A stretch of DNA of 64,000 nucleotides from Rhodococcus jostii NBRC 16295 (GTDB lineage: Bacteria > Actinomycetota > Actinomycetes > Mycobacteriales > Mycobacteriaceae), in assembly GCF_001894825.1 (NCBI RefSeq), contig NZ_BCWY01000028.1, positions 1 through 64,000 on the forward strand. Direction: 5' to 3'. This document shows, piece after piece, positions 1 through 64,000 of the stretch. A program made the translations under genes and the position numbers. Positions within the stretch are counted from its first letter, which is position 1; each line of letters begins with the position of its first letter. Under the pieces are notes generated by a model. The model had not been told where the DNA came from and did no database searches. It saw only the letters and a list, made by a program, of their open reading frames with translations.

Positions 1-3
1 GAC

Positions 4-312
4 GTGACCGCGCCGCCGCCGGGGCTGCAGGCCGAACGCACGGTGCTGGCGTGGCGTCGCACGCTACCGGCGGTCTGCCTGTGCCTCGCCGCAGTCGTGC
101 GCGCCGCGCTCGTGCACCCGCACATCGCCCATGCCGGTGCGGTCGCCGGAGTCTGCGTCGCTGCCGCGTCGGTGGTCGCAGGCGCCGTGACGCGGCACCG
201 CCGATACCGTCGGCGCGCCGACGACCCCCGCCCACTCGGCCTTCTGATACCCGCCGCCGTCAGCGTCGCAATTTTCGCGACGTCCGGTGCCGCCCTGGCC
301 GCCTTGGCCTGA
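4..312 (+). CDS. DUF202 (YidH-like) small membrane protein
   Basis: Short membrane protein of 102 residues. The N-terminal motif LQAERTVLAWRRT (residues 8-20) is the hallmark of the DUF202/YidH family. It is followed by two or three hydrophobic segments (about 19-37, 43-62 and 78-101) with a basic RHRRYRRR linker before the last one. The family is widespread but has no agreed function. The GTG start at 4 lies at the window edge, so a longer N-terminus or an upstream partner cannot be excluded. The next gene begins 61 bases downstream with its own ribosome binding site. Confidence 0.75.
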   Translation: MTAPPPGLQAERTVLAWRRTLPAVCLCLAAVVRAALVHPHIAHAGAVAGVCVAAASVVAGAVTRHRRYRRRADDPRPLGLLIPAAVSVAIFATSGAALAALA

Positions 313-373
313 CAAACCGGTGTCCTGCGGGACATCTCACACTCGTATCCCGATCCGACAGAGGAGATCAGCT

Positions 374-1561
374 GTGTCGCAATTGCCACTCTCAGAACTT
401 AAATGGACGCTCGGATTCACCGACCCGGCGCAGGTCCGGCGGCAGGCGACGGCCGTCGGCGAGACCGGCCCCACGCGTCGAGTCTGGCGCGGCGACGGTC
501 CGCGCTGGGAACCGCCGGAGCAATTGCAGGACCTCTCACGGCTCGCCGTCGAGACCGGAGGCGGGGGAGCGAGCACCCTGTACCAGTTCCTCGTCGACGC
601 GCATTCGGACGGGATGATCGTGCTGCACCGCGGCGCGGTCGTCTACGAGCAGTACCTGCACGGCCTCCGCCGTCAGGACCTGCACCTGACCGCGTCGATG
701 GCCAAGGCCTTCATCGGCCTGCTCGCCGGGATTCTCGAGGACCAAGGGTTGTTCACGCGAGAGGACCTCGTGTCCACGTTCGTTCCCGAGTTGGCGGGAA
801 CGGCATTCGGCGACGCCACCATTCGTCACCTGCTCGACATGACGACACAGGTGGCATACGGGGGACGAGAATTCCATCGAGAGGTCGAGGCGCACCGGTG
901 GTGGGCGGTGGTGGCCCCCGCGATGCGGCCCGACGGATACGACGGGCCGACGACCCTGCTCGACCGATTGACGACGGCCCGCGCGACCGGTCCGTACGGC
1001 GAGGTCTTCCACTACGAGAACGGAAGCTGCGAGGCGATGGGTGCGCTGATCAGCCGCGTCACCGGCACGACCGTCTCGGACCTGCTGAGCGAGTTGATCT
1101 GGTCGAAGATCGGCGCCGACGAGGACGCCCGGTACATCCTCGACGCCGCCGGCGTCGAAACCGCCTGCGGAGGGTTCGCGGCGACACTCCGGGACATCGC
1201 CAAGGTAGGGGAGGTGCTCCGCTGCGAAGGCGCTCTCGGCGACCGCCAGATCGTCCCGGAATCGGTGGTGCGCGCGATCAGCACCGTCCCCGAGGGAGCC
1301 ACCGCTCAGGTGCGGTTGCCGCGTGCGTCGGCGAATTCGCCTGCTACGATGAGCTACCGGGACTACTGGTGGATTCTCAACGACCCGTTCGACTCCTTCA
1401 TGGCCAGCGGAATCCACGGCCAGCGGTTGTTCGTCTCCCGCCAACTCGACCTCGTCGTCGCACATTTCGGGTCACAGATCATCTCGCCGTGCGTCGAGAC
1501 CCCACCGTTCCCGGCGGTGTTCACGCGGCTCGGAACCCAATTGGCGTTGACGGGCGTCTGA
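374..1561 (+). CDS. Serine hydrolase, beta-lactamase / NylB fold
   Basis: A 395-residue serine hydrolase of the class C beta-lactamase / 6-aminohexanoate-dimer hydrolase fold. The nucleophile motif SxxK is seen as S108-M-A-K111 and the second motif as Y214-E-N216. The C-terminal half keeps the family pattern ending HGQRLFVSRQLDLVVAHFG. I chose the GTG at 374 because AGGAG lies 9 bases upstream; a longer in-frame reading from 287 has no such signal. No signal peptide is visible, so it is probably cytoplasmic and acts as an esterase or amidase rather than a true beta-lactamase. The substrate is unknown. It converges on the SDR gene 30 bases downstream. Confidence 0.85.
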   Translation: MSQLPLSELKWTLGFTDPAQVRRQATAVGETGPTRRVWRGDGPRWEPPEQLQDLSRLAVETGGGGASTLYQFLVDAHSDGMIVLHRGAVVYEQYLHGLRRQDLHLTASMAKAFIGLLAGILEDQGLFTREDLVSTFVPELAGTAFGDATIRHLLDMTTQVAYGGREFHREVEAHRWWAVVAPAMRPDGYDGPTTLLDRLTTARATGPYGEVFHYENGSCEAMGALISRVTGTTVSDLLSELIWSKIGADEDARYILDAAGVETACGGFAATLRDIAKVGEVLRCEGALGDRQIVPESVVRAISTVPEGATAQVRLPRASANSPATMSYRDYWWILNDPFDSFMASGIHGQRLFVSRQLDLVVAHFGSQIISPCVETPPFPAVFTRLGTQLALTGV

Positions 1562-1591
1562 CGGCTCGCCGAACCACGGATCGGCCGGTGG

Positions 1592-2332
1592 TCAGCCGCG
1601 GCCGACGTAGGGCATGCGGGAGGCCATGATCGTTATCGTCGGCACGGTGACGTCGAGGGGGAGTTCGACCAGTCGGGTGACTGTGTCTGCGACGTACCGT
1701 GGATCGAAGGTGGGTTCCGCTCGCAACGATCCGTCCGGTTGGCGGGCGGATTGGCCGATCCCCGCGGTCATGGCGGTCTCGGCGTTCCCGATGTCGATCT
1801 GGGTGCAGCAGATGTCGTGGTCGCGGCCGTCGAGTGCGATCGACTTGGTCAATCCCGACACTCCGTGTTTGGTTGCCGTGTAGGCCACGCTTGCCGGTCG
1901 TGGCGTGTGCGCCGACAATGAACCGTTGTTGATGATGCGTCCGCCGCGTGGGGTCTGCGACTTCATCATCCGGACCGCCTCCCGTGAGCAGAGGAAGACC
2001 CCCGTCAGATTTGCGGCGACCGTCCGGTCCCAGTCCTCCGGTTCGATCTCGTCCACCGCACCGGACGGGCCGAATGTCCCCGCGTTGTTGACGAGTACGT
2101 CGAGGCGGCCGAACCTGTCGGCGACGACGGCAAAGAGATCGTGCACCGACTGGGGTGACGAGACATCGCACGGCACCACGACCGCGCGTTCGTGACCTTG
2201 CGCTGTCTCGCCCAGCCTCGCCCGCGTCCGTCCTGTCAGCACCACGTGATGCCCGGCATCGAGCAGTCCGGTCGCGATGGACCGCCCGATTCCCGAACCT
2301 GCACCCGTCACCACGACGACTCGTTCCGTCAC
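1592..2332 (-). CDS. SDR family oxidoreductase
   Basis: Classical short-chain dehydrogenase/reductase of about 246 residues. It shows the nucleotide-binding TGAGSGIG motif near the N-terminus, the NNAG motif, a catalytic Ser in NGSLSA, and Tyr and Lys in AYTATK. R-rich residues after the second strand (TGRTRARL) suggest NADP(H) preference. GTG at 2332 is favoured over GTG at 2338 because GGGAG then lies 5 bases upstream instead of touching the start. It is divergent from the nitroreductase gene and shares a promoter region of about 130 bases with it. The substrate cannot be read from sequence. Confidence 0.87.
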   Translation of the reverse strand: MTERVVVVTGAGSGIGRSIATGLLDAGHHVVLTGRTRARLGETAQGHERAVVVPCDVSSPQSVHDLFAVVADRFGRLDVLVNNAGTFGPSGAVDEIEPEDWDRTVAANLTGVFLCSREAVRMMKSQTPRGGRIINNGSLSAHTPRPASVAYTATKHGVSGLTKSIALDGRDHDICCTQIDIGNAETAMTAGIGQSARQPDGSLRAEPTFDPRYVADTVTRLVELPLDVTVPTITIMASRMPYVGRG

Positions 2333-2467
2333 GTCCACTCCCTATCCAATGGTTCTCCGTGAACCTCACCGAGATTGTCCCCGATCGTCGGTATTCACAC
2401 GCCGCTATTGGGTCGGCCGGCGGTGCACTCAGGAATCACGGTGCGCCTAACCCTGGAGAGGGAGACG

Positions 2468-3325
2468 GTGGTCGGCTTTCCTGTCTCGGTGACCATCGCA
2501 GACATCGCAGACATCGCACCCCGCACGGCACTGCAGCAGCGCTACTGGGACGCCGCCCTCACCGAACCCGCACAGTGGAATCCGATTCTGGAAGCCCTGC
2601 ACACGCACCGGTCGGTCCGCCGCTACCTGCCCGATCCGGTGGCCGACGAAACCCTCGACGTACTCGTCTCGTCGGCGCAGTCCGCCGCCACGTCGTCGAA
2701 CCTCCAGGCGTGGAGTGTCGTCGCGGTCCGCGACCCCGCCCGCAAGGCCCGGCTGGCCGCCCTCGCGGGCGACCAGGCCCACATCGTCGAGGCCCCGGTG
2801 CTGCTGGTGTGGCTCGCCGACTTCGCCCGCGTCCGCCAGCTCGCCGACGATCGAGGTGCGCCGATCGAGGGCGCCGACTATCTCGAGAGCAGCTACATCG
2901 GATTCATCGATGCCGCGCTCGCAGCGCAGAACGCCGTGACCGCCGCGGAGTCACTCGGGCTGGGAACGGTATTCATCGGCGCACTCCGCAACAAGCCCGA
3001 GGAGGTCGCCGCGGAACTCGGACTTCCTCCCCACGTGTTCGCGGTGTTCGGTCTCGTCGTCGGGCATCCGCATCCGGACGCCGACGCCCAGATCAAACCC
3101 CGCCTGCCCCGGGCGGCGGTGTTGCACCACGAGACGTACGACCTGCCTGTCCAGCGCGACCACGTCGACGCCTACGAGGGCCGCATCGCCGCCTTCTACG
3201 CGGCGCAGCATCTCGAACATTCGTGGATCAGCCGGGTCCTGGACCGACTCGCGTCCGGCGCGCGGCTGAACGGCCGGGACCGGCTGAAGGAATCGCTGAT
3301 CCGCCTCGGGTTCCCACTTCGCTAG
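2468..3325 (+). CDS. NfsA/Frp-type nitroreductase, FMN dependent
   Basis: NADPH-dependent flavin oxidoreductase of the nitroreductase superfamily (NfsA/FRP subgroup), using FMN to reduce nitroaromatics, quinones or free flavin in the cytoplasm. HRSVRRYLPDPV near the N-terminus is the FMN-phosphate-binding stretch, and LGLGTVFIGALRNKPEEV followed by FGLVVGHP is the typical C-terminal core. The GTG at 2468 has GGAGAGGGAG just upstream; GTG at 2441 or 2489 are alternatives, and the longer reading from 2375 adds residues unlike the family. Divergent from the SDR gene. Confidence 0.85.
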   Translation: MVGFPVSVTIADIADIAPRTALQQRYWDAALTEPAQWNPILEALHTHRSVRRYLPDPVADETLDVLVSSAQSAATSSNLQAWSVVAVRDPARKARLAALAGDQAHIVEAPVLLVWLADFARVRQLADDRGAPIEGADYLESSYIGFIDAALAAQNAVTAAESLGLGTVFIGALRNKPEEVAAELGLPPHVFAVFGLVVGHPHPDADAQIKPRLPRAAVLHHETYDLPVQRDHVDAYEGRIAAFYAAQHLEHSWISRVLDRLASGARLNGRDRLKESLIRLGFPLR

Positions 3326-3400
3326 AGGCGTCCCGGGGTCGGCGGTGCGAGGCGGCGGGCCTTCACCGAAGTGTAGCGTCGCATACGGGAGGTCACCGTC

Positions 3401-3841
3401 ATGGCGAGAACCGGTGCGTTCTGGGACGGCGTCGAGGGCCGCACCCCGATGCCGCAGGCGGCGCGCACTCTGGGGTTCGAGCTGATCGACGCCGATCCCG
3501 ACGCGGGGACGATCACGGTGCAGTTCGAGGGCGCGCAGGCGTTCACCAATCCCTTCGGAGAGGTACTCGGGGGCTTCCTCGCCGCCATGCTCTACGACAC
3601 ACTCGGTCCGGCTCTGCTGGCGACCCTGCCGGACGGGCAGTTCATCGAGACCCTCGATCTGCAATGCTCGTTCACCGCGCCTGCCCGTCCGGGACGCCTT
3701 GTCGGGCGGGGGCGGGTCGTCGCACGGGACGCCGATATCGCGACGCTCGACGGCTCGTTGATCGACCACACCGGAACCGTCGTGGCCACCGCCACTGCTA
3801 CCGCCAGGGTCGTCGTCCTCGACGAGGGACACGAGCAGTAG
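3401..3841 (+). CDS. PaaI-family hotdog thioesterase
   Basis: A 146-residue hotdog-fold protein of the PaaI/acyl-CoA thioesterase group. The segment NPFGEVLGGFLAAMLYDTLGPAL carries the conserved G-x-x-x-GG-x-x-A-x-x-x-D pattern of the long central helix with its catalytic acidic residue. The expected reaction is hydrolysis of an acyl- or aryl-CoA thioester. GGGAGG lies upstream of the ATG. It follows the nitroreductase by 75 bases on the same strand and may be cotranscribed. Its physiological substrate is not evident. Confidence 0.82.
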   Translation: MARTGAFWDGVEGRTPMPQAARTLGFELIDADPDAGTITVQFEGAQAFTNPFGEVLGGFLAAMLYDTLGPALLATLPDGQFIETLDLQCSFTAPARPGRLVGRGRVVARDADIATLDGSLIDHTGTVVATATATARVVVLDEGHEQ

Positions 3842-3941
3842 CCTGCGCGGCCCGTCCTTGCGTCGAGGTCAATTCCATGCCGCTCCAACATGATTCCTGT
3901 ATCAGGGGATTGGTCGTGCTGACGCATGGGTCGTGGATCCC

Positions 3942-4526
3942 TCATCCCTGTGCATGCGGTTTCCGCACCGGTCGGTATGTGAGGTAGACGATGTCGCCAT
4001 CGACGGTCCGGGTGTCGACCAGCCGCACGAGTGTCTTGTCGCTGGTTTCGCCGAAGAGTCGCTTGCCGCGACCGAGCACCACCGGGAAGACCATCAACCG
4101 CAACTCGTCGACGAGGTCGTGCTCGATCAGCGTGCGCATGAGCTGGAAGCTGGCGTAGACGCGGATGTCGCCTGCAACCTCGTGCTTCAGCGTCGAAACC
4201 TCTTTCACCACATCGCCTTCGAGGACCGTCGAGTTGCTCCAGCCGGGATCGTGAAGGGTCGAGGAGGCGACGTACTTGGGCAAGGTGTTCACTCTGTCGG
4301 CCAAGCCACCACGCCGGGGTTGCCACCGCGCGGCGAAGAACTCGTAGCTGCGCCGTCCCAACAGCAGGGCCTCGGAATGCAGCGCCTCGCCGAGCTTGAC
4401 CGCGTACAGCTCTTCGCGATCCTCGAGATGGCCGACCCACCCGCCGGCTCCGAATCCTTCTTTACCGTCGGGGTCCTGAATGACGCCGTCGAGCGGGGCG
4501 AACTCGCTCATGATGATCTTTCCCAT
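3942..4526 (-). CDS. Dihydrofolate reductase family (RibD C-terminal) protein
   Basis: A 194-residue protein of the RibD C-terminal / DHFR-like family. It begins MGKIIMSEFAPLDGVIQDP and has the family signatures LLGRRSYEFFAARW and MVFPVVLGRGKRLFG. Members of this group bind NADPH; most, including this one, have no assigned reaction. GGGAG precedes the ATG. The gene is divergent from an ECF sigma factor gene with about 150 bases between them. Such genes are often found next to ECF sigma genes in actinobacteria, so a shared stress response is possible but inferred. Confidence 0.83.
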   Translation of the reverse strand: MGKIIMSEFAPLDGVIQDPDGKEGFGAGGWVGHLEDREELYAVKLGEALHSEALLLGRRSYEFFAARWQPRRGGLADRVNTLPKYVASSTLHDPGWSNSTVLEGDVVKEVSTLKHEVAGDIRVYASFQLMRTLIEHDLVDELRLMVFPVVLGRGKRLFGETSDKTLVRLVDTRTVDGDIVYLTYRPVRKPHAQG

Positions 4527-4678
4527 TTCGGTTCTCCCTCGCCTGTGGTGTCAGATCACTCATGTAGACACGGCGACATCGGGAAAGTGGGCGCCGGCCG
4601 ACCGCCCAGTTCACCGCTCGGCCGGTGTCGATATCAGCTATGGGTATGCGACAAAGGTGCGGGAAGAAGGTGGTGTCG

Positions 4679-5686
4679 GTGGAGCCGGTGACGACGGAGC
4701 TGATCGCACGGGCGCGATCCGGGGACGGGGAGGCATTCCGAGAGCTGACCGAGCCGTACCGCCGCGAGCTGCTGGTGCACTGCTATCGGATGCTCGGATC
4801 CTTCCAGGACGCCGAGGACGTCCTGCAGGACACGCTGCTGGCCGCCTGGCAGGGCTTCGCAGGCTATGGGCGACGCGCCTCACTGCGCACCTGGCTCTAC
4901 CGGATCGCGACCAACCGGTGCCTCAATGCGCGTCGCGCCGCGAGCCGACGCGCCGCGAAGGAGTGGGACATGTCCAAGGTTGAGCCGCCCGTGCCGACCC
5001 GGCTCGGTGAAGTCGTCTGGCTCGAGCCATTTCCCGACGCCCTTCTCGAGGGGGCGATCGGCCCCGAGGCCCGCTACGAGCGAACCGAATCCATCTCCCT
5101 GGCTTTCGTCACCGCTTTGCAGACCCTGCCGCCTCGCCAACTGGCCGTTCTCGTTCTGCGCGACGTCCTCGGATTTCATGCGGACGGGGTGGCTGTGATG
5201 CTCGACTCGACCGTGGAATCGGTCAACAGCGCTCTCAAACGGGCCCGTGCCGGCCTGCGGAGCCGCAGGGAGTCACCGACCACCGAGCGCGACCTGGCTC
5301 CCGTTCCCGACTCATCCTCCGAGCGCGCGCTTGTGGAGAAGTTCGTCCGCGCCTACGAGTCCGGGGATCTGGGCGGACTGGTCGCCTTGCTCACCGACGA
5401 CATCTTCGTCTCGATGCCGCCGATTCCGCTCGAATATCAAGGCCGAGCTGTCGTGGCCCGCCTCTTCGCGAGCATCTTCAGCTCGGGCAGGAGGGTCGAT
5501 CTCGTCCCGACCAGGGCCAACGGGCAGCCGGCGTTCGGTGCCTATCTGCGTACCTCCACCGGCATCCGCCACGGATCGGGCCTGTTCGTGCTCACACTCA
5601 CCGGCGACCGCATCTGCGCCTTCAGCAGATTCGAGAGCAGCATGCTTGCCTCATTCGGGCTACCGCGATCGCTCCCGAGCCGATAA
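4679..5686 (+). CDS. ECF RNA polymerase sigma factor with C-terminal SnoaL-like domain
   Basis: Extracytoplasmic-function sigma factor of about 335 residues. Region 2 is seen in YRRELLVHCYRMLGSFQDAEDVLQDT and the tryptophan-rich helix LRTWLYRIATNRCLN. Region 4 follows in LPPRQLAVLVLRDVLGFHADGVA. The C-terminal 115 residues (from ALVEKFVRAYESGDL) form a SnoaL/NTF2-like domain, as in the SigG/SigJ-type sigma factors of mycobacteria, where the extra domain modulates activity instead of an anti-sigma factor. GTG at 4679 is preferred because GAAGAAGG lies 8 bases upstream; 4673 and 4688 are alternatives. It converges on the porin gene across a strong hairpin. Confidence 0.85.
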   Translation: MEPVTTELIARARSGDGEAFRELTEPYRRELLVHCYRMLGSFQDAEDVLQDTLLAAWQGFAGYGRRASLRTWLYRIATNRCLNARRAASRRAAKEWDMSKVEPPVPTRLGEVVWLEPFPDALLEGAIGPEARYERTESISLAFVTALQTLPPRQLAVLVLRDVLGFHADGVAVMLDSTVESVNSALKRARAGLRSRRESPTTERDLAPVPDSSSERALVEKFVRAYESGDLGGLVALLTDDIFVSMPPIPLEYQGRAVVARLFASIFSSGRRVDLVPTRANGQPAFGAYLRTSTGIRHGSGLFVLTLTGDRICAFSRFESSMLASFGLPRSLPSR

Positions 5687-5723
5687 CGATCTCACGTTCG
5701 GATGAGGAACCGGCGTCTCTGAC

Positions 5724-5757
5724 TGGAGGTCGCCGGACATCGGCCCGGCGACCTCCA
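5724..5757. terminator. Bidirectional hairpin between sigma factor and porin genes
   Basis: A perfect 13-bp inverted repeat (TGGAGGTCGCCGG at 5724-5736 and its complement at 5745-5757) with an 8-base loop lies between two convergent genes. There is no T-tract, as is common for actinobacterial terminators. Confidence 0.7.
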
Positions 5758-5781
5758 ACGAAACCCGTTCGGTGTTCCCGC

Positions 5782-6495
5782 TCAGTTGAGCTTCTGCGGC
5801 ACACCGTAGGTCATGACGGTGTCACCGTTCTCCGTCACGGCCATCGCGTACGGCCGGATGGTGACCGGTCCGATCGCTCCGGAGATGGAACCGTGGACGC
5901 CCTGCATGCGCACCAACGCCTCGGGTCCGTCGAACTCCTGGCCCTCGAGCAACGGGACCGTGGTGATACCGCCCGGCTCGAGGTCGATGTCCAGCTCCTG
6001 CGACGGGATGATGTCACCTGCCAGCTCCGCGTTGGTTCCTGCATTCAGGTCCAGCGTGAAGTCGGGGACAAGTCCCAGGTTGATTCCGTTCTCCGACCCG
6101 ATCGCGAACCCGAGGCCGGGCGAATTGAGGACGATGGTGGCACCGGCCAACGCGACCGGGTAGCCGATCTGGTAGCCCACCGTGAGCTGTGTCCCCTCGA
6201 ACTCCGCCGCGTCGGGGCCGCTGATGTTCACCGCGGCGTACCCGTTGTGGAAGAACTCGACGCTGGTCGGAACACCGTCGAGCGGCGGAACGACTTGATA
6301 CTGCGTGTCGCCCTGCAGGACCTCGATACGGTTGCCGTCCGCGTCGATGACAGAGCTGGAATTGTCGATACCGGCCGAGGCGGTGCCATTACCCATCACC
6401 ATCGCGAGCACCGAGATGCCCGCGACCGCCGCCAGGCGGGTGAGGCGTTTCTTTCCGGGTCGAGCCGTGCTGGTCTTCGTCATGCCGATCCCCAT
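5782..6495 (-). CDS. MspA-family outer-membrane porin
   Basis: A 237-residue secreted protein of the MspA/PorA family, which forms water-filled channels for small hydrophilic solutes in the mycolic-acid outer membrane. A signal peptide is clear: a basic start (KTSTARPGKKRLTR), a hydrophobic core (LAAVAGISVLAMVMG) and cleavage after TASA. The mature part keeps the family pattern, with GNRIEVLQGDTQYQVVPPLDG near the start and GPVTIRPYAMAVTENGD near the end. ATG at 6495 or the second ATG at 6483 may be the start. About 240 bases upstream are non-coding and should hold its promoter. The gene marks the host as a mycolate-containing actinomycete. Confidence 0.88.
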   Translation of the reverse strand: MGIGMTKTSTARPGKKRLTRLAAVAGISVLAMVMGNGTASAGIDNSSSVIDADGNRIEVLQGDTQYQVVPPLDGVPTSVEFFHNGYAAVNISGPDAAEFEGTQLTVGYQIGYPVALAGATIVLNSPGLGFAIGSENGINLGLVPDFTLDLNAGTNAELAGDIIPSQELDIDLEPGGITTVPLLEGQEFDGPEALVRMQGVHGSISGAIGPVTIRPYAMAVTENGDTVMTYGVPQKLN

Positions 6496-6738
6496 TCAGT
6501 TTGTACTGCAACCGATATGAAAAAGCATGCAGAGCGTAACCATTCGGAGTCTGCGCCGTCTCGGTGTTGTTCAGAAGTTCACGCGCGTTTCGTATGGTCC
6601 GCCACCGCTGACCTGGTAGTTCGCGGCACAATGGGCGGTCCGGATTCGTCCGCCGATCGATCGGGCAGGGTGTCGCACGGGAATCCGTTGCTGTTCTAGC
6701 CGAAACGAGTTCCCGCAAGGGCACACGGGACGCGTTCG

Positions 6739-8037
6739 CTATGCCGGGATACGTACCTTCCGTGTGATCGCTGCGACGCAGAGCAGGCTGAGCAGGGTGA
6801 CCGCGGTGAGGTACAGGGTGATCGGTGTCGACGAACCCCAGTTTGCGTACAGCGCGGCGGCCACCGTCGGAGCGAGCCCGCCGCCGAGAACCGACCCGAT
6901 CTGATAACCGAGCGAGGCACCGCTGTACCGGACCTCGGCGCTGAACAGTTCGGTGAACAGCGCCGCGATCGGGCCGTAGACGATGCCCATGAACACCGCG
7001 GTGCCGAGCAGGGCGAGCATCATCACCGCGGGGTTCCCGAGGTCGATCAGCGGGAAGAGCGCGGCCGCCCAGAGAGTCAGCCCCACCGACCCCGTGACGA
7101 GGAGTCGCCGTCGGCCGTACCGGTCCGACAGCGTCGACGCGACGGGGATGACGATCAGCCACACGAACGAGGCGACCAGCGTGAAGACGAGTACGAGTGT
7201 CTTACTCATACCCAGGACTTTCGTCGAATACGACAGCAGGTACGCCATGAAGATGTAACCGACGGTGTTGATTCCGATGAACGCGCCGGCGGCCAGGAGC
7301 ACTTCGCGGAGGTTCTCCCGCAGGACGGTGACGATCGGCAGTCGCTGATCGCGGTGTGCGCTCTTGACCTCTTCGAAGTCGGGGCTCTCGGTGATGGTGA
7401 ACCGGATGACGAGCCCCATCAGCACCATCACTGCGCTGGCCAGGAAGGGAACCCGCCAGCCCCAGGCCAGGAACGCTTCCTCGCTGAGGCTCGTCGACAC
7501 GCCCAGGAACACGAGGTTCGCCAGGATCAGGCCGCCGGGCACACCCATCTGCGGAAAGCTGCCGTAGAAGCCCTTTCTGTTGGCGGGCGCGTGCTCCACC
7601 GCCATCAGTACCGCTCCACCCCACTCCCCGCCGACGCCGATTCCCTGCACGAAGCGCAGCGTGACCAGCAGTATCGGCGCCCAGACGCCGATGGTGGCGT
7701 AGGTGGGGAGCAGCCCGATACCGACGGTCGCGCCACCCATCAGCATCAGGGAGAGGACAAGCATGGACTTGCGTCCGATGCGGTCGCCGAAATGGCCCAT
7801 CACGACGCCGCCGATCGGTCGTGCGATGAATCCGACGGAGAACGTCGCGAACGCGGCCAGCGTTCCCGCGATGGAGGAGAAGGACGGGAAGAACAACGGG
7901 CCGAACACGATTGCCGCTGCCATGCCGTAGATGAAGTAGTCGTACCACTCGATGGCGGTTCCGATGAGGCTGGCGCCGGCCACCTTCAGCGGGCGGACGG
8001 TCGTCGGTGATGTCACGGAGAGATGGGTGGAGGTCAT
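6739..8037 (-). CDS. MHS-family MFS transporter
   Basis: A 432-residue, 12-helix major facilitator transporter of the metabolite:H+ symporter family (ShiA/ProP/KgtP group). Diagnostic stretches are the start of helix 1 (GTAIEWYDYFIYGMAAA), the loop motif GHFGDRIGRKSML between helices 2 and 3, and RFVQGIGVGGEWGGA. Substrates of the family are carboxylates, betaines or shikimate-type aromatics; this one is undetermined. GAAGGA precedes the ATG. It lies downstream of a penicillin-acylase homologue on the same strand, with a strong hairpin between, and may import a product of that enzyme (inference). Confidence 0.87.
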   Translation of the reverse strand: MTSTHLSVTSPTTVRPLKVAGASLIGTAIEWYDYFIYGMAAAIVFGPLFFPSFSSIAGTLAAFATFSVGFIARPIGGVVMGHFGDRIGRKSMLVLSLMLMGGATVGIGLLPTYATIGVWAPILLVTLRFVQGIGVGGEWGGAVLMAVEHAPANRKGFYGSFPQMGVPGGLILANLVFLGVSTSLSEEAFLAWGWRVPFLASAVMVLMGLVIRFTITESPDFEEVKSAHRDQRLPIVTVLRENLREVLLAAGAFIGINTVGYIFMAYLLSYSTKVLGMSKTLVLVFTLVASFVWLIVIPVASTLSDRYGRRRLLVTGSVGLTLWAAALFPLIDLGNPAVMMLALLGTAVFMGIVYGPIAALFTELFSAEVRYSGASLGYQIGSVLGGGLAPTVAAALYANWGSSTPITLYLTAVTLLSLLCVAAITRKVRIPA

Positions 8038-8055
8038 GTCGATTCCTTCGAGGAC

Positions 8056-8083
8056 GCCGGGGCAGCAGACGTGCTGCCCCGGC
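8056..8083. terminator. Hairpin between acylase and transporter genes
   Basis: A perfect 12-bp stem (GCCGGGGCAGCA and its complement) with a 4-base loop GACG lies 38 bases after the acylase stop and 18 bases before the transporter start. It should end or attenuate acylase transcription. Confidence 0.72.
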
Positions 8084-8121
8084 GGGATGGTGACGGGATG
8101 CCTACCGAACTGCCGAACCCA

Positions 8122-10554
8122 CTAGTTCAACGTCACCTCGCTCGACTTGCGCGCGTCGACCGACTGTTCGGTCAGGCTGTCGGTTTTGCACTGGAAGTTC
8201 CGGTACATGTCCATCTGGTCGCTGTAGTGCCGTGACCGCGTACCGTCCGGTGCGATGAATCCGCTCTGGCCGGGCGGTCCGACGGTGCAGAGGTCGGCGA
8301 TGCCGTCGCCGAGCACGATGCGGTCGTTCTGGGTTCCCCGGTTCATGTACGGCGACAGGGACAGCACCTCGTCGCTACCGGCCTGAGGGACGCCCAGGTA
8401 GTTCTTGTAGTCGAACCGGTTCGCGCTGACCGGCATCTTCCAGGCGGCGGCGTCGGGGCCCTGCTGGGTGCGTAGTGTGTCCACGGCCTGGCCGAACGTC
8501 GATCGGAGGACGGACTTCGGGTCGGCGCCGTTGAAGAAGTCGGTGGTCTGCGGAACTCCGGACTCGTTGCCGCGCAGCGCGTTGTAGACGAGTTTCGTCG
8601 CCTCGGCGGGGCGCGCGGTGCCGGCGGCGGGGTACACCTTGGCCGCGTACGAGTCGTATACGTCCTGCGGAAGGTCGTCGCGGATCACCGCGTCGAACAG
8701 GATCGGCAGCCACGTCCGCATGATCGCCGGTGCCGGGCCGTCGTACACGCCGTCCGAATTGTCGTCAGTGGCCTGTCCGTCCCAGTCGCGGAGCAACTTC
8801 ACGCCCGCGGCAACGGGGTCGCTGTCGGGAAGTTGCTCGGTGGCCTGGGTGAGGTACGGCAGCAGATAGTCGACGTTGAGGTCGGCAAACGACGTCTGCC
8901 GGTTGATGTCCCAGATCTCGCCGGGGGTGAAGTGGTCCTTGGCCTCGAGGCGAGTGGTGATCGCCTGCACGCGGTCGACGGGGGACCAGTTGTAGCCGTC
9001 GGCGAGCGCACCGGCTGCGGACTGGTTGTTCCAGTTGGCGAGGTAGCCCTGTTCTGGGTTGTACGACTGCGGGTTGTCCTCGAACGGGCGGATGCCCTCC
9101 CACTCCATGCTGCCGTCACCGATCGCCGGAAGTCGAAGGTCCTGCCCGGCCGGGCGGACCGGCAGTCGACCGGGGGATACATAACCGATGTTTCCCTGAT
9201 TGTCGGCGTAGTACCAGTTGATGGTGATGGCCACCTTCTTCGCCTGCTCGAGGAATTCGTCCCAGCTCGTGGCCTTCATGATGTCGATCCAGGCGACCAG
9301 TGACTGGATCTCGTACCCAGCCCAGCTCTCCTTCAGGGAGTAGGCGCTCCCGTTCGGGGTGTCGAAACTGGTGACCCGGCCGTGGACCGTCGAGTAGACG
9401 GGGTACGCCACGTCTGCGCCGCCTCGCACCTTGATCGTCTCGTTCCGGACCTCCATCGGCCGGTACTCGCCGTCGTGCCGGTATGCGTGCTCGTTCGCGG
9501 GATCGAGCACCTCCTGATAGACGTCGTTGACGTCGAGCGGCCCGGCGGTGGCGCCCCACGAGATCGTCTTGTTGGTGCCGAACAGGACGGTCGGGACGGC
9601 GTAGGGGGTGTTACCCGCGACGTCGAAACCGGCGCCGTGCAGGCCCACCCCGTAGACGTAGGACGGGTTGAACCAGCCGAATTGCGGTCCGTTCATCAGG
9701 ACGGACGTGCCGTCGGTGGTCTTGTCGGCGCCGACCATCCACAGGTTGCTGGCCTCGGGTTTCATGTGCGGCCATTCGCCTCCGCCCGCGTTCTTCATCC
9801 GGGTCAGATTCGCGTCGGGCAGGGCCTGGGTCACGTCGGAGAGCCCGGCTTCCTGGGACATTGCATGCGGCTCGTCGGATGAATCGGACTCGTCACGCGG
9901 AACCGTGGTCGGAGCGCCGGGATCTTCCTCGGGCCAGATCAGCTGGTCGAAGAGTTGCCGGCCCTTCTCGTCGCCGTTCTTCGCCTGCAGGCTCCTGAGG
10001 ACCTGGAGGTTGGCGAGTTCACTGCTCGACTGGGAGAATCGGTTGGCCATGGTCTGCACCCAGACCATCGCGACGTCGTACCCGGTCCAGTGCTCCGGCC
10101 GGAAATTGCCGTCCAGGAACTGCTTTGGCATCAGGTGTGACGGATCCGCCTCGACCTCGTCGATCCGCTTGTTGAACCCCTCGGCGTAACCGTCGAAGAT
10201 GTCGCGCTCATCCTGCGGCAGCCCGTTGAGTTGATCCTTGATCGACTGTGGATCGATGCTGTTACGCGCCGTCTTGTCGATCTCGACGTAGTCCGGTCCG
10301 AGCACCTCGGCGGCCGTGCCGACCGACGACCGCTTGGCCATCTCCATCTGGAACAACCGATCCTCGGCAACCGAGTAGCCGTAGCCCGAGTACAGCGCGC
10401 GCGTGGTGTCGGCGTACACGTTGGGGATTCCGTAGCCGTCCCTCTTCACGGTGATACCGGATGTGGGGGACTGCTGACCTTCGGTTGCCGTGCAGGCCGT
10501 CAGCAGCACGCTGAGTCCGACCCCGAGGGCCAGCACTGCCCTCGTCGTCTTCAT
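8122..10554 (-). CDS. Penicillin acylase family lipoprotein (Ntn hydrolase)
   Basis: An 810-residue N-terminal-nucleophile amidohydrolase of the penicillin G acylase / acyl-homoserine-lactone acylase family. The start is a lipoprotein signal peptide with lipobox LLTAC (Cys21), so the enzyme should be anchored outside the membrane. The family opening GYGIPNVYADTTRALYSGYGY is present, and the autocatalytic site is at EA|SNLW: Ser269 would become the N-terminus of the beta chain after excision of the spacer. These enzymes hydrolyse N-acyl bonds of beta-lactams, AHL signals or lipopeptides; the substrate here is unknown. ATG at 10554 has GAGG 6 bases upstream and is preferred over TTG at 10560. 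Confidence 0.88.
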   Translation of the reverse strand: MKTTRAVLALGVGLSVLLTACTATEGQQSPTSGITVKRDGYGIPNVYADTTRALYSGYGYSVAEDRLFQMEMAKRSSVGTAAEVLGPDYVEIDKTARNSIDPQSIKDQLNGLPQDERDIFDGYAEGFNKRIDEVEADPSHLMPKQFLDGNFRPEHWTGYDVAMVWVQTMANRFSQSSSELANLQVLRSLQAKNGDEKGRQLFDQLIWPEEDPGAPTTVPRDESDSSDEPHAMSQEAGLSDVTQALPDANLTRMKNAGGGEWPHMKPEASNLWMVGADKTTDGTSVLMNGPQFGWFNPSYVYGVGLHGAGFDVAGNTPYAVPTVLFGTNKTISWGATAGPLDVNDVYQEVLDPANEHAYRHDGEYRPMEVRNETIKVRGGADVAYPVYSTVHGRVTSFDTPNGSAYSLKESWAGYEIQSLVAWIDIMKATSWDEFLEQAKKVAITINWYYADNQGNIGYVSPGRLPVRPAGQDLRLPAIGDGSMEWEGIRPFEDNPQSYNPEQGYLANWNNQSAAGALADGYNWSPVDRVQAITTRLEAKDHFTPGEIWDINRQTSFADLNVDYLLPYLTQATEQLPDSDPVAAGVKLLRDWDGQATDDNSDGVYDGPAPAIMRTWLPILFDAVIRDDLPQDVYDSYAAKVYPAAGTARPAEATKLVYNALRGNESGVPQTTDFFNGADPKSVLRSTFGQAVDTLRTQQGPDAAAWKMPVSANRFDYKNYLGVPQAGSDEVLSLSPYMNRGTQNDRIVLGDGIADLCTVGPPGQSGFIAPDGTRSRHYSDQMDMYRNFQCKTDSLTEQSVDARKSSEVTLN

Positions 10555-10901
10555 CGACAACCTCGGGTCCGGTCCGTCGCAGACCGGTGGCGATCACATC
10601 GATACATCTCGCTCCTATAACCGTACGTTCGGTTGGTATATCGGGGTATTGTGTCGTGAAACACGATCGTCGTCAAGAGTGGTGGTGGCCTCCGGATTCG
10701 ATCCCGGCGATACTGTGGATGCTGGCACGATCCACATCGCACCTTGCGGTCCCGGAATATCGGTCGGACCGCCGCGACGCCTCAGGCCAGGACTCGACGC
10801 GGTAGTGCCGGCGTGTAAATCGCCCGAATCCTACTGAACCAGAATTAGTTTCGGTGCGGCGGCCTCGATCCCGCGCGGTACTCGCGCCGTGAGCGTCGGC
10901 G
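10555..10901. other. Upstream region of the acylase gene; no gene seen
   Basis: These 347 bases hold no credible coding frame. They contain the promoter side of the acylase gene and two short palindromes: AACCG-N6-CGGTT at 10619-10634 and TCGTG-AAA-CACGA at 10654-10666. Either could be a regulator site. Nothing else is recognised. Confidence 0.5.
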
Positions 10902-11813
10902 TCATGGCCGGTCGGACATGGTGATCTCCGCCGTCGGCGTCAGGATGTTCTGGTGGTAGTCGGAGATCGAATCGACGAGCGCAGATACAGCGGGAGCGGC
11001 GAAGTGCTCAGGATCCCAGCCGGCATAGAGGGTGACCGCGAGGACGCCCTCGGGGATTCGGATCGGCACTCGGATGAGATCGAAGAGGGGTTGGTCTGTC
11101 AGTACCGCAACCCCCAGTCCTGATGCGGCGAGCGCTCTGGCCACGGATGTCACCGACACAACTCGGGGGTCGACGTAGGCGAGGCCTTGACTGGCAGTTG
11201 CGGTGTCGAGTGCGAGTCGGGCTGCGTTGTTGCGGTGCATGAGGATGAGTGACTGTTGAACAAGGTCCGCTACGGCGACGTTGGGCTGTTCGGCCAGGGG
11301 GTGATCCCGTGCAGTCAGCGCGCACACCGGGGCGCGGCCGATCACTCGGGTCTCCATCGACCCGGGCGGTGGGAACGTCGAGATCCCGATGTCGGCATCT
11401 CCGCGGTGGACGGCGTCGTACACGATGCGTGTGTCCCGCTCGATGATGTCGTTCAGTCCGGACCTCAGGTATCGACCAGCGAGATACGGTGCGAGGACAT
11501 CGGCGATGGTGGTCGCCGGCGCCGCGATCGTCAGCGGTATGTCGTCGCCTCGGGCGAGGTGCCTGAGTACTGCGCTCGCTTGGTCGGCCCGCGCCACGAG
11601 GTCACGCGCGAGGGGCAGGAAACGTTCGCCCGCGACGCTGAGACGCATTGCGCCCGGTCCGCGGCGAAACAGATCGACGCCCAGCTTCTGCTGCAAATTG
11701 TGGAGTTGCCGAGAGAGCGAAGGTTGCGCAACTCGCACTGCTCGGGCGGCCGCTGTGACCGACCCGTGGTCGACGACGGCCAGGAAGTATCGAAGTACGC
11801 GAATTTCCACCAT
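10902..11813 (-). CDS. LysR-family transcriptional regulator
   Basis: A 303-residue LysR regulator. The N-terminal winged helix-turn-helix is typical (VLRYFLAVVDHGSVTAAARAVRVAQPSLSRQLHNLQQKLG), followed by an effector-binding domain with DIGISTFPPPGSMETR. It is divergent from an MHS transporter and a YtcJ amidohydrolase, its likely targets. GGGAGG sits 1 base from ATG 11813 and 4 bases from the next codon, GTG 11810, so the real start may be GTG at 11810. Confidence 0.88.
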   Translation of the reverse strand: MVEIRVLRYFLAVVDHGSVTAAARAVRVAQPSLSRQLHNLQQKLGVDLFRRGPGAMRLSVAGERFLPLARDLVARADQASAVLRHLARGDDIPLTIAAPATTIADVLAPYLAGRYLRSGLNDIIERDTRIVYDAVHRGDADIGISTFPPPGSMETRVIGRAPVCALTARDHPLAEQPNVAVADLVQQSLILMHRNNAARLALDTATASQGLAYVDPRVVSVTSVARALAASGLGVAVLTDQPLFDLIRVPIRIPEGVLAVTLYAGWDPEHFAAPAVSALVDSISDYHQNILTPTAEITMSDRP

Positions 11814-11843
11814 GCCTCCCAGGCATCGGTCCGCTGCGAAATG

Positions 11844-11862
11844 GATATTGGACGGTTATATC
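11844..11862. promoter_or_regulatory. Candidate LysR box between divergent genes
   Basis: An inverted repeat GATAT-N9-ATATC, fitting the T-N11-A pattern of LysR sites, is centred in the 122-base gap between the LysR gene and the transporter gene. Confidence 0.5.
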
Positions 11863-11935
11863 AGCACTCCGCACACTTATCTCCACGCACGTGACTGTGA
11901 GCTGCTCGTGGCTCCGTTTCTTTCGAGGAGAAGGC

Positions 11936-13306
11936 ATGAACGCTATACCTGGACCGGATCCGGACGTGGTCCCGAACCTGCGCGGGGCTCGAAGGGCAGG
12001 CTTCGGTGCGTTGATCGGCACCACGGTCGAGTGGTACGACTTCTTTATCTTCGGCACCGCGGCCGCACTCGCTTTCGGGCACGTGTTCTTCCCGTCGGCA
12101 TCGCCGACCGTGGGATTGCTCGCCTCGTTTGCGACGTTCTGGTCGGGTTTTCTGGCCCGCCCGCTCGGGGGAGTGATATTCGGTCATCTCGGAGATCGGA
12201 TCGGCCGGAAGAAGACGCTGATCACCACCCTCGTTCTGATGGGTCTGTCCAGTACCGCCATCGGACTGTTGCCGGGCTACGCATCGATCGGCTTTGCAGC
12301 CCCCGTACTGCTCATCCTGCTCCGAATGGTTCAAGGACTCGCCTTGGGTGGCGAGTGGGGTGGTGCGGTGTTGATTGCCGCCGAGCACGCGCCCCCTGGT
12401 CGACGCATGCTGTTCGGCGCTTTTGCGCAGCAGGGATCGCCCGTAGGAAACATCTTGGCGACCCTGGCCTTTCTGGGCGTCAGCACACTCCCGGCTGACG
12501 ATTTCGCCGCCTGGGGGTGGCGGATCCCATTCCTCTTCTCAGCGGTACTGCTTCTGGTCGGGTTGATCATTCGAATCGGTGTGGAGGAATCACCGGAATT
12601 CCTTGCGGCGAAGGAACATGGGGAAATTTCCGAGGCGCCGGCACTCGAGACTGTCCGAACCGCTCCCGTCCCACTCCTTCTCGGAATCGGGGCCGCCGCG
12701 ATCGGTGTAGGCGGGGCCTATTTCATGGGCACGTTCATGGTTGCGTGGACGACCACGGACCTGGGTGTCAGCCGATCGACGATCTTGTCGGCCTTGCTGC
12801 TGGCAACGGTCGTACAGTTCTTCGTCCAACCCGTCGGCGCACTCCTGGCGGACCGCTTCGGGGGTTCTCGCATCATGGTGACGGCGCTGGTCGCCACGGC
12901 GATTTTGACTCCGCTTGTTTATGCGTTGGTCGGCACCGGGGAGATTGGTCTGATCTACGTCGGCCTCGCCCTCGGCGCTCTGACGAGTCCGGCATACTTT
13001 GCGGTGCTGGCCGGCTTCCTCGCGCAAGCGTTCGACGCCCGGATCCGCTATACCGGCATCTCTTTGGCCTACCAGTTGTCTGCAACGTTGATCGGCGGAA
13101 TGGTGCCGTTCATCGCTCAGTGGCTACTCGCCGGCAGCGGCATCGCAATGGTGGCGGGGTACCACGTGGCCCTCACGTTGCTCACCTTGGTGTGTGTGGT
13201 CCTGCTCGCCCGGCGAACTCGGACCCAGCACGCCCCTCACTCGGAGCGCACAGATGTCAGCCTCGACGTCGCGGCCGACCGTCACATCGTTGCCGAAGTC
13301 GACTGA
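11936..13306 (+). CDS. MHS-family MFS transporter
   Basis: A 456-residue MFS transporter of the metabolite:H+ symporter family. It shares landmarks with the transporter at 6.7-8.0 kb but is clearly a different paralogue: GTTVEWYDFFIFGTAAALAFG, GHLGDRIGRKKTL and RMVQGLALGGEWGGA. Twelve membrane helices are expected. ATG 11936 follows AGGAGAAGG closely; the reading from 11891 is an artefact. It is followed 39 bases downstream by a YtcJ-type amidohydrolase, suggesting uptake and hydrolysis of an amide or cyclic amide under LysR control. A run of His codons in another frame lies just after the stop. Confidence 0.88.
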   Translation: MNAIPGPDPDVVPNLRGARRAGFGALIGTTVEWYDFFIFGTAAALAFGHVFFPSASPTVGLLASFATFWSGFLARPLGGVIFGHLGDRIGRKKTLITTLVLMGLSSTAIGLLPGYASIGFAAPVLLILLRMVQGLALGGEWGGAVLIAAEHAPPGRRMLFGAFAQQGSPVGNILATLAFLGVSTLPADDFAAWGWRIPFLFSAVLLLVGLIIRIGVEESPEFLAAKEHGEISEAPALETVRTAPVPLLLGIGAAAIGVGGAYFMGTFMVAWTTTDLGVSRSTILSALLLATVVQFFVQPVGALLADRFGGSRIMVTALVATAILTPLVYALVGTGEIGLIYVGLALGALTSPAYFAVLAGFLAQAFDARIRYTGISLAYQLSATLIGGMVPFIAQWLLAGSGIAMVAGYHVALTLLTLVCVVLLARRTRTQHAPHSERTDVSLDVAADRHIVAEVD

Positions 13307-13307
13307 A

Positions 13308-13328
13308 CACCATCATCATCACCACCAC
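13308..13328 (+). repeat. CAC/CAT triplet run (His-codon-like) in the intergenic gap
   Basis: Seven consecutive CAC/CAT triplets lie immediately after the transporter stop, in a frame not used by either gene. The run is followed by an inverted repeat GATAA-GGA-TTATC that overlaps the next ribosome binding site. It resembles a hexahistidine tag by codons, but there is no sign of vector DNA around it. Confidence 0.6.
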
Positions 13329-13345
13329 GAGATAAGGATTATCCC

Positions 13346-14962
13346 ATGGACACACCGACACAACCCCACATCGTTCGCGGACGGCGAATCCTCACTTCCG
13401 CAGCGGAATCCGCCAACGCGATAGCGTTGATCGGTGACCGTGTGGTCGCGGTCGGCCAGGCCGACGATCTGCGCGGACAGTTCCCCACGGCGCGGATGGA
13501 CGACAGGGGAGACGCCGTGATCTCACCCGGATTTCACGACGCACATCTGCACCTCGCAATGGCTGCAGACAACGAACTGAAGCTCGACGTGTCACCCGCG
13601 CAGGCATCCTCGCTCACACAACTCCTCGACCAGATCGGTACGGCAGCCAAGGGCGAGCCCGCACAAGGTTGGGTCCGCGCTGTGGGCTACGACGACGCAA
13701 GGATGCCGGAAGGTCGTGTTCTCACGCGCTGGGACCTGGACGCCGTCACCGGAGACGTACCCACGATCGTCCTTCACGTCGCCTGCCATTGGGGAGTCGT
13801 GAACTCCGCCGCGCTGGCGGCGGGTGGGATCACGGACAACTCGGAGCCGCCCAGCGGGGGTGACTTCGGCCGAGACGGAACCGGCCGACTCAACGGCATC
13901 CTCTATGAACGCGCACTCACCGACTTCGCCTACGCCCAAGGCAATGTCGACGGCCGAACCGTCGTACCACAGCTGGGACTCGACGAACGGGTGGCAGCCC
14001 TGGGGCGAGTGATTCAGCGATGGCACGCAGCAGGACTGACGTCAGTGTGCGATGCCTTCGCCGGGCCCGAGGACATTGCTCTGTTCTCGGCTGCTCGCGA
14101 GCAGGGCCTGCTGACGATGCGTGTCGGATTCCTTCTCGCCGCCGAGCACTACGACGCGGTGCACAGACTCGGTCTTCGCTCGGGTTTCGGCGACGACCAC
14201 CTCCGCTTCGTCGGAGTGAAGGCGCTCGTCGATGGCGCTGTCGGCGGCCGAACACTGCTGCTGGAAGACCCGGACCACGATGCAGGGCATCACGGCATCC
14301 AGGTGCTCACTCGTGCGGAACTTGCAGACGTCGTCCAGAAAGTGCACGGCGACGGTAACCGGGTCTGCATCCACGCCAACGGTGACCGCGCAATTCGCCT
14401 CGTCCTCGATGAACTCGAAATCGCGCAGCAGAATATGCCGCGACCCGGAGTGCGGCACCGCATCGAACATTGCAGCGTGGTGGACGCGGACATCCTGCGA
14501 CGAATGCACGACCTATCCGCGATCGCGGTACCTTTCGGCAACTATGTCCATCAACATGGTGGCCACCTGATCGACTGGTACGGCGAGGAGCGCGTGGAGC
14601 GGATGTTTGCGCACCGAGCGTTTCTCGATGCGCGGGTAGCCGTGGCGGGGTCCTCCGACTTCCCCTGTGGTGCAGTCGAACCGCTCCTGGCGATGCAGAG
14701 CATGGTCACTCGAACAGGGTGGGATGGTGTCCTCGTCGGACCATCGCAGCGAATCTCGCCGACCGAAGCCCTCTCGATATACACAGCAGGTTCCGCAATT
14801 GCCACCGGGGAAGAAGACCGCAAGGGCACCCTGGCCGCAGGCCGGCTCGCCGACTTCGTGGTCCTGGACGACGATCCACTGGAAGTGCCGCACGACCAGA
14901 TCTCGAAAATCGGTGTCCGATCGACATTTGTCGGGGGTGTGGAGGTCTACACCCGAGGCTGA
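13346..14962 (+). CDS. YtcJ-like amidohydrolase
   Basis: A 538-residue member of the amidohydrolase superfamily, YtcJ/ExoP group (amidohydrolase 3). The metal-binding HxH motif is in ISPGFHDAHLHL near residue 70. Further conserved pieces are CHWGVVNSAAL, VCIHANGDRAIRLVLDELE, RHRIEHCSVV and the catalytic Asp region AVAGSSDFPCGAVEP. The C-terminus ends in the standard beta-sandwich return (RLADFVVLDDDP). Family members hydrolyse C-N bonds in N-substituted formamides or cyclic amides; the substrate here is unknown. It forms a unit with the upstream transporter. Confidence 0.87.
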   Translation: MDTPTQPHIVRGRRILTSAAESANAIALIGDRVVAVGQADDLRGQFPTARMDDRGDAVISPGFHDAHLHLAMAADNELKLDVSPAQASSLTQLLDQIGTAAKGEPAQGWVRAVGYDDARMPEGRVLTRWDLDAVTGDVPTIVLHVACHWGVVNSAALAAGGITDNSEPPSGGDFGRDGTGRLNGILYERALTDFAYAQGNVDGRTVVPQLGLDERVAALGRVIQRWHAAGLTSVCDAFAGPEDIALFSAAREQGLLTMRVGFLLAAEHYDAVHRLGLRSGFGDDHLRFVGVKALVDGAVGGRTLLLEDPDHDAGHHGIQVLTRAELADVVQKVHGDGNRVCIHANGDRAIRLVLDELEIAQQNMPRPGVRHRIEHCSVVDADILRRMHDLSAIAVPFGNYVHQHGGHLIDWYGEERVERMFAHRAFLDARVAVAGSSDFPCGAVEPLLAMQSMVTRTGWDGVLVGPSQRISPTEALSIYTAGSAIATGEEDRKGTLAAGRLADFVVLDDDPLEVPHDQISKIGVRSTFVGGVEVYTRG

Positions 14963-14971
14963 GATCATGAC

Positions 14972-14999
14972 CGCCGTGGCGGACATGGTCGCCACGGCG
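14972..14999. terminator. Hairpin after the amidohydrolase gene
   Basis: A perfect 10-bp stem CGCCGTGGCG / CGCCACGGCG with an 8-base loop lies between two convergent genes and can serve both. Confidence 0.65.
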
Positions 15000-15008
15000 A
15001 GGGTTCGG

Positions 15009-15380
15009 TCAGCGCTCGTGTTCGCTGGGTGCGATCGAACGGAGGAACCGGTCACGGTCGACGATCGCCCGGTCGATCTCGCCTGCCGCGACAATGGTCC
15101 CCGAGCTGTCGACGGCCCGCACTGCGAAGGTGAGCCGGTGGCCGACAGCGGCGGCCGGCGGCTCGGCGGTGATCTCGACTTCGGCACCGACCGGCGTCGG
15201 GACGCGGTGCTCGATTCGTATGGCCGTTCCGACCGTCGTCTGGCCCGCCCCGATGAACGGTGCAGCGCAGACTACGGTGGCCGCCTCCATCCACGCGATC
15301 AGCCGTGGGGTCGCCAGCACCGGAACGTCACCGCTGCCCAGCGCGGTCGCGGTATCGGCCTCGGTTACCTCATAGCGCAC
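15009..15380 (-). CDS. FlK-like hotdog thioesterase
   Basis: About 123 residues starting GTG at 15380 (VRYEVTEADTATALGSGDVPVLATPRLIAWMEAA). This pattern of TPxLIAxMExA followed by IEHRVPTPVGAEVE is typical of the fluoroacetyl-CoA-thioesterase-like hotdog family, in which the Thr, Glu and His of the motifs form the active site. It is probably a housekeeping or detoxifying acyl-CoA thioesterase. The start is uncertain because no strong ribosome binding site is visible and upstream in-frame codons continue. It lies 95 bases downstream of helR on the same strand. Confidence 0.78.
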   Translation of the reverse strand: MRYEVTEADTATALGSGDVPVLATPRLIAWMEAATVVCAAPFIGAGQTTVGTAIRIEHRVPTPVGAEVEITAEPPAAAVGHRLTFAVRAVDSSGTIVAAGEIDRAIVDRDRFLRSIAPSEHER

Positions 15381-15475
15381 CGTGAGAACGGTACGCCTGG
15401 GGGCGCCGCGCGTCCGGTCGATTCGGTGTGTGATGTGCGGGATGTCGCGATCGCCCACCCGACGTGCGCGCTCCC

Positions 15476-17608
15476 TTACGCGAGGATGACGAGTTGCCGG
15501 GTCGCGCGGGTCATCGCGACATAACGGTCGACGGCTCCTTCGATGCCGTCGCCGAACGACTCCGGATCGACGAGGACGACGAGATCGAACTCGAGGCCCT
15601 TCGACAGTTCCGGGGTCGACGACCGCATGCGGGTTGTCGCCCGGAACGTCGGATCCCCGATGACACAGGCGATTCCGTCGGAGTTCGATTCGAACCAGGT
15701 GTCGAGGATCGAGTGCAGATCCGACGCAGATCCGTGCACGACGGGGATGCCGCTGTGGCGGATGGAGGTCGGCACGTTGGCGTCCGGAAGCGCGGCCCGG
15801 ATGACCGGCTCCGCTTCCGTCATGATCTCTTCCGGAGTCCGGTAGTTGACGCTCAGGGCGGCCAGGTCGATCCGGTCGAACCCTATCCGCCCGAGCCGTT
15901 CCTTCCATGACTCCGTGAAACCGTGCCGTGCCTGGGCGCGGTCCCCGACGATGGTGAAGCTCCGGGACGGGCAACGGAGCAACAGCATCTGCCACTCCGC
16001 GTCCGTGAGTTCCTGAGCCTCGTCCACCACGATGTGCGCGAACGGCCCGGCGAGCAGGTCGGGGTCGGCGCTCGGCAGGGCGGACTCATCGACGAGGGTC
16101 TCCTGCAAATCCTGGCCACGCAGCATCGACATCACCAGCAACTCGGAGTCGTCGGCCGCGATCAGGTCGTCGACGACACTGCTCATACGCGCGCGTTCGG
16201 CCGCGACGGACGCGTTGTACCGCCGTTGACGACGGGACGCCTCCGGGTCTCCGAGCCGCTGCCGTGCCGCGTCCAAGAGCGGCAGGTCGGACACAGTCCA
16301 GTTCTGGGCGTCCGCGCGCTGCAGTTTCCGGACCTCGTCCGGGCTGAGCCAGGGCGCGCACTTGCGGAGGTAGGCGGGCACCGACCACAGGTCGGCGACG
16401 AGGTCGGCAGCTTCGATCATCGTCCACGCGTTGTCGAGGATCGTGCGCAATTCGTCGTTCTGCAGCAAAGACTTCCGGAGCTGGGCCGGCGGAACATCAC
16501 CCTCGCACTTGTCCACCAGGATCGTGAGCAGCAGTTCCCAGATCTGCTCACGCGCTTCGTTGTGCGGAGTACCGGGTTCCGGTGCTTCGAACGCCTCGGC
16601 CCAGTCGTCGGGGCTCAGCCAGATGTCGGACCAGTCGGTCGCGACCGTCATCCCCTTCGTGGGTGGCTCCTCGTAGAATCTGACGGCCGCTTCGATCGCC
16701 TTCACCAGATCCGCGGACGACTTCAGGCGAGCCACGTCCGGGTCGGATTCGATCTTCGCGGTGGAACCCTCGGCCACGAGGTCCCGCAGGGTGCAGAGTT
16801 GCACGCCCTCCTCGCCGAGGCTGGGCAGGACATCGGCGACGTAGGCCAGGTAGGGCTCGTGCGGGCCGACGAACAGCACGCCGTGACGGAGTCGAGGGTC
16901 GGAATAGAGCAGGTACGCGGCGCGGTGCAGCGCGACGACGGTCTTGCCTGTGCCCGGGCCGCCGTCGACGACGAGGGCGCCGCCGGATCCCGCCCGGATG
17001 ATGGCGTCCTGATCGGCCTGGATGGTGCCGAGCACGTCCCGCATCCGCGCCGACCGGTTGCTACCCAGGCTGGCGATGAAGGCGGACTGGTCGTCGAGGG
17101 CGGCGTTCCCTCCGAACCCGTCCGACGTGAACACCTCGTCCCAGTAGTCGCCGACCCGCCCGCCGGTCCAGCGGTACCGGCGACGGCGCGTCAGTCCCAT
17201 CGGGTTGGCGTGGGTCGCCCCGAAGAACGGCTCGGCCGCGGGGGAGCGCCAGTCGACCAGCAGCTGATTGCCCGCGCTGTCCATGAGGCCGAGACGTCCG
17301 ACGTACACGGGCTCGGGGTTCTCTGCGGTGACGATGTGGCCGAGGCACAGGTCCAAGCCGAAGCGACGCAGGGCGCGCAGTTCCGCAGTCAGCTGGTGGA
17401 CCATCATGTCCCGCTCCAACGCCTCCTGGCCCAGGCGGCGGGGCGCCTTGCGTTCGGCATCGATGCGGTTCGACAGGTCGGCTATCGACTGTTCGAGGCT
17501 GTCCGCGATCGCGAACAAATGCCGCTCGTCGCCGGCGATCAGTGTCGGGTCAGCCTTGGGCGCGAGGTGGTCGGGAAGGTCGAACACGCTGGTGGTCAGG
17601 GGGCTCAC
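15476..17608 (-). CDS. helR: HelR, RNA polymerase recycling ATPase (rifamycin protection)
   Basis: A 710-residue UvrD/HelD-like superfamily 1 ATPase. It has a coiled-coil-prone N-terminal arm (residues about 28-85), a Walker A motif GGPGTGKT at 216-223, and a Walker B/motif II IVVDEAQELTDAEW. Length and organisation match actinobacterial HelD/HelR. HelR displaces rifamycin-bound RNA polymerase from DNA and protects transcription. The call of HelR rather than a generic HelD rests on context: it is ATGA-coupled (17605-17608) to a macrolide-type glycosyltransferase resembling rifamycin glycosyltransferase, with an RAE-like palindrome upstream of both. It acts in the cytoplasm with RNA polymerase. 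Confidence 0.87.
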   Translation of the reverse strand: MSPLTTSVFDLPDHLAPKADPTLIAGDERHLFAIADSLEQSIADLSNRIDAERKAPRRLGQEALERDMMVHQLTAELRALRRFGLDLCLGHIVTAENPEPVYVGRLGLMDSAGNQLLVDWRSPAAEPFFGATHANPMGLTRRRRYRWTGGRVGDYWDEVFTSDGFGGNAALDDQSAFIASLGSNRSARMRDVLGTIQADQDAIIRAGSGGALVVDGGPGTGKTVVALHRAAYLLYSDPRLRHGVLFVGPHEPYLAYVADVLPSLGEEGVQLCTLRDLVAEGSTAKIESDPDVARLKSSADLVKAIEAAVRFYEEPPTKGMTVATDWSDIWLSPDDWAEAFEAPEPGTPHNEAREQIWELLLTILVDKCEGDVPPAQLRKSLLQNDELRTILDNAWTMIEAADLVADLWSVPAYLRKCAPWLSPDEVRKLQRADAQNWTVSDLPLLDAARQRLGDPEASRRQRRYNASVAAERARMSSVVDDLIAADDSELLVMSMLRGQDLQETLVDESALPSADPDLLAGPFAHIVVDEAQELTDAEWQMLLLRCPSRSFTIVGDRAQARHGFTESWKERLGRIGFDRIDLAALSVNYRTPEEIMTEAEPVIRAALPDANVPTSIRHSGIPVVHGSASDLHSILDTWFESNSDGIACVIGDPTFRATTRMRSSTPELSKGLEFDLVVLVDPESFGDGIEGAVDRYVAMTRATRQLVILA

Positions 17609-18867
17609 GGCAACAGCTCCGATCTGAGGTTCGTGGTGGTGGATCCAGATTCTCGGCTGGTCGAGTCGAGCAGCAGCTTCGCGGCCACCGTCGCCCCGTC
17701 GGTGCGGATCGCGCCGGCGACGGCGGTCGCTCGGGCGCGGGTCTCAGCGGTCAGCGTCGCCCTGAGTGCGGCCGACAGGGACTCGAAGGTCGGAGTCGGA
17801 CCGTCGTGCGCGGTGCCGATGCCCAGCGCGGCCACCCGGCCGGCCCAATACGGCTGATCCACCGCCTGGGGTATCACCACCTGCGGCGCGCCGGCCCGGG
17901 TGGCCGTCGTGGTGGTGCCCGCGCCGCCGTGGTGCACGACGGCCGCCACCTGGGCGAACAGTGCCTGCTGGTTGACCTCGCCGACAGCGAAGCAGTCGTC
18001 CTGGTCGTCGATCAGGGCCAGGTCGGCCCAGCCGCGGGCGACGAGTGCGCGGTGGCCCTGCGCGCGGATCACCTCGATGGCCACCTGGGCGACGTCCGTC
18101 GATGCGCGCATGGGCATGCTGCCGAAGCCCACGTACACCGGTGGTGTTCCGGCGTCCAGGAACGCCACCAGTTCGTCCGGGAGCGGGCGTTCGTCCGGCA
18201 GGATCCACGCGCCGGTCTGCACGACGTCGAGGTCCGCCGGCGTCTGCCACGGGTCCAGGGCCGGGTCCGTCGCCAGCCACGGCTGCTCGCCGATGACATA
18301 GTCGCGGACGTTGTCGACCGGCGGCAGGCCGATCGACGCCCGGTGAGTGTCGAGCGCCTCGCCGAACAGCGCGTCGATGCTCTGGGAGTCCAGGTCCCAC
18401 AGCATCCGGTTATCGGTCACCTCCGGCGGGAACGGCCGGCCTGGATACGCCAGTGGCGGGTGGTACGGCGACGGCAGGGTGAGCTGCTGGAAGGCCGCGT
18501 ATACGTACCGGATGCCGAGCTTCTCGGCCACCGACCGTGCGCCGGCCGCGGCAGGCATCACGCCGGTCGCGACCAGTGCGTCACATCCCTCGGCCGCGGC
18601 GGTGATCGCGGCGAACTGGCTGGCAATCAATTCGGATGCTCGCCGGGGCAGGTCAGTCGACGACGGCGCCGCCGCGGTGGTCAGCGCGCGCGCCGACTGG
18701 CCGAAGGGCACCATCGGCACGCCGACCCCGGCGAGCCGCTGCGCGAAATCCTCGTCCGGTGGTGCGCACACCCGCACCTCGGCGCCGAGTTCCCGCAACG
18801 CCACCGCCAGACCCACCAGCGGTTCGACGTCTCCGCGCGACCCGTACGTCGACAACAACACACGCAA
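17605..18867 (-). CDS. rgt: Glycosyltransferase, probable rifamycin glycosyltransferase
   Basis: A 420-residue GT-B glycosyltransferase of the MGT/UGT type. The N-terminus LRVLLSTYGSRGDVEPLVGLA is the acceptor-domain opening. The donor-sugar region is seen in VYVGFGSMPMR and AAVVHHGGAGTTTTATRAGAPQVVIPQAVDQPYWAGRV (the HxGG-GTT signature). I chose the TTG at 18867 because GGGAG lies 8 bases upstream and the family starts exactly here; GTG at 18882 is an alternative. The 3' end overlaps helR by ATGA, so the two are translated together. Rifamycin glycosyltransferases inactivate the drug by modifying the ansa bridge. The substrate is inferred from helR and the upstream element. Confidence 0.85.
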   Translation of the reverse strand: MRVLLSTYGSRGDVEPLVGLAVALRELGAEVRVCAPPDEDFAQRLAGVGVPMVPFGQSARALTTAAAPSSTDLPRRASELIASQFAAITAAAEGCDALVATGVMPAAAGARSVAEKLGIRYVYAAFQQLTLPSPYHPPLAYPGRPFPPEVTDNRMLWDLDSQSIDALFGEALDTHRASIGLPPVDNVRDYVIGEQPWLATDPALDPWQTPADLDVVQTGAWILPDERPLPDELVAFLDAGTPPVYVGFGSMPMRASTDVAQVAIEVIRAQGHRALVARGWADLALIDDQDDCFAVGEVNQQALFAQVAAVVHHGGAGTTTTATRAGAPQVVIPQAVDQPYWAGRVAALGIGTAHDGPTPTFESLSAALRATLTAETRARATAVAGAIRTDGATVAAKLLLDSTSRESGSTTTNLRSELLP

Positions 18868-19208
18868 TTCGTCTACTCCCACTTCGTCGGTTCCCGCTTC
18901 GATTCGACGATTCTGCGGCACGACCCGGGCCTTGCCGCAAGACCCCCTGTGCGCTATAAATTGAAAGTGGAAGAGGTTGTACTTCGCTTCCTTCATCGTC
19001 CGATACGGACGGAAACTTCCTTGCAAGCGACGAGACGCCCCATGTGGCGGGCGAGGCGTGAATCACGGACGCGCCGCCTCGAGTAAAGCCCCGTTGACTC
19101 GACAGATGCAAGATTACGTAGCACGCGTTCGTCCCGGCGCACCAAGGATTTCGGGCGCCAGGACGAACTCGTTGTTGCTGACTACAGTTGGTGGTTGTGA
19201 CGGCGCGG
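18868..19208. other. Upstream region of the rgt-helR operon; no other gene
   Basis: These 341 bases have no credible gene. They hold the RAE-like palindrome (18927-18945), a plausible promoter reading leftwards, and a second palindrome CGTCCG-ATA-CGGACG at 18997-19011. The remaining right-hand part lies beyond the stop of the monooxygenase gene, and I see nothing in it. Confidence 0.5.
18927..18945 (-). promoter_or_regulatory. Rifamycin-associated element (RAE)-like palindrome
   Basis: On the minus strand the 19 bases read GGGTCTTGCGGCAAGGCCC, an inverted repeat with arms CTTGC/GCAAG around a central G and flanking GGG/CCC. It lies 60-78 bases upstream of the rgt start. RAEs are 19-bp inverted repeats found before rifamycin-inactivation genes and helR in actinobacteria and needed for rifamycin-induced expression. 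TTGCGG inside it (18935-18940) could be the -35 of a promoter with CAGAAT (18910-18915) as -10, spacing 19; that part is tentative. Confidence 0.75.
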
Positions 19209-20408
19209 TTACACCATCCGGCGGTTGTCGTCGGTTTGGAGGCCGAGGATGAACTCGGCGTGGCTTTCGAAGCCCGCCTCGCTCATCACTCCGTGAGCGG
19301 AGATGGTGTTCAGGTCGCGGAGGAGTTTCGACAGGATGCTGTCCTCGAGGATTGCGCCGGCGCCGGCGTGCCGGAAGGCGCGGGTGACCACCTCCACCGA
19401 GGTTTTCGCGGCAAGTGAGGCGGCGGTCTGCATCTGGTCGAGCAAGGGGAGTTGGACCCGGCCGCAGGCGTCGACAACGTCGTTGACCTGGTGCAGGGTG
19501 TCGATGCACAGGCTGCGGGCGGCGCGGATGCGGGCGTCGAGTTCGCCGAGTTCGCGTCGGAACCAGGTGAGTTCGGTGAGGGCGGGGGGTTGTTGCAGGT
19601 TGATGCGTCCACCGCGCCGGATCTTCGGTGCGGCGGTGATGATTTCGTCGAGCGCGCGGCGGGCGGCGCCGAGGACCATGCCGGGATGCATCTGCAGCAC
19701 GAACGGCACCATGCCGAGGCGGGACAGGGCGGTATCGGTGCGTCGGCCCTCGCCGAGCGGGTCGTAGATCATGTCGTCGGGGACGAAGACCTGCTCGGCT
19801 TTGAAGCTGCTGCTGCCGGTGCCGCGCATGCCCAGGACTCGCCAGTCGTCGAGGACATCGATCTCGGCGCGGGGCAGAAGCGCTGCCCGGCGAACGGTCT
19901 GACCGTCCTCGTGGTCGATGAGGAAGGTGGCGGTGACGTAGTCGGCGTGGTGCAGGCCGCTGACGAAGTCCCAGCGGCCGCTCATCACGTACCCGCCGTC
20001 GACCCTCGTTGCCGTGCCGGGTTTGAGGGAGCCGGCCTTGAGGGCGATGCCGGAGGCGAAGATCTTCCGGGCGGTGTCGTCGCTGACGACGGTGGCGAGT
20101 TCGCCGGCACCTTCGAGGAGGATGGTCGCGGTCCAGGCGGTGGCGGGGTCGATGTGCCCGATCTTCTCGATCACCTCGAACGCGGTCACCGCATCGACGA
20201 CGTTGCCACCGAGATCGTCGGGAGTCATGATGCCGAGGACCCCGGAATCGCGAAGGGCATTGATGGAGCGGTCGCTCAGGCGGCGTCCCGCCTCGGATTC
20301 GGCAGCGCCGGCGGCGAGTTCGTCGCGGATGGCGTCGACAGCGGCCAGTGCGGTGGCGCGGCGGTCGACACGGGCGAGCGGCCAAGCACTCGGGGCGGTG
20401 ATGGTCAT
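19209..20408 (-). CDS. Acyl-CoA-dehydrogenase-fold flavin monooxygenase (oxygenase component)
   Basis: A 399-residue protein of the acyl-CoA dehydrogenase fold, closest in layout to group D two-component flavin monooxygenases such as HsaA, IacA and DszC. Features are DSGVLGIMTPDDLGG near residue 55, the flavin-binding middle segment (GGYVMSGRWDFVSGLHHADYV, WRVLGMRGTGSSSFKAEQVFVPDD) and a C-terminal helical bundle (AFRHAGAGAILEDSILSKLLRDLNTISAH). It lacks an obvious CoA-substrate context, and a flavin reductase gene sits 51 bases upstream in the same unit to supply reduced flavin. It probably hydroxylates an aromatic or heteroaromatic substrate; which one is unknown. Confidence 0.83.
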   Translation of the reverse strand: MTITAPSAWPLARVDRRATALAAVDAIRDELAAGAAESEAGRRLSDRSINALRDSGVLGIMTPDDLGGNVVDAVTAFEVIEKIGHIDPATAWTATILLEGAGELATVVSDDTARKIFASGIALKAGSLKPGTATRVDGGYVMSGRWDFVSGLHHADYVTATFLIDHEDGQTVRRAALLPRAEIDVLDDWRVLGMRGTGSSSFKAEQVFVPDDMIYDPLGEGRRTDTALSRLGMVPFVLQMHPGMVLGAARRALDEIITAAPKIRRGGRINLQQPPALTELTWFRRELGELDARIRAARSLCIDTLHQVNDVVDACGRVQLPLLDQMQTAASLAAKTSVEVVTRAFRHAGAGAILEDSILSKLLRDLNTISAHGVMSEAGFESHAEFILGLQTDDNRRMV

Positions 20409-20459
20409 GGTGGCGGGTTCCTTTTCAGCTGGTGGGTTCGGGTCGGAAGATCCGAGAAT

Positions 20460-20987
20460 TCACATTCGGACCGGGGTTGGCAGGGGAGTGTGGATCCCGA
20501 ACCGGCGATTGCGGTAGGCGAGGGTTTGGGTGTGTTGCTGCTCGAGCGTGACCACGTATCCGAGGACTATGACGTGGTCGCCGCCACCGACGATCCGGGC
20601 GACGTCGCAGCCGAGCCAGCCGGGGACGTCGAGCAGGCGCGGCAGTCCGGTTTCGGGATGCCAGGGCGTCTGAGCGAACTTGTCGATGCCGCCGGTGGCG
20701 AAGTTGAGCGCGAGTTCCTGGTCGCGTTCGCCCAGGATATTGACTCCCATCCGGCCGGTGGCGGTGATGGCGGAAAGCACCCGCGAGCGTCGGTCGAGGG
20801 CAACGGTGACCATGGGCGGGGTCAGCGACAGCGAACTGAAGGCGCTGACCGTGGCCCCGACCGGGGTGTCCTCGTTCATCGCGGTGATCACCGTGACCGG
20901 TGAGCACAACGAGGCCATCGCATCCTTGAATGCATCGGCGATCGACGCCGAGCAGGACGTGCCCGTGGAGTCCGTGGTAATCGTCAT
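20460..20987 (-). CDS. Flavin reductase component of a two-component monooxygenase
   Basis: A 175-residue FMN/FAD reductase of the HpaC/HsaB-type flavin reductase family. The core signatures are ASLCSPVTVITAMNEDTPVGATVSAFSSLSLTPPMVTVALD and GRMGVNILGERDQELALNFATGG. It uses NAD(P)H to make reduced flavin for the monooxygenase encoded immediately downstream. GAGGGAATC precedes the ATG. A terminator hairpin lies between this gene and the ABC transporter genes upstream, so the reductase and monooxygenase probably have their own promoter in the 148-base gap. Confidence 0.87.
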   Translation of the reverse strand: MTITTDSTGTSCSASIADAFKDAMASLCSPVTVITAMNEDTPVGATVSAFSSLSLTPPMVTVALDRRSRVLSAITATGRMGVNILGERDQELALNFATGGIDKFAQTPWHPETGLPRLLDVPGWLGCDVARIVGGGDHVIVLGYVVTLEQQHTQTLAYRNRRFGIHTPLPTPVRM

Positions 20988-21104
20988 GATTCCCTCACTT
21001 TCGTGGTCTGCTGTCGGGAGTTGTTCTGGCTCAATCCTGCTCGGCGTCCGTTCGGTGGGGCATCCCCAGAAGTCGGCATTTGCGCCGGCACCGGGAACTG
21101 GTCA

Positions 21105-21132
21105 CCGCCGCCTGCGTCACCGCAGGCGGCGG
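21105..21132. terminator. Hairpin at the end of the ABC transporter operon
   Basis: A perfect 12-bp stem CCGCCGCCTGCG / CGCAGGCGGCGG with loop TCAC lies 3 bases past the stop codon of the ABC ATPase gene. Confidence 0.72.
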
Positions 21133-21135
21133 CGG

Positions 21136-21963
21136 TCAGCGGCGGATCAGGCCGAGAACGTGGGCGCGCAGCTCGGCGAATGCCGGCTCGAGTTTGGTGC
21201 GTAGTTGATCGCGGGGTGCGGGCAAGGGAACGGCGATGATCTCGGTGACCGATGTCGGGGCACCGGACAACACGATGATCCGGTCCGCCAGATAGACGGC
21301 TTCGTCGATGTCGTGGGTGACGAGGACGATGGTCATCCTCAATTCGTCCCGCAGACGAAGCATCAGGTCCTCGAGGTCCGCTCGGGTCTGCGCGTCGACC
21401 GACGCGAACGGTTCGTCCATCAGCAGCACCTGGGGTTGACAAGCGACCGCGCGGGCGATGGCGGCGCGTTGCTGCATGCCACCGGACATCTGCCAGGGAT
21501 ACAGTGACCCGGCATCGGCCAGACCGACGGCCTCGAGCGCCTGCTCGGCGAGGCGGAGCCGCTCGGCGCGGTTCGAGCCGAGTCGGCGCAGCGGCAGCAT
21601 GACATTGCGCAGCACACTCATCCAGGGCAGCAGTGATCGAGAGTAGTCCTGGAAGACCAGGGAAAGCCCTTTCGGGGGTGCCGTGATCTTCTGCCCGTGC
21701 AGTGCGACCTCACCGGCGTCGGGGGCCAGCAACCCGGCAAGGCAGCGCAAGAGGGTGGTCTTCCCGGCGCCGGACGGTCCGACGACGGTGACGAACTCGC
21801 CCTGATGGACGGCGAATGTGACATCGGCAAGGATCTGCCGGGTGGCTGGGCCGCGGCCGTAGGATTTCGCCACCGCTCGCACGTCCAGACTGAGCGGCGT
21901 GCCGGATGTAGCGCCGTGGGCCGTGCCGGCCGATGCGATGCCCGAGGTCGTGGATGTGGTCAT
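21136..21963 (-). CDS. NitT/TauT-type ABC transporter ATPase
   Basis: A 275-residue ABC ATPase of the nitrate/sulfonate/taurine (SsuB/TauB) class. Walker A GPSGAGKTT is at 62-70, the signature is MSGGM (159-163, a variant of LSGGQ), and Walker B VLLMDEP is near 179-185, followed by THDIDEAVYLADRI. ATG 21963 has GGAGG 9 bases upstream and overlaps the stop of the upstream permease gene by ATGA. It energises import with the two permeases and the binding protein upstream. Confidence 0.9.
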   Translation of the reverse strand: MTTSTTSGIASAGTAHGATSGTPLSLDVRAVAKSYGRGPATRQILADVTFAVHQGEFVTVVGPSGAGKTTLLRCLAGLLAPDAGEVALHGQKITAPPKGLSLVFQDYSRSLLPWMSVLRNVMLPLRRLGSNRAERLRLAEQALEAVGLADAGSLYPWQMSGGMQQRAAIARAVACQPQVLLMDEPFASVDAQTRADLEDLMLRLRDELRMTIVLVTHDIDEAVYLADRIIVLSGAPTSVTEIIAVPLPAPRDQLRTKLEPAFAELRAHVLGLIRR

Positions 21964-22754
21964 GATGCAGAACCTCCTTGCCCAGCTGTCCTGAGCCCGT
22001 GGTACCAGCGGAGTAGATATCGTTCGATGCCGCGAAATGCGATGTTGCTCGTGTAGCCGAGACCTCCGAGAAGTATGAGCGCCGACCACATTTCGGGGAT
22101 GGCGAAGGTGCGCTCTGCGTGCAGTTGCACGTAGCCTATTCCGTGTGTGGAGGCGACGTATTCGCTGGCGATGATGAGCACGACGCCGAGCGCGACGCTG
22201 ATCCTCGCCCCGGCCAGGATCTGTGGACTCGCACCGGGCAGGATCACCCGCAGCAGCCGGTGGTGCATCGGGATGTGGTAGCTGCGCATCATGTCTCGCA
22301 CGAGTGGGTCGAGGGAACGGACCCCGTCGATGGTGCCGAGCAGGATCGGCCAGATCGCGCCATAGGCGATTACCGCAACCTTCATGCCGTCGCCGACTCC
22401 GATCAGCACGAGAAAGACGGGGACGAGAACGATGCCGGGAACCGACCGCATGAACTCGAAGACCGGGAGTGCAGCGTCGTACAGGCTTTCGCGCAAGGCG
22501 AGCACCAACCCCGCGCCGATTCCGATCACGGTCGCGATGACGAGCCCGACCAGGAAGTTCCGCACGCTCGGAACGGCATCGGACCCGACCCGGTCGAACA
22601 ACCACATCTGCTGAAAGGTCTGCGCCACCTGCTGCAGGGGTGGGAAGTAGAAACTGCTACCGCGGGCGGTGGCCACCCAGACCAGGACGATCATCAGGAT
22701 CGGCAGCCACAGCTCCATGGCCGCCGCGCGGACCGCACGTACGCCTTGTCTCAT
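21960..22754 (-). CDS. NitT/TauT-type ABC transporter permease 2
   Basis: A 264-residue inner-membrane permease of the SsuC/TauC family. The EAA loop is seen in DPLVRDMMRSYHIPMHHRLLRVILPGASPQILAGARIS, with about six helices around it. ATG 22754 shares its A with the TGA of the preceding permease gene (TGATG), and its 3' end overlaps the ATPase start by ATGA, so the three are translationally coupled. Confidence 0.88.
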   Translation of the reverse strand: MRQGVRAVRAAAMELWLPILMIVLVWVATARGSSFYFPPLQQVAQTFQQMWLFDRVGSDAVPSVRNFLVGLVIATVIGIGAGLVLALRESLYDAALPVFEFMRSVPGIVLVPVFLVLIGVGDGMKVAVIAYGAIWPILLGTIDGVRSLDPLVRDMMRSYHIPMHHRLLRVILPGASPQILAGARISVALGVVLIIASEYVASTHGIGYVQLHAERTFAIPEMWSALILLGGLGYTSNIAFRGIERYLLRWYHGLRTAGQGGSAS

Positions 22755-23584
22755 CACCGCACCGTCTCTCTGTTGGCCGGCGCCCACGGGAGCAATCGCC
22801 GTTCGAGATAGAGCAGGATGACGTTCAGGCCGACCCCGAGTAGCCCCGCGACCACCAGGTAGGCAAACATCACATCGACGGCGCCGGCCTGCTGCGCCAT
22901 GCCCAGAGATTTCCCGAGACCGGGTGCGGAGCCGAGGTATTCGGCGGCCGTGGTCAGCATCAGCGCGATGGCCGCCGAGATGCGCAGCCCGGTAGCGACG
23001 AACGGCAGCGCGGTCGGCAGAACCAGCCGGAGCATACGATCGATGCGGGGCAGGCGAAGTGATCGCACGGTATCCGCGGCGACCGGGTCGACGTGCCGGA
23101 CTCCGTCGATGGTGGAGGTCAGTAATGGCCAGCACGCTCCGAACACGACCAGGAGGACCTTCATCTGCATGGTCGAGCCCAGGATGAGGAGCAGCACCGG
23201 GGTGAGCGCGACGGCGGGGATGGTCCGCAGGAAGTCGATGACGAGGCGGGTGCTGCGGGTGAGGAACTGCGACGTGCCGATGAGCAGACCGGCGGGGATG
23301 GCGATTGCAGCGCAGAGCAGCAGACCGATGCCCCATCCGGTGGCCGTCTGCTCGACGGTGCGCCAGAATTCCGGGGTGGTCAGCATCTTCGCGAGCGTGA
23401 GCACGGTCCGCGTTGCGGTCGGAATCGACGTGGCGGGGAGTAGCCCGGACTGTACCGTCAGCTGCCAGCACACCAGGGCGGCGAGGATGAAGCCCGCCCG
23501 AGCAGCTACTCGGCGGTGGAGTTGTGAGAGCTGTCGCGGAGGTGATTTCGTGGCAGCCGGTGTGGGTCGTACGAGTGTGGTCAT
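22754..23584 (-). CDS. NitT/TauT-type ABC transporter permease 1
   Basis: A 276-residue permease of the same family as its downstream neighbour. The EAA loop is DPVAADTVRSLRLPRIDRMLRLVLPTALPFVATGLRIS. Two different permeases imply a heterodimeric channel, unlike the single-permease ssu and tau systems. It starts 6 bases after the binding-protein stop codon. Confidence 0.88.
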   Translation of the reverse strand: MTTLVRPTPAATKSPPRQLSQLHRRVAARAGFILAALVCWQLTVQSGLLPATSIPTATRTVLTLAKMLTTPEFWRTVEQTATGWGIGLLLCAAIAIPAGLLIGTSQFLTRSTRLVIDFLRTIPAVALTPVLLLILGSTMQMKVLLVVFGACWPLLTSTIDGVRHVDPVAADTVRSLRLPRIDRMLRLVLPTALPFVATGLRISAAIALMLTTAAEYLGSAPGLGKSLGMAQQAGAVDVMFAYLVVAGLLGVGLNVILLYLERRLLPWAPANRETVR

Positions 23585-23590
23585 GATTGC

Positions 23591-24553
23591 TCAGCTCATC
23601 AACTCGTCGATATCGACCGGGCCGGAGACGAAGGTGTACTGCTCCATCAGGCCGGTCCACAGCGTCAGTGCCGCGTGTGGGTCGGTGGCATCGAACTCCG
23701 GCAAACGCATCGCCGGAAGCAGTTCGGCCGGAATCGGACTGATCTTCGGGAGCGCCGCACGTACTTCGTCCGGGTGCGTGGCCGCGTATTCGATGCCCTT
23801 GTTCAACGCCCGGACGAAGCCCTCGACTGCCTCCGGGTGCTCCTTCTCGAACGTGGCCGATGTGGCCACCGTCAGCTGCATCCCGCCGGGCACTGCCTCG
23901 GCGCCCGGTGACATCAATCGGGTGGCGCCCTCGGCGAGGGCGGCGGTGTCGAACGGAGAGATCGTGCTGATCGCGTCCACCCGTCCCTTGGACAGTGCGT
24001 CCGTCATGTCCGAGAGCGGCATCTCGAGGAACTTCACTCCGGCGCTGTCGGCGCCGGCCTTGTCCAGGGCGGCGCGCAGGGACAATTCGCCGCTGCCCTC
24101 GAGGGCCCCGACGGCGACGGTCTTGCCGTTGAGGTCCGCGGGGGTCTTGACCGGGCTGTTCTTCGCGACGAGTACTACCCCGGTGTCCTCGGCGGGGATG
24201 TCTGTGCTCTTGGTGACTCCGCCGATGATTCGAACGGGCAGACCTTTGTCGAAGGCTTGGACGACGATTGCAGTCTCGCCGAGCGCGAACTGGTCTGAGC
24301 CGTTCACCAGATTGGTGATCATCGCGCCCGCGTTGGTGACGTCGGGTGTGGCGTTGAGTCCCTCCTCCCGGAAGAAGCCCTTGTCGACGGCAAAGGTGAA
24401 CGGAACGGAATCGACGATGGGCAGCTGGCCGACCGTGACGTCGAGCAGCCCGTCGGTCCGGGAGTCTGCGTTGGAAGAGCTGCAACTCGCGGTCGACACC
24501 AGCGTGAGTGCAATCATGCCGGCGAGGACGGCGTGTCGAGAAGGTATGAGCAT
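23591..24553 (-). CDS. ABC transporter substrate-binding lipoprotein (NMT1/SsuA-like)
   Basis: A 320-residue binding lipoprotein. The signal peptide MLIPSRHAVLAGMIALTLVS leads to a lipobox STASC with Cys24 as the lipid attachment site. The mature protein has the NMT1/TauA pattern: VGQLPIVDSVPFTFAVDKGFFREEGL, a ligand-loop AGAMITNLVNGSDQFALGETA, and PVKTPADLNGKTVAVGALEGSGELSLRAAL. Such proteins bind sulfonates, nitrate, pyrimidine precursors or aromatic acids; residues alone do not settle the ligand. It is the first gene of the four-gene importer operon. Confidence 0.88.
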   Translation of the reverse strand: MLIPSRHAVLAGMIALTLVSTASCSSSNADSRTDGLLDVTVGQLPIVDSVPFTFAVDKGFFREEGLNATPDVTNAGAMITNLVNGSDQFALGETAIVVQAFDKGLPVRIIGGVTKSTDIPAEDTGVVLVAKNSPVKTPADLNGKTVAVGALEGSGELSLRAALDKAGADSAGVKFLEMPLSDMTDALSKGRVDAISTISPFDTAALAEGATRLMSPGAEAVPGGMQLTVATSATFEKEHPEAVEGFVRALNKGIEYAATHPDEVRAALPKISPIPAELLPAMRLPEFDATDPHAALTLWTGLMEQYTFVSGPVDIDELMS

Positions 24554-24737
24554 GGGTGATTCCTTCGTGTGAGGAACGACGCCGAAGTCGGGAACTCGTT
24601 CGAGTCCGGGGATTTCGGGAGCCTGGGTGTGGCGAACATCTCGTAGTCACGAGCCTGGCGGGTTCGGGTGGCGCCCACAATGACGAGAACTCGGTATTCT
24701 CGGCCGCGGCCGCTGGGCGGAGTCGGCAGCGACTCCG

Positions 24738-25442
24738 TCAGTCGAGCCATCGTTTCAGGTGCAGAAGGGTGCGGTCGAAAGCGAGGTCGGTGGCGTCGGC
24801 GTCGAAGGTGTCCCGTCCGAATGTCGCAAATGCGTGTCCGACGCCCTGGTACCGGTAGAGCTCGACATCTTGATGCCCGGTGAACGCCTCTGCAATAGCG
24901 GCCCGCGCATCCGGGGGACAGTAGTGGTCGTGCTCGGCGAAATGGAACAACACCGGCACGTTGATTCTCTCTGCGAGGTCGAGGTGGTCCTGAACCCCCA
25001 CACCGTAGTAGCTGACTGCGGTATCGACGTCGGTGTGCGCAGCCGCCAGGATGGCCAGCCCGCCGCCGAGGCAGTACCCGAGCGTGCCGACCCGGCCGTT
25101 GCTCGTGTCGCCACCGCGGAGGAAGTCGCTCGCGACCCCGATGTCGAGAGTGACGGTCGACCTGTCGAGATTGTCCCGAAGTTCGAGCGCGTGGGTGAAA
25201 TCGTCCCCGCTGTAGCCGAGTTCGACGTCTCGCTCCTGGCGGGCGAAGAGATCGGGAACGAGGGTGTGGAAACCGTGCCCGGCAAAGATCTCGGCCATGG
25301 TGCGCATGTAGGAGTTGATGCCGAAGATCTCGTGCAGCAGCACGAGCCCGCCCACCGGTTCGGTGACTTCTGGTGATACCGAGTAGGCCCGGAAGGTGTG
25401 GCCGTCGGCGGCGGAAAGGGCGACCATGGAGCCGCTTGTCAT
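24738..25442 (-). CDS. Dienelactone hydrolase family protein
   Basis: A 234-residue alpha/beta hydrolase of the dienelactone hydrolase family. The catalytic Cys is in GYCLGGG (Cys124), with Asp172 in AEHDHYCPP and His203 in GVGHAFA. Glu38 in LLHEIFG is the residue that poises the Cys in DLHs. It opens lactones or related esters formed after ring cleavage. ATG 25442 shares a base with the stop of the deaminase gene (TGATG), placing it third in a coupled trio. Cytoplasmic. Confidence 0.87.
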   Translation of the reverse strand: MTSGSMVALSAADGHTFRAYSVSPEVTEPVGGLVLLHEIFGINSYMRTMAEIFAGHGFHTLVPDLFARQERDVELGYSGDDFTHALELRDNLDRSTVTLDIGVASDFLRGGDTSNGRVGTLGYCLGGGLAILAAAHTDVDTAVSYYGVGVQDHLDLAERINVPVLFHFAEHDHYCPPDARAAIAEAFTGHQDVELYRYQGVGHAFATFGRDTFDADATDLAFDRTLLHLKRWLD

Positions 25443-25939
25443 CACTGTGCCTTCCAGTACTCGAGGTGGGGGTCGAACGCCGCGTGGCCCATGGGGTGGT
25501 GACGGATCTGGGGGCGTCCGTCGCCGGTCGCGAGTGCCTGCGCGATCGGGACCGGAACCATCCGCACGGTGTCCGACGCTCCCGGGAGCGCGGCCAGATC
25601 GCGGGATGGCAGCGCGTAGACCACCCGCCCGATGCCGCTCAGGTAGATCGCGCCGGCGCACATCAGGCACGGCTCGGTGCTGGTATACATCGTGGTGCCC
25701 TCCAGCGTGGACGCCCACCGGGAGTCCGACGCGGCCCGTACCAGATTCGTCTCGGCGTGTGCGGTCACGTCGCGCTTGGTGATCTCGGTGTTGTTGGCGG
25801 TCAGCAGGATTGCGCCGTCGGCGTCGGCGAGAAGGGCGCCGAAGGGTCGGTCCCCCTGCGCCCGCGCCGCTCGCGCGAGATCGAAGGTGTGCAGCAGATG
25901 CGTCCGGTCCTCGGCGACCGGGTCGTCCGCGGATCTCAC
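25442..25939 (-). CDS. Nucleoside/guanine-deaminase-fold zinc hydrolase
   Basis: A 165-residue cytidine-deaminase-superfamily protein. The zinc site is complete: H61-A-E63 (ligand His plus catalytic Glu) and P90-C91-x-x-C94. The fold usually deaminates a base or nucleoside with loss of ammonia. Here it is embedded by GTGA and TGATG overlaps between a SnoaL-like protein and a dienelactone hydrolase, so it more likely acts on an amino-substituted ring or imine in a catabolic route (inference). The GTG at 25939 is chosen from the overlap; a ribosome binding site is weak. Confidence 0.82.
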   Translation of the reverse strand: MRSADDPVAEDRTHLLHTFDLARAARAQGDRPFGALLADADGAILLTANNTEITKRDVTAHAETNLVRAASDSRWASTLEGTTMYTSTEPCLMCAGAIYLSGIGRVVYALPSRDLAALPGASDTVRMVPVPIAQALATGDGRPQIRHHPMGHAAFDPHLEYWKAQ

Positions 25940-26367
25940 GCCGGCCTCGTGAAGATCAGCACCGAGCGCCGTTCCTGGAACCGCCACACCTCGTCGCCGC
26001 CGCGCACGTAGAGGTCCCGATATTCGGACACCGCGTGGGCGACGGGTTCGCCCAGGGTGGTGCCGTCGTGCATGTAGAGGGTGACCAGCACGGTGCCTTC
26101 GATCAGGGTGTCGGACAGGCGGACGAGGCGATGGTTGCTGAGCACACTGCGGGAGGTGCGGATCATCGCGGTGCGCGTGTCGGCAAATTCTTGTAACCGA
26201 GCGAGGCCGGCGATCACGCCCTGGCCGGTGATGAAACGGCCGTCGGCCTCGAACAGGTCCGCGAAGCCGGCCGGTTCGGCGTGATCGAGCTTCCACGTGA
26301 ATTCGACTATCAGGTCATGAATTTCCGAGCGAGTGGGAGTGTCGACATGGCCCAGAATCTTGTTCAT
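25936..26367 (-). CDS. SnoaL-like / NTF2-fold protein
   Basis: A 143-residue NTF2-like protein (SnoaL_4 type, related in fold to the small subunits of ring-hydroxylating dioxygenases). ATG 26367 has GGAG 6 bases upstream. Residues 9-60 (TPTRSEIHDLIVEFTWKLDHAEPAGFADLFEADGRF) and the strand EVWRFQERRSVLIF at the end are typical. Possible roles are isomerase, hydratase or cyclase on a pathway intermediate. It overlaps the deaminase gene by GTGA. Confidence 0.8.
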   Translation of the reverse strand: MNKILGHVDTPTRSEIHDLIVEFTWKLDHAEPAGFADLFEADGRFITGQGVIAGLARLQEFADTRTAMIRTSRSVLSNHRLVRLSDTLIEGTVLVTLYMHDGTTLGEPVAHAVSEYRDLYVRGGDEVWRFQERRSVLIFTRPA

Positions 26368-26495
26368 CAGCAGCTCCTGTGATGCAGTTGTCGTGTGGTA
26401 GTAGCTTCTCCCGATTCCACCGGCGCGCACATCACCAGAACTCGTCACATTTGCGGCACACACCGCCTCGGCAAAGGCAGCGAGGCGCGTCTTCC

Positions 26496-28904
26496 TCAGT
26501 CCTCCATCAATCCGGACCTTATGGCGTAGGCGGTGGCCTCGGCTCGTCCGGAGGCTCCGATCTTGCGATAGAGATTGCTGATGTGCCGTCCGACGGTTTC
26601 GATGCTGATCACGAGTTCGGTGGCGATCGCTCGACTGGTGGAACCGCCGGCGATCAACCTCAGAACCTGCACTTCGCGGACGGTCAGCCCATCCGGAAAC
26701 CGGCCTCGCCTACCCCTGCGGGCACCTGACCGAGAGTTGGCTCCCACGAATTGCGGGGCATAGGCAAGCACATCCCCGACGGTCATCCCGAAGCCCTGCG
26801 CATGCAGCACTGCAAGATTCGATGATGAGCCGGTCGGTATCGCGGTGACATCGATGGCGCGGGCCGGGAATTCGACCCAGCCGTGCAGGTTCAGGGTGGA
26901 GCGGATCGAAAGGGCGAGACCCACGAGCCGGGCGGCGTAGGAGCTTTCGCCGAGGTCGTTGAGGCTGACCGCCAACCCCTCCAGGCACCAGATGAACCGC
27001 GGCTTCGCACCGATCTCGGCGGCGAGGGCGAGACTGTCGAGATAGTTCGAGGCCGCCGCCGGAGAGTTGCCGCGCGCGAGGGCGATATCGGCCAGCAGGT
27101 TGAGGAACACCGACGTGTTCCAGGCGTCGCCTGCACCACGGGCAAGCCGTAGGCCTTCGGTCAACAGGGCGACCGCCTGGATGTCGTGGCCGTCTTCGTG
27201 GAGGAACCGGCCGAGTTGTTGCAGCGGGACGTTCGTGTAGGAGCTGTCGCCGATGTTGCGAAATCCTTCCACCGCGCGGTCGAGATTGGTTCGGGCGAGG
27301 TCGCGGTGGTTTCCGGTGGTCGCGGCGGATGCCCCGAAGAGGCTGCGGGCGTGCGCTGCCCACCAGAGATCCCGGGCGTCGTCGAGCGTGGTGATTGCCT
27401 CCTCGAACAGCGGACGAGCGAGTTCGAACCCGTTCACCTCGAACTGGGCGGCGGCGAGGTCGACCATGGTACGGGCGCGGGCCACCGGTTCGCCGAGTTC
27501 CTCCCAACGGTCGACGCATTCCGAGAGGTCCTCGAGGACACTGGCGTAGGACGATGCGGCACCGGTGAGTACCGCGCGGGCCTCGAGGGCCCTCACCATG
27601 GCCACGGTCCGGTGATCGGACGCGGTTGCGATGCTGTCGGTGAGCCACTCGACGCCCTCCTGCAGCAGGCCGCGGGCGAGCCAGTAGTTGCGCATGCCCG
27701 CCGCCACGGCGAGGGCGCGTGCGTCGCGGATGCCGAGGTAGAACCGTAGGGCGGAGCGGATGTCGGCGAAATCCCCGTCGGTGCGGGACAGCCAGGTGTC
27801 GGCGTCCGAGCCGACCAGATCGGCGCCCTCGACGACTCGCCGCCGGAAATATTCGGCGTGCGCGGCCCGAAGGCCCGACTGACGGGGATCGGCGTGCAAC
27901 AGGTGACGTCCGTAGTCGCGGACGATGTGTGTCATCGCAAAGGCGATCGAACTCCCGCTCGATCGGTCGTGAACGGGGTGCAACAGAGTGTGGTGCACCA
28001 GTTCCCCGAGGTGCTCGACGACCGTGTCGGGGGTGAATGTGTCACCGCACGCTCCCTCGATTTCCGCCGCCTCGGTGAGAACCTCGACGACCGCAGCTGG
28101 TTCGACGACGCCGTCGAAGAGCGCCAGTACCGGGATGAGCGCCGCATCGTCCGGGGCGAGGAGGGTCACGCTGTCCGCCAGGGTGCGCGCCAATGTGTGG
28201 TGCCGGTCGGGCAGATCACTCGGACCGCGCATGCTCGGCGACCCTCCGGATTCCAGCCGCCCTCGTAAACCTTCCAGCGTCACCGTGCCCAGTTGGTTCG
28301 CGGCGATCAGCAGGGCGAGCGGGCTGCCGTCGAGCCGCCGGCAGGCAGCGGCAACGGTCGGGGTATTCGATTCGAGGTCGGTCTCGAAGGCCACTCGGCG
28401 GGCATGATCGAGGAACAGTTGCAGGGCAGGGCCGCGACCGCCGTCAGCAGGCACCTGGTCCTCCAGGGGCGGGCACGGTAGCGGGTCCAGCCGGTAGCGG
28501 TACTCGCGGGAGAGGCCGGTCACTGCCCGGCTCGTCGCGAGCAGTGCGACGTCCGGGTGCGCGGCGGCGATCGCACCGAGCGCGCGAACCTCGGTCCCGA
28601 TCCTCTCCAGACTGTCGACCACGACGACACGGGCGCTCTCCGATGCGCTGGGCCGCGCACAGGCCGCCGCGATCATCGCCAGTCCGTCCCTGCCGGCGGC
28701 ACACTCGGACAGGTCGACCCGGGACACGTCGATCCCCGACACCGTCAGCCGCTCGGCGACAGCTGCAACGACTGCAGTCTTTCCTACCCCCGCTTGCCCG
28801 ACGACGGTAAGCATCCCGACAGCTGGGTCGCCGAACAGAGCACAGATTGCCGCCACGTCTTCCGTGCGGCCCACCAGAGCGGGCCGCGGGGGTGGTGCCT
28901 CCAT
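26496..28904 (-). CDS. LAL-type LuxR regulator with N-terminal ATPase
   Basis: An 802-residue regulator. The N-terminal third is a STAND/AAA-type NTPase with Walker A VGQAGVGKTAVVAAVA (GQAGVGKT at 36-43) and sensor-like LLATSRAVTG. The middle is helical and TPR-like (about 400-690). The C-terminus is a LuxR helix-turn-helix (LTVREVQVLRLIAGGSTSRAIATELVISIETVGRHISNLYRKIG). Such proteins bind ATP and an inducer and activate nearby genes. It sits inside the catabolic island between the SnoaL and Dabb genes, on the same strand, and is its likely activator. Confidence 0.88.
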   Translation of the reverse strand: MEAPPPRPALVGRTEDVAAICALFGDPAVGMLTVVGQAGVGKTAVVAAVAERLTVSGIDVSRVDLSECAAGRDGLAMIAAACARPSASESARVVVVDSLERIGTEVRALGAIAAAHPDVALLATSRAVTGLSREYRYRLDPLPCPPLEDQVPADGGRGPALQLFLDHARRVAFETDLESNTPTVAAACRRLDGSPLALLIAANQLGTVTLEGLRGRLESGGSPSMRGPSDLPDRHHTLARTLADSVTLLAPDDAALIPVLALFDGVVEPAAVVEVLTEAAEIEGACGDTFTPDTVVEHLGELVHHTLLHPVHDRSSGSSIAFAMTHIVRDYGRHLLHADPRQSGLRAAHAEYFRRRVVEGADLVGSDADTWLSRTDGDFADIRSALRFYLGIRDARALAVAAGMRNYWLARGLLQEGVEWLTDSIATASDHRTVAMVRALEARAVLTGAASSYASVLEDLSECVDRWEELGEPVARARTMVDLAAAQFEVNGFELARPLFEEAITTLDDARDLWWAAHARSLFGASAATTGNHRDLARTNLDRAVEGFRNIGDSSYTNVPLQQLGRFLHEDGHDIQAVALLTEGLRLARGAGDAWNTSVFLNLLADIALARGNSPAAASNYLDSLALAAEIGAKPRFIWCLEGLAVSLNDLGESSYAARLVGLALSIRSTLNLHGWVEFPARAIDVTAIPTGSSSNLAVLHAQGFGMTVGDVLAYAPQFVGANSRSGARRGRRGRFPDGLTVREVQVLRLIAGGSTSRAIATELVISIETVGRHISNLYRKIGASGRAEATAYAIRSGLMED

Positions 28905-28963
28905 CTGCGAATCCTGTCAGAGATCGACGGCGCGCGGTGTGCCGGCGAAGAACCGATCTCGAA

Positions 28964-29269
28964 TCATCCGAGTGGAATGGGGAATTGGACGGAGCTCTTG
29001 CCCACCAAGTGTGGTCCGATCAGTTCGGCGACGATGCGCCGGTGATCGGGAGATGTCAGGTAGGCGGTGAAAGCGTCCTCGTTCTCGAATACCGCGGTGA
29101 CCGCGTAGTCGGCGTTCCCGGGACGGTCCCCCTGGTCGGGTCCGTGCCGGTAGGAATCGATGCCGGGACAGGCCTCCGACAACTCGTCGAGCCTGTCGGC
29201 GAGGGTGCTGAGGGTGCCGGCAGGAAGGTCGGGGGAGAAGGTGAAAGTGACGACGTGAGCGAGTGGCAT
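28964..29269 (-). CDS. Dabb (stress-responsive A/B barrel) family protein
   Basis: A 101-residue ferredoxin-like dimeric alpha-beta barrel protein. The pattern is MPLAHVVTFTFSPDLPAG at the start and YAVTAVFENEDAFTAYLTSPDHRRIV in the second half. Dabb proteins include olivetolic-acid cyclase and several uncharacterised catabolic accessory proteins. The chosen ATG at 29269 leaves the family-typical length. It lies 93 bases downstream of the extradiol dioxygenase gene, with a hairpin in between. Confidence 0.8.
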   Translation of the reverse strand: MPLAHVVTFTFSPDLPAGTLSTLADRLDELSEACPGIDSYRHGPDQGDRPGNADYAVTAVFENEDAFTAYLTSPDHRRIVAELIGPHLVGKSSVQFPIPLG

Positions 29270-29312
29270 GCGGCGTTCCTTATCCGGTGCGCAGGGCGGT
29301 GGTGTGCCGGGG

Positions 29313-29355
29313 CCGTGCCGGGGGAATGCGCTTGTGGGTGCAACCCCCGGCACGG
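29313..29355. terminator. Hairpin between dioxygenase and Dabb genes
   Basis: A perfect 12-bp stem CCGTGCCGGGGG / CCCCCGGCACGG with a 19-base loop lies just after the dioxygenase stop. It may end the hydroxylase-FAH-dioxygenase transcript or reduce expression of the Dabb gene. Confidence 0.65.
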
Positions 29356-29362
29356 GCGGGAG

Positions 29363-30289
29363 TCACCCTTGGGTGGAGTGTGCTCCGGTCATGAGGGCGG
29401 CGAGGTCGTCGGGTTCGAGGAAGGACGGGGGCGGCGGTGGTCCCCAGGCGTAGAGGCCTTGGAGTCCGTGGAGAACTTTCGGGCTCCAGAGTTCGTCTTC
29501 GGGGACGGTGTCCATGTCGGAGTAGTACTCGGAGAAGTTCCCGGCCGGGTCCTTGAGGTACCAGAAGAAGTTCGCCCCGGCGTAGTGCCGGCCGAGGCCC
29601 CAGATGTGCCGTTCCGGGTTGCCGTCGAGCATCGCGTGCGCGCCGCGGCCGACCTCGTCGATGTCGTCGACCTGCCAGCTGGTGTGGTGCATGAAGTTCA
29701 CCGGTGCGGCCATGACGAGCACGTTGTGGTGCTCGACGGAGCAGCGCAGGAACGCGGCCTTGTCGCCCATGTAGTCGCTGACCTTGAATCCGAGTCCGTC
29801 GGTGAAGAACTTCATCGTGGTCTCGAGGTCGGTGGACCCGATCACCGCGTGTCCGAGTTTGCGGGGGCGGACCGGCTCGGTGCGGGTGAGGAACGGGGCC
29901 CGCCCCCAGCGGTCGATGCGGCCCGGCCCGTTGTAGACGGTGGCGGGGACCGCGGGGTCGATGACGATCCGAGGCCGGACCTGCACACGCACGACCGTGC
30001 CGGTGACCGGTTCGACGGCGCGGACGGAGGTGCCATCGTGCTCGGGTGCCAGACCGAGTCGGTGCAGGCGGGCGGTGGTGGCGGCGATGTCGTCGGCGTC
30101 GTCGGCGGCGACGGTCAACTCGACCAGCCGCCGGGCCGGCGCGTGGACGATCTCGAGTTGTTCGCCGCCGTTGACGGTGGCGAACACCCCGCCCCCTCGG
30201 TGGTCGAGTCCGAAATCGGTGTAGTAGGCGATGGTGTCGTCGACGTTGGGTACGCCGACGGTGACCTTGCCCAGTCCGTGCAATGCCAT
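29363..30289 (-). CDS. Extradiol ring-cleavage dioxygenase (VOC, type I)
   Basis: A 308-residue two-domain vicinal-oxygen-chelate protein of the 2,3-dihydroxybiphenyl/catechol 2,3-dioxygenase type. The active domain keeps the iron ligands: His147 (KLGHAVIG), His201 or His202 (MHHTSWQVDD) and Glu254 (FSEYYSDM). His187 and the HIWGLGRH stretch match the second-sphere region. It would cleave a catechol-type ring next to its hydroxyls using Fe(II) and O2. AGGAG precedes the ATG. It is 11 bases behind the FAH-family gene, so the two are cotranscribed. Confidence 0.87.
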   Translation of the reverse strand: MALHGLGKVTVGVPNVDDTIAYYTDFGLDHRGGGVFATVNGGEQLEIVHAPARRLVELTVAADDADDIAATTARLHRLGLAPEHDGTSVRAVEPVTGTVVRVQVRPRIVIDPAVPATVYNGPGRIDRWGRAPFLTRTEPVRPRKLGHAVIGSTDLETTMKFFTDGLGFKVSDYMGDKAAFLRCSVEHHNVLVMAAPVNFMHHTSWQVDDIDEVGRGAHAMLDGNPERHIWGLGRHYAGANFFWYLKDPAGNFSEYYSDMDTVPEDELWSPKVLHGLQGLYAWGPPPPPSFLEPDDLAALMTGAHSTQG

Positions 30290-30300
30290 GGCGTGCTCCT

Positions 30301-31182
30301 CTACTTCGTGCCAGGGTCGGCGACGAAACTCTGGTGCAGTTGTCCGATACCCTCGATCCAGCTGTCGAGTTTCTCGCCGGGCTGCAGGAATCGTTGCGGG
30401 TCGCGGCCGACGCCGACCCCGGAGGGGGTGCCGGTGAAGATGACGTCGCCGGGGTAGAGGGTGACGGTGTGGGAGAGGGCGGCGATCAGCGCGGCGACGG
30501 GGAAGATCAAATCCTTGGTGCGGCCCTTCTGCACTTCTTCGCCGTCGACGGTGCAGCCGAGTTCGAGGTCATCCGGGTTGGCGAATTCGTCCGGGGTGAC
30601 CAGCCAGGGGCCTTGCGGGGAGAAGCCGGGGAAGGACTTGCCGAGTCCGAATTGCGGTGCGGGGCCGCGGAGCTGGGACACCCGCTCGGAGATGTCCTGG
30701 CCCGCGGTGAGTCCGGCGACGTGCGACCAGGCGCCGGCGTCGTCGATGTTGCTGGTTTCGCGGCCGATGACGGCGACGAGTTCGATCTCCCAGTCGACGT
30801 TGCCGCCGGCCGGGATGGTCACGTCGGTGTCGGGGCCGGTGAAACTGGAGACGTATTTGGTGAATACCGGCGGCAGGTGGGTGGGTGATTCGAAGCCGGA
30901 TTCGGCGGCGTGGGCGTGGTAGTTCAGGCCGACGGCGAACACCTGTCGTGGGGTGGGTGACGGCGCTCCGAGGAGGGCCCGGTCGATCGGGAAGCTGTCG
31001 TCGGCGAGGGTCGAGAAGTCCTGTTCGGCCGCCCATGCCGTGACGTCGTTCCAGGCGTCGTACACGGCGGGCAGTTCGGGGCCGAACCGGCCATGGGAGG
31101 CGGTGGCCAGATCCAGCGCTCTTTCTGCACCCTCCTCCCCGACGACGAGGGCGGCACGGTTGTCGATATTGGCGATACGCAT
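30301..31182 (-). CDS. Fumarylacetoacetate hydrolase family protein
   Basis: A 293-residue FAH-family enzyme. The metal site motif VDWEIELVAVIGR, the loop SERVSQLRGPAPQFGLGKSFPGFSPQGPW and FTGTPSGVGVGR at the C-terminus are all present. Relatives hydrolyse acylpyruvates or hydrate and decarboxylate 2-hydroxydienoates after meta cleavage. Lying between a hydroxylase and an extradiol dioxygenase, it most likely processes the ring-cleavage product. GGAG sits 10 bases from the ATG. Confidence 0.87.
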   Translation of the reverse strand: MRIANIDNRAALVVGEEGAERALDLATASHGRFGPELPAVYDAWNDVTAWAAEQDFSTLADDSFPIDRALLGAPSPTPRQVFAVGLNYHAHAAESGFESPTHLPPVFTKYVSSFTGPDTDVTIPAGGNVDWEIELVAVIGRETSNIDDAGAWSHVAGLTAGQDISERVSQLRGPAPQFGLGKSFPGFSPQGPWLVTPDEFANPDDLELGCTVDGEEVQKGRTKDLIFPVAALIAALSHTVTLYPGDVIFTGTPSGVGVGRDPQRFLQPGEKLDSWIEGIGQLHQSFVADPGTK

Positions 31183-31210
31183 GAAAACGGTTCTCCTAGT
31201 GTGTTATTGG

Positions 31211-32812
31211 TTAGGCAGAGCTGGTTGTCGAGGGAGTACGGGCGGCTGTGTGGGCGGTGATGCGGAGTCGGTCACGGTACTCGGCGAGCATGTCCGGCAC
31301 GGTGTCGCTGTCGAGTCCGGCGCCGAAGAGGTAGTGGTCCGGGCGAATCAGGGCCGAGTCGATGCCGTTGTCGTCGAACCAGCGGGACCATTGACCGGTG
31401 ACATCGCATAGATCCGGGTCGCCGGTGTCACCGATGGTGATCATCCGGACCCTGGTGTCGTCGAGCAGCGACTGTAGTGACGCAGCCACCCGAGCGGCCG
31501 AACCCCCGTCGCGTACCAGCAGGACTGCGCCGTAACCGGTGACCTCGTCGAGCAGGTCCCGCCGCCCGTTCGCTTGCACCGGGAACTGCGGCGCGAGGGT
31601 CCCTGCGAGAGCGGTTCGTTCCTCGGCAGGGGAGATGACCCCCTCGCCGAGAACCGGCAGCGCGGTGACCGGTAGGACTTTCGCCGGGTCGGCGCCGCCG
31701 GCGATCATTCGGGCGTCGCGCTCGGCGGCTTTGTCTTCGTCGAGGACGCAGATGACCCGGCCCAATTCGACCGACATCGCGATCGCATGCGCGAGGTGGG
31801 TGCTGCGTTCGGTGGTGTAGGAGTCCATCAGCGCGACTTCGGACTCGCCGCGCAGTATCCGGTCGAGTTTCCAGGACAGGTTGGCCGCATCTCGCATGCC
31901 CGAGCACATGCCTTGGCCCGCGAAAGGCGGCATCTGGTGCGCGGCATCACCGGCGATGGCCAGTCGGCCGTGGTTCCACCGGTCCGCCCAGCGGGCGGCG
32001 AAGGTGTAGACAGCGTGCCGTTCGAGCTCACTGTTCTCCGGAGTCCGGCCCCACGCCTGCAACAACTCCCACGCCTTGCCGGGCGTATTGAGCTCCTCCC
32101 GCGTCTCACCGGGTAACCGCATGAACTCCCACCTGCGGCGTCCCGGACCACCCGACACGACTGTCGTCGGCCGGGCGGGATCGCACAATTGCCAGTTCAG
32201 CGGCGACCACTGGCGGTTGTCCCGCGGGATCGTATCGACGATCAGCCAGTCGAAGAAGAATCCCTGATCGTGCATCGTCGCGCCCATACGTTCGCGCACG
32301 AAGCTGTTGGCACCGTCGCATCCGATCACGAACCGTGCGCGGGCGTGCCGTTGCTTGACAACGGTGCTGGTGAACGTCACGACGACGTCGTCCGCGCCCT
32401 CATCGATACCGACCACCTCGGCGCCGCGCAGCAGGGTGACGTTCGGCATCGCCTCGACCGCGTCGGCGAGGACCTGCTCGAGTTGCGGCTGGGAGAAAAA
32501 GGACGCCGTCGGCCAGCCGCTGGGGCCGGTTCCGGACCAGTCGATCCGCACCAGCGCCTCATCGGCGGCATTGCGCCACTCATAGCAGTCGGGCACGGCC
32601 TCCGAGATCGCCTTGACCTCGTCGGTCAGGCCCATCGACTGGAACACGCGGCCGATCTCGTCGTCGAAATGAACGGCGCGCGGCAGTGGGTACGGCTCTG
32701 GCCAGCGCTCGAGAATCATCACGTCGTGACCGCGGAGTCCGAGCATCCGCCCCAGCGCCAGTCCTACGGGTCCGGCGCCGACGATCACCACGTCGTGGAG
32801 GTTGTCCTGCAT
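31211..32812 (-). CDS. MhpA-like FAD-dependent aromatic hydroxylase
   Basis: A 533-residue group A flavoprotein monooxygenase like 3-(3-hydroxyphenyl)propionate hydroxylase. FAD-binding GAGPVGLALG is at the N-terminus, the DG motif is in RFVIGCDGANSFVRE, and the GD motif is in RLAIAGDAAHQMPPFAGQGM. The C-terminal thioredoxin-like domain (LLVRDGGSAARVAASL) is present. It adds a hydroxyl ortho to an existing one with NAD(P)H and O2, making the diol for the downstream dioxygenase. It leads the operon and is divergent from a GntR gene across a 226-base control region. Confidence 0.88.
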   Translation of the reverse strand: MQDNLHDVVIVGAGPVGLALGRMLGLRGHDVMILERWPEPYPLPRAVHFDDEIGRVFQSMGLTDEVKAISEAVPDCYEWRNAADEALVRIDWSGTGPSGWPTASFFSQPQLEQVLADAVEAMPNVTLLRGAEVVGIDEGADDVVVTFTSTVVKQRHARARFVIGCDGANSFVRERMGATMHDQGFFFDWLIVDTIPRDNRQWSPLNWQLCDPARPTTVVSGGPGRRRWEFMRLPGETREELNTPGKAWELLQAWGRTPENSELERHAVYTFAARWADRWNHGRLAIAGDAAHQMPPFAGQGMCSGMRDAANLSWKLDRILRGESEVALMDSYTTERSTHLAHAIAMSVELGRVICVLDEDKAAERDARMIAGGADPAKVLPVTALPVLGEGVISPAEERTALAGTLAPQFPVQANGRRDLLDEVTGYGAVLLVRDGGSAARVAASLQSLLDDTRVRMITIGDTGDPDLCDVTGQWSRWFDDNGIDSALIRPDHYLFGAGLDSDTVPDMLAEYRDRLRITAHTAARTPSTTSSA

Positions 32813-32862
32813 GTTCTTTGCTCTTCCTCGGTTCGAGTGCAGTAGTGAACACCAATTCAGCC

Positions 32863-32882
32863 CTATTGAGCATGTTCAATAG
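32863..32882. promoter_or_regulatory. Operator-like palindrome 1 before the hydroxylase operon
   Basis: A perfect inverted repeat CTATTGA-GCATGT-TCAATAG. A second, less symmetric copy lies 74 bases to the right (32937-32956). Together they are the best candidates for sites bound by the divergent GntR regulator. Confidence 0.65.
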
Positions 32883-32936
32883 ATACAGAATGCTGTGACC
32901 CACCTCGCATGTCAAGGGACTCGGCCGCATCAATCC

Positions 32937-32956
32937 CTATCGAGCATGCTTAATCC
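32937..32956. promoter_or_regulatory. Operator-like palindrome 2 before the GntR gene
   Basis: CTATCGAGCATGCTTAATCC matches operator 1 at 15 of 20 positions and keeps the central AGCATG. It lies 83 bases before the GntR start, suggesting autoregulation. Confidence 0.6.
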
Positions 32957-33038
32957 AGTAAAATGGGCTATTGCGCCCGCCCCGGCGACGAAGATTTCAT
33001 GAGCAACGCGGGGCCGGGTACGACGAAACGAGGAGACG

Positions 33039-33776
33039 ATGACCGATCTCGCGCAGCGGATGATGATGGATGCATCGCTGAGTCGCACCGAGCAGGCCGC
33101 GCTGGCCATCGGCCAGCTCGCGGAGCGGGCACAGCAGGGCTCGCGGCTCGGCACCAAGAAGGAACTACAAGAACGATGCGGAGTCGCGAAGGGCACCTTC
33201 AACGAAGCCCTTCGTATCCTGCAGTCACGCGGCGTGATCACCGTCCGATCGGGACCAGGTGGGGGACTGTTCGCGGCTTCACCCACCCCCATCGCGCGTC
33301 TCGGGAACTCCATCCTCTCCCTCGACGCCGCCGAAGGTGACGTCGCGGACGCCGTTCGCATCCGAGACGCCCTGGACCCGCTGCTCATCGAAGACGCACT
33401 CGATCACAGTTCCGCCGTCGACATCGCTCGCATGCGCACCGCTCTCGACGTCATGCAGCAATCCGCCGACGCCGGCGATGCGACGGGATTCGTCCGAGCC
33501 AACTGGGAACTGCACGCCACGATCGCCCGCGTGAGCCCCAACGCCATCCTGAAGTCGATCTACCTGAGCCTGCTCGATCTGATCGAATCCCACACCGTGT
33601 CAGTCGAACCCGTCGGCGAGAGACCTCTGTCGGAATACATCGCCGAACGTCAGCAACTACACGCCGATCTCGTCGACGCTCTCGACCGCCGTGACCGGGA
33701 GAAGGCCCTCCGACTCATCCACGAGCACAACACGACACAACGGGAAACCGAGTCTGCGCGCACTCAGACAGCCTGA
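33039..33776 (+). CDS. GntR-family regulator, FadR/FCD type
   Basis: A 245-residue GntR regulator. The winged helix is in LGTKKELQERCGVAKGTFNEALRILQSRGVITVRSGPGGG. The FCD all-helical effector domain follows (RIRDALDPLLIEDALDH, NWELHATIARVSPN, LHADLVDALDRRDREKALRLIHEHN) with the His residues that bind a metal and an organic acid. GAGGAGA lies upstream of the ATG. It is divergent from the hydroxylase-FAH-dioxygenase operon and probably represses it until a pathway acid binds. Confidence 0.88.
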   Translation: MTDLAQRMMMDASLSRTEQAALAIGQLAERAQQGSRLGTKKELQERCGVAKGTFNEALRILQSRGVITVRSGPGGGLFAASPTPIARLGNSILSLDAAEGDVADAVRIRDALDPLLIEDALDHSSAVDIARMRTALDVMQQSADAGDATGFVRANWELHATIARVSPNAILKSIYLSLLDLIESHTVSVEPVGERPLSEYIAERQQLHADLVDALDRRDREKALRLIHEHNTTQRETESARTQTA

Positions 33777-33882
33777 CGAACTTTCCGCGGTATCGGACCA
33801 TTACGGCTCGCGGAATGTGGTTCGACGTCGCTTGTGCGGTATCAGTTCAGCTGGGACATCGTCTATTGCCAGCCGTCACGGT

Positions 33883-34782
33883 TCAGGCGACCCCGGCCGG
33901 CTCGGCGGACCGGACGGCGTGCCCACCGAACTGGTTGCGCAATGCCGAGACGGCTTTCATTGCGGGGGAGTCGTCCTGGCGGGACGCGAACCGGGCGAAC
34001 AACGCGGCGGAGATCACCGGCGCGGGGACCGCGTGGGCGATGGCCTCTTCGACGGTCCAGCGGCCTTCACCGGAATCCTCGGTGTAACCGGAGATCGACG
34101 CCAATTGGGGATCGTCGGACAGCGCCTGCACCAGAAGGTCGAGCAACCAGGAGCGGACCACGGTGCCCTGGGACCACGCGCGCAGCACGGCAGGTACGTC
34201 GACGATGGATTCTTCCGCCGCCAGCAGTTCGTACCCCTCGGCGTAGGCCTGCATCAGTCCGTATTCGATGCCGTTGTGCACCATCTTCGAGTAGTGGCCG
34301 GCGCCGACCGGGCCGGCGTGGACGAAGGAGTCTTCCCGATCACCGTCCGGCCGCAGCGCGTCGAAGACCGGCATCAACCGGTCGATGTCGGCGGCGTCAC
34401 CACCGGCCATCAGTGCGTATCCGTTCCGTCGCCCCCACACCCCACCGGAGACGCCGCAGTCGACGTAGCGGATGCCGTGTTCGGCAAGGACGTCCGCGTT
34501 GAGCTTGTCCTCGGTGAACCGGGAGTTGCCGCCGTCGACGACGAGGTCCCCGGGTGCGAGCAGGCGAGAGAGCTGCCCGATGACCTGGCGGGTCGGCGCA
34601 CCGGCGGGCACCATCACCCACACGGCACGCGGCGCCGGAAGCGATTCGACCAACGCTTCGAGGCTGCCGGCATCGCTGTCGGCGGCGTTCGGGTCGTATC
34701 CGATCGCCTCGACTCCACGTTCACGCAGCCGCTCGCGCATGTTCAGCCCCATTTTGCCCAGACCGACCAATCCCAGTTTCAT
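33883..34782 (-). CDS. gnd: 6-phosphogluconate dehydrogenase (decarboxylating)
   Basis: A 299-residue protein, the short, NAD-type class of 6-phosphogluconate dehydrogenase. The Rossmann motif GLVGLGKMGLNM opens the chain. Catalytic signatures are VDGGNSRFTED, GVSGGVWGRRNGYALMAGG and HYSKMVHNGIEYGLMQAYAEG (catalytic Lys, His and Asn). It oxidises 6-phosphogluconate to ribulose 5-phosphate and CO2. ATG 34782 fits the upstream GGA better than GTG 34788. It is divergent from zwf. Close to hxlAB it would regenerate the formaldehyde acceptor. Confidence 0.9.
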   Translation of the reverse strand: MKLGLVGLGKMGLNMRERLRERGVEAIGYDPNAADSDAGSLEALVESLPAPRAVWVMVPAGAPTRQVIGQLSRLLAPGDLVVDGGNSRFTEDKLNADVLAEHGIRYVDCGVSGGVWGRRNGYALMAGGDAADIDRLMPVFDALRPDGDREDSFVHAGPVGAGHYSKMVHNGIEYGLMQAYAEGYELLAAEESIVDVPAVLRAWSQGTVVRSWLLDLLVQALSDDPQLASISGYTEDSGEGRWTVEEAIAHAVPAPVISAALFARFASRQDDSPAMKAVSALRNQFGGHAVRSAEPAGVA

Positions 34783-34982
34783 CGTCACCGTTCCACTTTC
34801 GATTCTCGAGTATCGTGCCGGGGTCTATGTCTACGGGGGTTCGGCGGCCGCCTCACCTGACCGGACGGGCAGCTGTCACTGGCCGCTCGGCCAAGTGCAT
34901 TACCTCGCCGCGCCTTCGACACTGGTATCCGACGCATTGTCTGAATGCGCCTGTGGTGGATCGAAAGACGGAGTGCAACAAA

Positions 34983-36524
34983 GTGACCGTTTCTGAAGTG
35001 CAGGAGAGGTATCCGCTGGCAGGCGGCTCGGGCGGCGTTGTCGGCGCGGCGTTGATCGGCAACATCGGTCAGCTCGCGGAGCCGGTGTCGATGGTGATCT
35101 TCGGGATCACCGGTGATCTCGCCCGCAAGAAATTGCTCCCGGCCATCTACGACCTCGCCCACTCCGGCCAGCTGCCAGCGGACTTCGATCTCGTCGGTTT
35201 TGCCCGGGAGACCGCAGACGCCGAAACCCAGCTTCGCGAGTCGGTGACCGCGTATGCGCGCACACCGTTCGACCCCGAGGTGTGGGAGTCGCTGGCCGAG
35301 CGTATCCACCTCGTTCAGGGTTCGTTCGACGATACCGCGGCGTTCGCCCGGCTCTCCGCCAGGCTGGCCGAGCTCGATGTCCGCCGCGGCAAGTCCGGAA
35401 ATTACGTGTTCTACCTATCGGTTCCACCGTCCTTCTTTGCGACGGTCTGCGACCAGCTGGCAATCTGCGGGCTGAACCGAAGTGCGCACGGGTGGCGCCG
35501 GGTGGTGGTGGAGAAGCCGTTCGGGCACGACCTCGCCAGCTCGCAATCGCTCGGTGTCGCGCTGGAACGCGTGTTTCCGCCGTCGTCGATCTACCGCATC
35601 GATCACTACCTGGGGAAGGAGACGGTGCAGAACATCCTCGCGTTGCGGTTCGCGAACGGGATGTTCGAGCCGTTGTGGAACAACCGGCACATCGACCACG
35701 TGCAGATCACCATGGCCGAGAGTGTCGGAGTGACCGGGCGTGCCGGGTATTACGACGGCGTCGGCGCCGCGCGCGACGTCATCCAGAACCACCTGCTGCA
35801 ACTGCTGGCGTTGATCGCGATGGAAGAACCCGTCGCGTTCGACGCCGACGGCATCGCCGCCGAGAAGATCAAGGTCCTCTCCGCCACCGAACTCCTCGGA
35901 CCGCTCGCGGAGACATCGGCCCGCGGCCAGTACGGGGCGGGAGTGGAGAACGATGTTCCCGTACCAGGATTGGCTGACGAGGCAGGGTTCCCCGCCGACT
36001 CGGCGACAGAGACCTTCGCGGCCCTGACCGTGGGGATCGCGACCCGCCGGTGGGCCGGCGTGCCGTTCTTCATCCGCACCGGTAAACGCCTGGCGCGGCG
36101 CACCGCCGAGATCGCGGTGACGTTCACACCGCCCGTCCATGGGTCGCCCGCTAGCCGGGCCGCGGCGGTCTCGAACGTACTCGTCTTCCGGGTCCAGCCC
36201 GACGACGGAATCGAACTGCACATCGGCGCCAAACGCCCCGGCGGCGGCATGCACATTCAGCCGGTCAGCCTCGGGATGGACTTCCGGTCGGTGTTCGACC
36301 CCGCACCGGAGGCCTACGAACGGCTGATCTGTGACGTGCTGCGTGGCGACGCCACACTCTTCCCTCGCAGGGAGGAGGTCGAATGGTCCTGGAAGGTAGT
36401 CGATCCGCTACTCGACTACTGGACGGGTTGCGGCCGACCGGAGACCTATCGTTCCGGGTCGTCCGGTCCGGCGTCGGCGGAGCGGATGCTCAGCCGGACC
36501 GCACGCGCGTGGCGGACGCTCTGA
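34983..36524 (+). CDS. zwf: Glucose-6-phosphate 1-dehydrogenase
   Basis: A 513-residue G6PDH. The coenzyme motif GITGDLARKKL is near the N-terminus, and the active-site signature RIDHYLGKE starts at residue 205. It converts glucose 6-phosphate to 6-phosphogluconolactone with NAD(P)+. GTG 34983 has GGAG 9 bases upstream; the in-frame stretch back to 34815 is not G6PDH-like. The gene converges on hxlA with a strong bidirectional terminator between. No 6-phosphogluconolactonase or opcA is adjacent, which is unlike the usual actinobacterial tal-zwf-opcA-pgl order, so this is probably an extra copy. Confidence 0.92.
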   Translation: MTVSEVQERYPLAGGSGGVVGAALIGNIGQLAEPVSMVIFGITGDLARKKLLPAIYDLAHSGQLPADFDLVGFARETADAETQLRESVTAYARTPFDPEVWESLAERIHLVQGSFDDTAAFARLSARLAELDVRRGKSGNYVFYLSVPPSFFATVCDQLAICGLNRSAHGWRRVVVEKPFGHDLASSQSLGVALERVFPPSSIYRIDHYLGKETVQNILALRFANGMFEPLWNNRHIDHVQITMAESVGVTGRAGYYDGVGAARDVIQNHLLQLLALIAMEEPVAFDADGIAAEKIKVLSATELLGPLAETSARGQYGAGVENDVPVPGLADEAGFPADSATETFAALTVGIATRRWAGVPFFIRTGKRLARRTAEIAVTFTPPVHGSPASRAAAVSNVLVFRVQPDDGIELHIGAKRPGGGMHIQPVSLGMDFRSVFDPAPEAYERLICDVLRGDATLFPRREEVEWSWKVVDPLLDYWTGCGRPETYRSGSSGPASAERMLSRTARAWRTL

Positions 36525-36553
36525 CCTCGCAGCGTATAACCGACGACGAAAGA

Positions 36554-36583
36554 CCCCGAACACGAAAGTGTTCGGGGCCTTTC
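36554..36583. terminator. Bidirectional terminator between zwf and hxlA
   Basis: A perfect 10-bp stem CCCCGAACAC / GTGTTCGGGG with a GAAA tetraloop (36554-36577). Short T-rich tails (CTTTCG) follow on both strands, so it can stop both converging genes. Confidence 0.85.
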
Positions 36584-36593
36584 GCGTTTGTGG

Positions 36594-37223
36594 CTACTTC
36601 GCGAGCGCGTCCCTGAGCGCCTTCGCGGCCGCGGCGGGGTCCTCGGCGCTGTAGATCGCGCCACCGGCGACGGCGACGTCGGCACCCGCATCGCGGACGG
36701 CGGCGATGGTGTCGACCTTGACGCCACCGGCGACGGAGAACGGCACACCGGCGATCTTGCCGTCGTCGAGGAGGGTCTGGATGGAGTACCCGGGCTGGGC
36801 CTGCTCGTCGAGGCCGGCGTGGATCTCGACGAACGCGACTCCGAGCTTGGCGATCTCGCGGGCGCGCTCGACACGGTTTTCGACGCCGATCAGGTCGGCG
36901 ACGACCTTCTTGCCGTGCTTGCGGCCGGCCTCGACGGCGCCCTTGATGGTGGCATCACCGGCGGCACCGAGGACGGTGACCAGGTCGGCGCCGGCGGTGA
37001 ACGCCAGGTCGGCCTCGAGGAAACCGGCGTCGGCGGTCTTGAGGTCGGCGAAGACCTCCTTGTCCGGGTGTGCGGCCTTGATCGCGCTGATGGCACTGAG
37101 GCCGGCGCTCTTGATCAGCGGAGTGCCGAGTTCGATGATGTCGACGTACGGGGCCACCTTGTTGGTGAGCGCCAGCGCGTCGGCGGTGGTGAGCAGATCG
37201 ACTGCAACCTGCAGCTTCGTCAT
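36594..37223 (-). CDS. hxlA: 3-hexulose-6-phosphate synthase
   Basis: A 209-residue protein of the OMP-decarboxylase superfamily matching 3-hexulose-6-phosphate synthase in length and motifs. The D60-L-K62-T-A-D65 signature provides the Mg2+ and enediolate-stabilising residues. GVAFVEIHAGLDEQ and FSVAGGVKVDTI are typical phosphate-site stretches. It condenses formaldehyde with ribulose 5-phosphate to give hexulose 6-phosphate. GGAG lies upstream of the ATG. It follows hxlB by 44 bases in the same unit. Confidence 0.92.
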   Translation of the reverse strand: MTKLQVAVDLLTTADALALTNKVAPYVDIIELGTPLIKSAGLSAISAIKAAHPDKEVFADLKTADAGFLEADLAFTAGADLVTVLGAAGDATIKGAVEAGRKHGKKVVADLIGVENRVERAREIAKLGVAFVEIHAGLDEQAQPGYSIQTLLDDGKIAGVPFSVAGGVKVDTIAAVRDAGADVAVAGGAIYSAEDPAAAAKALRDALAK

Positions 37224-37267
37224 GTGTTTCTCCTGTTGTCTATCTTCGGGGGTTCAGGGGTGTCGGT

Positions 37268-37849
37268 TCAGCCGATGTTGGCGTGGCGTTCCCACAGCCG
37301 CTCGGCGGTCTGGTCTTCGTTGCTCCACAGCGCCTGGAACAGCGCGTCGAACGCGAGGAGCACGGACTGCTCGAAAAGGCTGCCCGCGTACTGGCGGGTG
37401 ATGGATGCGCTGTGATCCTCTTTGTCGGCCGCCGGCAGGATCAGGACGTCGTCGGCGCGCTGGGCGAGCGGCGAATCCGGGGCCGTGGTGACGGCGAGCA
37501 CCGAGGCACCGACCTTCGTCGCGGTGTCGGCAGCCCCGACCACCGAGGCGGTGGTGCCCGACCCGGACACGGCGATCAGCACGTCGTGTGCGCCGAGGGC
37601 TGGGGCGGTGACCTCACCGGCCACGTGGACGCGCAGACCGAGGTGCATCAAGCGCATGGCGGCCATCTGGATGGCCAGGCCGCTGCGCCCGTTGCCGATC
37701 ACGAAGACCGCCCGCGCGCTTGTGATGAGCGAACCGGCGCGGTCCCACTGTTCTGCAGCAATGGAATTGAGCAGCCGCTCGTTCTCGTCGAGCACGATGC
37801 GGCGCCCGTCGCTGAACCGTGTTCGGGTCTGCTCGACGGTGACGGTCAT
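37268..37849 (-). CDS. hxlB: 6-phospho-3-hexuloisomerase
   Basis: A 193-residue SIS-domain isomerase. The sugar-phosphate-binding stretches are VFVIGNGRSGLAIQMAAMRLMHLG (about 48-71) and LIAVSGSGTTASVVGAA. The C-terminal Glu/His region ends in QYAGSLFEQSVLLAFDALFQ. It converts hexulose 6-phosphate to fructose 6-phosphate. ATG 37849 is preceded by AGGAGG at only 3 bases, so the start could be slightly different, but the family begins near here. First gene of the hxlBA unit and divergent from a LuxR regulator. Confidence 0.92.
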   Translation of the reverse strand: MTVTVEQTRTRFSDGRRIVLDENERLLNSIAAEQWDRAGSLITSARAVFVIGNGRSGLAIQMAAMRLMHLGLRVHVAGEVTAPALGAHDVLIAVSGSGTTASVVGAADTATKVGASVLAVTTAPDSPLAQRADDVLILPAADKEDHSASITRQYAGSLFEQSVLLAFDALFQALWSNEDQTAERLWERHANIG

Positions 37850-37988
37850 GATCCTCCTCGATGATGGCTGTTCTGTCCTGGTTCCCAGGCTGCCGACCCC
37901 GCTGCGCTTCGGCACCCGGCCGCTCGGCCGGTTCGGGCTGGTCGGTTGGCCAGTGCCTTCTCACCGGTAGCGGCAATACTGTGAATGC

Positions 37989-39290
37989 GTGGTAATTGCG
38001 GAGGACTCTGTTCGGTTGCAGGTTGATGCCTGGGTGGAGATGCGGAAGGTGATCACGGGCCCGCTCCCGGATATCGCGGCCGGCTTCTCGCGGTTCCTGG
38101 GACAGTTGTTGTCGCACGACGCTCTGGTGATCTTCACCCGTGAATGCACCGGACGCCCCCGCAAAGTGGCTGGTAACCGTCAGATCGTCGACCGGGTGAC
38201 CATCGATGAACTCGACGAGATCAAACAGTCGATCAACCCGGGTGGCGTTCTCGACGGACCCGCCCTGTTGGCTGGTTCCCACCGACGAATCTGGGCTGTG
38301 CGCGATATCAGTGACATCCTGCTGGTCCTCGTTCCGCGGCCGTCCCAGCCCGACGCACCCGATGCCGACGAGGTCGCGGCAGTGTTCGGGATCGTCGCAA
38401 CCTCCATCCAGCAGCAGGTGGCCCAGGCCAGCCCCGACTACCTCGCCGAGTCGCGGGCCGCGTCGAGTGAACGCGCCCGCACGATCGCCGAACTCAGCGA
38501 GGCGCACGAGGCGACCCTCGCGTCGGTGCTCGGCACGCTCCGCTCGAACGACCTCGATGATCGCCGCGCACGAATCACCGCCAGCGAGACAGCCTCTGCC
38601 GCGTTGATCGCCCTGCGGTCCGCGGGTGCAGCGGACCGGGCCCTGTCCGAGGAAGCGGTCACCACCGCATTCGCACGCCTGCAGGGTGAATTGCGGCCAC
38701 TGTTGCGATACCGGGAGGTCGAGGTCGACTACATCGAACCGCCGGCCGACGGTCGACCACTGCCTGGTGAGGTGGCGCACGCGGCGCGGGCCATGGTCCG
38801 GGCCATCGTGCTCGCGTTCGGTGCGCAACCGGTGCTCACCCGAATGCGGATCGCGTGGGACTGCGACGGTGACAACGTCCTGATCGAGGTCCGCGACCAG
38901 GGGCCCGGCACCATCGACCGCAACGCCCTCACACGGCAACTGTCCGGACGCCTGAACACCTTGCGCGGGCGAATCGCCGTCGAATCGATCACCGGGTGGG
39001 GGAGCCGGGTCACACTCACCGTCCCCCTCGACCCGCCCGCGGCCCGGCCTGACGAGCACCTCCTGTCCACACTGAATCCCCGCGAACTCGAAGTCCTCGC
39101 GCATCTCGCCGTGGGCAAGCGGAACCGCGCCATCGCCGAAGAACTCGGTATCAGCCAGAGCACCATCAAGTTCCACGTCGCCAGCGTGCTCAAGAAACTC
39201 GACGTCGCCAATCGAGGCGAGGCCGGAGCGATCGGAATACGAGCCGGAATCGTGCCGGGAGGGGCACATGCTGCGCCCGGCCGAAGCTAG
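37989..39290 (+). CDS. LuxR-type regulator with histidine-kinase-like ATPase domain
   Basis: A 433-residue protein. Residues about 100-280 are helical and sensor-like, without a recognisable input domain. Residues about 290-350 form a HATPase_c-like fold (VLIEVRDQGPGTIDR, GRIAVESITGWGSRVTLTVPL). The C-terminus is a LuxR helix-turn-helix (LNPRELEVLAHLAVGKRNRAIAEELGISQSTIKFHVASVLKKLD). Kinase-like ATPase and DNA-binding output in one chain is uncommon, and no receiver domain is present. The GTG at 37989 is likely leaderless: TACTGT ends 6 bases upstream and no ribosome binding site is seen. Divergent from hxlBA, which it probably controls. Confidence 0.8.
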   Translation: MVIAEDSVRLQVDAWVEMRKVITGPLPDIAAGFSRFLGQLLSHDALVIFTRECTGRPRKVAGNRQIVDRVTIDELDEIKQSINPGGVLDGPALLAGSHRRIWAVRDISDILLVLVPRPSQPDAPDADEVAAVFGIVATSIQQQVAQASPDYLAESRAASSERARTIAELSEAHEATLASVLGTLRSNDLDDRRARITASETASAALIALRSAGAADRALSEEAVTTAFARLQGELRPLLRYREVEVDYIEPPADGRPLPGEVAHAARAMVRAIVLAFGAQPVLTRMRIAWDCDGDNVLIEVRDQGPGTIDRNALTRQLSGRLNTLRGRIAVESITGWGSRVTLTVPLDPPAARPDEHLLSTLNPRELEVLAHLAVGKRNRAIAEELGISQSTIKFHVASVLKKLDVANRGEAGAIGIRAGIVPGGAHAAPGRS

Positions 39291-39618
39291 AGGATCACCG
39301 AAGATTCCCGATTTCGTCACCGTGCCCACATGGATGGCCGCGGCGGACACCATGTCGCCGAGGAGGGCACTCGGTCCGGGTTCCTTCTCGCGGCCTCGGC
39401 CCCGAAGATCCTCGTGCTGGTCGTGACCGCTGCAGCGGTCACCGCGGAGGCGAATACCGACGTCCGCGCCGGCAACAGCCTCCAGCGACCGCTCAGACCT
39501 CGCCGAACTCGCCGCCGCCGTCGCCTACCTCGTCAGCGACGACGCCAGCTTCGTCGCCGGCACCGAACTCGTCGTCGACGGCGGATTCCGGGCGCGCTGA
39601 CAGGCGGCGCGAAGAGCG
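39291..39618. other. Gap holding an SDR remnant
   Basis: These 328 bases carry no intact gene. The right-hand third encodes the C-terminus of a lost SDR (listed separately). The left two-thirds show no recognisable coding signal. Confidence 0.5.
39481..39600 (+). pseudogene. SDR C-terminal remnant
   Basis: The frame ending at 39600 reads SDLAELAAAVAYLVSDDASF and then VAGTELVVDGGFRAR followed by stop. This is exactly the last stretch of a classical SDR, where the conserved D-G-G-x ends the protein. A stop at 39424 in this frame and the lack of any upstream SDR sequence show that the rest of the gene has been deleted. It follows the LuxR gene on the same strand. Confidence 0.75.
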
Positions 39619-40476
39619 TCAGGTGGTCGCAACGAGGAGATCCTCTCCGCTAGACGGACGTAGACCGTCGGTCCGATCGGCGAAGTAGCGTTCGGCGAGG
39701 GTCCTTCCCGCCACGTGGTGCGCGTCCTCGAGACCGGCTTCGTGGGCCAGGGCCAGCATTTCCTGCGGGGTATAGAAGCTGATGAACGGAGTTCCGGCTG
39801 CTCGTGCACCGCTCTCGGACGCCCGGAGTCCGGGTCTGTCGGCGTCGTCGAGAAGTTCGGTCGGCAGCAAGAAGGTCATCGCCAGCGTCGATCCGAGGGC
39901 CAACCCGGCGAGCTGGCGCAGGGTTGCCGCCGTGGCGTCTCTCGTGAGGTACATGGTGACGCCGGTGGAGACAACGACCGCCGGCTCGCCAGGATCGAAG
40001 CCCGCGGCACCCAGCTGCTCCCACCAGGACTCGCTGGCCTCGAAATCGACCGGCACCAACCGCAACCAGTCGGGGACACCGAAGCCGAGCTCGACCAGGC
40101 GGCGCCGCTTCCAGGCTTGGGGGCCGGGCTGGTCGACCTCGAACACCCGCAGGCGGGAGGCGATCTCCGGCCTGCGCTGGGCGAAGGTGTCCAGACCGGC
40201 CCCCAGAACGACGTACTGGCCGACGCCGCGGCGGGCCTCCTCTGCAACCAGATCTTCGATGAATCGAGCGCGGGCTACGATCGCCGCCCGAAATCCGCGG
40301 GTGCCGGCAGGGTCCATGTCCGGGCGGCCCCGCCACCCGTTGTCCGGCCCCGCCAGTTGCAGACCGATCTCGTCCTCGAGTACGTGCGGCGGCGGGTCGA
40401 CCTGAACGTGCATCGCCCGCCACAAGGCGACTCGCACCGCCGTGCTGTCAGGTACCTCGGTTTCCTCGTCTGCCAT
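39619..40476 (-). CDS. SAM-dependent methyltransferase (leucine carboxyl methyltransferase type)
   Basis: A 285-residue class I methyltransferase of the actinobacterial family related to leucine carboxyl methyltransferases. The SAM motif is QYVVLGAGLDTFAQRRPE, followed by VFEVDQPGPQAWKRRRL and a later VVVSTGVTMYLTRDA. Many paralogues occur in mycolate-containing actinomycetes, and substrates are mostly unknown. ATG 40476 follows GAGGAGGAAGAGG; the in-frame extension to 40515 is less likely. Divergent from the F420/PPOX protein. Confidence 0.86.
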   Translation of the reverse strand: MADEETEVPDSTAVRVALWRAMHVQVDPPPHVLEDEIGLQLAGPDNGWRGRPDMDPAGTRGFRAAIVARARFIEDLVAEEARRGVGQYVVLGAGLDTFAQRRPEIASRLRVFEVDQPGPQAWKRRRLVELGFGVPDWLRLVPVDFEASESWWEQLGAAGFDPGEPAVVVSTGVTMYLTRDATAATLRQLAGLALGSTLAMTFLLPTELLDDADRPGLRASESGARAAGTPFISFYTPQEMLALAHEAGLEDAHHVAGRTLAERYFADRTDGLRPSSGEDLLVATT

Positions 40477-40603
40477 GCCCTCTTCCTCCTCGCAGTTCAG
40501 TTCTCGCCGTTTCACGTCCAGAGCTAATCGAGTCCTTCGCCGTCAGTGTCCGCCACAACGGCTCATACTGGGCTGCGAGCAGAGCGAAATCGGAGGTAAA
40601 CCG

Positions 40604-41074
40604 GTGACTACGCTTCAGGACGCTTTCGAGCTCGCCCGCGCCGATCAAGGATTGGCCGTCGTTGCGACGCTCCGTGCCGACGCAACCATTCAGTCGAGTG
40701 TGGTCAACACCGGCATCCTCGCGCATCCCGTCACAAGCGAGAGTGTGCTGGCGTTCGTTGCCCACGGCAAGGTCAAGCTGGCCAATCTGAGGGTCCGACC
40801 GCAGGTGACGACGACATTTCGCAGTGGCTGGCAGTGGGCCACCGTCGAAGGTCGTGCGGAGCTCGCCGGTCCGGACGATTCTCAGCCGTGGCTGGACTCC
40901 GAGCGGTTGCGGCTGCTGCTGCGCGACATCTTCGTCGCGGCGGGCGGAACTCACGACAACTGGTCCGAATTCGACCGCGTGATGGCCGCCGACCGCCGGA
41001 CTGCGGTGCTCGTCCGACCGGATCGCATTTACAGCAATCCGGCGCCGTCGAGCGCAGAACAGTCGGGGTCGTGA
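40604..41074 (+). CDS. PPOX-class (F420/FMN) oxidoreductase
   Basis: A 156-residue split-barrel protein of the pyridoxamine-5'-phosphate-oxidase-like class, of the kind that binds F420 or FMN in actinobacteria. Characteristic pieces are LAVVATLRADATIQSSVVNTGIL, VLAFVAHGKVKLANLRVRPQVTTTF and WQWATVEGRAELAGPDD. GTG 40604 has GGAGG about 8 bases upstream. The substrate and even the cofactor are not settled by sequence. Confidence 0.84.
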   Translation: MTTLQDAFELARADQGLAVVATLRADATIQSSVVNTGILAHPVTSESVLAFVAHGKVKLANLRVRPQVTTTFRSGWQWATVEGRAELAGPDDSQPWLDSERLRLLLRDIFVAAGGTHDNWSEFDRVMAADRRTAVLVRPDRIYSNPAPSSAEQSGS

Positions 41075-41225
41075 CCTACGTGTACTCCGCTCCTGGTGTG
41101 GAAGCTCCGACAAGCGCCATCCACTGATCTCCGGCGCTGACCAGGGACGATCGGCTTTTATTTGAGAGGTGCTGGGGTCGGGGACGGTGCTGAGTTGTCA
41201 TGTCACCGACGAAAGGCTCGAGCAG

Positions 41226-41639
41226 ATGCGCAGTCTCCGATGGTCCGTGTGCAAGGCCCTGCTGGTCGCAGGACTGGTTGCGACTCCTCTTGTCTGGAGT
41301 TCCGGGGAAGCGGTCGCAGCGCCGGGGGTGACGCCGTTTCAGATACCCCGCGTGTGGGCGTCGGGGACGTTCGGTTTATGCTTTCCGGCCTGCGTCGACG
41401 CCCCGTTTGCGGTTACCGGAGAGGCGCCGGGCGTAGTGACTTTTCACGACCCAACTCTCATGGAATCTATCGTGCTGTGGGTTGGGTGGACCAACCTGTC
41501 CACTGGCGCATCGGGTGTCGTTCGCGTGACCGGGGACGCGCCGGGGATCGGCTTCACCGGTGCCGGGGTCGTGGTCGCCTCCGCGATGGGGAACCTGGTC
41601 GAGTACGTCGGGGCAAGGGGTATCTTCTACGTCCAGTAG
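41226..41639 (+). CDS. Small secreted protein of unknown function
   Basis: A 137-residue protein with a clear Sec signal peptide: MRSLRWSVCK, a hydrophobic core ALLVAGLVATPLVW, and cleavage after AVA near residue 31. The mature part of about 105 residues is rich in Gly, Val and Thr with two Cys (LCFPAC, four residues apart) that could form a disulfide. Beta-rich spacing suggests a small beta-sandwich. I do not recognise the family. The chosen ATG gives the signal peptide its proper start. Confidence 0.7.
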   Translation: MRSLRWSVCKALLVAGLVATPLVWSSGEAVAAPGVTPFQIPRVWASGTFGLCFPACVDAPFAVTGEAPGVVTFHDPTLMESIVLWVGWTNLSTGASGVVRVTGDAPGIGFTGAGVVVASAMGNLVEYVGARGIFYVQ

Positions 41640-41870
41640 GGGACCGACATCGAGTGGTCGTTGCGCCTCGTTGGTCCTTGTTACTGGTCGGCCAAACCCT
41701 GAGACGAGGCTTCATGTCGTAGGCGCGAGGTACATTCTCGCTGCGACGAAACAGGTCGCCACTCACACCTCATATCCGAGAGATTCCGGCTCGGGTGGAT
41801 GCGGGGTGCAACCGCACTGCGTATCCAGGGGGAGTGGCGACCTTTCGTTGTCCATCGAATTTTCCGGCAG

Positions 41871-42242
41871 CTAGCGGGAGGCGGAGGTGGCGTGCCGGGG
41901 ATCGGCGCTGGGGCTCGAGTGCACAGGCGTGTGTGGTGGGGCCTCGCCGCGACGGAGTCTGCGGGTGTGCCGTCGGCGGTCGGCTTCGGTCATACCACCC
42001 CAGATTCCATAGGGCTCGTCGTTGCTCAGAGCGTGGTCCCGGCACTGGGCGAGGACGGGGCAGTCCTGACAGATCTGTCGGGCGCCCGATTCGCGCCGGG
42101 CCCGGGCGTGGCCGCGTTCTCCGTCGGGGGAGAAGAAGACCGACGATTCGATGCCGCGGCACGCGGCGCGACCCTCCCAACTTCCGGGGCTGGTGAAGAT
42201 CTCGTCGGCCGGTGTCGGTCGATAAGGGTCGTGCGGGGGCAC
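41871..42242 (-). CDS. WhiB-family iron-sulfur regulator
   Basis: A 123-residue Wbl protein. The four Fe-S cysteines are Cys28 (AACRG), Cys58, Cys61 and Cys67 (CQDCPVLAQC). The turn motif PYGIWGGMT and the basic tail RRRHTRRLRR, which contacts DNA, follow. Wbl proteins bind a 4Fe-4S cluster and the sigma region 4 of RNA polymerase to redirect transcription. GTG 42242 has GAAGGA just upstream. Its function class (WhiB1-7) is not assigned. Confidence 0.87.
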   Translation of the reverse strand: MPPHDPYRPTPADEIFTSPGSWEGRAACRGIESSVFFSPDGERGHARARRESGARQICQDCPVLAQCRDHALSNDEPYGIWGGMTEADRRRHTRRLRRGEAPPHTPVHSSPSADPRHATSASR

Positions 42243-42649
42243 TGCGGTTCCTTCCGTCCCGAACGGTGGAACTGTGAACAGATCCGCACGCTGGGAAAAC
42301 TGATATTGATGTCGTTCGTGTACTTCTTTCCGGTTACGCCTCGTGTCAGATAACAAACCGGACACCCTGTTTAGAGGTATACCTGATCACCCGACTCCGA
42401 CGCCACTCGGTCGGGTGTCCAGCTGTGTGCGGGTGTGGGATCGGTCGGCCTGCATTCCGCGGCCTCCGACTGCTGGGCGCCTGTCCATCACTGCCTTGGT
42501 ACGCGCCCGCGGATGTGGGCCGGCGGAAACATTCCCGGAAATGCCCCACTCGGCTCCCACGTACTTCACAATGGCCACCGAAAGAGCTTGAGGTGCAACG
42601 TATGTCGAACCATTATCGCTGTAGGGAAACTCGAGACATAGGAGACCCG
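42243..42649. other. Divergent gap; no gene seen
   Basis: These 407 bases lie between divergent genes (whiB and a small ORF). They must hold both promoters. I see no convincing coding frame, hairpin or repeat. Confidence 0.45.
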
Positions 42650-42904
42650 ATGCCCGTTTCGTCACACGTGTTGTTGCAGCATGTGCAGGACCGCACGACC
42701 GATCTGCGCCGATGGTTGGATACAGGTGGTAACGGTGCGGCCCTCAACGCTTATCTTCGCGACGAACCTGTCGACGACCGGTGGTTGGCCACTTATGAGC
42801 GCCTCCGGCGCGATCTGCTGCGGGCCGTCGGTCACGCTTGCCCGCCCCCGGCTCGGCGCGAGAGGCCGATGTCGAGCGTGGGGCACCGACCCAACGGCCG
42901 ATGA
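42650..42904 (+). CDS. Small hypothetical protein
   Basis: An 84-residue ORF (MPVSSHVLLQHVQDRTTDLRRWLDTGG and onward) preceded by AGGAG at a good distance. Predicted mostly helical and charged, without known motifs. Its stop overlaps the start of the next small ORF by ATGA, and the pattern of third-position G/C is coding-like. I do not recognise it. Confidence 0.55.
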   Translation: MPVSSHVLLQHVQDRTTDLRRWLDTGGNGAALNAYLRDEPVDDRWLATYERLRRDLLRAVGHACPPPARRERPMSSVGHRPNGR

Positions 42905-43107
42905 ACCAGGATCAGCGCCGGGCCCTGGAGCAGGTGCGCGACACCTGCGCCATGCTGCACAGTTTCATGAACACCGACCTGAGAGACCGGCCCAGGGAGC
43001 GGGTCCGATCCGCGACCTTCCAACAACTCACCGACGACCTCCTCGACGCTGTCACCGCGGCAGAGTCGGCGGGTGTCCCCGAACACCTCATCTTCGACAG
43101 CATGTGA
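42901..43107 (+). CDS. Small helical hypothetical protein
   Basis: A 68-residue ORF (MNQDQRRALEQVRDTCAMLHSFMNTDL and onward), translationally coupled by ATGA to the previous small gene. It looks like a short two-helix protein. It has no recognisable family. A Cys-rich copper-type protein gene lies 136 bases downstream. Confidence 0.55.
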   Translation: MNQDQRRALEQVRDTCAMLHSFMNTDLRDRPRERVRSATFQQLTDDLLDAVTAAESAGVPEHLIFDSM

Positions 43108-43243
43108 GATCGGGCGGGGTGGAGGAGGCCGGCCACGACGACGCGCGGGGGCGGTGGCAAGAATCCCGAGGTGGGGACGCGCGCGGCGCCCGAACGGGAC
43201 TAGCGTCGAAGAAGAACCGCAACCACCTCGATGAGGAGGGGCT

Positions 43244-43651
43244 ATGACTCTCACCCGAGAACTGTTCGACACCATGACCGCCAAGTCTGGGCTGAGCAGC
43301 GAAGTGCTCGCCGGCGCCGTGGACACTTTGCAGGAATGCGAGGAAATCGTCGCCGCCTGCGCGATGGGCATGATCGGCGCGCAAGACGCGCGGCAACTGG
43401 CCCCCTCGATCAGCTGCGACCTGGACTGCGCCGACCTCCTCGGTGTCACCCGCCGCGTCCTGACCCGCGGCAGCGGCCCCGACCACACCCTGATCACGGC
43501 CCAGGTCGAAGCCTGCCTACTCGCCTGCGAACGCAGCCACGAGTTGTGCAGCCAACACGCCGACCACCATGTGCACTGCCGGATGTGCGCGGAAGCGACT
43601 CGCCGCTGCGCCGACATGTGCAGACAAGTCCTTCGAGCGCTTCACGCATAG
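43244..43651 (+). CDS. Cys-rich four-helix-bundle copper-binding protein (DUF326)
   Basis: A 135-residue protein with 11 cysteines at 32, 39, 58, 62, 91, 95, 102, 112, 115, 122 and 126. Most are spaced for the inner face of helices (CxxxC, CxxC). This matches the DUF326/Csp family of four-helix-bundle copper-storage proteins, which bind many Cu(I) ions inside the bundle. There is no signal peptide, so it would be a cytosolic Csp3-like store. GGAGGGG precedes the ATG. Confidence 0.83.
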   Translation: MTLTRELFDTMTAKSGLSSEVLAGAVDTLQECEEIVAACAMGMIGAQDARQLAPSISCDLDCADLLGVTRRVLTRGSGPDHTLITAQVEACLLACERSHELCSQHADHHVHCRMCAEATRRCADMCRQVLRALHA

Positions 43652-44209
43652 CGTCCACGCGTCGTGCCCCGGACCGTGCACTCAACGTCGTCTCCCCATC
43701 GACGTCACGATACGACTGGTGCGTCAGCCGGGTACCTGACCAGTTGAGCCGACGGAAGCCTTGGCGACGGACACCCGAGATGTCCCACCCTGTACCCCCG
43801 AGGGTGGGCGTTCCGGAAAGTATGTCGAGGACACGGCGTTCTACTGGTCAACCCATTCGCAGACGTCCGCGAATGGGTTGGAACGCCGCTTTGCCGCACC
43901 CGGCATGTCGATGGGTACGGGACAAAGCGGCAGGTCAGGAGCTTTCCGTCACAGGGCTGCTATCGGGACGCGCTGGTCAGCGTTCGCCTATCGGTCGGGT
44001 CTCAGACGGGTACGGATCGCATGGACGTGGCGCTATCTGGAGCAGGCCGACATCTCACCGGCAGTGTCGGTGCCGGAATCATTCTCTCTGATCTCCAGGG
44101 TTCGCGGCTCGTCTCGGCGCTCATGATCCGATCGTCGCACGCCGCGATGAGCAGGAGTCCTCCCACTCGATCGGCCGCGCGAAGATTCATGACCTCGGAG
44201 AAGGAGCGA
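43652..44209. other. Gap of 558 bases with a large hairpin
   Basis: No credible gene is seen between the Cys-rich protein and the OYE gene (these converge). The gap contains a composite hairpin at 43834-43888 (listed separately). The rest shows no recognisable feature. Confidence 0.5.
43834..43888. repeat. Two-tier inverted repeat, strong hairpin
   Basis: The inner stem is a perfect 11-bp repeat AACCCATTCGC (43850-43860) / GCGAATGGGTT (43869-43879) with an 8-base loop. An outer perfect 8-bp stem CGGCGTTC (43834-43841) / GAACGCCG (43881-43888) encloses it with an asymmetric internal loop. It is too far from the Cys-rich gene (183 bases) for a simple terminator. Confidence 0.65.
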
Positions 44210-45454
44210 CTAGCCGCCGCGCTTGCGGCGGAAGGATCCCCGGCCATTGCGGCGCAGCAGTGCGACCGTGGTGGCGAGGCGACCCCGATTCGGATCGGGT
44301 TCCAGCCCGGCGCCCACACGGTGCAGCTGGTCGGTGTGCCAGCCGAGGTCGAGGACCCCGTCGAGCGCTGTGATGTCGACCAACTTGCCCAGGACGCTGC
44401 GCATCCCGGATCGCAATTGGTGGGTGGTCAGGGTGTCGGCGCGCCGGGCGAGGATGACGTCGGCGGCGTCGGTGGTGGTCGCGGTGGGTCGGCCGATGCC
44501 GACGACGTCGCATTCGCCGGCGTGGATCGCCTCGTCCATCGCCGTGCGGGATCGGAATCCCCCGGTCACGGCCAGCGGGACGGTTCCTGCCAGGCCGCGG
44601 ACCGTGCGGGCGTACTCGAGGAAGTAGGCCTCGCGGGCGCGCGTGCTTGCGGCGGCACTGCCCATCATGGCAGGTGACTCATAGCTTCCACCGCTGACCT
44701 CGATCAGGTCGAGGCCTTCCTGGGCCAGTGCCGCGATCACACCGCGCGACTCGCCCTCGGTGAATCCTCCTCTTTGGAAGTCGGCGGAGTTGAGTTTGAT
44801 GCCGACTGCGAAGCCCGGCGATACCCGCGCGCGGATGCGGCGCACGACCTCGAGGACGAAGCGCATCCGGCGTTGGGGGTCACCGCCCCAGTCGTCGTCG
44901 CGCCGGTTCGCCAACGGTGAGAGGAACTGTGCGACGAGGTAGCCGTGCGCGCCGTGGATCTGCACGCCGTCGAATCCGGCTGTCTCACAGACTGTCGCGG
45001 CGGTCGCGAAGCGTTCGATGATGTCCTCGATCTCGCCGGGGGTCAGCTCACGGGGTGTGGCGGCGCCGGGGATGTTGAGGGGGACCTGACTGGGGGCGAC
45101 GGGGGTGTGCCCGAGCGCGAGCGGGTTCGACTGGCGTCCGGGGTGGTTGAGTTGCACCCAGATCGGGACGCCGGCGTCCTCGGTCGTCTTGGCCCAGCGG
45201 GCCAGTGCGTCGAGGTCGCGTTCGTCCTCGATGACGATGTTGCCCGGCTCGCCGAGCTGGGTGCGGTCGACCATGACGTTTCCGGTGATGAGCAGACCGT
45301 AGCCACCGCGGCCCCAGGTGGTGTAGAGCCGCTCGAGGCGGCCGTCGGGAGAGTTCCGCGCGTCGCCGAGGGCTTCGCTCAGCGCGGCCTTCATGATCCG
45401 ATTGGGGAGTACCTGGCCGCAGGGCAGTGTCAGCGGGTCGTGCAGGGAATTCAT
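44210..45454 (-). CDS. NADH:flavin oxidoreductase, old yellow enzyme family
   Basis: A 414-residue OYE-family reductase. FMN-barrel signatures are LPNRIMKAALSEALGD, WVQLNHPGRQS, and the active-site loop GFDGVQIHGAHGYLVAQFLSP. VTGGFRSRTAMDEAI and CDVVGIGRP close the barrel. It should reduce the C=C bond of an enone or dienoyl-CoA in the cytoplasm. It is the last gene of a four-gene minus-strand unit (enoyl-CoA hydratase, hydrolase, CoA ligase, OYE), 30 bases after the ligase. Confidence 0.87.
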   Translation of the reverse strand: MNSLHDPLTLPCGQVLPNRIMKAALSEALGDARNSPDGRLERLYTTWGRGGYGLLITGNVMVDRTQLGEPGNIVIEDERDLDALARWAKTTEDAGVPIWVQLNHPGRQSNPLALGHTPVAPSQVPLNIPGAATPRELTPGEIEDIIERFATAATVCETAGFDGVQIHGAHGYLVAQFLSPLANRRDDDWGGDPQRRMRFVLEVVRRIRARVSPGFAVGIKLNSADFQRGGFTEGESRGVIAALAQEGLDLIEVSGGSYESPAMMGSAAASTRAREAYFLEYARTVRGLAGTVPLAVTGGFRSRTAMDEAIHAGECDVVGIGRPTATTTDAADVILARRADTLTTHQLRSGMRSVLGKLVDITALDGVLDLGWHTDQLHRVGAGLEPDPNRGRLATTVALLRRNGRGSFRRKRGG

Positions 45455-45484
45455 AGAGAGCTTTCCTTTCGCAGGGTTCGATGG

Positions 45485-46954
45485 TCACGACGCCGTAGCG
45501 GCGGTGGTGTGGGCGGCCCGCAGCATGGTCTTGTCGATCTTGCCGACGGCGTTTTTGGCGATGGCGTCAACAACGACGATGGTGGTGGGCCGCTTGTAGT
45601 GACTGAGTTGGTGCGCGCAGTGCGCTGTGAGCGCGGCGGTATCGACCCTCGTGCCGGGTCGTGGTTGGACGTAGGCGACGACGACCTCGCCCCATTTGTC
45701 GTCGGGGATGCCGATCACGGCGGCCTCGAGGACGGACGGGTCGCCTGCCAGCACGTCCTCGATCTCCTTGGGGTAGATGTTCTCACCGCCACGGATGATC
45801 ATGTCTTTCGATCGTCCGACCAGTGTCAGGTAGCCCTCCGCATCGAGGTGGCCGACGTCGCCGGTGTGCAGCCAGCCGTCGACCACGGTGCGAGCGGCTT
45901 CCTCCGGGCGGCCGAGGTAGCCGCGCATGACATTGGGGCCACGGACGATGACCTCACCGTCCACCCCGGTGCCCATCTCGGTGCCGTGCTCGTCTACGAT
46001 ACGAATCTCCTGACCCGGCATGGCAATTCCCACCGTTCCGGGGGGCCGATGTCCCGACACCGGGTTGAGGGTGGAGGCGCAAGTTCCTTCGGACAGCCCG
46101 TAGCCCTCGAGGAGGGGGAACCCGTACCGGGCCTCGAACCGGTTCAGCAACTCAGCCGGGGCGGGTGCGGCGCCGCAGATACCGAACCGCAGGGACGACG
46201 TGTCGGGTCGGACGTCGTCGGGGAGCGCCGCCAGAAGGTTGTAGATCGTCGGCACCGCGCTGAAGTAGGTCGGACGCGCGGATTCGACGAGGTCGAAGAA
46301 GGTTCGGGGATCGAACCGGCCTGCGATGGTGACGCTCGCGCCGGCGAGGAGCGGGGTGAGGACGCTGACGACGATGCCGTTGACGTGGAAGAGCGGCAGG
46401 ATCAGCAGGCACCGGTCGGCCGGCCCCAGCTGCAACGCCTGGACACCCATCTGTGCCATGGCGTCGATGTTGGCGTGGTCGAGCATCACGCCCTTCGGCA
46501 CTCCGGTGGTGCCGCTGGTGTAGATCAGCAGGGCGAGCGCGGACGAGTCCGCACGTGGTGTGGGATCCGCCGCCACCGGCGTGTCGTACAGCTCGCCGAC
46601 GGCGAGTGTGGCGACGCCACCCACCGGGGTCGTGCCGTCCTCGACGACGAGCAGGCGTGCGGCGGAGTCGGCGAGCTGACGAGCGACCTCGACGTCGGTC
46701 AGGGTCGGATTTACTGGAGTAATGGTGGCGCCGAGCCGCCAAGTCGCGAACAACAGCACCACGAAATCGGCCCGGTTTGGCAGTTTCAGGGCCACGACAT
46801 CTGCGGGGCCGATTCCGAGGTCCTGGAGGTGACGGGCTGCCGCGCGGACCCGGCCCAGTAGCTGAGCATTGGTGAGCGACCCGGTGGCGTCGGAGACCGC
46901 GGGTCCGTGCGGGTCGAGATCGGCGCGGCGGTCGGGGAGCGAAGCGAAATTCAT
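45485..46954 (-). CDS. Acyl-CoA synthetase (class I adenylate-forming)
   Basis: A 489-residue AMP-forming ligase. ATP-binding motif YTSGTTGVPKG, the A5 motif EGYGLSEGTCAST, LHTGDVGHLDAEGYLTLVGRSKDMII, and the C-terminal catalytic Lys in KNAVGKIDK are all present. It activates a carboxylic acid to its CoA thioester. The ATG at 46954 matches the family start. The other genes of the unit (enoyl-CoA hydratase family, alpha/beta hydrolase and OYE) fit breakdown of a short or cyclic unsaturated acid. Confidence 0.9.
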   Translation of the reverse strand: MNFASLPDRRADLDPHGPAVSDATGSLTNAQLLGRVRAAARHLQDLGIGPADVVALKLPNRADFVVLLFATWRLGATITPVNPTLTDVEVARQLADSAARLLVVEDGTTPVGGVATLAVGELYDTPVAADPTPRADSSALALLIYTSGTTGVPKGVMLDHANIDAMAQMGVQALQLGPADRCLLILPLFHVNGIVVSVLTPLLAGASVTIAGRFDPRTFFDLVESARPTYFSAVPTIYNLLAALPDDVRPDTSSLRFGICGAAPAPAELLNRFEARYGFPLLEGYGLSEGTCASTLNPVSGHRPPGTVGIAMPGQEIRIVDEHGTEMGTGVDGEVIVRGPNVMRGYLGRPEEAARTVVDGWLHTGDVGHLDAEGYLTLVGRSKDMIIRGGENIYPKEIEDVLAGDPSVLEAAVIGIPDDKWGEVVVAYVQPRPGTRVDTAALTAHCAHQLSHYKRPTTIVVVDAIAKNAVGKIDKTMLRAAHTTAATAS

Positions 46955-46965
46955 GGTGGGTGTAC

Positions 46966-47913
46966 TCACCTTCGGTTCGATGCGATTCGGCCGGGAGTGG
47001 GTGTTGTGGGTGCGGGGTCGAGGTGGCGGGTGAGGAAGTCGATCTGGTCGTGGACCAGTTCCTCGAAGGGTGCGCCGAGGTAGAAGTCGAAGTGGCCGGC
47101 GTCGTAGGTCTTGATCTCGCCCTGCGGTGCGGTGCGGGCGTATCGGAGGGTCTGGGCGGGTGGGGTGACGGTGTCGGTGTTGCTGATGCAGAAGAGGATC
47201 GGGAAGGCGATGTTTTTCGCCGCTCGGCCGGGTCGGTAGGTGACGAGACTGGGAATGACCCGTGCCGCCACCTCGTTCCGGAACGTTGTCCCGGCGGGCG
47301 CGATCGCCCGGTAGCCGGGCAGCGCGTCCGGGGCGTTCATCAGCGCGAGCGACCCGGGTGCGCCGGCGAGGGGAATCGTAACCGGTGCGTTGCGGCGGGC
47401 TTTGGCCGCCAGATCCCGGGCAATCACGGGAGCCGCCTTCAGCGTGGCCGCCGGGCCGAGCGCGAGGGCGGAGGCCAGCCCGTCGGTGAACGGGCACTGG
47501 GCTACCGCGGCCCGCAGTTCCGGGTGCCGGGAGGCGACGGTGATGGCGTGGCCGCCGCCGAAGGAGCTGCCCCAGACGGCGATGCGGGTGCCGTCGAGAC
47601 CGCGGCGAGCCTTCACCCAGGCGATGGCGGCATCCCAGTCGGCGAGCTGCTTCTTGATCGACAGCAGCTGGCGGGGGTGGCCGCCGCTGTCGCCGAAGTG
47701 CCGGTAGGTGAACGCGAAGGCGGCGATGCCGGCCTTGGCGAAGTGTTCGGCGAAGGCGTCCAGGCGCATGTCGCGGGTGGCGCCGAGGCCGTGTCCGAGG
47801 ATGACGACCGGCGGGGAGGTGACACCGGTGGGGAGGTAGAGCCACGCGGCGCAGGAGCTGTCGCCCGAGGAGAAGAGGACGTCGTGACGGGTGTAGGGCT
47901 TCTTGGTGGCCAT
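46966..47913 (-). CDS. Alpha/beta hydrolase (DLH/X-Pro dipeptidyl-peptidase-like)
   Basis: A 315-residue cytoplasmic alpha/beta hydrolase. The oxyanion loop is ILGHGLGATRD, the nucleophile elbow is WGSSFGGGHA (Ser in GSSFGG), and the catalytic His is in YDAGHFDFYLG. ATG 47913 is preferred for the GGTGAG 8 bases upstream. A GTG at 47925 would overlap the stop of the upstream gene by GTGA and is equally possible. The substrate is unknown, probably an ester, thioester or ketone within the same pathway. Confidence 0.83.
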   Translation of the reverse strand: MATKKPYTRHDVLFSSGDSSCAAWLYLPTGVTSPPVVILGHGLGATRDMRLDAFAEHFAKAGIAAFAFTYRHFGDSGGHPRQLLSIKKQLADWDAAIAWVKARRGLDGTRIAVWGSSFGGGHAITVASRHPELRAAVAQCPFTDGLASALALGPAATLKAAPVIARDLAAKARRNAPVTIPLAGAPGSLALMNAPDALPGYRAIAPAGTTFRNEVAARVIPSLVTYRPGRAAKNIAFPILFCISNTDTVTPPAQTLRYARTAPQGEIKTYDAGHFDFYLGAPFEELVHDQIDFLTRHLDPAPTTPTPGRIASNRR

Positions 47914-47921
47914 GGCTGGTC

Positions 47922-48890
47922 TCACCGTCCGTTCGTCGAGCGGAGTCCGGGCACGCGCCCGGATTCGAGAGCTTGCTTGTAGATGTCCGGGTTGTAGAGG
48001 GGCAGTTCACCGGTGGCGTCGGTGGTCTCGAGATAGTCGAGCATCAGTTGCTGCCCATCCTCGGACTGGTCGGTGCCGAGGAACTCGGTGCGCTCAACGT
48101 GCAACCCCTCTGCCAGCGACATCGAGCCGCCGAAGTACACCGACCTCTTGACGGCCGCGATCGCCTCTCTCGGCCGGGAGCCCAGGTATCCGCCGAGTTC
48201 GGCGGCCCGCGTGATCAGTTCGCCCGGCGCGACGACCTCGTCGACGGCACCGTTGGCGAGAGCCTGCGCGGGGGTGAACGGCTTGCCTTCGAGGATCGCG
48301 ACCAGGGATCGGTGGGTGCCGATCAGCCGGGTCAGTCGCTGGGTACCGCCGCCGCCGGGATTGATTCCGAGGAGTACTTCCGGCTGACCGATGAAGAAGT
48401 CCCCGTCCGCCATGACCCGCAGATCGCATGCCCAGGCGAATTCCGCACCGAGGCCGAGTGCCGAACCATTCAGGGCGGCAACGAAGATGATGCCGCTCGC
48501 GTTCATCTTCAGGAACGTCGCGTGCAGGCGGTCGAGCTGGACGGCCCCCCAGAGCGGGGTCCGGCGTACCACGGGCTCGAGAAGACGGGCTCGATCCGCG
48601 CCTCTGGCTACCCGCGCGATCGCGGAGGCGCCGCGCCGGCCCAGCGGCGGCACCGCAGCACCCTCTTCCTGCAGCCACCGCACATCGGCGTGGCTGACGA
48701 ACCGGCCGGCACGCGTGCCGGTGAACACGACTGCGCGGACGCCGGGGTCGCGGTCGACCCGATCCACCAACTCCTCGAGCTGGTTGGCGATGTCGAGGCC
48801 GAACAGGCTGTGCTGGCCGCCGTCGACCCGCACGATCAGCACGTCTCCGCGGTCCTCGACCTCGAGGTGGCCCTTGTCTCCGTGTGTCAT
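47922..48890 (-). CDS. Enoyl-CoA hydratase/isomerase family protein
   Basis: A 322-residue crotonase-fold protein. The oxyanion-hole segments are VRAVVFTGTRAGRFVSHADV and FVAALNGSALGLGAEFAWACDLRVMADG, followed by INPGGGGTQRLTRLIG. It may hydrate, isomerise or hydrolyse a CoA thioester. First gene of the operon, divergent from a TetR regulator with two operator-like palindromes in the gap. Confidence 0.88.
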   Translation of the reverse strand: MTHGDKGHLEVEDRGDVLIVRVDGGQHSLFGLDIANQLEELVDRVDRDPGVRAVVFTGTRAGRFVSHADVRWLQEEGAAVPPLGRRGASAIARVARGADRARLLEPVVRRTPLWGAVQLDRLHATFLKMNASGIIFVAALNGSALGLGAEFAWACDLRVMADGDFFIGQPEVLLGINPGGGGTQRLTRLIGTHRSLVAILEGKPFTPAQALANGAVDEVVAPGELITRAAELGGYLGSRPREAIAAVKRSVYFGGSMSLAEGLHVERTEFLGTDQSEDGQQLMLDYLETTDATGELPLYNPDIYKQALESGRVPGLRSTNGR

Positions 48891-48964
48891 GAGATTTTCA
48901 CTTCCGTGAGGTGGGGGATGGGAAGTACGTGCGGCGAGTGCCGCGTGGGCGTTCGAACGGCACT

Positions 48965-48977
48965 GTAACTTCGTTAT
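48965..48977. promoter_or_regulatory. TetR operator site A
   Basis: GTAACTTCGTTAT, a copy of the TAAC-N3-GTTA palindrome shared with sites B (48986-48998) and C (49975-49987). Confidence 0.6.
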
Positions 48978-48985
48978 GAAGTACT

Positions 48986-48998
48986 ATAACCATGTTAT
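48986..48998. promoter_or_regulatory. TetR operator site B
   Basis: ATAACCATGTTAT, a perfect ATAAC-N3-GTTAT palindrome centred 21 bp (two helical turns) from site A in the gap between the divergent TetR and enoyl-CoA hydratase genes. Confidence 0.62.
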
Positions 48999-49066
48999 GC
49001 GCAGGTGGCAACCGTCACTTGGGCAACTTGCGCCTCCGACGGGCGCACGTGCAGTCAGGTGGAGAT

Positions 49067-49768
49067 ATGGGAGACACGTCGCCGGCGCCCGAGGGTGTGC
49101 CGGAGCGGCTGATTCGAGCCACGGTGGGCCTGCTGGCCGAGCAGGGACCGTCCGCGATCAAGGCGCGGACGGTGGCGTCCGCGGCGGGATTGTCGACGAT
49201 GGTGGTCTACCACCACTTCGGCGGCATCCCCGAGCTTGTCCGCGCGGTCGTCGACCATGGTTTCACCGAGCTCGGCATCGCGTTCTCACAGGTGGGGGCG
49301 ACGGACGATCCGATCGCGGACCTGTTCACGATGGCGTTGACGTGCCGGCGGATCGCCCGAGAGAACCCCCATCTGTACGACCTGATGTTCGGATTGTCCA
49401 CGCGCGCGACGTATCGCCCACTCGAGTCGGATGAGCGGTTGAGCGGACATTCGCCGGCCTTCCGGGCCGCCCACGCTCGCGTCACCGATGCGTGCGCCCG
49501 TCTGGTGAGTTCCGGCCGGGTCGGGGCGCAGGACCCCGAGGTCGTGGCCGCGCAGTTGTGGAGTTTCGTGCACGGCTACATCACCCTGGAGCTGGGCGAG
49601 CACTTCGTCGAGTTCGACGACGCCGTGATGCAGGTGCTGCTGCCGATGGGTGTGAATTTCTCTGTCGGACTGGGGGACACGCGCGAACTCGCGCAGGCCT
49701 CACACGAGAAGGCTGCGCGACTGTACGAGTCGGCGCAGCCGGCGAGCGGCACTTCCGCAGACGCCTGA
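49067..49768 (+). CDS. TetR-family regulator
   Basis: A 233-residue TetR regulator. The helix-turn-helix is VPERLIRATVGLLAEQGPSAIKARTVASAAGLSTMVVYHHFGGIPELVRAVV. A TetR_C effector domain follows. ATG 49067 is supported by GGTGGAG immediately upstream. Palindromes ATAAC-N3-GTTAT lie in its own promoter and in that of the SDR gene downstream, so it probably controls the divergent CoA operon, itself, and the SDR/MDR pair. Confidence 0.88.
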   Translation: MGDTSPAPEGVPERLIRATVGLLAEQGPSAIKARTVASAAGLSTMVVYHHFGGIPELVRAVVDHGFTELGIAFSQVGATDDPIADLFTMALTCRRIARENPHLYDLMFGLSTRATYRPLESDERLSGHSPAFRAAHARVTDACARLVSSGRVGAQDPEVVAAQLWSFVHGYITLELGEHFVEFDDAVMQVLLPMGVNFSVGLGDTRELAQASHEKAARLYESAQPASGTSADA

Positions 49769-49972
49769 GTCGAGACTGCGAGGCCCCGGACGGGCAGTCC
49801 TCGGCACGAGCGCAGATGTGCGGGCTGCGCTCTGGTCGCGCACCGATACGCGAGGTCCTCGGTCGAGTCCGGGACCTAGTGGCGAGCTCATTCCGCCGAT
49901 GGGTGATGTTTTACCCCCGCGGCGTCAGTGTGCGCGCGATCGGATTGTTGGTGACAGGGCATTGCATCTGTC

Positions 49973-49989
49973 CTATAACGAAGTTATAG
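49973..49989. promoter_or_regulatory. TetR operator site C overlapping a -10 element
   Basis: CTATAAC-GAA-GTTATAG, a perfect 7-3-7 palindrome. Its right end forms TATAGT (49985-49990), a good -10 box that ends 6 bases before the SDR start, so a bound repressor would block transcription. Confidence 0.65.
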
Positions 49990-49996
49990 TCGCAGG

Positions 49997-50905
49997 ATGA
50001 AACGTGATCTGGTGGGCCGCAAAGTAATCGTTACCGGGGCCGCGCGCGGCATCGGCGAGAAGGTGGCTCGCCTCGCCGCGGCCCAGGGGGCTCGTGTCGC
50101 CCTGATCGGACTCGAACCCGACAGACTGCGCGCCCTCGCCGAGGAGCTCGGTTCGTCGGCGCACTGGCGCGAGGCAGACGTGCGCGACAGCGCGACGCTG
50201 CAATCCGCGATAGACGAGTGCGCCGGCACGATGAACGGCGTCGACATGGTCGTCGCCAATGCGGGGGTGGCCGCGTACGGAACAGTGCGACACGCGGACG
50301 AGGCGTCCTTCGAGCGTGTCGTGGACATCAACCTGAACGGGGTCTTCCGCACCCTCAAACATGCGACACCCCACCTGCACCGCAGCCGGGGCCACGTGCT
50401 GATCGTGGCATCCGCGCTATCTTTCACCTCGATAGGCGGTCTGGCCTCCTATGGCGCGAGCAAGGCGGGTGTCGAGTCGCTCGCACTGGCCTATCGGGCG
50501 GAGGTGGCCCATCTCGGGATCACGGTCGGTCTTGTCCATCCGTCCTGGATCGACACCGACCTGGTCCGAGGCGCCGAGATCGATATTCCCTCCTTTCAGG
50601 CGATGCGCACACGCCTGCCGTATCCGGGCAACGTCACGACCAGTGTCGACCGGGCGGCCTCGGCCATCGTGGACGGACTCGCGTTTCGGCGAAGCCGGGT
50701 CTACGTGCCGCGGGCCGTCGTCGTCGCCAACTGGGCCAAAGCACTACTGAATTCACCACTGATCTGGCCGTGGACACGGCGGTTCTCCGCCGCGACAGTT
50801 CCGTCCCTCGAGACCGAAGTCGCCGCCTTGGGTCGCAACAACCAGCTCGTTCCGGAGTTGCCGCATCCCACCGACAATGATCAGCACAGCCCGGCGCGCA
50901 TCTAG
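49997..50905 (+). CDS. SDR family oxidoreductase
   Basis: A 302-residue SDR. TGAARGIGE is the coenzyme motif, VANAG the structural NNAG variant, and YGASK the active Tyr/Lys. The C-terminal extension of about 50 residues (FRRSRVYVPRAVVVANWAKALLNSPLIWPWTRRF) is hydrophobic and typical of membrane-associated SDRs. There is no separate ribosome binding site; the TATAGT box ends 6 bases before the ATG, so the transcript is probably leaderless. The TetR palindrome covers this box. Confidence 0.86.
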   Translation: MKRDLVGRKVIVTGAARGIGEKVARLAAAQGARVALIGLEPDRLRALAEELGSSAHWREADVRDSATLQSAIDECAGTMNGVDMVVANAGVAAYGTVRHADEASFERVVDINLNGVFRTLKHATPHLHRSRGHVLIVASALSFTSIGGLASYGASKAGVESLALAYRAEVAHLGITVGLVHPSWIDTDLVRGAEIDIPSFQAMRTRLPYPGNVTTSVDRAASAIVDGLAFRRSRVYVPRAVVVANWAKALLNSPLIWPWTRRFSAATVPSLETEVAALGRNNQLVPELPHPTDNDQHSPARI

Positions 50906-50947
50906 AGCAAGCCACTGTGGTCCGCACGAAGTATAGAGATAGGAAAC

Positions 50948-51952
50948 ATGATGAAGGCTGTCGTACTCGATCGTTACGGGAGCAATGACGGTGTGCGGGC
51001 TGGCGAAGTACCCACCCCGCCGGTGCGAGATGATGACGTCCTGGTTCAAATCCGCGCCGCGAGCGTGAATCCCTTGGATCTGAAGATTCGAGAGGGGAAG
51101 CTCAAACCCATTCTGCCGTACCGGCTACCGATCGTCCTGGGCAATGACCTGGCCGGTGTCGTCGTCCGTGTCGGACCCGCGGTGCGACGATTCCAGCCCG
51201 GCGACGAGATCTATGCGCGACCTCACCAAGACCGAATCGGCGCGTTCGCGGAATTCATTGCCGTGAACGAGGAGGACGTGGCGCTCATGCCACGCGAACT
51301 CACCATGGAGGAGGCGGCCTCGGTCCCGTTGGTCGGATTGACCGGATGGCAGGCGCTGACGGAGAAGTCGAACCTGCAAGCGGGACAGAAGGTTCTGATC
51401 CATTCCGGCTCCGGCGGTGTCGGCACGTTCGCGATTCAACTGGCCAAGCATCTCGGTGCGACGGTGGCCACGACGACGAGCACGGCGAACGCCGAGTGGG
51501 TAGGGCGCCTGGGTGCCGATATCGTGATCGACTACAAGAAGGACGATTTCGCGGAGATTCTGCAGGACTACGATCTCGTTCTCGACACCCTCGGCGGTGA
51601 GACGCTCGAAAGGTCACTCCGCGTTCTCAAACCTGGTGGGAAGGTCATTTCCATCGCCGGTCCGCCCGATCCTGGCTTCGCGAAGGAAGCCGGATTGAAC
51701 TGGCTCGTGCAACAGGTGATGCGGCTGCTGAGCTTCCGAATCCGGAGGGCAGCGAAACGGCGCAAGGTGACCTATTCCTTCCTGTTCATGAAATCGAGTG
51801 GAGAACAACTACGCCAGCTCGCGTCCATCATCGACGCCGGTGCGATACGCCCGGTCGTCGATAAGGTCTTCCCGTTCGAATCGACCAAGGCAGCATTGGC
51901 TTACGTCGAGCAGGGGCGCGCAAAGGGAAAGGTCGTCGTCAAGATCGGATGA
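50948..51952 (+). CDS. Zinc-less MDR / NADPH:quinone-type oxidoreductase
   Basis: A 334-residue medium-chain dehydrogenase/reductase. It shows SVNPLDLKIREGKLKPILPYRLPIVLGNDLAGVV and the NADPH motif LIHSGSGGVGTFAIQLAKHLGATV. Catalytic and structural Zn cysteines are missing, as in quinone oxidoreductases and enone reductases. It lies 43 bases after the SDR gene and is probably cotranscribed under the same TetR control. The start may be the first or second of two adjacent ATGs. Confidence 0.88.
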   Translation: MMKAVVLDRYGSNDGVRAGEVPTPPVRDDDVLVQIRAASVNPLDLKIREGKLKPILPYRLPIVLGNDLAGVVVRVGPAVRRFQPGDEIYARPHQDRIGAFAEFIAVNEEDVALMPRELTMEEAASVPLVGLTGWQALTEKSNLQAGQKVLIHSGSGGVGTFAIQLAKHLGATVATTTSTANAEWVGRLGADIVIDYKKDDFAEILQDYDLVLDTLGGETLERSLRVLKPGGKVISIAGPPDPGFAKEAGLNWLVQQVMRLLSFRIRRAAKRRKVTYSFLFMKSSGEQLRQLASIIDAGAIRPVVDKVFPFESTKAALAYVEQGRAKGKVVVKIG

Positions 51953-52619
51953 AAACACCCCGCGTCAGCCGGAATGGGTCAGCTTCCGCCATCGTTTCGT
52001 CAAACGTCGTCGAGGACCGAGGTCACCCTCTGATGTCGCCGTCGGTGCCACCCAGAGGTCGCGGGCCGCACCTGCGGCGCTCGTTCGTCGGGACGGAATA
52101 TCTCTCCGTCAGTTGCGCGATGAACACCTGCTGCGCGAGCGGTCGAGGCGCTGCACCGAGGCGAACCGATCGCGGTGTTGGCCATCCGGCTAGGCTTCTC
52201 CGACCCCCGACCTTCCGCCGAGTCTTCACGCGGTGGACCGGATCGGCCCCTAGCACATTCGCCCGAAGTGCAAACCCCGTTCACGCCGGTCACCTCTTCG
52301 ATCTTCCGGCGCTGCTGGAAAGCGTCTGGCGATAGATGCCCAGCACGCACGTGGCGGTCCCGGCCTGCCAGCCGGTGGTACCCGCGGTCTTCGCCCCCTT
52401 GCGCGATGGGACGACACTCGCCCGCGGAGGCGGCCGATATAGAGCCCGGATCCTGCTGAAAATCTCGCCCGCGGGAGGGGCGTTGCGGCCTACGATTGAG
52501 ATCCAGCCCTGCGGCTCATCCCCTCTGGTCGCGCGCCCAGCCGAGTACATCCACGGAATTCGACAGCCGGTCTCGCCAAGAGAGCGAGCAGCCGGTGCGT
52601 CGAGTATCGGAGGGATGCC
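51953..52619. other. Gap of 667 bases with an AraC remnant
   Basis: No intact gene. The left half contains a decayed AraC-type DNA-binding domain (listed separately). The right half, before the permease gene, has no coding signal that I trust and should contain the permease promoter. Confidence 0.5.
52030..52276 (+). pseudogene. Frameshifted AraC-family regulator remnant
   Basis: Pieces of one AraC C-terminal domain are spread over three frames in order. They are GISLRQLRDEHLLRERSR, then EALHRGEPIAVLAIRLGFSD, then PTFRRVFTRWTGSAPSTFAR. Read together they give the second helix-turn-helix and the FxRxFxRWTGxxPSxF end typical of AraC regulators. At least two frameshifts and the absence of an N-terminal domain show it is a pseudogene. 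Confidence 0.75.
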
Positions 52620-54443
52620 ATGAGTGCAACACCCACATTGAAGAAGGCGCTGAGCCAGCGGCAGCTGACGATGATTGCCATCGGCGGGGTGATCGGCGCA
52701 GGGTTGTTCGTCGGGTCGGGCGTCGTCATCGGCGACACCGGGCCGGGGGCCTTCATCACCTATGCGCTTGCCGGGGTCCTGATCATCATGGTTATGCGGA
52801 TGCTGGCCGAGATGGCGGTGGCCAATCCGTCGACCGGATCGTTCGCCGACTATGCCCGCGCCGCGTTGGGCAACTGGGCCGGCTTCTCCGTCGGCTGGTT
52901 GTACTGGTACTTCTGGGTGATCGTCGTCGGCTTCGAGGCGATCGCCGGCGCGACGATCATCCAGTACTGGATCGACATCCCACTGTGGTTGTCGGCGTTG
53001 GTTCTGATGATTCTGATGACGGCAACGAATCTGTTCTCGGTGTCGTCGTTCGGCGAGTTCGAATTCTGGTTCGCCGGGATCAAGGTGGCAGCGATCGTGG
53101 TGTTCATCGGGCTGGGCACACTGTTCGTTCTCGGGGTGTGGCCGAACAAATCGCTCGATTTCTCGAACCTGTGGAGCCATGACGGGTTCCTGCCGTTCGG
53201 CGCCATGGCCATCACGGTCGGTGTGGTCACGGTGATCTTCTCCATGGTCGGCGCCGAAATCGCGACGATCGCCGCCGCGGAATCGGCGGATCCGGAGCGG
53301 GCGGTGACCAAGGCCGCGAACTCGGTGATCGTGCGGATCGCCGTGTTCTTCGTCGGCTCCACGTTCCTGCTGGCGACGATCCTGCCGTGGAACGACGAGG
53401 ATGCGGCAGCGTCCCCCTTCGTCGCCGCGTTCACCGAAATGGGGATCCCGTACGCCGACCACATCATGAACGCCGTGGTGTTGACCGCCGTGTTGAGCTG
53501 TCTCAACTCGGGCATGTACACCGCCTCCCGCATGCTGTTCGTCCTCGCTGCGCGCCGGGAGGCGCCTGCGCAGCTGGTCAGGGTGACCCGTCGAGGGGTG
53601 CCTGCTACCGCGATACTCGCGTCCTCGGTCGTCGGCTTTCTGTGCGTCATCGCCGCGGCAGTCTCACCGGACACCGTTTTCGTCTTCCTGCTGAACTCCA
53701 GCGGTGCGGTCATCCTGTTCGTCTACCTGCTCATCGCCGTCTCCCAGATCGTGCTGCGGTACCGCACCCCGGACTCGGAGCTACGGGTCAAGATGTGGCT
53801 GTTCCCGGTGTTGTCGATCATCACCGCGGCCGCGATCGTGGCGATCCTGGTGCAGATGTATCTGCAGGATGATGTGCGGTCGCAACTGGTGCTGAGCCTG
53901 TTGTCGTGGGCCGTCGTCATCGTGCTGTTCCTCGCCAACAAGTGGTTCGTGGGCAGGCGGCCTGTCGTGGAAGGGGTCGCGGCGACGACACGTCCGCACC
54001 GAGTGCTGGTGCTGGCGAACCAGACCGTCCAGTCCAAGGAAATGCTCGACGAGCTTCGTCGCATCGACGCGGATCGGGATGCCACCTACTTCGTGGTCGT
54101 GCCGGCCAGTCCGATCGAGACCGGAACTGCCGCCACCCACGGTCCACTCGACGTCGCGGAAGCGACCCGAGAGGTCGCACAACAGCGGTTGGACGACACG
54201 CTGGCGACACTTCGCGCGGAGAACCTCGAAGCCGACGGTGAGTTGGGTGACTACCGCCCGCTGCGGGCCCTAGCCGCCGCCGTCGACTCGTTCCGTCCGG
54301 ATCAGATCGTCATCTCGACACTGCCACCGGAAGAGTCGGTGTGGCACCGCTTCGACGTCGTGGACCGTGCACGCGCCGAGCACAGTGTGCCGGTGACGCA
54401 CGTCGTCGTCACCCCGGTCGCCGCAGAGGGATCCCCCCGATGA
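52620..54443 (+). CDS. APC-family amino-acid permease with C-terminal cytosolic domain
   Basis: A 607-residue transporter. Residues 1-445 form a 12-helix amino-acid/polyamine/organocation permease of the GabP/AnsP/ProY type (AIGGVIGAGLFVGSGVVIGDTGPGAFITYALAGVL; FSMVGAEIATIAAAESADPERAV; SCLNSGMYTASRML). The last 140 residues are soluble, begin HRVLVLANQTVQSKEML, and resemble a USP-like nucleotide-binding alpha-beta domain (FRPDQIVISTLPPEESVWHRFDVVDRA). GGAGGG precedes the ATG. Its stop overlaps the next gene, a universal stress protein, by ATGA. Confidence 0.88.
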   Translation: MSATPTLKKALSQRQLTMIAIGGVIGAGLFVGSGVVIGDTGPGAFITYALAGVLIIMVMRMLAEMAVANPSTGSFADYARAALGNWAGFSVGWLYWYFWVIVVGFEAIAGATIIQYWIDIPLWLSALVLMILMTATNLFSVSSFGEFEFWFAGIKVAAIVVFIGLGTLFVLGVWPNKSLDFSNLWSHDGFLPFGAMAITVGVVTVIFSMVGAEIATIAAAESADPERAVTKAANSVIVRIAVFFVGSTFLLATILPWNDEDAAASPFVAAFTEMGIPYADHIMNAVVLTAVLSCLNSGMYTASRMLFVLAARREAPAQLVRVTRRGVPATAILASSVVGFLCVIAAAVSPDTVFVFLLNSSGAVILFVYLLIAVSQIVLRYRTPDSELRVKMWLFPVLSIITAAAIVAILVQMYLQDDVRSQLVLSLLSWAVVIVLFLANKWFVGRRPVVEGVAATTRPHRVLVLANQTVQSKEMLDELRRIDADRDATYFVVVPASPIETGTAATHGPLDVAEATREVAQQRLDDTLATLRAENLEADGELGDYRPLRALAAAVDSFRPDQIVISTLPPEESVWHRFDVVDRARAEHSVPVTHVVVTPVAAEGSPR

Positions 54444-55330
54444 CGATCATCGCCGGATTCAGCTCGAGCCGTCAGGGGACCGCGCCCCTCAACCTGGCGG
54501 TGCAGATATCACGCTGGACCGGTGACAAGGTAGTGGCCGCGGCGATCGTGGAACGGCCGTGGCCTGCGAAAAACGACCCCCTCGAGCGCGAATACCTGGG
54601 CTACGTCACCGAGCAGGCTTCGCGCGCACTGGACGGGGTGGTCGGCCAGCTGCCCGGGGGTCTGGATATTCCCAGCGTCGTCCACCAATCCGATTCCATT
54701 CCAACAGGTTTGATTGAACTCGTGACCACCCACGGCGCGCGCCTCGTCGTTGTCGGGTCGTCGTCGTCCGGGTTGCTGGGCAGGGTGACGCTGGGCAGCG
54801 TCACCGAACGGCTGGTCCATACCGCGGCGGTGCCCGTCGCGATCGCTCCGCGCGGCTACCCGCCGGTGCCCGAGTCGATCTGCCGGATCACCGTCGCGTA
54901 CGGAGGCGAGGCCGACGTGAACGGTCTCGTTGCTGCCACCGCCGAACTGGCCAGACAGTGGCCGGTGCAGTTGCGGATCGTGTCGTTCACGGTGCGGCCG
55001 ATGACGATGTTCGGCGGCGCGATCGAGCGATCGACGGAGGATCTCGTCGTCCAGCAGTGGGCACGCCGGACGCGCGAAGATATCATCAAGCAGCTCAATG
55101 CAGTTCGCGCCCGAATTCCGGTTCCCGACGTGGATGTCGTGGTGGGCAGCGGCCACGACTGGCGTGAGGCGGTGGAGGCCGTCTCCTGGGAAGCCGGCGA
55201 CATGCTGGCGCTGGGGTCGGGCGCGGCCGGACCCGCGGCCCACGTATTCCTCGGCTCGGCCGCCTCGAAGATACTACGTCACGCTCCCGTGCCCGTGATG
55301 ATCGTTCCCAGGCACGCATTGGCGGCGTAG
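54440..55330 (+). CDS. Universal stress protein, tandem USP domains
   Basis: A 296-residue protein with two USP (UspA) domains. The first half ends in VVGSSSSGLLGRVTLGSVTERLVHTAAVPVAIAPRG, with the G-2x-G-9x-G-(S/T) nucleotide-binding motif. The second half ends in ALGSGAAGPAAHVFLGSAASKILRHAPVPVMIVPR, also motif-like. It is translationally coupled to the permease by ATGA, so it may regulate that transporter through the permease C-terminal domain (inference). Confidence 0.87.
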   Translation: MTIIAGFSSSRQGTAPLNLAVQISRWTGDKVVAAAIVERPWPAKNDPLEREYLGYVTEQASRALDGVVGQLPGGLDIPSVVHQSDSIPTGLIELVTTHGARLVVVGSSSSGLLGRVTLGSVTERLVHTAAVPVAIAPRGYPPVPESICRITVAYGGEADVNGLVAATAELARQWPVQLRIVSFTVRPMTMFGGAIERSTEDLVVQQWARRTREDIIKQLNAVRARIPVPDVDVVVGSGHDWREAVEAVSWEAGDMLALGSGAAGPAAHVFLGSAASKILRHAPVPVMIVPRHALAA

Positions 55331-55343
55331 GCAGAAAAGGTGC

Positions 55344-55376
55344 GATCGGCGGGCGAACGGGGAGACCCCGCCGATC
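55344..55376. terminator. Hairpin after the universal stress protein gene
   Basis: A perfect 10-bp stem GATCGGCGGG / CCCGCCGATC with a 13-base loop begins 13 bases past the stop. Confidence 0.7.
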
Positions 55377-55599
55377 CGCCTCGAGGAGGCGACGTCGACG
55401 GGGTCATCCACCACCTCGGTGTTCTCGCCCCTCGTCTCGAACACCGTTGTCGCCGTAGCCTCTCCCAGGACTACGGCGATATGAACGTACCTGGACGCTC
55501 GGCTATGCGCACCAAATCAACTCGCTGAGAATATAATTCGATGACTGTTCCAACCATGGACACGCGCAGAGTGCGTGACCTGCACAGACCCGTCGAGGC

Positions 55600-55875
55600 T
55601 CACCGGCCGCGGCGTGCGAGCCGTTCGCCCGGTGTCGTGGCACCCCAGACGCCGTGCTGTTGGCCGGTGTCGAGTGCATACGCGAGGCATTCCCTCAACA
55701 CGGGGCAGGCGCGGCAGAACTCCTTGGCGAGATCTTCCCGCTCGGAGCGAGCATTCCTGCGTTCGGCGTCCGCGGGGAAGAAGATCTCCGCGTCCTCTCC
55801 ATGGCAGCGCGCAGACAATCGCCACTGCCACAACTCGGTGTCGTGGCGTTGCAGTGTTGTCACCGGTGTCGACAT
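55600..55875 (-). CDS. WhiB-family iron-sulfur regulator
   Basis: A 91-residue Wbl protein with the four cluster cysteines at Cys24 (SARCHG), Cys54, Cys57 and Cys63 (CRACPVLREC) and the turn GVWGATTPGER. The C-terminal basic tail is short (RLARRGR). ATG 55875 gives a length typical of WhiB1/WhiB2-type proteins. A longer in-frame reading upstream is not family-like. Divergent from the cystathionine-beta-synthase-like gene. Confidence 0.86.
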   Translation of the reverse strand: MSTPVTTLQRHDTELWQWRLSARCHGEDAEIFFPADAERRNARSEREDLAKEFCRACPVLRECLAYALDTGQQHGVWGATTPGERLARRGR

Positions 55876-56070
55876 CGGATCGACTACCCCCTTCTCTCTC
55901 GGGTCGTCCTGTAGTACAGCGCATTCGCACATGGCCGAGAAGAATTCCGATCTTCGGGATTTCGGATGAGCCGGCGAAGATCGGATCGGCGTGACGAGAA
56001 CCCTGTTGTCCGTCCGCTGCTCTTGCGATGCTGACCGAGTGACACTCGGGCGGCCTCGAGAGGCAGACGT

Positions 56071-57492
56071 ATGACCATCCTCGATTCTCCGACAGTCGAC
56101 GCCGCGAGCCTCGGCGTGTACGACTCGATCACCGAAGCCATCGGCAACACACCCCTCGTTCGGCTGAACCGGGTGACCGGGGGCATCTCCGCGGCGGTGT
56201 ATGCCAAGCTCGAGTTCCTCAACCCCGGCGGAAGCGTGAAGGATCGCGCCGCCCTGGCCATGATCGACGCCGCGGAGGAGTCCGGGGAGCTCCTGCCCGG
56301 CGGCACCGTCGTGGAAGGCACCTCGGGCAATACCGGGGTCGGGCTGACATTGGTGGCCGCCGCTCGGGGATACCGTTCGGTGGTCGTGGTACCTGACAAG
56401 ACAAGCGCCGAGAAGATCGCGTTGCTCCGGGCGCACGGGGCGCAGGTGCACGTGACCCCGGGCGGTCGGCCCAGCCACCATCCCGAGTTCGTGCGCAACG
56501 TCGCCACTCGTCTTGCGGCAGAAATCCCCGGCGGCTGGCTCGCCGGCCAATACGACAACCCGGCCAATCCGGGTGCGCACCGCACCACGACCGGACCGGA
56601 GATCTGGCGTCAGACCCAGGGCCGAATCACTCATTTCGTCGCGGGTGTAGGGACCGGTGGGACCATCACGGGGACGGGGGAGTTCCTGACGCAAGTCTCA
56701 GGCGGGGAAGTGCAGATTATCGGAGCGGATCCCGATACCTCCGTGTACGGCGGCGGAGACGGCCGGGCCTGGTACATCGAATCCGTCGGCCATTTCCTGC
56801 ACCCGCAGACCGAACAGGACGAATGGCCGGACTCCTATCGTCCGGACGTCGTCGATCGGCTCGAGAGGATCCCGGACGTCGAGGCGATCGAGGTGCTACA
56901 CCGGCTCGCCCGGGAGGAAGGCCTACTCGTCGGAGGCTCCGCCGGTACAGCGGTCGCCGCCGCCCTGCGGGTCGCGCGGACCCTCGGACCGGACGACGTC
57001 GTGGTCGTGGTCGTTCCGGACTCGGGCCGGGCGTACCTGTCGAAGTACTTCGACGACGAGTGGCTGGGGCGACTGGGTTTCCCTCTCTACCGCACAGCGA
57101 CCGGACCTGTGGTGGGTGACGCGCGGCAGGGCAGGGAAATCGCGCCCAGGGCAGTGCCGTCCACCGCCACCGTGGCCGAGGCGCGCGAGGTGCTCGCGGA
57201 CGGCCCGGCGCTGCCCGTCGTCCTCGCCCGTCAGACGGCCGGGCCGACGATCGTCGCGGAAATCCTGGGGTCCGTCAGTGCTTCCGCCCTGGCGGGCGTG
57301 CGCGACGGCGACCCCGTCGACTCGCACCTAGACGAGCCGTTACCCGTGGTCGGTGTGACCGAACCACTGTCGGAAGCGGTGCGGCGAATCGGGGGCTACC
57401 GTGGCCCGGTCGTCGTAGCCGAATCCGGGCGGGTGGTTGCACTCGTCGACGCCGCCACCGTCCGCGCATCCGGACACGGCAGCCCGTCGTGA
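56071..57492 (+). CDS. Cystathionine beta-synthase / cysteine synthase with CBS domains
   Basis: A 473-residue PLP enzyme of the beta-synthase family. The PLP lysine is Lys57 in NPGGSVKDRAA, the cofactor loop is EGTSGNTGVGL, and GVGTGGTITGTG is the phosphate-binding stretch. Residues about 345-470 form a C-terminal CBS-type pair, as in actinobacterial CBS. It makes cystathionine from homocysteine and serine, or cysteine from O-acetylserine. Sulfur context: an SsuD-like monooxygenase remnant lies 0.9 kb downstream. Confidence 0.88.
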   Translation: MTILDSPTVDAASLGVYDSITEAIGNTPLVRLNRVTGGISAAVYAKLEFLNPGGSVKDRAALAMIDAAEESGELLPGGTVVEGTSGNTGVGLTLVAAARGYRSVVVVPDKTSAEKIALLRAHGAQVHVTPGGRPSHHPEFVRNVATRLAAEIPGGWLAGQYDNPANPGAHRTTTGPEIWRQTQGRITHFVAGVGTGGTITGTGEFLTQVSGGEVQIIGADPDTSVYGGGDGRAWYIESVGHFLHPQTEQDEWPDSYRPDVVDRLERIPDVEAIEVLHRLAREEGLLVGGSAGTAVAAALRVARTLGPDDVVVVVVPDSGRAYLSKYFDDEWLGRLGFPLYRTATGPVVGDARQGREIAPRAVPSTATVAEAREVLADGPALPVVLARQTAGPTIVAEILGSVSASALAGVRDGDPVDSHLDEPLPVVGVTEPLSEAVRRIGGYRGPVVVAESGRVVALVDAATVRASGHGSPS

Positions 57493-57522
57493 GGTCCTCG
57501 TCCGTGCTGCAGCCGGCAGTCG

Positions 57523-58032
57523 TCACCCCTGATCGAATACCTTCTCGAAGCAATTCGAGAAGGGCAGGATCTCGTACGGCGAGAAGATCGGAATCCGTGA
57601 GTAGCCACTCTTCTCGTACAACCTGACCGCATCTGGTTGCCGGTCGCCGGTCTGGAGAATCAGGCGAGGTCGTGCCGCCCTCCTGGCGGCATCCTCGACG
57701 GCGCGCAGCAGAGCTGTCGACACGCCGGTGCCACGGTGCTCAGCTGTGACGAACATCCGTTTCAACTCCAGGTCCTCGCCGTTCCACCGCAGTGCAGCGT
57801 GACCGACCGCTTCCCGCTTGTCGGTGCCTTCGTCAGCCGCGTACACCACCACCGTGAGGAAAACGGACTGCGGGTCAACCGCATTGGTGGCGGCGCGGTC
57901 TGCAGTCGACACTCGGTCGGAGTATCGCGGCCCGACTTCAGCGGCCATGGCTGCTCGCAATTCCTCCGCGTCGGGATCGAACCACGACACTTCGCTTACC
58001 TGAAGAGTCGAGAGCGCAAGTTCAGAGGGCAT
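57523..58032 (-). CDS. GNAT family N-acetyltransferase
   Basis: A 169-residue acetyltransferase. The acetyl-CoA-binding loop is RMFVTAEHRGTGVSTALLRAVEDAARR (the R/Q-x-x-G-x-G/A pattern), and the C-terminal strand pair is LILQTGDRQPDAVRLYEKSGYSRI. ATG 58032 has GGAGAAGG 3 bases upstream. The longer in-frame extension to 58146 lacks homology. Substrate unknown. Confidence 0.86.
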   Translation of the reverse strand: MPSELALSTLQVSEVSWFDPDAEELRAAMAAEVGPRYSDRVSTADRAATNAVDPQSVFLTVVVYAADEGTDKREAVGHAALRWNGEDLELKRMFVTAEHRGTGVSTALLRAVEDAARRAARPRLILQTGDRQPDAVRLYEKSGYSRIPIFSPYEILPFSNCFEKVFDQG

Positions 58033-58401
58033 GTACCTTCTCCGTGGATGAAGCCGCCAGTGTGGCCGATGCTTCACCATCGTCATCCTGACTTCGAGAG
58101 TTGAAATCAGCGTGACGCCAATACCACCCACCGATCTCAGCTCCACCAGGCGTGAACGTGAAGTTGCACAGGGCTCTTCCGATCTGGACGAATTAATGTC
58201 CGATCGCGTCGATTCATGCCAGGTCAGAACCTGTTTCTCGTCGTGGATGACGCAGGTAGTGAACGACCGATGGTGGAAAATGACGTTAACCTTCTCGACG
58301 TCCGGATGCTGGTCACGTCAGCGAGTCATCACCGACGTTCGCCGAGCGCAGCTCGCCCAGCTCGCCGCTGATCACGACCACCGAACAGGAATAGTCCCCC
58401 G
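58033..58401. other. Divergent gap with an adapter-like 13-mer
   Basis: These 369 bases separate the GNAT gene and an LLM-type monooxygenase. A 97-codon frame at 58112-58405 overlaps the LLM start by ATGA but has no recognisable features and I do not count it as a gene. At 58173-58185 the sequence GCTCTTCCGATCT equals the 3' end of a common sequencing adapter. Confidence 0.5.
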
Positions 58402-59477
58402 ATGAGTCTCGAATTCCTCTGGTACATCCCCAATCAGGTCGCACCGGGGCACCGCGGCGAGCCCGTCGCGGCCGACCACAACAGCCTGGAGACCCTGACC
58501 GCCCAGGCGAAGGCCCTCGAGGAGCACGGTTGGAAGGGTGCGTTGATCGGCACCGGCTGGGGACGCCCGGACACACTCACCGTCGCCGCCGCCCTTGCTG
58601 CGAGGACGGCGACCTTCGAGCCGCTCATCGCGATCCGGCCCGGCTACTGGCGGCCGGCGAATGTCGCGTCCGCTGTCGCCACCCTCGATCATCTGACCGG
58701 CGGCCGGGTCCGGGTCAACATCGTCTCCGGGAAGGACAATCTCGGCGCGTACGGCGATCACGAGAGCGACCAGGCTCACCGGTACGCCCGCACCAAGGAA
58801 TTTCTCCACCTCGTCCGCAAGCTGTGGAGGAGAACGTCACCTACCGAGGTGAGCACTTCCAGGTCACCGATTCCACGGTGCTGCCCCGGATCGTGCCGCG
58901 CGGAGACCGGCTGCACCCGAAGCTCTACTTCGGCGGCGCATCCGAAGCGGCCGAGCGGGTGGCGGCGACCGAGGCAGACGTGCAGCTCTTCTGGGGTGAG
59001 CCGCTCGCGGGTGTGGAGGAACGGATCGAGCGGTTGCGGTCACTGAGCGAGAAGCTCGGCCGAGAGCACGCGCCGCTGGAGTTCGGCCTGCGGATCACCA
59101 CCTTCGTGCGGGACACGACCGAGCAGGCCTGGGCCGAGGCAGAGGCGAAGGTCGCGGAGATGGCGAAGAACGATATGGCGAAAAACAAGGGGGCGCTTCC
59201 GCGGAACCCGTATCGCCAGACCGCCGTAGGACAGCAGCGACTCCTCGACCTCGCCACCCGTGGCGACGTGCTCGACGACAACCTGTACACCGCACCCGGG
59301 AAGGTCGGTGGCGGCGGCGCCGGCACCACCTGGCTCGTCGGCTCCCCCGAGGACGTCGCGAAGTCACTGCGCAAGTACGAAGATCTCGGCATCACCCACT
59401 TCGTACTCTCCGACACCCCGTATCTGCCGGAAATCGAGCGTCAGGGCAACCAGCTCCTGCCGTTACTGCGCGAATGA
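58402..59477 (+). pseudogene. SsuD-like FMNH2-dependent sulfonate monooxygenase, frameshifted
   Basis: Two overlapping frames together give one complete LLM-class flavin monooxygenase of about 358 residues. The first runs from MSLEFLWYIPNQ to EFLHLVRKLW. The second continues ENVTYRGEHFQVTDSTVLP to the C-terminus LLPLLRE. The break is at 58826-58827, where one G appears to be missing from a TGG-GAG run. The start, GALIGTGWGRPDTLTVAAAL and PKLYFGGASEAAERVAA resemble SsuD alkanesulfonate monooxygenase. It is either a real pseudogene or a sequencing error. Confidence 0.82.
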
Positions 59478-59535
59478 GCCGGGGGAGCGCTACTTACGCT
59501 TCCCCGCAACAGCTTTGTGCTGCTCAGTGACAGTT

Positions 59536-59566
59536 ACCCGCCCGCGTTGCAGGCGCGGGCGGGTAT
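59536..59566. terminator. Hairpin between convergent genes
   Basis: A 12-bp stem TACCCGCCCGCG (59536-59547) / CGCGGGCGGGTA (59555-59566) with loop TTGCAGG lies between the LLM and aldo/keto reductase genes. It is flanked by ACAG / CTGT, which extends it. Confidence 0.75.
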
Positions 59567-59641
59567 CTGGCTGTCATCGGCTGGTCGCTCTGTCGCATAA
59601 CGAGCCCCGGCGGACGAAGCCCGCCGTAATCTCGTCCTCGG

Positions 59642-60673
59642 TCAGAGCCTGAGTCCGGTCCCGTGCACACCGTGTTCCTCGATGAGCGCGAGTTCTTCGT
59701 CGGTGAGCGCCGGGAAGGTCAGGGCCGCAATGTTGTGGTCGAGTTGATCGGTAGAACTCGCACCGATCAGCGCCGACGTGACCTCCGGCCGTCGCAGTAC
59801 CCACTGCAGCGCGAGCTGTGCGAGTGACTGGCCCCGGGCCTCGGCGATCTTGTTGAGCTCGGCAGTGCGCTGCCGGTACGTCTCGTCGATCACGTCCGGC
59901 GTCAGGAAGGTGCTGTTCTGCGCTCGCGCGTGCTCGGGAATCGTCTGCAGGTACTTGTCGGTCAGCAGACCCTGCGCCAACGGCGAATACACGATCAGCC
60001 CGAATCCGTCCTGGCGGGCGGTGTCCAGCAGGCCGTTCTGTTCGGGGCGGCGGTCGTAGATCGAGTAGCGCGACTGGTGGATGAGCAACGGGACGCCGGC
60101 CTGGCGCAGCAGTTCGGCGGCTTCATGGGTGCGGTCGGGTAAGTAGTTGGAGATGCCGACGTACAGCGCCTTGCCTTGCTCGACCGCGCTGACCAGTGCA
60201 CCGACGGACTCCTCCAGCGGCGTGCTGAGGTCCGGACTGTGGTGATAGAAGATGTCGACGTAGTCGGTGCCGAGGTCGCGCAGACTGTGGTCGAGCGAGG
60301 TGAGGATCGACTTGCGCGAGCCGCCCCTGAGGTACGGGCTCGGACCGATCGGGTTGCCTGCCTTGGTCGACAGGATGAGCTCGTCCCGGTAGGGCGCGAG
60401 GTCCTTGGCGAGTACCGTGCCGAAGTTCTTCTGGGCTGCGCGGTGCGGTGGGCCGTACCGGTCGGCGTTGTCGAAGTGGGTGATCCCCAGGTCGAACGCG
60501 TGGAGAATGATGTCCCGCTGCGTCGCGAAGGCGTAGTCGGCACCGAACTTCTGCCACAGGCCGAACGAGAAGGCAGGCAGGTCAAGACCGGAGTTTCCGG
60601 TGCGGTGGTACGGGACCTTCTCGTAGCGGTCGTCGGCAGCGGCGTAGGTGACTTCGAAGGGGATTTCGGTCAT
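59642..60673 (-). CDS. Aldo/keto reductase (YghZ type)
   Basis: A 343-residue NADPH-dependent aldo/keto reductase of the YghZ/AKR14 class. The active-site Asp/Tyr pair is in HFDNADRYGPPHRAAQKNFG, the Lys is in LILSTKAG, and the His is in DIFYHHSPD. Known members reduce L-glyceraldehyde 3-phosphate and methylglyoxal. The ATG at 60673 is favoured because the family opens with EVPYHRTGNSGLDLP-like sequence soon after; no strong ribosome binding site is seen. It lies 84 bases downstream of the TetR gene on the same strand. Confidence 0.87.
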   Translation of the reverse strand: MTEIPFEVTYAAADDRYEKVPYHRTGNSGLDLPAFSFGLWQKFGADYAFATQRDIILHAFDLGITHFDNADRYGPPHRAAQKNFGTVLAKDLAPYRDELILSTKAGNPIGPSPYLRGGSRKSILTSLDHSLRDLGTDYVDIFYHHSPDLSTPLEESVGALVSAVEQGKALYVGISNYLPDRTHEAAELLRQAGVPLLIHQSRYSIYDRRPEQNGLLDTARQDGFGLIVYSPLAQGLLTDKYLQTIPEHARAQNSTFLTPDVIDETYRQRTAELNKIAEARGQSLAQLALQWVLRRPEVTSALIGASSTDQLDHNIAALTFPALTDEELALIEEHGVHGTGLRL

Positions 60674-60757
60674 GCGGACACTGTCGTCGAACGACGAGGG
60701 AATAGGAACGGTTCGGATCGTGCAGATCAATAGGAATGACTCAAGGCGACGCTCAGA

Positions 60758-61585
60758 TCAGTCGGGTGGTGAGGATTCGTCGAGCAGCCGTTCGAGGTAG
60801 TTCAGGTCCTGACGGATCATCGCGATCGCTCGTGCGGGACCCTCCGGGGTTGCGGACTGTGGGTCCTGCTGGGCCACCGAGCGTACTGCCATGTCTGCGA
60901 GTTGAGTGGCGATGGCGCGATCGTCGTCCGCGTTTCCGGGCTGATGCCACCAGGCGATCCAATTGAGCATGCCGATGACGCCCAGTGCTGCGGTTCGCGG
61001 ATCGACCGGGCGCATCTCGCCGGTGCGGATTCCGTCTTCGATGACGTGAATGAATTCCTTGAGCACGTGTCGGCGGCTCTGCTGATAATTGCGCGAGATG
61101 TCGTCGGGTAGCTCCGCTTCGGAGCGGATGATCAGCCGGAATCGATCTGGAGCTTGCGCCTGGTGCAGCGCGATGGCGGTCGCCATCTCGCGGAGTTTCT
61201 CGGTCGGACCCAGGTCGGTGCGCTCGTTGATGGTGTGTAGCAGGGCGGCGGGCGTCTCGGTGCTTTCGCTGACCAGGCGGGAGAGGAGCTCGTCCTTGTT
61301 GGCCACGTAGTGATAGAGGGCGGGCCGCGTCAGGCCGGTTGCGTCGGCGATGTCCTGCAGCGTGGTGCTCGCGAATCCTCGTTCGGCAAACAGCCGGGTG
61401 GCTTGCTCCATGATCTGCTTTTCCACCAGCTCACGGCGAGGGTTGCTACGGCCGGCCGCGCTCTCGGGTGCAGCCTGCTCGGTGGAACGGGTTTTGCCCC
61501 GGCCTCTGGGTCGGCGCCCGTTCGCGGCCTCCTCGCTTGTCATGTCCGAAGGATAACGGGCGCGCGCCGCTGGTCGCGTACTCAT
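60758..61585 (-). CDS. TetR-family regulator
   Basis: A 275-residue TetR regulator with a long basic N-terminal arm (about 45 residues, rich in Arg and Ser). The helix-turn-helix follows at VEKQIMEQATRLFAERGFASTTLQDIADATGLTRPALYHYVANKDELLSRLV. ATG 61585 overlaps the stop of the upstream hydroxylase gene by ATGA; ATG 61543 is the alternative. It is cotranscribed with sdgC and probably represses its promoter in the absence of a salicylate-derived inducer (inference). Confidence 0.85.
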   Translation of the reverse strand: MSTRPAARARYPSDMTSEEAANGRRPRGRGKTRSTEQAAPESAAGRSNPRRELVEKQIMEQATRLFAERGFASTTLQDIADATGLTRPALYHYVANKDELLSRLVSESTETPAALLHTINERTDLGPTEKLREMATAIALHQAQAPDRFRLIIRSEAELPDDISRNYQQSRRHVLKEFIHVIEDGIRTGEMRPVDPRTAALGVIGMLNWIAWWHQPGNADDDRAIATQLADMAVRSVAQQDPQSATPEGPARAIAMIRQDLNYLERLLDESSPPD

Positions 61586-63165
61586 GCCGAGACCCGTGAT
61601 CCGGACAGCGCTCGATCAGGCTCCGACGATGCCGGATCATTGAAGAACGTCAGGTGCATGCGTACGCTGGCCAACCCTGCGGCGACGTCGGCGCGACAGG
61701 ACGCGGGGGCCTCGACGACGAGGACCGCATCTGTGTGGTGCCGTAGCCGTTCGGCGAAATCGAGTCGGCTGAGCAGCGATGAGCGGGTGGATGGGCCGGT
61801 GAGCCAGAGGGTCCGCGAGGTTGGTGCGGTCTCGATGAGTGCGGTGGCCTCCGGACCCCAGGCGGAATCGAAGTCGATGTCGAGCACCGTGGTGGTTTCG
61901 GCGTCACGGAGGTACGTGGGCGCGATCCGGTGCTCGAATCGGAAATCACCGTGGTCGAGTGGTTGCGCGATGGTCCAGTCCGTGATGTCTGCGTCAGGGA
62001 TCGCATCCGAGGGTAGGTCCGCGTAGCTCGCCAGGCCTTCCCGGACGAGTGTGGGCGCGGTGTCGTGGAATCGGCTGAGGCTGACCTTTCCGGCGCGGGT
62101 CATGTAGGCGATCATCAGCTGTTCGATCGGGAGGTCCATCCGCTGTGGGAAGGATTCCCACCAGAGTTCGCTGCGGTGCGCGATCTGCTGGAGGTGTTCG
62201 ACGGCGGGGCGGCGAGCCCGTTCGTATTGCGCGAGCGCTTCCTCGATATTCGGGGCCGTGATGAGTGCGTGGTCGAGTGCGATGGCGTCCTCCATGGCGA
62301 GTTTGGTGCCCGAGCCGATGGAGTAGTGCGCGGTGTGGGCGGCGTCGCCGAGCAGGACGACGTTGCCACTGTGCCAGCGCCCACACGAGATGGTTCGGAA
62401 GCGCATCCAGCGGGTGCGGTTCCCGATCAGCCGATGCTGTTGCAAGGTCTCGGCGAAGGCCTCCTGCAGGTACTGCAGGGCGGTTTCGTCGCTGTCGAGC
62501 GGCGCTGTGTGCTCGGTGGATACGTCGAACCCTGCCCGCCGCCACGTGTGCTCGTCGGTTTCGATGAGGAAGGTGCTGCGGTCTGCCGCGTAAGGGTAAG
62601 CGTGTGCGACGAACGTGCCGTGCTCGGTGGTGACCGGGATGAAAATTGCACTCGGCAGAGCGAAATCCGTTCCGCACCAGAGGTACAGGCCGGCGCCGGT
62701 GCTGATATGTGGGTCGAACCGGTCTGCGAGCTGTGCGCGTGTGCCGCTGTTGATCCCGTCGGCCGCAATGATCAGGTCCGCGTCGAGGTCTGCGGGGTCC
62801 CGGCGTTCGCCGAAATGCAGCCGGACGCCGGCATGTCGGGCTTGTTGCTGCAGTACGTCGAGCAGGGAAGTGCGCGCGATCGCGAGGAGATCACCGTTCG
62901 CCAGCCGGGCGATGTGCTCGCCGACCTGCATCGACATGTCGTGCGGATGGGCGGCGGCGACGATGGCCTCGAGCGATGCCGGGTCGGCCTCGCGAAGATT
63001 GCGCTGGGTGCGGGAGGCGAGTCCGACGCCGAATCCGAATGTCTTGTCCGGGGCGCTCTGTTCGTATACCGCCACTTCGGCATCCGGATGGCTGAGTTTG
63101 AGCAGTCTTGCGGCGTAGAGGCCGCCAGGTCCACCTCCGAGAACTGCGACTCGCTCGAGGTTCAT
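61582..63165 (-). CDS. sdgC: Salicylyl-CoA 5-hydroxylase-like FAD monooxygenase
   Basis: A 527-residue flavoprotein monooxygenase. FAD-binding GGGPGGLYAARLLKLSHPDAEVAVYEQ opens the chain, the DG motif is LIIAADGINSGTRAQLADRF, and the GD motif is NVVLLGDAAHTAHYSIGSGTKLAMEDA. The TAHYSIGSGTKLAMEDA stretch is characteristic of the CoA-thioester-hydroxylating group (salicylyl-CoA 5-hydroxylase and the hydroxylase half of 2-aminobenzoyl-CoA monooxygenase). It would make gentisyl-CoA. A salicylyl-AMP ligase-type gene follows upstream at 63.3 kb. GGAG lies 7 bases from the ATG. Confidence 0.82.
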   Translation of the reverse strand: MNLERVAVLGGGPGGLYAARLLKLSHPDAEVAVYEQSAPDKTFGFGVGLASRTQRNLREADPASLEAIVAAAHPHDMSMQVGEHIARLANGDLLAIARTSLLDVLQQQARHAGVRLHFGERRDPADLDADLIIAADGINSGTRAQLADRFDPHISTGAGLYLWCGTDFALPSAIFIPVTTEHGTFVAHAYPYAADRSTFLIETDEHTWRRAGFDVSTEHTAPLDSDETALQYLQEAFAETLQQHRLIGNRTRWMRFRTISCGRWHSGNVVLLGDAAHTAHYSIGSGTKLAMEDAIALDHALITAPNIEEALAQYERARRPAVEHLQQIAHRSELWWESFPQRMDLPIEQLMIAYMTRAGKVSLSRFHDTAPTLVREGLASYADLPSDAIPDADITDWTIAQPLDHGDFRFEHRIAPTYLRDAETTTVLDIDFDSAWGPEATALIETAPTSRTLWLTGPSTRSSLLSRLDFAERLRHHTDAVLVVEAPASCRADVAAGLASVRMHLTFFNDPASSEPDRALSGSRVSA

Positions 63166-63198
63166 GGTAAAACTCCAGTCTGTGTGACGTATCAGTCG

Positions 63199-63227
63199 AT
63201 TATTCTACGTGCATGTCGAAGAGTCAA
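63199..63227 (-). promoter_or_regulatory. Promoter of the sdgC-tetR unit
   Basis: On the minus strand TTGACT (63222-63227) and AATAAT (63199-63204) are separated by exactly 17 bases and lie 34-62 bases upstream of the sdgC start. The A/T-rich block contrasts with the surrounding high GC. An imperfect palindrome ACGTA-N14-TACGT (63187-63210) overlaps the -10 and could be the TetR operator. Confidence 0.7.
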
Positions 63228-63256
63228 TGTGATGCGTCGTCGAATCCCGGTGTGGC

Positions 63257-63290
63257 CTTCGGGGCATGCCCATACGGACATGCCCCGAAG
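63257..63290. terminator. Terminator after the salicylyl-AMP ligase gene
   Basis: A perfect 12-bp stem CTTCGGGGCATG / CATGCCCCGAAG with a 10-base loop lies 37 bases past the stop of the ligase gene and upstream of the sdgC promoter, separating the two transcripts. Confidence 0.75.
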
Positions 63291-63326
63291 GTGTTGATCG
63301 TCAACGGAACCGGACGACGCCCGGTC

Positions 63327-64000
63327 CTACGCGACCACGCCGTGTGCGTCGGCTTCGGCGAGCAGTTTCGCTGCGATCTCGGCACGCAACCGCTTCTTGT
63401 CGATCTTGTTCACATTGGTGTGGGGCAAGGACGGCACCCATTCGAGCCGTTCGGGCCACTTGAACTTCGCGACACCGAGCTGCGCCAGATGCTCCTGAAC
63501 GGCCTTCAGCAACAGTGGTTCTCCGTCGACGGACACCAGGTACGCGCAGGCCTTCTCGCCGAGTCGGGGATCGGGCATGGCGACGACCGCCGCGTTGGCG
63601 ATGCCGGGGTGCTCGAGCAGGAGCAATTCGAGTTCCTCGGCGTTGACCTTCTCCCCGCCTCGGTTGATGAGGTCCTTGATTCGTCCCTCGATCGACAGGT
63701 ACCTCTTGCCGTCGATGACGGTGATCGCGGCGAGGTCACCGGTGCGGTAGAACCCGTCGGAGGTGAAGGCATTCTGGTTGTGTTCCGGGGCGTCGAAGTA
63801 GCCGGGGATCGTGTAAGGCCCGCGGCAGCACAGTTCTCCGACGCCGCCGTCGCGGAGTTCGTTCTCGGCACCTGGTTCGAGGATAGAAATTTCGTCGTCG
63901 GAGGCGATCGGGGTGCCCACGGTTGTCAGTCGGGCGTGTGCGGGGGAGTCGAGAGGGGTCACCGTGAGCAGCCCTTCGGACATGCCGAACAGCTGACCTG
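63327..64000 (-). CDS. sdgA: Salicylyl-AMP ligase-like adenylate-forming enzyme (partial)
   Basis: The C-terminal 223 residues of an AMP-forming ligase of the EntE/DhbE type, which activates salicylate or 2,3-dihydroxybenzoate. The window ends inside the A5 motif (QLFGMSEGLLTVTP). The C-terminal core has FYRTGDLAAITVIDGKRYLSIEGRIKDLINRGGEKVNAEELE and the catalytic Lys in TNVNKIDKKRLR. The 5' part lies beyond the window. With the neighbouring salicylyl-CoA 5-hydroxylase it fits the gentisyl-CoA route of salicylate degradation. No siderophore or NRPS genes are seen nearby. Confidence 0.85.
   Translation of the reverse strand, partial: GQLFGMSEGLLTVTPLDSPAHARLTTVGTPIASDDEISILEPGAENELRDGGVGELCCRGPYTIPGYFDAPEHNQNAFTSDGFYRTGDLAAITVIDGKRYLSIEGRIKDLINRGGEKVNAEELELLLLEHPGIANAAVVAMPDPRLGEKACAYLVSVDGEPLLLKAVQEHLAQLGVAKFKWPERLEWVPSLPHTNVNKIDKKRLRAEIAAKLLAEADAHGVVA

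Follow-up and report, generated by a model that had tools for sequence, protein, structure and literature searches.

Locus organisation

Can a single rifamycin signal bring about both inactivation of the drug and protection of its target? The question is raised by two adjacent genes in a 64,000-nucleotide stretch of Rhodococcus jostii NBRC 16295 DNA (hereafter the window), which a preliminary description had read as a rifamycin glycosyltransferase and a HelR-type ATPase behind an RAE-like palindrome. Features of the locus are listed in Table 1. The length of 420 residues previously given for the glycosyltransferase was reproduced, as was the 19-bp palindrome 60 bases 5′ of its start. The genes do overlap, but not by ATGA as described: the junction reads TCAC on the forward strand, i.e. 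GTGA on the coding strand, a 4-base GTG/TGA overlap. The TTG that agrees with the family start was taken as the initiation codon of the glycosyltransferase; GGGAG is found 8 nt upstream, and longer starts are possible. No conserved third gene was found: among 97 loci searched, the thioesterase-like ORF 3′ of helR was present in just one, belonging to a near relative.

Table 1. Features of the rgt-helR locus (window coordinates).
Feature	Position	Strand	Remarks
HelR gene	15476..17608	-	710 aa; GTG start; GTGA overlap with preceding glycosyltransferase gene
Rgt-like GT1 glycosyltransferase gene	17605..18867	-	420 aa; TTG start; PF06722, PF03033; NF000354
GGAG, likely helR ribosome-binding site	17617..17620	-	within 3′ end of glycosyltransferase gene; from sequence
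GGGAG, likely ribosome-binding site of glycosyltransferase gene	18876..18880	-	from sequence
-10-like hexamer CAGAAT, predicted sense promoter	18910..18915	-	column conservation across rgt loci
RAE palindrome GGGTCTTGCGGCAAGGCCC	18927..18945	-	1 mismatch to consensus
TATAGC block (TCAAN-TATAGCGCAC)	18953..18958	-	adjoins RAE on upstream side; part of conserved module

The RAE and its promoter module

The palindrome was compared with the RAE motif, a check proposed in the preliminary description, and is identical to GGGGCTTGCGGCAAGGCCC at 18 of 19 bases. On this consensus we take the 19-mer to be an RAE; the literature speaks of a 19-bp palindrome. Chance matches averaged 0.04 per shuffle over 100 shuffles of the window, none of which contained two. 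Loose genome-wide matches (≤3 mismatches) numbered 6 and 4 against 7 and 15 for a reversed-pattern control, and at ≤2 mismatches the control was equally or more frequent in several of 28 genomes. Since loose counts are no better than the control, the significance of the match must come from how close the best sites are, where they lie and what flanks them.

Sites were scored with a flank-only profile that leaves out the 19 RAE columns (127 training sites, the window's among them). The window site scored 69.5, the sole score above 12 among 127,800 window positions (99.9th percentile -38.5), and the RAE upstream of rox in the same genome, which is outside the training set, scored 67.7. Three other RAE-like sites in the genome (2-3 mismatches) scored -88 to -70 and are hence not RAE modules. 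Six exact-pattern matches were found in viral contigs, none with the surrounding module as judged by eye.

PMC10719064 places the RAE in the promoter or 5′ UTR of a rifamycin-resistance gene, overlapping the -35 region, and mentions that deletion of the RAE also took away the -35 of promoter 2. The window RAE fits this rule, lying 60 nt before the TTG with a conserved -10-like hexamer at a fixed distance. The predicted promoter has TTGCGG inside the RAE as -35 and CAGAAT as -10, with a spacer of 19 counted by hand. An alignment was built from 48 named rgt loci, including three from Alphaproteobacteria; of 55 sites, the 48 no more than 200 nt from a gene start at 4501 were retained. In this alignment the hexamer has A in 48/48 and T in 45/48, and TATA positions upstream of the RAE are conserved in 43-45. 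A-NNN-T occurs at the -10-like position in 99/99 actinobacterial rgt sites and 28/28 helR sites; it is its own reverse complement, so a promoter scan is blind to strand. Moreover, -10-like hexamers flank the RAE on both sides, CAGAAT towards the gene and TANGTT read away from it, each 21-26 bp from the RAE centre at mirror positions (by hand from alignment columns). On these patterns, the RAE forms the middle of a conserved ~75-bp promoter module, new as far as the literature examined goes. Wobble counts for the dyad upstream of the RAE gave no signal of an RNA role at rgt sites (G-T 31 against 29 expected; A-C 39 against 44 expected).

In Alphaproteobacteria, too, rgt has RAE-like sites upstream, and the sensor may therefore be RNA polymerase itself. 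Sensing by polymerase through two competing promoters would account for these units. On that reading, which we consider rather doubtful, the RAE would be the shared -35 core of a two-sided module and no stand-alone operator bound by a dedicated regulator.

The glycosyltransferase and HelR

The best NCBIfam family for the window glycosyltransferase is NF000354, the rifamycin-inactivating Rgt, at 521 bits against an equivalog cut-off of 800. The putative rifamycin glycosyltransferase of the preliminary description is accordingly retained as a relative of such enzymes that falls under the strict cut-off. Matches to NF000354 in samples of 397, 394 and 247 genomes were likewise all below 800, the highest in the first two being 714 bits. 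Among solved structures, the closest are those of glycopeptide glycosyltransferases (GtfB, 490 bits); these and the missed cut-off count against the operon model set out below. Glycosyltransferases from tandem clusters presumed to be glycopeptide-like served as controls. In a quick tree with many open forks they form a single clade of 17 rows (SH-aLRT 100) with an RAE in none, whereas the window gene falls in a 33-row clade (SH-aLRT 99) with an RAE at ≤3 mismatches in all but 4 rows. In this tree the Rgt group is therefore separate from the controls and linked to the RAE, and the glycopeptide-type identity suggested by GtfB similarity was set aside after this placement. The window enzyme probably disables rifamycins by sugar addition, as judged from its kin.

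The second product is a HelR-type ATPase as described, scoring 1266 bits against NF041254 (curated cut-off 750) and 349 bits against Msm HelD 6yxu. Both the ATPase motifs (GGPGTGKT at 216, DEAQE at 529) and the DWR[A/S]P secondary-channel motif (DWRSP at 119) are present. In mycobacterial HelD, loop residues E484 and D485 are tied to rifampicin release. The PCh loop of the window protein is shorter, with DDSE at 486-489 near Msm E484-D485, and acidic residues occupy this position in other HelR rows of the alignment. That the E484/D485 equivalents align only loosely with DDSE is a point against the operon model, as is the fact that helR has a ribosome-binding site, and could have a promoter, of its own. 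CGGAG precedes helR in 11 of the 17 other pairs examined, the exceptions being a second-type pair and five pairs of family f15.

Co-occurrence of rgt, RAE and HelR

Searches for rgt-like genes returned 183, or 173 after removal of 10 identical proteins, with matches of <330 query residues or <250 bits excluded. These are the best matches of several searches and hence a nonrandom sample, in which the sequence of some loci stops a short way past rgt. The quality of the best upstream RAE was bimodal: 106/173 had 0-3 mismatches, 5 had 4-5 and 62 had ≥6. In the 106, the distance to the matched start was 21-135 nt (median 47). A HelR-type gene lay directly 3′ of rgt in 41/173, of which 35 were HelR and 6 a second type, assigned by identity to the window HelR (>58% or not) with NCBIfam scoring of one second-type partner. 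The two links were associated (35/106 with an RAE against 6/67, Fisher p 2e-4, kinship left uncorrected). However, 71/173 had an RAE without HelR, 61/173 had neither and 6 were pairs without a matching RAE, so that neither link is obligatory. Five of the RAE-less pairs, of family f15, entered the sample largely because they are paired.

Pairing recurs across many actinobacteria, the window being one case of several. Within the genus, rgt was found in 6/28 genomes, each time directly 5′ of a HelR-type gene (6/6). No RAE was found between rgt and helR in 18 pairs checked, the best intergenic site having 6 mismatches. In examined relatives without rgt (n=6), the RAE lies directly 5′ of helR; pieces of rgt between the two are clear in G026 and partial in G027, which indicates deletion of rgt from at least one of these operons.

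Two further near-exact RAEs occur in the genome, one 5′ of arr and one 5′ of rox. The arr product scores 203 bits against NF033144 (rifampin ADP-ribosyltransferase, cut-off 130) and the rox product 930 bits against NF033145 (rifampin monooxygenase, cut-off 800). The genome has one rpoB match (PF00562), with an unaltered rifampicin site.

A model for the operon and its alternatives

Taken together, these data make it very probable that the locus is a rifamycin-inducible resistance operon that deploys inactivation and target protection together. With equal assurance for the model as a whole, rgt-helR, arr and rox would form an RAE-linked regulon of three drug-modifying enzymes and one target-protection protein. 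Rifamycin entering the cell would raise transcription from the promoter whose -35 lies inside the RAE, by analogy with RAE work in mycobacteria and streptomycetes. A single transcript would then yield both proteins: the GT1 enzyme would disable the drug by adding a sugar, as its kin do, and HelR, like other HelR proteins in the literature, would enter RNA polymerase and strip bound rifamycin. The operon, with arr and rox elsewhere, would guard one unaltered rpoB. The earlier proposal of one signal for both layers is thus supported by 18 pairs without an intervening RAE, the recurrent pairing and the RAEs before arr and rox; co-transcription, induction and the resulting rifamycin resistance are predicted from sequence.

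The glycosyltransferase could instead belong with the natural-product enzymes of glycopeptide type (GtfA/B/D) and act on another substrate, its RAE being incidental. Its GtfB score is hardly below that of the Rgt model, whose cut-off is missed, but the separation from the RAE-free control clade and the recurrence of RAE and HelR neighbours around rgt-like genes make this improbable. It is also quite unlikely that the RAE drives the glycosyltransferase and that helR, from a separate promoter, serves general RNA polymerase recycling. That helR has its own GGAG, that the rgt-helR gap in streptomycetes is often 100-230 nt and that stalled polymerase is recycled by HelD proteins even when no drug is present (PMC10719064) would fit such separate control. 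Against it stand the GTGA overlap, the 0/18 pairs with an intervening RAE and the RAE directly before helR where rgt is absent; moreover, a second HelD/HelR-type gene, present in 21/24 highly complete genomes of the genus including this one, could do the recycling.

It is likewise very unlikely that horizontal transfer brought the two genes together by chance near a shared promoter, with no joint advantage. The cassette is mobile (identity over the aligned pieces is 83.7% between window 15482-18963 and an Embleya megaplasmid, and 82.8% between 15479-18976 and a Streptomyces megaplasmid) and, as noted, rgt has been lost at least once. However, the two HelR types are scattered over the Rgt tree, a quick tree on which the pairing state changes 22 times or more, and pairing is kept in five family f15 loci without an RAE.

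Comparison with known systems

No rgt-helR operon was found in the part of the literature covered, which treats RAE control one gene at a time, for drug-modifying enzymes and for HelR alike. That the operon recurs suggests joint selection for drug inactivation and target protection, a point to consider when rifamycins are designed to escape one of the layers. Moreover, the conserved module and its alphaproteobacterial occurrence make the question of the RAE sensor (PMC12802891) directly testable.

The locus resembles three known systems. Published work describes rifampicin clearance by HelR of Streptomyces venezuelae (SVEN_6029) and M. abscessus (MAB_3189c), likewise HelR-type ATPases with an RAE upstream. 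In the window, by contrast, helR is the second gene of the operon, behind a drug-modifying enzyme, and the tip of its PCh loop is shorter than the mycobacterial type. An Rgt1438-type rifamycin glycosyltransferase under an RAE is reportedly the subject of Streptomyces studies by Spanogiannopoulos (2012, 2014). The likeness lies in the best family model and in an RAE in the 5′ UTR, as mentioned for rgt in PMC10719064; the window enzyme differs in scoring 521 bits against the cut-off of 800, in having helR next to it and in a start that is probably TTG. Lastly, Bacillus subtilis helD and pps form a dual-promoter rifampicin alarm in which sensing occurs via RNA polymerase and competing promoters (PMC12802891). 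Rifampicin-responsive control of HelD and a drug-modifying enzyme is common to both, as a prediction for the window, but the B. subtilis alarm uses convergent sense and antisense promoters without an RAE, whereas the window has an RAE with mirror -10-like hexamers on both sides.

Organisation of the putative rgt-helR operon

On the minus strand of the window, the gene of a GT1 glycosyltransferase (rgt) runs into helR and is preceded by a rifamycin-associated element (RAE), a 19-bp palindrome. The ORFs bear out the preliminary description in that a 420-residue glycosyltransferase overlaps the HelR gene, but the overlap, given there as ATGA, reads GTGA. The length presupposes a TTG start, upstream of which the reading frame stays open. 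The likeness of the palindrome to an RAE also held, as it differs by one base from what we take to be the RAE consensus; chance alone would give 0.04 such matches in the window. A thioesterase-like ORF 3′ of helR was left out of the operon because a counterpart was present in just one of 97 loci searched, that of a near relative. The 812-aa ORF further along presumably resembles an enzyme of the penicillin acylase family. On the other side of the operon, a gene with weak matches to flavin monooxygenases of the HsaA, SfnB and DszC types, all under cut-off, has ABC transporter-like neighbours, judged from ORFs.

Positions of the operon, its predicted promoter elements and two nearby genes in the window
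Feature	Position	Strand	Remarks
Rgt-like glycosyltransferase gene	18867 to 17605	minus	420 aa if the start is the TTG matching the family start
HelR gene	17608 to 15476	minus	710 aa
RAE palindrome	18927-18945	minus	one base off the RAE consensus
Conserved block upstream of RAE	18946-18964		TCAAN-TATAGCGCAC
Conserved block downstream of RAE	18910-18926		GTGCCG-CAGAAT
Lipoprotein-like ORF	8122-10560	minus	812 aa
Gene with weak flavin monooxygenase matches	19209-24553	minus	

The glycosyltransferase carries EryCIII-like and GT28 domains, and its top-scoring NCBIfam family is NF000354, that of rifamycin-inactivating Rgt (521 bits, cut-off 800). In samples of 397 genomes from the order and 394 from the class, every match fell short of this cut-off, and the enzyme is therefore named Rgt-like rather than a certified Rgt. 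Its closest solved structures are GtfB, GtfA and GtfD, which we take to be glycopeptide enzymes. The second gene is, judging from its sequence, clearly a HelR, in agreement with the ATPase type first assigned to it (NF041254, 1266 bits, cut-off 750; Walker A and DWRSP motifs intact; closest structure Msm HelD).

Recurrence of the pair, probable loss of rgt and mobility

Six of 28 genomes of the genus contained rgt, in every case with a HelR-type gene directly 3′. The partner was HelR in five and a second HelD/HelR type in one (G024; NF041465 1407 bits, NF041258 1351 bits, both above cut-off). HelR at least 78% identical to that of the window was found in 13/28. In the order sample, rgt matches occurred in 67 and HelR above cut-off in 163 of 397 genomes, with at least seven adjacent pairs among the matches listed. 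A scan of named genomes gave 575 confirmed stretches; within the top 80 of these, pairs came from Streptomyces, Nonomuraea, Nocardia, Kutzneria, Actinokineospora and a Mycobacterium MAG.

Over all loci there were 173 distinct rgt-like genes. The best RAE match 15-140 nt upstream had 0-3 mismatches in 106, 4-5 in 5 and at least 6 in 62; directly downstream lay HelR (35), the second type (6) or neither (132). No RAE-like site lay between the two genes in any of the 18 pairs printed. A quick tree calls for no fewer than 22 shifts in pairing state, a rough figure because many of its forks are open, and the second HelR type is scattered over it. Five pairs from family f15 (L160-L164) had no RAE-like site (best 7-9 mismatches), and another switch must therefore drive them. 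In two Streptomyces loci (L182, L195) another exact RAE lies upstream of rgt on the other strand; in L195 it precedes a divergent helR.

Six rgt-less relatives with RAE-helR were inspected, G021 and G023 being left out. Pieces of both rgt ends lie within the 412 nt separating RAE from helR in G026 (L174), and one piece resembling the rgt start lies in the 147-nt gap of G027 (L173). In the 111-nt gaps of G005, G008 and G010 (L170-L172), likeness to the rgt start is limited to a few bases and was judged by eye alone; no rgt trace was seen in the 57-nt gap of G015 (L175). The simplest reading is that, for some of the group at least, RAE-rgt-helR would be the older arrangement, with rgt deleted and RAE-helR retained. 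Window 15482-18963 aligns in pieces at 83.7% identity with an Embleya megaplasmid; for the aligned pieces of 15479-18976 and a Streptomyces megaplasmid the figure is 82.8%. Rgt-like genes were found in 19 records of a plasmid collection, five of them below 60% identity and one record chromosome-sized.

A conserved, putative promoter module

When 48 named rgt loci (three alphaproteobacterial) were aligned gap-free on the RAE, conservation extended well beyond the 19 bp into both flanking blocks. In the CAGAAT hexamer of the downstream block, A is found in 48/48 and T in 45/48 loci. The same frame is common to rgt, helR and rox (rifampin monooxygenase), and more loosely to arr (rifampin ADP-ribosyltransferase); of 30 helR loci shown, 28 are preceded by an RAE with no more than 3 mismatches. 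A flank-only profile built from 99 sites before rgt and 28 before helR scored 67.7 for rox and 15.1 for arr, both outside the training set, and -88 to -70 at three near-RAE sites elsewhere in the host genome. In M. smegmatis, the second promoter of helD has a -35 that the RAE overlaps (excerpts of PMC10719064), which fits CAGAAT as a -10-like hexamer. The opposite strand of the upstream block holds a -10-like TANGTT at equal distance from the RAE centre (found by hand; the promoter scan was strand-blind). This leaves unexplained the first helD promoter, whose start lies ~20 bp upstream of the RAE (excerpts of PMC10719064). An imperfect dyad further upstream (at least 7 of 9 pairs) occurs in 57% of rgt sites vs 20% in shuffles, 50% vs 21% for helR sites and 14% vs 10% for seven alphaproteobacterial sites; it is weak in the window.

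In Alphaproteobacteria, RAE-like palindromes also lie 40-58 nt upstream of rgt-like genes in Bosea lupini, two Mesorhizobium genomes (one of them a MAG), Microvirga lotononidis and a Devosia plasmid, where the gene is in pieces, and in four further genomes that belong to the same family as one of the Mesorhizobium. Across these nine distinct loci (L220, L240, L250, L291, L292, L295, L297, L298, L299; distant plasmid matches in Gemmatirosa and Devosia neptuniae left out), mismatches number 0-3 in eight and 5 in L295; L292 and L295 keep the RAE arms with the centre changed. Among the core sites inspected with their surroundings in three such genomes, the only ones to match the full element with at most 2 mismatches were those preceding rgt (palindrome G776:C57 left out). 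The rigid flank profile supports the Bosea site (14.9) but not two Mesorhizobium sites (-42, -46). No HelR match was found in the alphaproteobacterial rgt loci. The Rgt of L217, from a record named Mycobacterium sp. KBS0706, groups with the alphaproteobacterial ones; the record may be mislabelled.

Predicted rifamycin resistance in the host and relation to known systems

The host genome (9.7 Mb, 286 contigs) holds three RAEs that differ from the consensus by no more than one base; they precede arr, the rgt-helR operon and rox. With looser matching the pattern was no commoner than a reversed control, which was as frequent or more frequent in several of 28 genomes. One rpoB was found, its rifampicin region unaltered. 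Given the three RAE loci and this single rpoB, the genome appears to shield a sensitive target by means of HelR and three modifying enzymes, the genes of all four lying behind RAEs.

The overall reading of the locus in the preliminary description stands. The genes rgt and helR would share one induced transcript, the enzyme would glycosylate rifamycin, and both products would confer resistance jointly. In the excerpts of PMC10719064, deletion of half the RAE abolished rifampicin induction of helD, and HelR released rifampicin; RAEs were noted before helicases in those of PMC10194278. No description of an rgt-helR operon was found in the excerpts of PMC10719064, PMC12802891, PMC8655204, PMC7283461, PMC13246000, PMC12241128, PMC10194278 or PMC13214531. 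The parts are already known, and their joined, recurrent form is a variant not found described in these excerpts; the most promising lead comes from the conserved module, which has alphaproteobacterial members.
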